15,612 nt of DNA from an uncultured Tabrizicola sp. (GTDB lineage Bacteria; Pseudomonadota; Alphaproteobacteria; Rhodobacterales; Rhodobacteraceae). A program made the position numbers and the translations under genes. Shown piece by piece: positions 1-15,612 of this stretch. How positions within the stretch are numbered: the first letter of the stretch is position 1; every line of letters starts with the position of its first letter. The notes under the pieces are model-generated. The model saw only the letters and a program-made list of their open reading frames with translations. It did not search any database and was not told the DNA's origin. The DNA lies in assembly GCA_937858255.1 (NCBI GenBank), contig CALLZQ010000357.1, positions 1-15,612 on the forward strand, given 5' to 3'.

Positions 1-834
1 GCGCTGCCCGCGCCCCGGCGCCAGCGCGCGGGCCAGCGGGCCCGGGCTATGGCCATGCCCCCGCAAGAAAGGGCGGTTGAAATGTGCCTGATCAGCAAAG
101 CCCGCCGCGACGGCGGCCTCGGCCAGTGGCGTGCCCGACAACACCAGCCGCCGGCCCAGCTGCACCCGGCGCTGCACCTGATAGGCATGGGGCGGCAGGC
201 CCGTGGCGGCCCGAAAGGCGCGCAGGAAATGAAACCGGCTGAGACCGCAGCGCGCCGCCAGCACCTCAAGCCGCCAGTCGCGGGCCGGATCCTCATCCAG
301 CAGATGTCGCGCCAGCCTGACCGCCCCGGCGGCGGCCAACGGGCGCGGCGCAGGGGCGGGACGCGCGGCACCGCTCAGGGCGGCCAGCGTCTCAAGCAGC
401 AGGCTTTCCACGGCGAGGCCCGGCGCCTGCCCCTTGCCGCCCGGCACCACCGCCCGATGCAGCGCCAGAGAGGCCCGGGCCGCCGATGGCGGGTCCAGCA
501 CCGGATGGATCAGTTCGGTCCCCGGGGCGACACCAAGCCCGGCAAAGCTCTCACGCAACGCGGCGGGCGGGAAATACAGCATCCGCCAGTGGCGCGGCGC
601 CCCGGCAATCGGCAGGCCGTCATGAATCTCGCCGGGATTGGTGGTGATCAACTGGCCCGGCCCCGCCCGCACCGGCCCGCGCCCGCTGGCCGAATCCTGC
701 GCCCCCGCCAACAGCACGCCAATGCCGAATTCGTCATGCATATGCCGGCCGAAGGCGCGGGCCGAGCGGGCCTCGACTGCGATCACACCGGGCAACAGCG
801 TGGGCGAGGGGCGAAGACTGTCCGCGCTGCACAT
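1..834 (-). CDS. AraC-family transcriptional regulator (3' end beyond window)
   Basis: Probable cytoplasmic DNA-binding regulator. The frame is open for 278 codons from an ATG at 834 to the window edge, with no stop, so only the last few residues can be missing. The N-terminal half looks like an AraC-type cupin sensor: HMHDEFG (His31, His33, Glu35) and a later GEIHDG (His71). Residues about 167-265 form the double helix-turn-helix: the first HTH contains LAARCGLSRFHFLRAFRAATG, split here as LAARCGLSR then FHFLRAF, and the second ends in GFADQAHFNRPF followed by GHSPG, matching the usual HFNR-F-R-G-SPG ending. A purine-rich stretch (AAAAAGGGGGG) lies upstream of the ATG. It is divergent from an EamA exporter 137 bases away, an arrangement typical of a regulator controlling an efflux gene. 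Family assignment is firm; the ligand is unknown. Confidence 0.9.
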   Translation of the reverse strand, partial: MCSADSLRPSPTLLPGVIAVEARSARAFGRHMHDEFGIGVLLAGAQDSASGRGPVRAGPGQLITTNPGEIHDGLPIAGAPRHWRMLYFPPAALRESFAGLGVAPGTELIHPVLDPPSAARASLALHRAVVPGGKGQAPGLAVESLLLETLAALSGAARPAPAPRPLAAAGAVRLARHLLDEDPARDWRLEVLAARCGLSRFHFLRAFRAATGLPPHAYQVQRRVQLGRRLVLSGTPLAEAAVAAGFADQAHFNRPFLRGHGHSPGPLARALAPGRGQR

Positions 835-971
835 CTGCCGTTGCCCCCCTTTTTCCCGCAGCCATAGCTTTGCGCCGGGCGCGGCAAACCGGCGCCGGCC
901 GCCCTTTGCGCAATTTCGTTCAAGACCCCCGGGGGTGCAACCGGCAAATTCCCGGCATGTCAGGAGAAAAC
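835..971. promoter_or_regulatory. Divergent control region between araC-type and eamA-type genes
   Basis: This region must hold both divergent promoters. Two exact copies of CTTTGCGC lie at 868-875 and 904-911, in the same orientation and 36 bases apart, which would suit an AraC-type protein binding direct repeats. A perfect 12-base palindrome, ACCCCCGGGGGT, sits at 925-936. I cannot point to a convincing -35/-10 pair. The operator roles are inference. Confidence 0.35.
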
Positions 972-1892
972 ATGCCGCAACGACCCTTGGGATACCTCTT
1001 GCTTGCCATGGCCATGGCCACGGTAGGCACCACTGTCATCGCCTCTAAACTGATCGCGGGCCAGATCCCGCCGCTGATCGCCACGGCGCTGCGGCTGGCG
1101 CTGGCGCTGCCGGTGCTGGGGGCAATGGCGCTCAGGCGCGGCGGGCCGCTGCCCCGGCTGGGCCTGCGGATCTGGGCTTTGCTGGCGCTACAGGCGGGGG
1201 CGGGCAGCATCGGCTATACTGTCTTGCTGATCCTGGGGCTGGCGCATCTGCCGGCGGCGGATGCCGGGGTGGTGGTCGGCACGCTGCCGGCGGTTTCGGC
1301 GGTCTTTGCCATCCTTGTTCTGGGCGAGCGCCCCTCGCCCCGGGTCGCGCTGGCGGTGGCCTGCGCCACGCTGGGCGTCATGGCGGTGGCGCTGCGCCCG
1401 GGCCAGGGCGAGACCGCCCCCGGCGCCGATGCCCTGACCGGCATCCTGCTGATCCTTGGCGCGGTCAGTTGCGAAAGCGTGTTTATCCTGCTGCAAAAAC
1501 GTCTGGGCACGCCCCTGCCACCGCTCTGGCAGTCAACGGCGATGACCGGGCTGGGCCTTGCGCTTTGCGCGCCGGTGGCGATGGCGATGGCGCCGGTTCT
1601 GCCCCCGTCCGCCGGGCTGTGGGCGAGCCTTGGTTCGCCGGCGGCGCTGGCGGTGCTGTGGGATGCGCTGGGGCCGGCCGTCGCGGGGGTTTTGCTGTGG
1701 TATGCCGGGGCCGCCCGGGTGCCCGGGGCCGAGGCGGCCGTCTTTACCGCCATCGCCCCGGTCACGGCGGTCGCCCTCTCTGCCCTGGTGCTGCACGAAG
1801 CCATCGGCCCCGCGCAACTGGCCGGCCTTGGCGCCGTGGCCTGCGCCATCCTCATCCTTTCCCGCCCCGCTGCAAGGAGCCTTCGCCAATGA
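972..1892 (+). CDS. EamA/DMT-family inner-membrane transporter
   Basis: A 306-residue, very hydrophobic protein with about ten membrane segments in two EamA halves (roughly residues 7-130 and 145-290), the usual size for this superfamily of small-metabolite or amino-acid exporters. The start at 972 is chosen because AGGAGA lies five bases upstream and the hydrophobic segment begins at once (MPQRPLGYLLLAMAMATVG); a longer open frame upstream from 870 lacks these signs and runs through the intergenic region. The N-terminal motifs GTTVIASKLIAG and ALRLALALP are typical of EamA proteins. The stop overlaps the next start by four bases (ATGA at 1889-1892), so the B3/B4 gene is probably translationally coupled. 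The divergent AraC-type gene is the likely regulator. Substrate unknown. Confidence 0.9.
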   Translation: MPQRPLGYLLLAMAMATVGTTVIASKLIAGQIPPLIATALRLALALPVLGAMALRRGGPLPRLGLRIWALLALQAGAGSIGYTVLLILGLAHLPAADAGVVVGTLPAVSAVFAILVLGERPSPRVALAVACATLGVMAVALRPGQGETAPGADALTGILLILGAVSCESVFILLQKRLGTPLPPLWQSTAMTGLGLALCAPVAMAMAPVLPPSAGLWASLGSPAALAVLWDALGPAVAGVLLWYAGAARVPGAEAAVFTAIAPVTAVALSALVLHEAIGPAQLAGLGAVACAILILSRPAARSLRQ

Positions 1893-2569
1893 CCTGCCAG
1901 TTTACCCATGACCCGGCACTGATCGCCCGCTTTCCCGCCCTGCGGGTACAGAGTCTGATTGCCACCCTGCCAGAGGGCTTTGCCCCGCCTGACCCCGCCC
2001 CGCTGGAAGAAGAAGCCCGCGCCCGGCTGGTGCAGGCGCCCGAAGCCGAGATGGCGCCGATCCGCGCCTGGCGGGCGGCCTATGCGGCCATGGGACACAA
2101 GCCGACACAGACACGCTGCGCCGCCGAGGCGCTGTTGCGCCGGTTGCGGCTGGAGGGCGCCCTGCCCCGCGTCTCGGGCCTTGTCGATTTCGGTAATGCC
2201 GTTTCCGCCGCCGCCGCCATTCCGCTGGCGATCTTTGATCTGGATCGGGTCTCTGGCGATCTGACAGTGACCATGGCGCGGGGGGATGAGCGATTTGTCA
2301 CCTTTGGCGGCGCCGAAGAGCGGCCTGATCCCGGCGAGGTGATCTTTCGCGACAGTTCTGGCGCGGCCCATGCCCGCCGCTGGGCGCATCGGCAGGGGGC
2401 GGCGGCGGCGACAGGGCCTGCGACACGCCGGGCGCTGTTCGTCGCCGAGGCGATGCATGACGGGGCCGAGGCCGATCTGACGCCGATGACCGCACGTCTA
2501 ACCGCCCTGCTGCGTCAGGCGGGGGCCGAGGTTCAGCCCGGCAACCGCTGGCCCGCGCAGGCGGGCTAG
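1889..2569 (+). CDS. B3/B4 tRNA-binding domain protein
   Basis: A 226-residue soluble protein resembling the B3/B4 domain of the phenylalanyl-tRNA synthetase beta subunit, which in that enzyme carries the site that edits mischarged tRNA. Recognisable segments are RAWRAAYAAMG-KPTQTRCAAEALLRR (about residues 57-86), LPRVSGLVDFGNAVS, a GDLTVTMARGDERF-like strand, PGEVIFRD, RRWAHRQG, and a late ALFVAEAMHDG segment. Stand-alone members of this family are poorly characterised. The start at 1889 is set by the ATGA overlap with the transporter stop; the open frame upstream lies antisense-like inside the transporter and is not coding. Coupling to an exporter suggests a shared role in handling an amino acid or analogue, but that is inference. 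It converges on the HxlR gene eight bases away. Confidence 0.85.
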   Translation: MTCQFTHDPALIARFPALRVQSLIATLPEGFAPPDPAPLEEEARARLVQAPEAEMAPIRAWRAAYAAMGHKPTQTRCAAEALLRRLRLEGALPRVSGLVDFGNAVSAAAAIPLAIFDLDRVSGDLTVTMARGDERFVTFGGAEERPDPGEVIFRDSSGAAHARRWAHRQGAAAATGPATRRALFVAEAMHDGAEADLTPMTARLTALLRQAGAEVQPGNRWPAQAG

Positions 2570-2584
2570 GCCGCTGCCTAGCCC
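2563..2584. terminator. Bidirectional hairpin between convergent genes
   Basis: Perfect inverted repeat GGGCTAGG, six-base loop CCGCTG, then CCTAGCCC. It contains the TAG stop of the B3/B4 gene (2567-2569) in one arm and the TAG stop of the HxlR gene (minus strand, 2580-2578) in the other. No T-tract follows on either strand, so an intrinsic terminator is plausible but not canonical. Confidence 0.55.
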
Positions 2585-2964
2585 TGCGGCAGCCCCTCTG
2601 GTCCCGTTCCCGGGGCCATTCCCGGCGAAGGCGCCGCCTTGAGCCTCAGCCCGCCCGCCACGATCTGCTCGATCACCGGCAGAAACTCGCGCCCCAGATC
2701 GGAAAGACTGTATTCGACACTGGGGGGCGAGGTCGGCATCACCCGGCGCAAGACCACGCCGCGCTCTTCAAGATCGCGCAGGCGCTGGGTCAGCACCTTG
2801 GCCGACACCAGCGGAATATCCACCCGCAACTCGGAAAATCGCCTGGGTCCCGAGGCCAGATACCACAGGATATTCGGCGTCCATGCCCCGCTCAGATAGG
2901 CCATGCAATCAGAGAGCGGGCAGGCCGGCGCGGGGCTGCGATTCTTGCGCATTTTCAAAGGCAT
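2578..2964 (-). CDS. HxlR-family winged-helix regulator
   Basis: A 128-residue protein with the HxlR/MarR-like winged helix over about residues 15-110. The family signature is clear: CPLSDCMAYLSGAWTPNILWYL with Cys15 and Cys20, then RRFSELR, a recognition helix LVSAKVLTQRLRDLEERGVV, and the wing PPSVEYSLSDLGREF. Family members commonly sense reactive electrophiles, aldehydes or quinones, often through the N-terminal cysteine. The ATG at 2964 is preceded by GGAG about eleven bases upstream; an in-frame Met four codons later is an alternative. It diverges from a GST operon 138 bases away and is its likely regulator. The C-terminal tail after residue 110 is Pro/Gly-rich and probably disordered. 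Confidence 0.9.
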   Translation of the reverse strand: MPLKMRKNRSPAPACPLSDCMAYLSGAWTPNILWYLASGPRRFSELRVDIPLVSAKVLTQRLRDLEERGVVLRRVMPTSPPSVEYSLSDLGREFLPVIEQIVAGGLRLKAAPSPGMAPGTGPEGLPQG

Positions 2965-2998
2965 GGGGAAATCCGCTCCGGCAGGTCAGGCAAATCGG

Positions 2999-3041
2999 GT
3001 TACCGCGGGATATCTGAAACGCACAGTTACCACAAGATACC
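2999..3041. promoter_or_regulatory. Candidate HxlR operator: two GTTACC-type direct repeats
   Basis: In the HxlR-gst intergenic region, GTTACCGCGGGATATC (2999-3014) and GTTACCACAAGATACC (3026-3041) match at 12 of 16 positions and are spaced 27 bases apart. A further TTACC follows at 3045-3049. The surroundings are locally AT-richer than the neighbouring genes. Repeats this close to two divergent starts fit operator sites for the HxlR protein, but binding is inferred. Confidence 0.4.
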
Positions 3042-3102
3042 AGATTACCAAAGGTTTCCACTTCGGCTATCCCGGGGCTGTTCTTTCGCAACGGAGATCG
3101 CG

Positions 3103-3714
3103 ATGAAACTCTACTACAAACCCGGCGCCTGCTCGATGGCCTCGCATATCGTCCTGACGGAAATCGGCGCCCCCTTTGAGACCGAGGCGGTCGATACCGA
3201 GGCCAAGCGCACCGCCAGCGGCGCCGATTTTCTGGCGCTGAACCCCAAGGGCAAGGTGCCTGTGCTGCAACTGGGCGATGAGACACTGACCGAGGGGCCG
3301 GCGATCCTGCAATTTCTGGCCGACAGCGCCGGGCGCGCGGATCTGATACCCCGCCCCGGCACGCTGGAGCGGGCGCGCGTGGCCGAGGTGCTGAACTATA
3401 CCGGCACCGAATTGCACATTGCCTTTGGGCCGCTGTTCAACCCGGCAGCGGATGACACCATGCGCGAGGCCGCCCGCCGCGCGGTCGCGGCCAAACTGGC
3501 CTGGCTTGAGGCGCGGCTTGCCGATGGGCGGGGCTATCTGACCGGCAGTGCCTTTACCGTGGCCGATGCCTATGCCTTTGTTGTCGCCAACTGGGCGAAT
3601 TTTACCGGTATCGAGCTTTCTGCCTGGCCGCATCTGGCCGGTTTCATGCGGCGCGTCGCGGCCCGCCCGGCGGTACAGCGGGTCTTGCGGGCCGAGGGTC
3701 TGGTGGCCGCATGA
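3103..3714 (+). CDS. gst: Glutathione S-transferase, beta class
   Basis: A 203-residue cytosolic enzyme that conjugates or adds glutathione to electrophiles. The start MKLYYKPGACSMASHIVL matches the bacterial beta class, with the characteristic Cys10. LNPKGKVPVL (cis-Pro loop) and LTEGPAILQFLAD (glutathione site Glu64-Gly65) complete the thioredoxin-like domain, about residues 1-80. The all-helical domain follows, with ELH (His105, equivalent to the conserved His of E. coli GST), FTVADAYAFVVANWA (N-capping motif) and FMRRVAARPAVQ. Length agrees with E. coli GstA (about 200). GGAG lies six bases before the ATG. First gene of a coupled four-gene series, its stop overlapping the next start by four bases. 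Probably under control of the divergent HxlR gene. Confidence 0.93.
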   Translation: MKLYYKPGACSMASHIVLTEIGAPFETEAVDTEAKRTASGADFLALNPKGKVPVLQLGDETLTEGPAILQFLADSAGRADLIPRPGTLERARVAEVLNYTGTELHIAFGPLFNPAADDTMREAARRAVAAKLAWLEARLADGRGYLTGSAFTVADAYAFVVANWANFTGIELSAWPHLAGFMRRVAARPAVQRVLRAEGLVAA

Positions 3715-4094
3715 CCGACCGCGACAATCTTGCCGCGCTGGTCACTTGTATCGAGACCTATCTCGACGGTCTCTATGACTCGGACATAGCGCGCCTTGCA
3801 CAGGTTTTTCACCCGCAGGCCCATTACGTCACCGCTTCGGGCGCGTCGCTGTTGATGCTGGACATGCCCGCCTATTTCGCGGTTGTCGAAAAACGCCCCT
3901 CGCCGCGCAGCCGCGGCGAGACACGGCAGGATCAGATCGTCTCGGTCGATTTCGCCGGCCCCGTCACGGCCCGCGCGCATGTGCGCTGCCGGTTTCTGGG
4001 CCGGCAATTCGACGATTTCCTGACCTTTATCCGCACCGAGGCGGGCTGGCAGATCATCTCCAAGGTCTTTCACTATGTCGAGGAGGCGGGCTGA
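3711..4094 (+). CDS. NTF2/SnoaL-fold protein (lumazine-binding-2-like)
   Basis: A 127-residue protein resembling the 'putative lumazine-binding' subgroup of NTF2-like proteins. Diagnostic segments are the N-terminal helix and DGLYDSDIARLAQVFHP, LLMLDMPAYFAVVEKRPSP, then the beta-sheet core ending FLTFIRTEAGWQIISKVFHYV. Members are single-domain cone-shaped proteins that bind small ligands or act as simple isomerases or hydrolases; the true substrate of this subgroup is unsettled. It starts inside the GST stop (ATGA at 3711-3714) and its TGA overlaps the next ATG by one base, so it is probably co-translated with both neighbours. No signal peptide is visible. No catalytic assignment is made. 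Confidence 0.82.
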   Translation: MTDRDNLAALVTCIETYLDGLYDSDIARLAQVFHPQAHYVTASGASLLMLDMPAYFAVVEKRPSPRSRGETRQDQIVSVDFAGPVTARAHVRCRFLGRQFDDFLTFIRTEAGWQIISKVFHYVEEAG

Positions 4095-4315
4095 TGCCCT
4101 ATGTGAACATCAAGATCACCCGCGAAGGAGCAAGTCCCGTGCAAAAGGCCGCCCTGATCGCCCGCGTCACCGAATTGCTGGTGTAGGTTCTGAACAAATC
4201 GCCCGCCACGACCTTTGTGGTGATCGACGAGGTCGCGTTTGAGGATTGGGGGATCGGCGGGCTGCCGGTGACAGAATACCGCGCCCGATTGGCCGCAGAT
4301 CCGGGCCGGTTGTGA
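4094..4315 (+). pseudogene. 4-oxalocrotonate-tautomerase-like gene with in-frame amber stop
   Basis: Reads as a 73-residue tautomerase-family protein except for TAG at codon 31 (4184-4186). Before the stop: MPYVNIKITREG with the catalytic Pro that becomes residue 1 after Met removal, then VQKAALIARVTELLV. After the stop the same frame continues VLNKSPATTFVVIDEV, then WGIGGLPVTEYR, which is the conserved C-terminal half of the family. The usual residue there would allow Gln, so a single C-to-T change (CAG to TAG) explains the break. No other stop or frameshift is present, so the mutation is recent, a sequencing error, or the codon is suppressed. A 30-residue peptide would be inactive. Start and stop overlap both neighbours by one base (TGATG), as in an intact operon. 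Confidence 0.85.
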
Positions 4316-4767
4316 TGAGCGGCGAATATCTGCGCCTCTGCGCGGTGATGTTCGCCGCCGGGCTGGGCATTCCGGTGATGGCCGCGCTGAACGGCGGGCT
4401 GGGACGCCATCTTGGGGCGCCGCTCTGGGCCGGGGTGATCCTGTTGGGCATCGGTTTCGCGGTCGCGCTGACGGCGGCGCTGCTGTTGCCGGTGCCCGCC
4501 GGCCCTGCCCCCGCCGGACCCGGCCCGCCCCCAGCCCCTCTCTGGGCCGGCGGGCTGTTCGTGGCCTTCTACATCCTGTCCGTCACCCTGATCGGCCCCC
4601 GGCTTGGCATCGGCACTGCCATCGTGCTGGTCCTGCTGGGGCAGATGGTCTCGGCGGCGCTGATCGACCATTTCGCGCTGTTATCGATGCCGGCACGCCG
4701 GCTGGATACCGAGAGGGCGGTCGGGCTGGCGCTGATGGCGCTTGGCACCTGGCTGTTTTCCGGCTGA
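4315..4767 (+). CDS. Small DMT transporter, YdcZ (DUF606) type
   Basis: A 150-residue membrane protein with about five hydrophobic segments, half the length of a normal EamA transporter, as expected for the YdcZ/DUF606 branch, which may dimerise. The N-terminal AAGLGIPVMAALNGGLG is typical, followed by a Pro/Ala-rich loop (about residues 60-78) and IGPRLGIGTAIVLVLLGQM, then LIDHFALL and a last helix ALMALGTWLFSG. The start at 4315 is chosen because TGATG couples it to the tautomerase gene; an open frame upstream to 4246 lies inside that gene. Last gene of the HxlR-linked series, suggesting export of the metabolite processed by the preceding enzymes. Substrate unknown. Confidence 0.85.
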   Translation: MSGEYLRLCAVMFAAGLGIPVMAALNGGLGRHLGAPLWAGVILLGIGFAVALTAALLLPVPAGPAPAGPGPPPAPLWAGGLFVAFYILSVTLIGPRLGIGTAIVLVLLGQMVSAALIDHFALLSMPARRLDTERAVGLALMALGTWLFSG

Positions 4768-4805
4768 ACAGCCCCAGTCAGCCGCTGCCCCGGTGGTGGC
4801 GGCTG
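4762..4805 (+). terminator. Candidate terminator, two alternative hairpins
   Basis: Downstream of the YdcZ-type gene, CAGCCGC (4779-4785) pairs perfectly with GCGGCTG (4799-4805) across a 13-base loop. An alternative hairpin pairs GGCTGA (4762-4767, including the stop codon) with TCAGCC (4778-4783). The two share bases and exclude each other. Only a weak T-rich stretch follows. Confidence 0.45.
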
Positions 4806-4832
4806 TCATCAAATCTTCACTGGCAGCCACGG

Positions 4833-4856
4833 ATAATTCCTTTATTCTGGAATTAT
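4833..4856. promoter_or_regulatory. ArsR operator overlapping promoter and start codon
   Basis: Perfect inverted repeat: ATAATTCC (4833-4840), spacer TTTATTCT (4841-4848), GGAATTAT (4849-4856). The right arm includes the first two bases of the arsRC ATG at 4855. The spacer holds a good -10 (TATTCT, 4843-4848); a weak -35 may be TGGCAG (4821-4826, 16-base spacing). A -10 here would place transcription start at about 4855, the start codon itself. Autoregulation by the ArsR domain is the natural reading. Confidence 0.7.
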
Positions 4857-5691
4857 GGAACATTCACAAGCCAGCCAGATTTTCACCACCCTCGGCCATC
4901 CCGACCGGCTGATGGTATTTCGCCTGCTGATGCGCTTTGCGCCGCAGGGTGTGCGCCCGACCGAGATCGCCGAGGCCCTGGGCTTCAAGGCCAACACCCT
5001 GTCGCATCACCTGTCAGAACTGACGGCCACCGGGTTGGTGACGGTCCGGCGTCAGGGGCGTTCGCTCTATTACGCCGTGCAGCTTGAAACGACCGAGGCG
5101 CTGATCGCCTATCTGGCGCAGGATGTCGCCCGTGGCCGGCCCGATCTGCTGGGCGGCCTTGCCGGTGCCGGCCCACTGCCCACGCCCCCCCGGCCCTGGC
5201 AGGTGCTGTTCCTCTGCTCGGGCAATCGTGCACGCTCGCTGATGGCCGAGGCGCTGTTGCGCGATCTGGGCGGCGGGCGGTTCATCGCCCATTCGGCGGG
5301 CCTTCACCCCGGCGAGGCGCCACATCCGACGACCCTGTCGATCCTGGGCCGGAATGGCCATGACACCCGGGACCTGCGCTCAAAGAGTATCACAGAGTTT
5401 CAGCGGCCTGACGCGCCCCAGATGGATTTTGTCTTTGCCGTCTGCGACCGTGCCGCGACCGAGGAATGCGCGCCCTGGCCCGGGTTGCCACTGACCGCGC
5501 ATTGGGGTCTGCCCGACCCGGTGGCCGCAACCGGGACGGCGGCCGAACAGGCGCTGGTCTTTGCCCGGACCTATGGCGCGCTGCGCCGGCGCATCGCCGC
5601 CTTTGCCGAACTACCCCTTGCCAGTCTCGACCGGCTGGCGCTGCAATCGCGCCTTGATGCCCTGGGCGAGGCGCCCCCGGAACAGGAGTGA
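4855..5691 (+). CDS. arsRC: ArsR-ArsC fusion: arsenic regulator plus arsenate reductase
   Basis: A 278-residue fusion. Residues about 5-100 are an ArsR winged helix ([52 protein letters not shown]). Residues about 115-255 are a low-molecular-weight-phosphatase-type arsenate reductase: P-loop CSGNRARS (Cys121 to Arg127), [11 protein letters not shown], then [15 protein letters not shown] with Cys197 and Cys205, and HWGLPDPVA. The three cysteines suit the thioredoxin-linked relay of this class, which reduces arsenate to arsenite. Fused ArsR-ArsC proteins are known. Oddity: the ArsR half has no cysteine at all, so it cannot bind arsenite through a classical Cys site in that domain. No Shine-Dalgarno precedes the ATG; the start is fixed by the domain beginning almost at once. 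It is followed by the GAPDH gene after four bases. Confidence 0.92.
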
Positions 5692-5695
5692 ACCC

Positions 5696-6703
5696 ATGCC
5701 CCGTATCGCCCTTAACGGCCTTGGCCGGATTGGAAAGCTGGTGCTGCGCAACCTGATCGACAGCGGCGCGGGCGGCGAGATCGTCTTGCTGAACGACCCT
5801 GCCGGCGATGCCGAACAACATGCGTTGCTGATGGAGTTTGACTCGGTGCATGGCCGCTGGGGCACCCCCGTCGCCGCCGCCGAAGGCGCGCTGCTGCTGG
5901 ACGGCCGGCCCATTCGCCTGACCCATGAAAAAACCCTGCAAGACCTGCCACTGGCTGCCCTTGGTGTCGATCTGGTGATCGACTGCACCGGGGTTTTCAA
6001 GACCGGCGCCAAGCTGGCCCCCTATTACGCCGCAGGGGTTAAGAAAGTGGTGGTCAGCGCGCCGGTCAAGGAGCCCTCGGCACTCAATCTGGTCTATGGG
6101 GTGAACCACGGGCTCTATGATGGCTCGCAAAGCCTGATCACGGCGGCCTCCTGCACCACCAATTGCCTGGCACCGGTGGTCAAGGTCATTCATGAGGCGC
6201 TGGAAATCCGTCATGGCGCGATCACCACGATTCATGACGTGACCAACACCCAGACCATCGTCGATCGCCCGGCCAAGGACATGCGCCGCGCGCGGTCAGC
6301 CCTGATGAACCTGATCCCCACCACCACCGGCAGCGCCAGTGCCATCACCCTGATCTACCCCGAACTCAAGGGGCGGCTGAATGGCCATGCGGTCCGGGTG
6401 CCGCTGCTGAACGCTTCGCTGACCGATTGCGCATTCGAGGTCGCGCGCCCGACCAGCGCCGAGGCGGTGAACGCCCTCTTCAAGGCCGCCGCCGAAGGCC
6501 CCCTTCGCGGCATTCTGGGCTATGAGCCGCGCCCGCTGGTGTCTTGTGACTTTACCAATGACCCGCGGTCGGCGGTGATCGACGGCCCCTCGACCATGGT
6601 GATCGACGGAACACAGGTCAAGATTTACGCCTGGTATGACAATGAATGGGGCTATGCCTGCCGGCTGGCCGATATCGTCCGAATGGTGGCGCACAGCCTT
6701 TGA
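5696..6703 (+). CDS. gap: Glyceraldehyde-3-phosphate dehydrogenase, ArsJ-associated
   Basis: A 335-residue type I GAPDH. The Rossmann motif is [14 protein letters not shown] at the start, with NDPAG (Asp35) suggesting NAD use. The catalytic motif [10 protein letters not shown] gives Cys153, with His180 in [10 protein letters not shown] as the base; the C-terminal [13 protein letters not shown] is standard. AGGAG lies seven bases before the ATG at 5696; the open frame upstream to 5561 is inside arsRC. In ars operons this enzyme uses arsenate in place of phosphate on glyceraldehyde-3-phosphate, giving 1-arseno-3-phosphoglycerate, which ArsJ exports (established for such operons). That specialised role here is inferred from position between arsRC and arsJ; a glycolytic role cannot be excluded from sequence alone. 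Confidence 0.93.
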
Positions 6704-6839
6704 CCGCTTCATCTGGTGATAAGTTTCCTTCAGGAGTCCGGGGGGGCAGGCCTTTCCGGCCAGCGGCACTCTGGCCTGCGCCCTTCCAGCTTGCGCCCCG
6801 CCCCCCCTCCCGTTCGGGTCTTAGCCACGGGCGTCCCCG
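6704..6839 (+). other. Long gap-arsJ spacer with alternative hairpins
   Basis: A 136-base spacer inside an otherwise tight operon. GCAGGCC (6746-6752) can pair with GGCCTGC (6773-6779), and the inner GGCCAG (6758-6763) with CTGGCC (6771-6776, seven-base loop); the two pairings compete for 6773-6776. An SD-like CAGGAG at 6731-6736 has no suitable start near it. It could serve as a processing site, a stabilising stem or an attenuator. Confidence 0.35.
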
Positions 6840-8102
6840 ATGACCCTTGCCCCACCGAACCCTCCCTCCCCCCTGCGGGCCTATGCCGCCGTTACGGCGG
6901 CCTATTGGGCCTTCATGCTGACCGATGGCGCCCTGCGCATGCTGGTGCTGCTGCATTTCAACGCCTTGGGCTTTTCGCCGGTCTCGCTCGCCTGGTTGTT
7001 TCTGCTTTATGAGGTCGCGGGCATTCTGACCAATCTGGCCGCGGGCTGGCTGGCAGCGCGCTTTGGCCTTGCCGCCACGCTTTATGCCGGGCTGGCATTG
7101 CAGATCGTGGCATTGGCGGCGCTGTCGCGGCTGGATCCGGGCTGGCCCCTGACCGGCTCGGTGGCCTTTGTGATGGCGGTACAGGGCCTGTCGGGCGTGG
7201 CCAAGGATCTGGCCAAGATGTCGTCGAAATCGGCGGTGAAACTGCTGGCCCCGGCGCAGGACGGCGGGCTGTTCCGCTGGGTTGCGGCGCTGACCGGGTC
7301 AAAGAACGCGGTCAAGGGCCTTGGGTTTTTCCTTGGCGCGGCGCTCTTGGGCCTTGCCGGGTTTCAGACCGCGCTCTGGGTGATGGCGGCGGTGCTGGCG
7401 ATAATTCTGTTGCTGGTCGTGCTGTTTCTGCCCGCCGGCCTGCCCGGGCGGATGAAATCCGCTGAAAGCTGGTCGGGCTGGCGCTCGGGCGATGTCCGGG
7501 TGAACCGGCTGTCGCTGGCGCGAATGTTCCTGTTCGGTGCCCGCGATGTCTGGTTCGTCGTCGGCATTCCGGTGTATTTTCAGGCAGTTCTTTCGGATGG
7601 CACAGCCGAGGGGCGGCGCGAGGCGTTCTTTCTGGTCGGCGGGTTCATGGCGCTCTGGATCATTGCCTATGGCGCGGTTCAGGCGCTTGCGCCCCGGATA
7701 TTGGGGCACAAGAGCCAGCCCGAGGGGGAGACCGTCGCCAAGGCGATCCGCTGGGCCGGCGCGCTGGTGCCGCTGCCCTTTGCGCTGGCGCTGGTCGCGT
7801 GGCTGGCAGGTGGAACGGCGCCTTGGCTGACCGTCCTGCTGGTGGGGGGGCTGCTTTTGTTCGGCCTGATCTTTGCTGTCAATTCCTCGGTGCATTCCTA
7901 TCTGATCCTTGCCTTTGGCGCCGCCGAGCGGATCAGCCGGGATGTCGGCTTTTACTACATGGCCAATGCGGCGGGGCGGGTGATTTGCACGCCCCTTTTC
8001 CGTCTCCGCTATCAGATCGGTGGCCTGCCGCCCCGTCTTGCCACCGCCGGCGCGGTGGCCCTTGCAAGCTGGCTGGCCATGCGGCGGCTGCAACCGGTGT
8101 AG
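6840..8102 (+). CDS. arsJ: ArsJ-type MFS organoarsenical exporter
   Basis: A 420-residue inner-membrane protein with about 11-12 hydrophobic segments. Recognised as ArsJ by YWAFMLTDGALRMLVLLHF near the start, LFLLYEVAGILTNLAAGWL, the long GVAKDLAKMSSKSAVKLL, then LTGSKNAVKGLGFFLG. The partner position directly after gap fits: ArsJ expels 1-arseno-3-phosphoglycerate, which then breaks down outside, completing arsenate detoxification. The ATG at 6840 is the only start after an in-frame TAG at 6822 and before the conserved region, yet no good Shine-Dalgarno precedes it; how it is initiated is unclear. No arsenite pump (ArsB or Acr3) is present in the window. Confidence 0.9.
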   Translation: MTLAPPNPPSPLRAYAAVTAAYWAFMLTDGALRMLVLLHFNALGFSPVSLAWLFLLYEVAGILTNLAAGWLAARFGLAATLYAGLALQIVALAALSRLDPGWPLTGSVAFVMAVQGLSGVAKDLAKMSSKSAVKLLAPAQDGGLFRWVAALTGSKNAVKGLGFFLGAALLGLAGFQTALWVMAAVLAIILLLVVLFLPAGLPGRMKSAESWSGWRSGDVRVNRLSLARMFLFGARDVWFVVGIPVYFQAVLSDGTAEGRREAFFLVGGFMALWIIAYGAVQALAPRILGHKSQPEGETVAKAIRWAGALVPLPFALALVAWLAGGTAPWLTVLLVGGLLLFGLIFAVNSSVHSYLILAFGAAERISRDVGFYYMANAAGRVICTPLFRLRYQIGGLPPRLATAGAVALASWLAMRRLQPV

Positions 8103-8229
8103 TGGCGCCAGACTTGCCGCTATGTCCAGGCTGGGTGTCGCCAGCGGGGGGCGCCGCGGGGTCGGGTCCAGACAGAGAAGGCGAAGACGGCGCTGAAATC
8201 CGGTCTGGGTTGCGACGAAAATCCTGAAC

Positions 8230-8259
8230 TTGACATATCGGTTTTCTCGCCCTGCTATA
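8230..8259 (+). promoter_or_regulatory. Sigma-70-like promoter for the large secreted protein
   Basis: A perfect -35 TTGACA (8230-8235) and a -10 region GCTATA at 8254-8259 (18-base spacing) or TATAGG at 8256-8261 (20-base spacing). The expected start near 8266 gives a leader of about 95 bases to the ATG at 8361. No earlier gene lies in this 258-base spacer after arsJ, and I see no clear terminator in it. Confidence 0.6.
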
Positions 8260-8272
8260 GGGCTTCACGTCC

Positions 8273-8285
8273 CCGTGATACACGG
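8273..8285. promoter_or_regulatory. Palindrome CCGTG-ATA-CACGG just after the promoter
   Basis: A perfect inverted repeat with five-base arms and a three-base centre, immediately downstream of the predicted transcription start. It could be an operator or a short stem at the 5' end of the transcript. The role is inference. Confidence 0.3.
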
Positions 8286-8360
8286 ATCGCGCGCATCATC
8301 GGGAAGCTGCCGCCTCTGCGCCACCCTGCCTTGGTCAAGGCGCTTGCCAAAGGAAATGCC

Positions 8361-11300
8361 ATGAGCAGCCTGCCCCGGCCCCGTCTGACCTTGCCTTTCC
8401 GCGCGCAGCGCCGCCATGGCGTGACGGGGGGACGCCGCACCTTGCTTGGCCTCCTGTTGGTCGCCGCCTTGGCGCCGCTGTCAGGGGGGCCGGCCCGGGC
8501 ACAGGCGGTCAACCCGCTCTGCCAATCGGCGCCGCAAGGGGGAACAACGCTGCGTCTGATCAATGGCTGGTCGCGCGAGGCAAAGGTTAATCTGGCGGAT
8601 GGGAGCGCCCTCTTGCTGCCAGCCGGGGCGCAAAAGGATGTCTCGCTGACGCAGGCCGCCATCATTTCCTGGTCGCAGAAGATGGATAACGGTGTCTACC
8701 GTCTTGGCGAGGCGCCCGTCCAACTGAGCGCCGGGGTGCAGGGCTATTGCTATGTGCTGGGGGACAAACCCCTGTCTCGCCGGTTGCCCCCGGATGGCGC
8801 CTCGGCCGGCGGGGGGCGTCTGGCGCCACCGGTCATGCCCCTGCCCGATGACCCGCGTTGTCAGACCCTCCCGGCCGCGGAGGTCAGCGGGAAACGCATC
8901 TTCCGCCTGATCAATGACAGCGCCTGGAATGTCCATCTGCGAAGCCTGTCGCAAGGCACCGTGCTGGTGCCGGCGCATGGGCACAAGGATATTCTGGCGC
9001 CGCCGCAGGATGGGCTGCGCTGGTCCTTCGTGGGATGGCCGAATGAAATCGCGCGGCGGATAGACGATGAGGCGCGCTGTGTGATCATCGACGGCGCGCA
9101 GGGTGTGGTGGCGCCGGGCGAGACACCGCTGCCGCCGCCCGGCCCGCGCGACCCGGGACCGCCCCCCGATCCTGACGCCGGCAAGCAGGATTGTACCGAA
9201 GCCGCCTTTCGCCAGGCGGTCGCCGCTGGTGAGGCCAGCGGCACGGTGACGCTGAAAGGCAGTTGCCGCTATCGCCTGATGACCAAAGACCAAGGGGGGG
9301 CCGGCGCCACGCTGACGCGCACGCAACGGATCGAGGGCAACGGCGCCATCGTCCTGCGCGAGCCCTCGGCGCCCGCCTTCGGTCTGCTGGACCTGTCGGG
9401 TGCGGTTGCGATTGACCGGCTGACCCTGCGCGGCGGACAGTCTGACGGATGGGGCGGGGCAATCCTCTCCCGGGGGGATCTGGTGCTGACCTCGGTCACG
9501 CTAGAGGATAACCATGCCGATGGTCAGGGGGGCGCGGTCGCCTGTAGCGGCTGCGCAGTCACGCTGCGCGGCGTCGAGGCCAGGGGCAACAGCGCGGGCG
9601 GCTATGGCGGGGCGGTCTATGCCGATCGCGGCGCCGAGATCCGCGAAAGCCGCTTTATCGCCAACCGCTCGGCCAGCCTTGGCGGCGGGATCCTTTCCGC
9701 CCCCTTGCGGATCGAGAACAGCCTGTTTGCCCAGAACCGCGCCGAAGGCGGCGACGGGGCGGCGATCTATCTGGGTGGCAAGGGGGGGCCAGACAGCCGC
9801 ATCATCAGCACGACAATCACCGACAATGATGGAAATGCCGCCAGCGCCATTGCGGCATGGAGCCCGCTGCGCCTGCGCAACACCCTGATTGCCAACCATG
9901 AAACCGGCATTGTGGCCGGTGTTCCCGGTGTGGATGAGGATTACACCCTGTTTGCCGGCATCAGCTTTCAGACGGCGGGTCAGCCGGTGACATCGGGCGG
10001 ACACAGCCTGTCGGTCGTAGAGCCGCGCTTTGAGGATCCGGCGCGGCTGAATTACCGGCCCAGCCGGTATTCTCCGGCTGTGGACCGGGGCTTTGCCGCC
10101 GAGGCGCCGGCGACTGACATGGACGGACGGCCCCGCCCCTATGTGATGGCCGGAATCCGGGGGCTGACCCCGCTGGCCGACATTGGCGCCTATGAGACCG
10201 AGGCACTGCCGCGCCCGTCACTGATCATCACCAAGATCGCGCCACGCTGGGTGCAGAAGGATGTGGCCACGCTCTACCGGCTTCGCGTCGAGAATGCGGG
10301 GCGCGCGCCGGCCGAGGCCCTCGCCATCGTTGAGATCCTGCCTCCCGGCGCAACCTTTGTCAGTGCAAGCGACGGCGCCAGATACGATGCCGCCACCAGA
10401 ACCTTGACCTGGGAGGCCGGGTCACTGGACCCCGGCAAGAGCCGCGTCGTCAGTTACATGGCCGGCGCCAGTCACAAGCTGGTGTCACGCGATTATTGGG
10501 TGGCAAGCCGCAACGATCCCGAGGCGGGTCATCTGGGCGCCGAGACCGTCACCGAGGTCGACAGCGACATGACGCACACCTTGGGCTTTTTCCCAGATCC
10601 GGACGGATTTGCCTTTGCCAATTACAACGACAGCCCGCCCAGCGATCTGACGGATGACGACCTCTATCAGATCTTCTCGTCCAGCGCCTGCAAATCCGCG
10701 CGCCGCCCCTGCGTCCTGCGCGCCGTGGTACAAGAGTGGCGCCGTACCTGGCTCAAGAACGTGGAAATCGGGCATTGTGTCGGCTTTTCGGTCGCGAGCC
10801 TTGAGATCTTCCACGATCCGCTCAAGGCCGCCCATGAGCTTGACCCGCGCGCCGATATGACCTTTGCCCTTGCCAAACCAGAGGCGCGGCGCGCCATCGC
10901 GCGCTATGCCACCACACAGGGCACAGTGCCGCTGAACGGCAGCCCATATCCGAAATGGGGGGAGGAATCGCTCGACCCGTCGCAGGTGCTGAGCCGCCTG
11001 CGGGAAAATTTCGCCGACCCCAAGGCGAAGGACCGCTATATCATGAACTTCAGCAAGCCTGACGGGACCGCCGGTCATGCGGTTGTGCCCTATGCGATCA
11101 AGGAAATCGCGGGCTCGGGCGAGGTGCAGGTCTACATCTATGATAACAACAATCCGAATGATTTCACCCGCACGGTGATCGTTGATCCCGTAGCAAACAC
11201 CTGGCGCTATGTCGGGCAGACCAGTCCCGATGCGGTTGTCGAGGGCTATTCGGGCGATGCGGCGACAAAAACCCTTCGTCTAACCAGTCTTGGCTGGGCC

Positions 11301-12638
11301 ACTTCTTTCCCGCGATGCCTTGACCCTGATTGCACCGATTTCCCGAAACCGGTGAAAACCAGAGGGCTGGTCGGCTCTGCCGGCGGCACGGATAGCGAAG
11401 AGGCCGGGGAATTTGAGCCCTATGCCGCGCCTGAGCGGCTGACCATCGCGCTGAATGGCGAGGGGTCAATGCTGATCACCCGCCGTCACGACGGCGCCCG
11501 GTTCGGCCTGGACCCCAACACCGGCACCTGGCTGACCGAGATCGAGGGCGCCCGGCAGGCATCGCGCAATTTCGGCCCGGTGCGCCGCGTCGGGCCTGCA
11601 TTTGACCTGCCGCATCTGCCCGGCGCGGTTTACACAGCCCTGGTCCATGGCCTGCCCCCTGCCGGTGGCGGGGCAAGGCCCGCCTCCCTCTCGGTAGACT
11701 GGCCGGGCTTTGCGCTGTTGCTTGACGACCTGGCGCTGACCGATCCGGCGACCCCGGCCCCGGTCGATCCCATGGGCGAGAGCGGGCCGGCGCTGTCACT
11801 GATCATCGCGCCCGACCGCATGGACGCCTTGCTGAGCGCCGGGCCGGACTGGGACCAGCAACCGCGCCTGCATCTGGCCATCTCGCAGCCGCCCGCACCC
11901 GAGGGTGCCGTTGCGGCAGAGATCCCCCCTGACTATATGTTTGCCATCGGGCCGTTTCCCCTGACTGCGGGCGGGCGGATTGCCTTTGGCTACACGCCGT
12001 CACAATCGCTGTTCGGGCTGGAATCTGAGGCACCGCTGCCCAGTGGCATCCCGGTCGATATCAGCCGCCTTCATGAGGATGGCCGGGTCGATCACTATGC
12101 CGCGAAGCGCGACGCCCCTGTCTTCAAACCCTCCAGCATGGTGATGCGTGTCGGCAGTGTCTGGTCAGGGTCAGAGGCCCCCCCCGATCAGCCGCCGGTG
12201 GACAGCCCCCTGACCATTGCTGCCGTGGATGGCGGCAGCATTCTGACCCGCATGGATACAGGCAAGCTGACCTTTGCACCGGCAGGAAAAGAGGGCGTCG
12301 CCCCGGCCGTTTTCCGCCTTTATGACGAGATGCAGACCAACTGGGATTCACAGCGCTATCTGATCAGCCTGAAGGGCGAGGCGCCGGATGGTGATCTGCT
12401 CTTCCTGTCGGTGGCGCCAGAGGGGCTGCGCCTGATCGGCCGCGGCGAACTGGGTCCGGGCAGCCGTTTCGATCTGGTCAGCGGCCTCTCGGGCGAGGGG
12501 TACAGCCTTGCCGCCTTCGACTTCCCCGGAATGTTCCTGATCAAGCAGGGAGAGGCACTGGTGCCTGCAACCGATGATGGCACCGAGGCCTTCCGCCGGG
12601 CGGCCAGCTTTACCTTGCGGCCTCTGCCCGACGAATAA
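8361..12638 (+). CDS. Large secreted multidomain protein with cysteine-peptidase-like domain
   Basis: A 1425-residue predicted secreted protein that I do not recognise as a characterised family. Order: Sec signal peptide (RR-TLLGLLLVAALAPLSGGPARAQA, cleavage near residues 47-49); two related modules, each bracketed by a cysteine pair (Cys54/Cys130 and Cys167/Cys240) with shared RLIN and P-A-x-x-x-KD motifs; a Pro-rich linker (about 250-275); a right-handed beta-helix (about 277-613) ending SPAVDRG...DMDGRPRP...DIGAYE, the choice-of-anchor-Q style; a DUF11-like beta-domain (about 618-735); a domain with GHCVGFS (Cys806), GHAVVPY (His906) and YDNNNPND (Asp928), like a papain-fold peptidase triad; a long beta-rich region; and a three-repeat beta-trefoil-like end (about 1284-1425) whose last repeat resembles AbfB. 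Start at 8361 has AAAGGAA six bases upstream; a TTG at 8331 is less likely. Activity is inferred only. Confidence 0.85.
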   Translation: MSSLPRPRLTLPFRAQRRHGVTGGRRTLLGLLLVAALAPLSGGPARAQAVNPLCQSAPQGGTTLRLINGWSREAKVNLADGSALLLPAGAQKDVSLTQAAIISWSQKMDNGVYRLGEAPVQLSAGVQGYCYVLGDKPLSRRLPPDGASAGGGRLAPPVMPLPDDPRCQTLPAAEVSGKRIFRLINDSAWNVHLRSLSQGTVLVPAHGHKDILAPPQDGLRWSFVGWPNEIARRIDDEARCVIIDGAQGVVAPGETPLPPPGPRDPGPPPDPDAGKQDCTEAAFRQAVAAGEASGTVTLKGSCRYRLMTKDQGGAGATLTRTQRIEGNGAIVLREPSAPAFGLLDLSGAVAIDRLTLRGGQSDGWGGAILSRGDLVLTSVTLEDNHADGQGGAVACSGCAVTLRGVEARGNSAGGYGGAVYADRGAEIRESRFIANRSASLGGGILSAPLRIENSLFAQNRAEGGDGAAIYLGGKGGPDSRIISTTITDNDGNAASAIAAWSPLRLRNTLIANHETGIVAGVPGVDEDYTLFAGISFQTAGQPVTSGGHSLSVVEPRFEDPARLNYRPSRYSPAVDRGFAAEAPATDMDGRPRPYVMAGIRGLTPLADIGAYETEALPRPSLIITKIAPRWVQKDVATLYRLRVENAGRAPAEALAIVEILPPGATFVSASDGARYDAATRTLTWEAGSLDPGKSRVVSYMAGASHKLVSRDYWVASRNDPEAGHLGAETVTEVDSDMTHTLGFFPDPDGFAFANYNDSPPSDLTDDDLYQIFSSSACKSARRPCVLRAVVQEWRRTWLKNVEIGHCVGFSVASLEIFHDPLKAAHELDPRADMTFALAKPEARRAIARYATTQGTVPLNGSPYPKWGEESLDPSQVLSRLRENFADPKAKDRYIMNFSKPDGTAGHAVVPYAIKEIAGSGEVQVYIYDNNNPNDFTRTVIVDPVANTWRYVGQTSPDAVVEGYSGDAATKTLRLTSLGWATSFPRCLDPDCTDFPKPVKTRGLVGSAGGTDSEEAGEFEPYAAPERLTIALNGEGSMLITRRHDGARFGLDPNTGTWLTEIEGARQASRNFGPVRRVGPAFDLPHLPGAVYTALVHGLPPAGGGARPASLSVDWPGFALLLDDLALTDPATPAPVDPMGESGPALSLIIAPDRMDALLSAGPDWDQQPRLHLAISQPPAPEGAVAAEIPPDYMFAIGPFPLTAGGRIAFGYTPSQSLFGLESEAPLPSGIPVDISRLHEDGRVDHYAAKRDAPVFKPSSMVMRVGSVWSGSEAPPDQPPVDSPLTIAAVDGGSILTRMDTGKLTFAPAGKEGVAPAVFRLYDEMQTNWDSQRYLISLKGEAPDGDLLFLSVAPEGLRLIGRGELGPGSRFDLVSGLSGEGYSLAAFDFPGMFLIKQGEALVPATDDGTEAFRRAASFTLRPLPDE

Positions 12639-13014
12639 GGCGTCAATCACGGGCGGATGGCGGGCTTGCGGTTCAGCAAGGCTCTGCCCTGCCCTTTCGC
12701 CGGGTGCTGCGATCAGGAAACCCAAGCGCCCCCGCGCTCTGCAGGCCATTGATCAGCAAACCGCGCCCGCCAGCCCCCCACAGCGGGATCGAACGCAGGC
12801 TTTTCGCCCGACGCCCCTCTGGAAATTGGGTTCACGGGAACAGGACCAAGCAAGCCGACTCGCTGCACCCTATGCTTGCCGAACGCAATGCAGAGGCACG
12901 AAAACCGCCAAGGCGCGGGGCGAACCCAAGCAACCCAAGCGTTTTTCCGTTGTGGACAGATTTGTGGGACAGGGGCGCATATGCGCCACTTTGTCCAACA
13001 ATATCAATGCTAGG
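12639..13014. other. Gene-poor region between the large gene and tRNA-Ser
   Basis: No convincing gene in 376 bases; open frames here lack start signals and run into the tRNA. It holds a short stem AGCGC-CCCC-GCGCT (12725-12738), three copies of AACCCAAGC (12719-12727, 12923-12931, 12932-12940), and the compound palindrome at 12950-13000, listed separately. No strong T-tract terminator for the large gene was found. Confidence 0.5.
12950..13000. repeat. Extended palindrome with flanking repeats downstream of tRNA-Ser
   Basis: The core GGCGCATATGCGCC (12974-12987) is a perfect 14-base palindrome. Outside it, GGACA (12967-12971) pairs with TGTCC (12992-12996), and TTGT (12962-12965) with ACAA (12997-13000) allowing one unpaired base on the left. 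TTGTGGACAG at 12950-12959 repeats TTGTGGGACAG at 12962-12972. On the minus strand it would form a strong hairpin 15 bases after the tRNA, so it may act as its terminator, although no T-tract follows. Confidence 0.55.
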
Positions 13015-13104
13015 TGGCGGACAGTGAGGGATTCGAACCCTCGAGACGGTTCCCCGCCTACACACTTTCCAGGCGTGCGCCTTCGACCACTCGGCCAACT
13101 GTCC
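13015..13104 (-). tRNA. tRNA-Ser (anticodon GGA)
   Basis: A full serine tRNA. The acceptor stem is GGACAGT (13104-13098) pairing with ACTGTCC, followed by discriminator G and an encoded CCA (13017-13015). The D-arm is GGCCGAGTGGTCGAAGGC-like, the anticodon loop CTGGAAA with GGA at 13070-13068, a long serine-type variable arm follows, and the T-arm is GAGGGTTCGAATCCCTC. It reads UCC and UCU codons. Encoded CCA is not universal in bacteria, so it is worth noting. Confidence 0.96.
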
Positions 13105-13113
13105 GTCACCGCC

Positions 13114-13142
13114 TGTTAATCTCGACTGGCGCAAAGATGCAA
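13114..13142 (-). promoter_or_regulatory. Possible tRNA-Ser promoter
   Basis: On the minus strand, TTGCAT (13142-13137) and TTAACA (13119-13114) are separated by 17 bases, with transcription expected a few bases before the tRNA. It overlaps the 3' end of the upstream small gene, from which read-through is the alternative. Confidence 0.3.
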
Positions 13143-13451
13143 GAGGGGATTTCCCTTGCGCCGCTCGGGCGGGGTGGTGGCCGTTTCGCTGGTGGCGGGG
13201 CGGGCACGCCCCATGATCGCCTGCGGCAGGTCGGGGGCGACCTGCGGGGCGATCAGGTGAATATCGCGGCACTTGCGCTCACGACCGCAGGCGATGGGGG
13301 TAAAGGCCACATAATCGCCCACGGCCACCTCACCGATCGGATTGCGCCAGCTCGTCGCGCCGGTGGCAATCGCCAGACCGCCCGAATCCTCACACCAGAT
13401 CAGGGCTTTGAATTCCTGACGTGAGTACCAAATCACGACCCCATGTATCAT
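13116..13451 (-). CDS. Small protein of unknown function, possible beta-barrel
   Basis: A 111-residue protein I do not recognise. It begins [19 protein letters not shown], then [23 protein letters not shown], and [10 protein letters not shown]: alternating short strands suggesting a small beta-barrel, and a low-complexity basic tail after about residue 80. The ATG at 13451 is preferred because AGGAGG lies ten bases upstream; a longer frame from 13577 (153 residues) has no ribosome-binding site and would run through the palindromic divergent region. It is divergent from an XRE-type regulator and lies just upstream of tRNA-Ser on the same strand. Function unknown; it could be regulated by its neighbour. 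Confidence 0.6.
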
Positions 13452-13545
13452 AGCCCAGCTGCCTCCTCTGCCAAGGCGCCGCAGCGCGCCGCTTTCGTTG
13501 ATCCCGTCGTCAAAGGTAATCTCGGTCTGGTCACAGCGACAGCCT

Positions 13546-13608
13546 GTGATATGTATCACCCTGGCGCCAATTGGCATCAGCTACAGGGCCAGGCTGACGC
13601 TGATCAGC
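13546..13608. promoter_or_regulatory. Cluster of palindromes between the divergent genes
   Basis: Three perfect palindromes: GTGATA-TG-TATCAC (13546-13559), GCCAATTGGC (13566-13575) and GCTGATCAGC (13599-13608). The first shares ATGTATCA with the sequence over the small gene's start (13443-13450), and a TGATACA half-site lies at 13618-13624. The XRE-type protein encoded next door is the obvious candidate to bind them. Inference. Confidence 0.45.
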
Positions 13609-13641
13609 ATCAGATGATGATACAACCGAAGGAAATAAGGC

Positions 13642-14436
13642 ATGCCCGCGCCCCCACCCAATCCCGCCGATTTGCGGATGATTCTGGCGCGCAACCTGCG
13701 ACGGCTGACCAGCGACAGCGACTCGATCAGCGACCTGTGCCGGCGGATCGGGGTGAACCGCACGCAATTCAACCGCTATCTCAGCGGCATGGCCTTTCCG
13801 CGCCCCGATGTTCTTTATCGGATTTGCTCGCATTTTCAGGTGGATGCGAATATCCTCTTGCAGGATCTGACCGAGATTGAGGCCCCCGCGCCCAGCCGCG
13901 CGCCCAGCGGATCCGAGGTACCGCTGGCCTCGCAACGGCCCTTTGATCACTACATGCTGCCCGATGGTCTTTATCAATACTGGCGCAAATCGTTTCGCCA
14001 GCCGCGCCGCGCCTATCACGGCATGGCGCTGATCTCGACTGTGGGCACGGCAAAGTTGTGGAAAGGCTATGACCTGCATGACCAGCCCATCCGGGCGGGC
14101 GGGCGGCGTTTTGCCCGCTCGACCCGCTATGACGGGGTTCTGGTGCAGCAATTCGACGGCTTTGCCCTGATGTCGCGCACACCCTATTCCGATGTCATGA
14201 ACATGAGCTATTTCGAATATGGGCTGGACGGGCTGCTGGATTATTACAGCGGCATTTCCTTTATCACCCGCCGGCGACTGCCCGATACCAACGGGCTGAC
14301 CGCCATCGTGATGCGCCGCCTTCCCTCGCGCTGTGCCGATCTGCTGGCCTGTGCGCGCGACTGTGGCAGCCGCGAGATTTCAGACCTGCCGCCCCTGATC
14401 CGTACGGCCCTGACGCGGGTGCCCGACCATATCTGA
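13642..14436 (+). CDS. XRE-type helix-turn-helix regulator with unknown C-terminal domain
   Basis: A 264-residue protein. Residues about 9-75 form a Cro/CI-like HTH: LRMILARNLRRLT, ISDLCRRIGVNRTQFNRYLSG, FPRPDVLYRICSHFQVDANIL. After a Pro/Ser linker (about 82-98), residues about 100-260 form a conserved-looking domain of unknown type, starting FDHYMLPDGLYQYWRKSF and containing AYHGMALISTVG, GVLVQQFDGFALMSRTPYS and YYSGISFITRRRLPDTNG. The larger domain may sense a ligand or mediate oligomerisation. AAGGA lies eight bases upstream of the ATG. It diverges from the small gene at 13451 and converges on the AlaX gene. Targets unknown. Confidence 0.85.
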   Translation: MPAPPPNPADLRMILARNLRRLTSDSDSISDLCRRIGVNRTQFNRYLSGMAFPRPDVLYRICSHFQVDANILLQDLTEIEAPAPSRAPSGSEVPLASQRPFDHYMLPDGLYQYWRKSFRQPRRAYHGMALISTVGTAKLWKGYDLHDQPIRAGGRRFARSTRYDGVLVQQFDGFALMSRTPYSDVMNMSYFEYGLDGLLDYYSGISFITRRRLPDTNGLTAIVMRRLPSRCADLLACARDCGSREISDLPPLIRTALTRVPDHI

Positions 14437-14451
14437 CGCCAAAACGCGTCA
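14434..14451. terminator. Bidirectional hairpin between convergent genes
   Basis: Perfect inverted repeat TGACGC, six-base loop CAAAAC, then GCGTCA. The left arm holds the TGA of the XRE-type gene (14434-14436) and the right arm the TGA of the AlaX gene (minus strand, 14451-14449). No T-tract follows on either side. Confidence 0.5.
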
Positions 14452-15171
14452 CTCGACCAGCGAGATCACCACGCGGCGATTCTGCCGGCCCTTTTTCTCG
14501 ATCTTGCCGATTTCGACCTGCCCGATTTCGCCGGTACGCGCGACATGGGTGCCGCCACAGGGTTGAAGGTCGATTTGGCTGGCGCCGCTGCCAATGCGGA
14601 TCAGCCGCACCCGGCCCTGCCCGGTGGGCGGCATGACCGACATGGTCTTGACCAGCCCCGGATTGGCAGCCAGTTCCGCGTCAGAGATCCAGTCCTCGGT
14701 GACGGGCAGATCGCGCTCGATCAGCCGGTTCAGCCGGTCACTCAGTGCGGCGATATCGGCTGGCGGCTCGGGCATGTCGAAATCCAGCCGCCCGCGCTCG
14801 GCGCCGATCTGGCCCCCCGTCACTGGCAAGGGGATCACCACCGACAACAGATGCAGGGCGGTATGCACCCGCATGTGCCGGTGCCGCCGTGTCCAGTCGA
14901 GATGCTGCACCACCTCGGCCCCCGGGGGCGGCAGCGCCAGCGGCTCGGCCGGAACAAGGGCAATCCGCCCGCCCTCGACCTTGACCGCCGTGGCGATGGT
15001 CATCCGCCCGCCCGGCCAGACCAGATGCCCCGAATCCCCCGGCTGCCCGCCCCCGGTCGGGTAGAACAGCGTTCGGTCCAGCAGGATCCCCCCCTCGGGC
15101 GTATGGCCCAGCACCCGGCCGGGCGCCTCGGCCAGATAGGGATCGTCGCGGAACAAAAGCTCGGTCGTCAT
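14449..15171 (-). CDS. alaX: Alanyl-tRNA editing protein, AlaX type
   Basis: A 240-residue stand-alone editing protein that hydrolyses mischarged Ser- or Gly-tRNA(Ala) in trans. The zinc-site motifs are clear: HTALH (His103, His107) and CGGTH (Cys205, His209). The N-terminal [16 protein letters not shown] is the glycine motif of the AlaX-M type, and the length fits that group, which lacks the long C-terminal extension of AlaX-L. The start codon overlaps the upstream MscS stop by four bases (ATGA), so translation is probably coupled. It converges on the XRE-type gene across a stop-codon hairpin. Confidence in family is high; exact substrate is inferred. Confidence 0.95.
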
Positions 15172-15612
15172 CGGCGCCCCCCCTCGGGCGAGGCTGAGGC
15201 ATCCCCCGGCCCCTCCCCTCCGCCATCTTCGTCATCCTGCGGCGAAAGCCCCTCGCCCGGCACATAGTCGCGCGGCAGACTGCCCGGATGTGCCTGTTCC
15301 AGCACCGGCGCTGCTGCCGCCTCGGGCGGTTCGCCCCGGAAGGCACGGGCCACCTCGCGCGCATTGACCAGCGTGATGTCGCGCTGTGCAAAGGGCACTT
15401 CGATATGTTCCTCGGAAAAACGCCGGGCAATCTGGTGGTTGATCTCGCTGCGCACAGACAGGCTGAAATTCACATCGCGCAAGATCACCCGGATCTCGAA
15501 ATTCAGGCTGTCGGCGCCAAAGCCGACAAAGGCCACCACCGGCGCCGGGTTCAGCAGCGCCAGCGGCTGTGCCTCGGCAATTTCGCGCAACACCCGCTCG
15601 ACCTTGCGGGTA
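15168..15612 (-). CDS. MscS-family mechanosensitive channel, C-terminal part
   Basis: Only the last 147 residues lie in the window; the N-terminus with the pore is beyond the right edge. The visible part starts [19 protein letters not shown], then [21 protein letters not shown], followed by [30 protein letters not shown], the end of the MscS cytoplasmic cage domain. A tail of about 60 residues, rich in Pro, Gly, Glu and Asp, follows and looks disordered. MscS channels open under membrane tension to release solutes during osmotic downshock. Its stop overlaps the AlaX start by four bases. Confidence 0.9.

Follow-up and report, generated by a model that had tools for sequence, protein, structure and literature searches.

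We consider it probable that the 1425-aa protein encoded in the 15,612-nt window, the whole stretch of uncultured Tabrizicola DNA analyzed here, is a secreted enzyme with the action of a papain-like thiol hydrolase; a peptidase or an amidase is likeliest. Its central domain belongs to a family of surface proteins that is widespread in bacteria, an archaeal bin and phages, and that is nameless in the family libraries searched. The computed basis for the hydrolase reading consists of the domain order, a conserved Cys-His-Asp triad and the papain-like topology of a structure model; the N-terminus was judged by eye. Cys806, placed at the N-terminus of a central helix, would serve as the nucleophile and His906 as the base, with Asp928 orienting His906, and the enzyme would cleave peptide or amide bonds of extracellular proteins. 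A role as stalk or surface binder may fall to the beta-helix and its choice-of-anchor-Q end, and carbohydrate binding by the AbfB-like C-terminal part may bring the enzyme to its substrate. The first-pass annotation, which had suggested that the protein may be a secreted cysteine peptidase or effector displayed on a beta-helix stalk, is supported. Feature coordinates are collected in the table.

Features of the 1425-aa gene and its product, in window coordinates
Feature	Position	Strand	Basis
Whole gene, secreted multidomain protein of 1425 aa	8361..12638	+	open reading frame; AAAGGAA upstream
Signal peptide, aa 1-47	8361..8501	+	judged by eye from sequence
N-terminal repeat A, aa 49-143	8505..8789	+	BLASTP, A vs B
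N-terminal repeat B, aa 164-253	8850..9119	+	BLASTP, A vs B
Beta-helix, aa 376-517, with POMP/Chlam_PMP repeat at aa 378-399	9486..9911	+	Pfam, NCBIfam
Choice-of-anchor Q domain, aa 568-613	10062..10199	+	NF041518, 27.8 bits (cut-off 25)
DUF11 domain, aa 636-704	10266..10472	+	PF01345, E 3.8e-10
Papain-like domain of unnamed family, aa 735-985	10563..11315	+	homologue searches, domain model, alignment
Cys777 and Cys784 pair, possible disulfide	10689..10712	+	each in 93/94 rows
Cys806, predicted nucleophile	10776..10778	+	166/167
Gln853	10917..10919	+	165/167; Ala in two L018 paralogues
His906, predicted general base	11076..11078	+	167/167
Asp928, predicted third triad residue	11142..11144	+	165/167; Asn in 2
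Mostly-beta C-terminal part, aa 986-1290	11316..12230	+	family alignments, strands in model
C-terminal region with AbfB match at aa 1368-1420 (12462-12620)	12243..12635	+	Pfam

The three motifs singled out at first pass (GHCVGFS, GHAVVPY and YDNNNPND) are all present in the translation, and the codons of Cys806, His906 and Asp928 were checked. An alignment of 161 rows (122 proteins, 26 genome loci, 12 viral loci and the window, some rows being copies of others) retains Cys806 in 160, His906 and Gln853 in all 161, Asp928 in 159 and Asn754 in 160, the remaining row having a gap at Asn754. Six further domain-bearing ORFs adjoining these genes bring the total to 167 domains; all six have the Cys, His, Asp and Asn754, and four have Gln853. 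Cys, His and Asp or Asn are therefore conserved in the order used as the clan CA criterion, and Asn754 is kept in 166 of the 167. Judged from this conservation, the triad is far beyond chance. The sole row without Cys, the Chloroflexi gene L018:1898-6118, has Ser (codon AGT), and the two rows without Asp are one domain counted twice (L016 and P0003). Of 94 rows, 92 space His and Asp 21 residues apart; the window protein has 22. In papain and C39 peptidases, although not in every papain-like family, the oxyanion Gln usually lies at Cys-6. In 94 family rows this position is mostly Ala, Ser or Gly, with no Gln, and it is Asn in the window protein; because some papain-like families lack it, we do not take this Gln as clan-defining. 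Nor do we call Gln853 invariant, since two L018 paralogues have another residue. At the Cys777/Cys784 pair, Val occurs in one further paralogue at the verrucomicrobial locus L012.

A model of the domain alone shows papain topology, with the Cys at the N-terminal end of the central helix and the His and Asp/Asn in or beyond the strands that come next; in the model, Cys806, His906 and Asp928 sit in the canonical places of the fold. Its closest structural neighbors by VIA-align are papain-like cysteine peptidases; Foldseek with the same model gave no significant match, and a viral fold library gave none at E under 0.001. A fold search with a 697-residue model was uninformative, its lists being filled by beta domains and the low-confidence C-terminus. 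The structure prediction called for at first pass thus supports the papain-fold reading, as does conservation of the triad in homologues, with activity remaining a prediction. The domain looks like papain, a likeness to be distinguished from formal clan membership, which is not established.

Finding the family depended on the query. Residues 720-1010 returned only themselves among proteins of like whole length. A query with just the domain picked out two stand-alone proteins, 292 and 297 aa long, at ∼33% identity. An alignment of these brought up 27 loci from the GTDB genome collection: going by record titles, Chloroflexota supplies 15 and Actinomycetota 8, with single loci in Candidatus Marithrix, a verrucomicrobium, a Tanganyikabacteria bin and a Methanothrix bin (one of the 27, a fragment, was excluded from later counts). 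A 15-row alignment of domain and tail then matched at least 499 proteins, a lower bound because only the 7996 candidates with most shared words were scored and lengths were limited. Among the 120 of these 499 matches that were listed, source names read hypothetical or uncharacterized protein. Most of the relatives seen are secreted or lipoprotein-like forms of 500-800 aa. Full-length Pfam and NCBIfam scans matched no model to aa 735-1290, and a 290-aa piece around the domain had no Pfam match at E up to 10. The 15 rows showed no consistent family, each listed Pfam, NCBIfam or PHROG model being matched by one row alone (best E 3.5e-4, 0.022 and 0.017, respectively). One relative, P0078, carries a precomputed PF26997.1 assignment that a local Pfam scan did not reproduce. 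PADLOC models gave no match to four proteins at E up to 0.01, and titles and abstract openings in the literature yielded no description of the family. Two Rhodococcus plasmids, NZ_CP133330.1 and NZ_CP092103.1, encode domain relatives as hypothetical proteins at 26.9% and 26.5% identity.

The domain recurs in several architectures. In L018:1898-6118, PMP-type repeats are accompanied by two stretches of choice-of-anchor Q, of which the second abuts the papain-like domain and tail, so this order is present in two phyla. L018:1898-6118 has no match to DUF11 or AbfB. The verrucomicrobial L012 proteins place immunoglobulin-like domains ahead of the papain-like domain, and in most aligned family members the mostly-beta part follows it. 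Tandem or nearby paralogy is common in the family, because further family genes adjoin the first at five of the 27 loci: L012 (7983-10682), L018, L021 (4040-5893), L022 (3916-5826) and L024 (3653-4567, minus strand). At L018 three family genes lie consecutively (1898-11278): the beta-helix type with Ser for Cys, one that begins with an apparent beta-propeller by eye (6426-9056) and a shorter one (9311-11278), the latter two with Cys and with Ala at the Gln853 position. By BLASTP of ORFs ≥100 aa across the 27 loci, no unrelated neighbors are conserved across phyla, and conserved neighbors occur solely inside Chloroflexi or among close relatives.

Phage-like contigs form a further setting. The window domain matched nothing in a phage record collection, and a viral contig scan with this single domain found none; 12 IMG/VR contigs carry the domain, in proteins of up to 1180 aa, and a lipobox-like Cys-Ser-Gly closes 11 of the 12 predicted N-termini. 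Among the neighbors on four contigs, a terminase large subunit gene lies upstream in three, and portal and head morphogenesis genes lie upstream in one. On these contigs (L061, L063, L065 and L068), ORFs at ∼4800-8360 encode lipoprotein-like proteins of 1144-1180 aa with a Cys-His-Asp domain near the terminase or portal genes, where a secreted enzyme-like lipoprotein would not usually be expected. The chances seem to us evenly balanced that all these proteins form a new extracellular papain-fold enzyme family, marked by an N-terminal DGFxFxNY motif, by a C-terminal partner made mostly of beta strands and by an oxyanion hole that lacks the Cys-6 Gln (candidates Asn754 and Gln853). Members of such a family would come from Chloroflexota, Actinomycetota, Verrucomicrobiota, Pseudomonadota and an archaeal bin; they would often be tandem paralogues that have exchanged stalks, and the phage lipoprotein form, encoded beside head and packaging genes, may remodel the host surface. 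If so, hundreds of hypothetical proteins would acquire a catalytic triad and an enzymatic function open to testing, and the phage-encoded lipoprotein would become a candidate surface-modifying enzyme.

For a papain-like domain, the setting in the window protein (beta-helix, choice-of-anchor Q, DUF11 and AbfB) is unusual. The giant secreted ORF of several module types noted at first pass is confirmed: an SD-like AAAGGAA precedes its ATG, and its N-terminus reads, by eye, like an export signal. Repeats A and B resemble each other: one BLASTP comparison aligns 59 aa at 27% (E 2e-5 for that single comparison). The proposed beta-helix with a choice-of-anchor-Q end holds up, Chlam_PMP (Pfam), POMP_repeat (NCBIfam) and choice_anch_Q exceeding their cut-offs and Pfam Beta_helix falling below (20.7 vs 25.9 bits), and the DUF11-like part was likewise found. 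The trefoil claim agrees with AbfB (PF05270), which we take to be a beta-trefoil fold and which scores 24.2 bits against a curated cut-off of 22.8 over model positions 37-90 of 137 only; the structure model of this region has low confidence. The C-terminus matches AbfB, and the C-terminal beta-barrel translocator of a type Va autotransporter was not found, no autotransporter family being among Pfam and NCBIfam matches at E up to 1. The claim that the gene has its own promoter was not reproduced: a consensus scan gave no plus-strand site ahead of it, and by eye the perfect TTGACA at 8230-8235 lacks a well-spaced −10 hexamer.

The gene does lie beside a tRNA gene, tRNA-Ser(GGA) at 13015-13104 on the opposite strand, ∼377 bp downstream. 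The idea that it is acquired cargo is supported in part: the gene is absent from relatives, but none of the repeats listed is an att-like copy of the tRNA end, and the ten neighbor proteins scanned include no integrase. The family was found only in the window's own genome among 61 relatives, searched with the full protein, and likewise among 385 class, 345 family and 378 phylum genomes, these samples overlapping. Other Pseudomonadota can carry the family, because Marithrix does; phylogenetically the window protein groups with that of Marithrix (SH-aLRT 94), on long branches whose join may be false. The upstream MFS gene occurs in 16/16 genus genomes, including its own and a partial copy in G010, and the downstream tRNA-Ser/HTH/AlaX stretch is matched in 16/16, G010 having only a weak tRNA-like match; five of the 15 congeners have <90% completeness or >5% contamination. 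Five congeners with 10-12.6 kb on the gene side of the tRNA have none of the window's left-hand proteins there, the 1425-aa one included; a sixth, G004, has just 0.6 kb. This pattern fits acquisition or rearrangement at the tRNA, and the gene was probably acquired horizontally. Contig contamination was rejected because the flanks match most congeners and the GC3 of the gene (0.77) is in line with that of its neighbors (0.76-0.85). Upstream, an ArsR-phosphatase fusion, GAPDH and MFS genes lie consecutively at 4855-8102 (Pfam HTH_20+LMWPc, MFS_1) and look like the organoarsenical gapdh-arsJ efflux operon; in congener G009 the trio is at another place.

Other functions must be weighed against hydrolysis. 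The fold could instead serve a transferase or amide ligase that passes the acyl-enzyme to an amine, as transglutaminase-like or phytochelatin-synthase-like enzymes would, for example to cross-link surface proteins. We regard this as unlikely, given the higher scores for staphopains, the peptidases that fill most structural-neighbor rows and the lack of any transferase-type family match in the rows scanned. It is more doubtful still that the protein is a nonenzymatic adhesin or binding protein with a dead or vestigial papain fold. The other modules of the chain are indeed of binding type, and L018:1898-6118, of similar architecture, has Ser for Cys; however, both paralogues beside that Ser form retain Cys, and the triad is intact in the window and near-invariant across phyla and phage contigs. 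Least probable is an antagonistic effector acting on other cells after release or delivery by the beta-helix part. The protein is a large secreted mosaic, and polymorphic toxins often carry papain-like toxin domains (PMC3482391); but here the domain is internal, not C-terminal, and most relatives have the 500- to 800-aa secreted or lipoprotein-like form. Nor is there a convincing immunity-type gene downstream: the gap to the tRNA is only ∼377 bp, and ORFs ≥80 aa there overlap either the gene or the tRNA.

It is useful to contrast the papain-like thiol hydrolase proposed here with known systems. The staphopains (1pxv, 1cv8, 1y4h and 8oig), which we take to be MEROPS C47, have no sequence match to the family, a profile search of PDB sequences with the 15 rows returning 0 matches; unlike them, the family has an additional N-terminal DGFxFxNY motif and the near-invariant Gln853, and has no Gln at Cys-6. 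IdeS/Mac-1/IdeC (1y08, 2avw and 9hb1), presumably MEROPS C66, share 5-7% identity with the window domain and have different fused modules. In contrast to C39 peptidases (PF03412; PCAT1, ComA), the window domain is not fused to an ABC transporter; neither it nor the 15 family rows had a Pfam match to C39 or C39_2 (PF13529), hhalign against 25 C39 rows gave an insignificant probability of 0.4%, and an HMM comparison with C39_2 was insignificant and poorly framed. Closest in build is L018:1898-6118 (bin_187), which like the window protein has PMP-type repeats and choice-of-anchor Q before the domain and tail, but which differs in its CSLREA N-terminus, two beta-helix-like blocks (by eye) and Ser in place of Cys.
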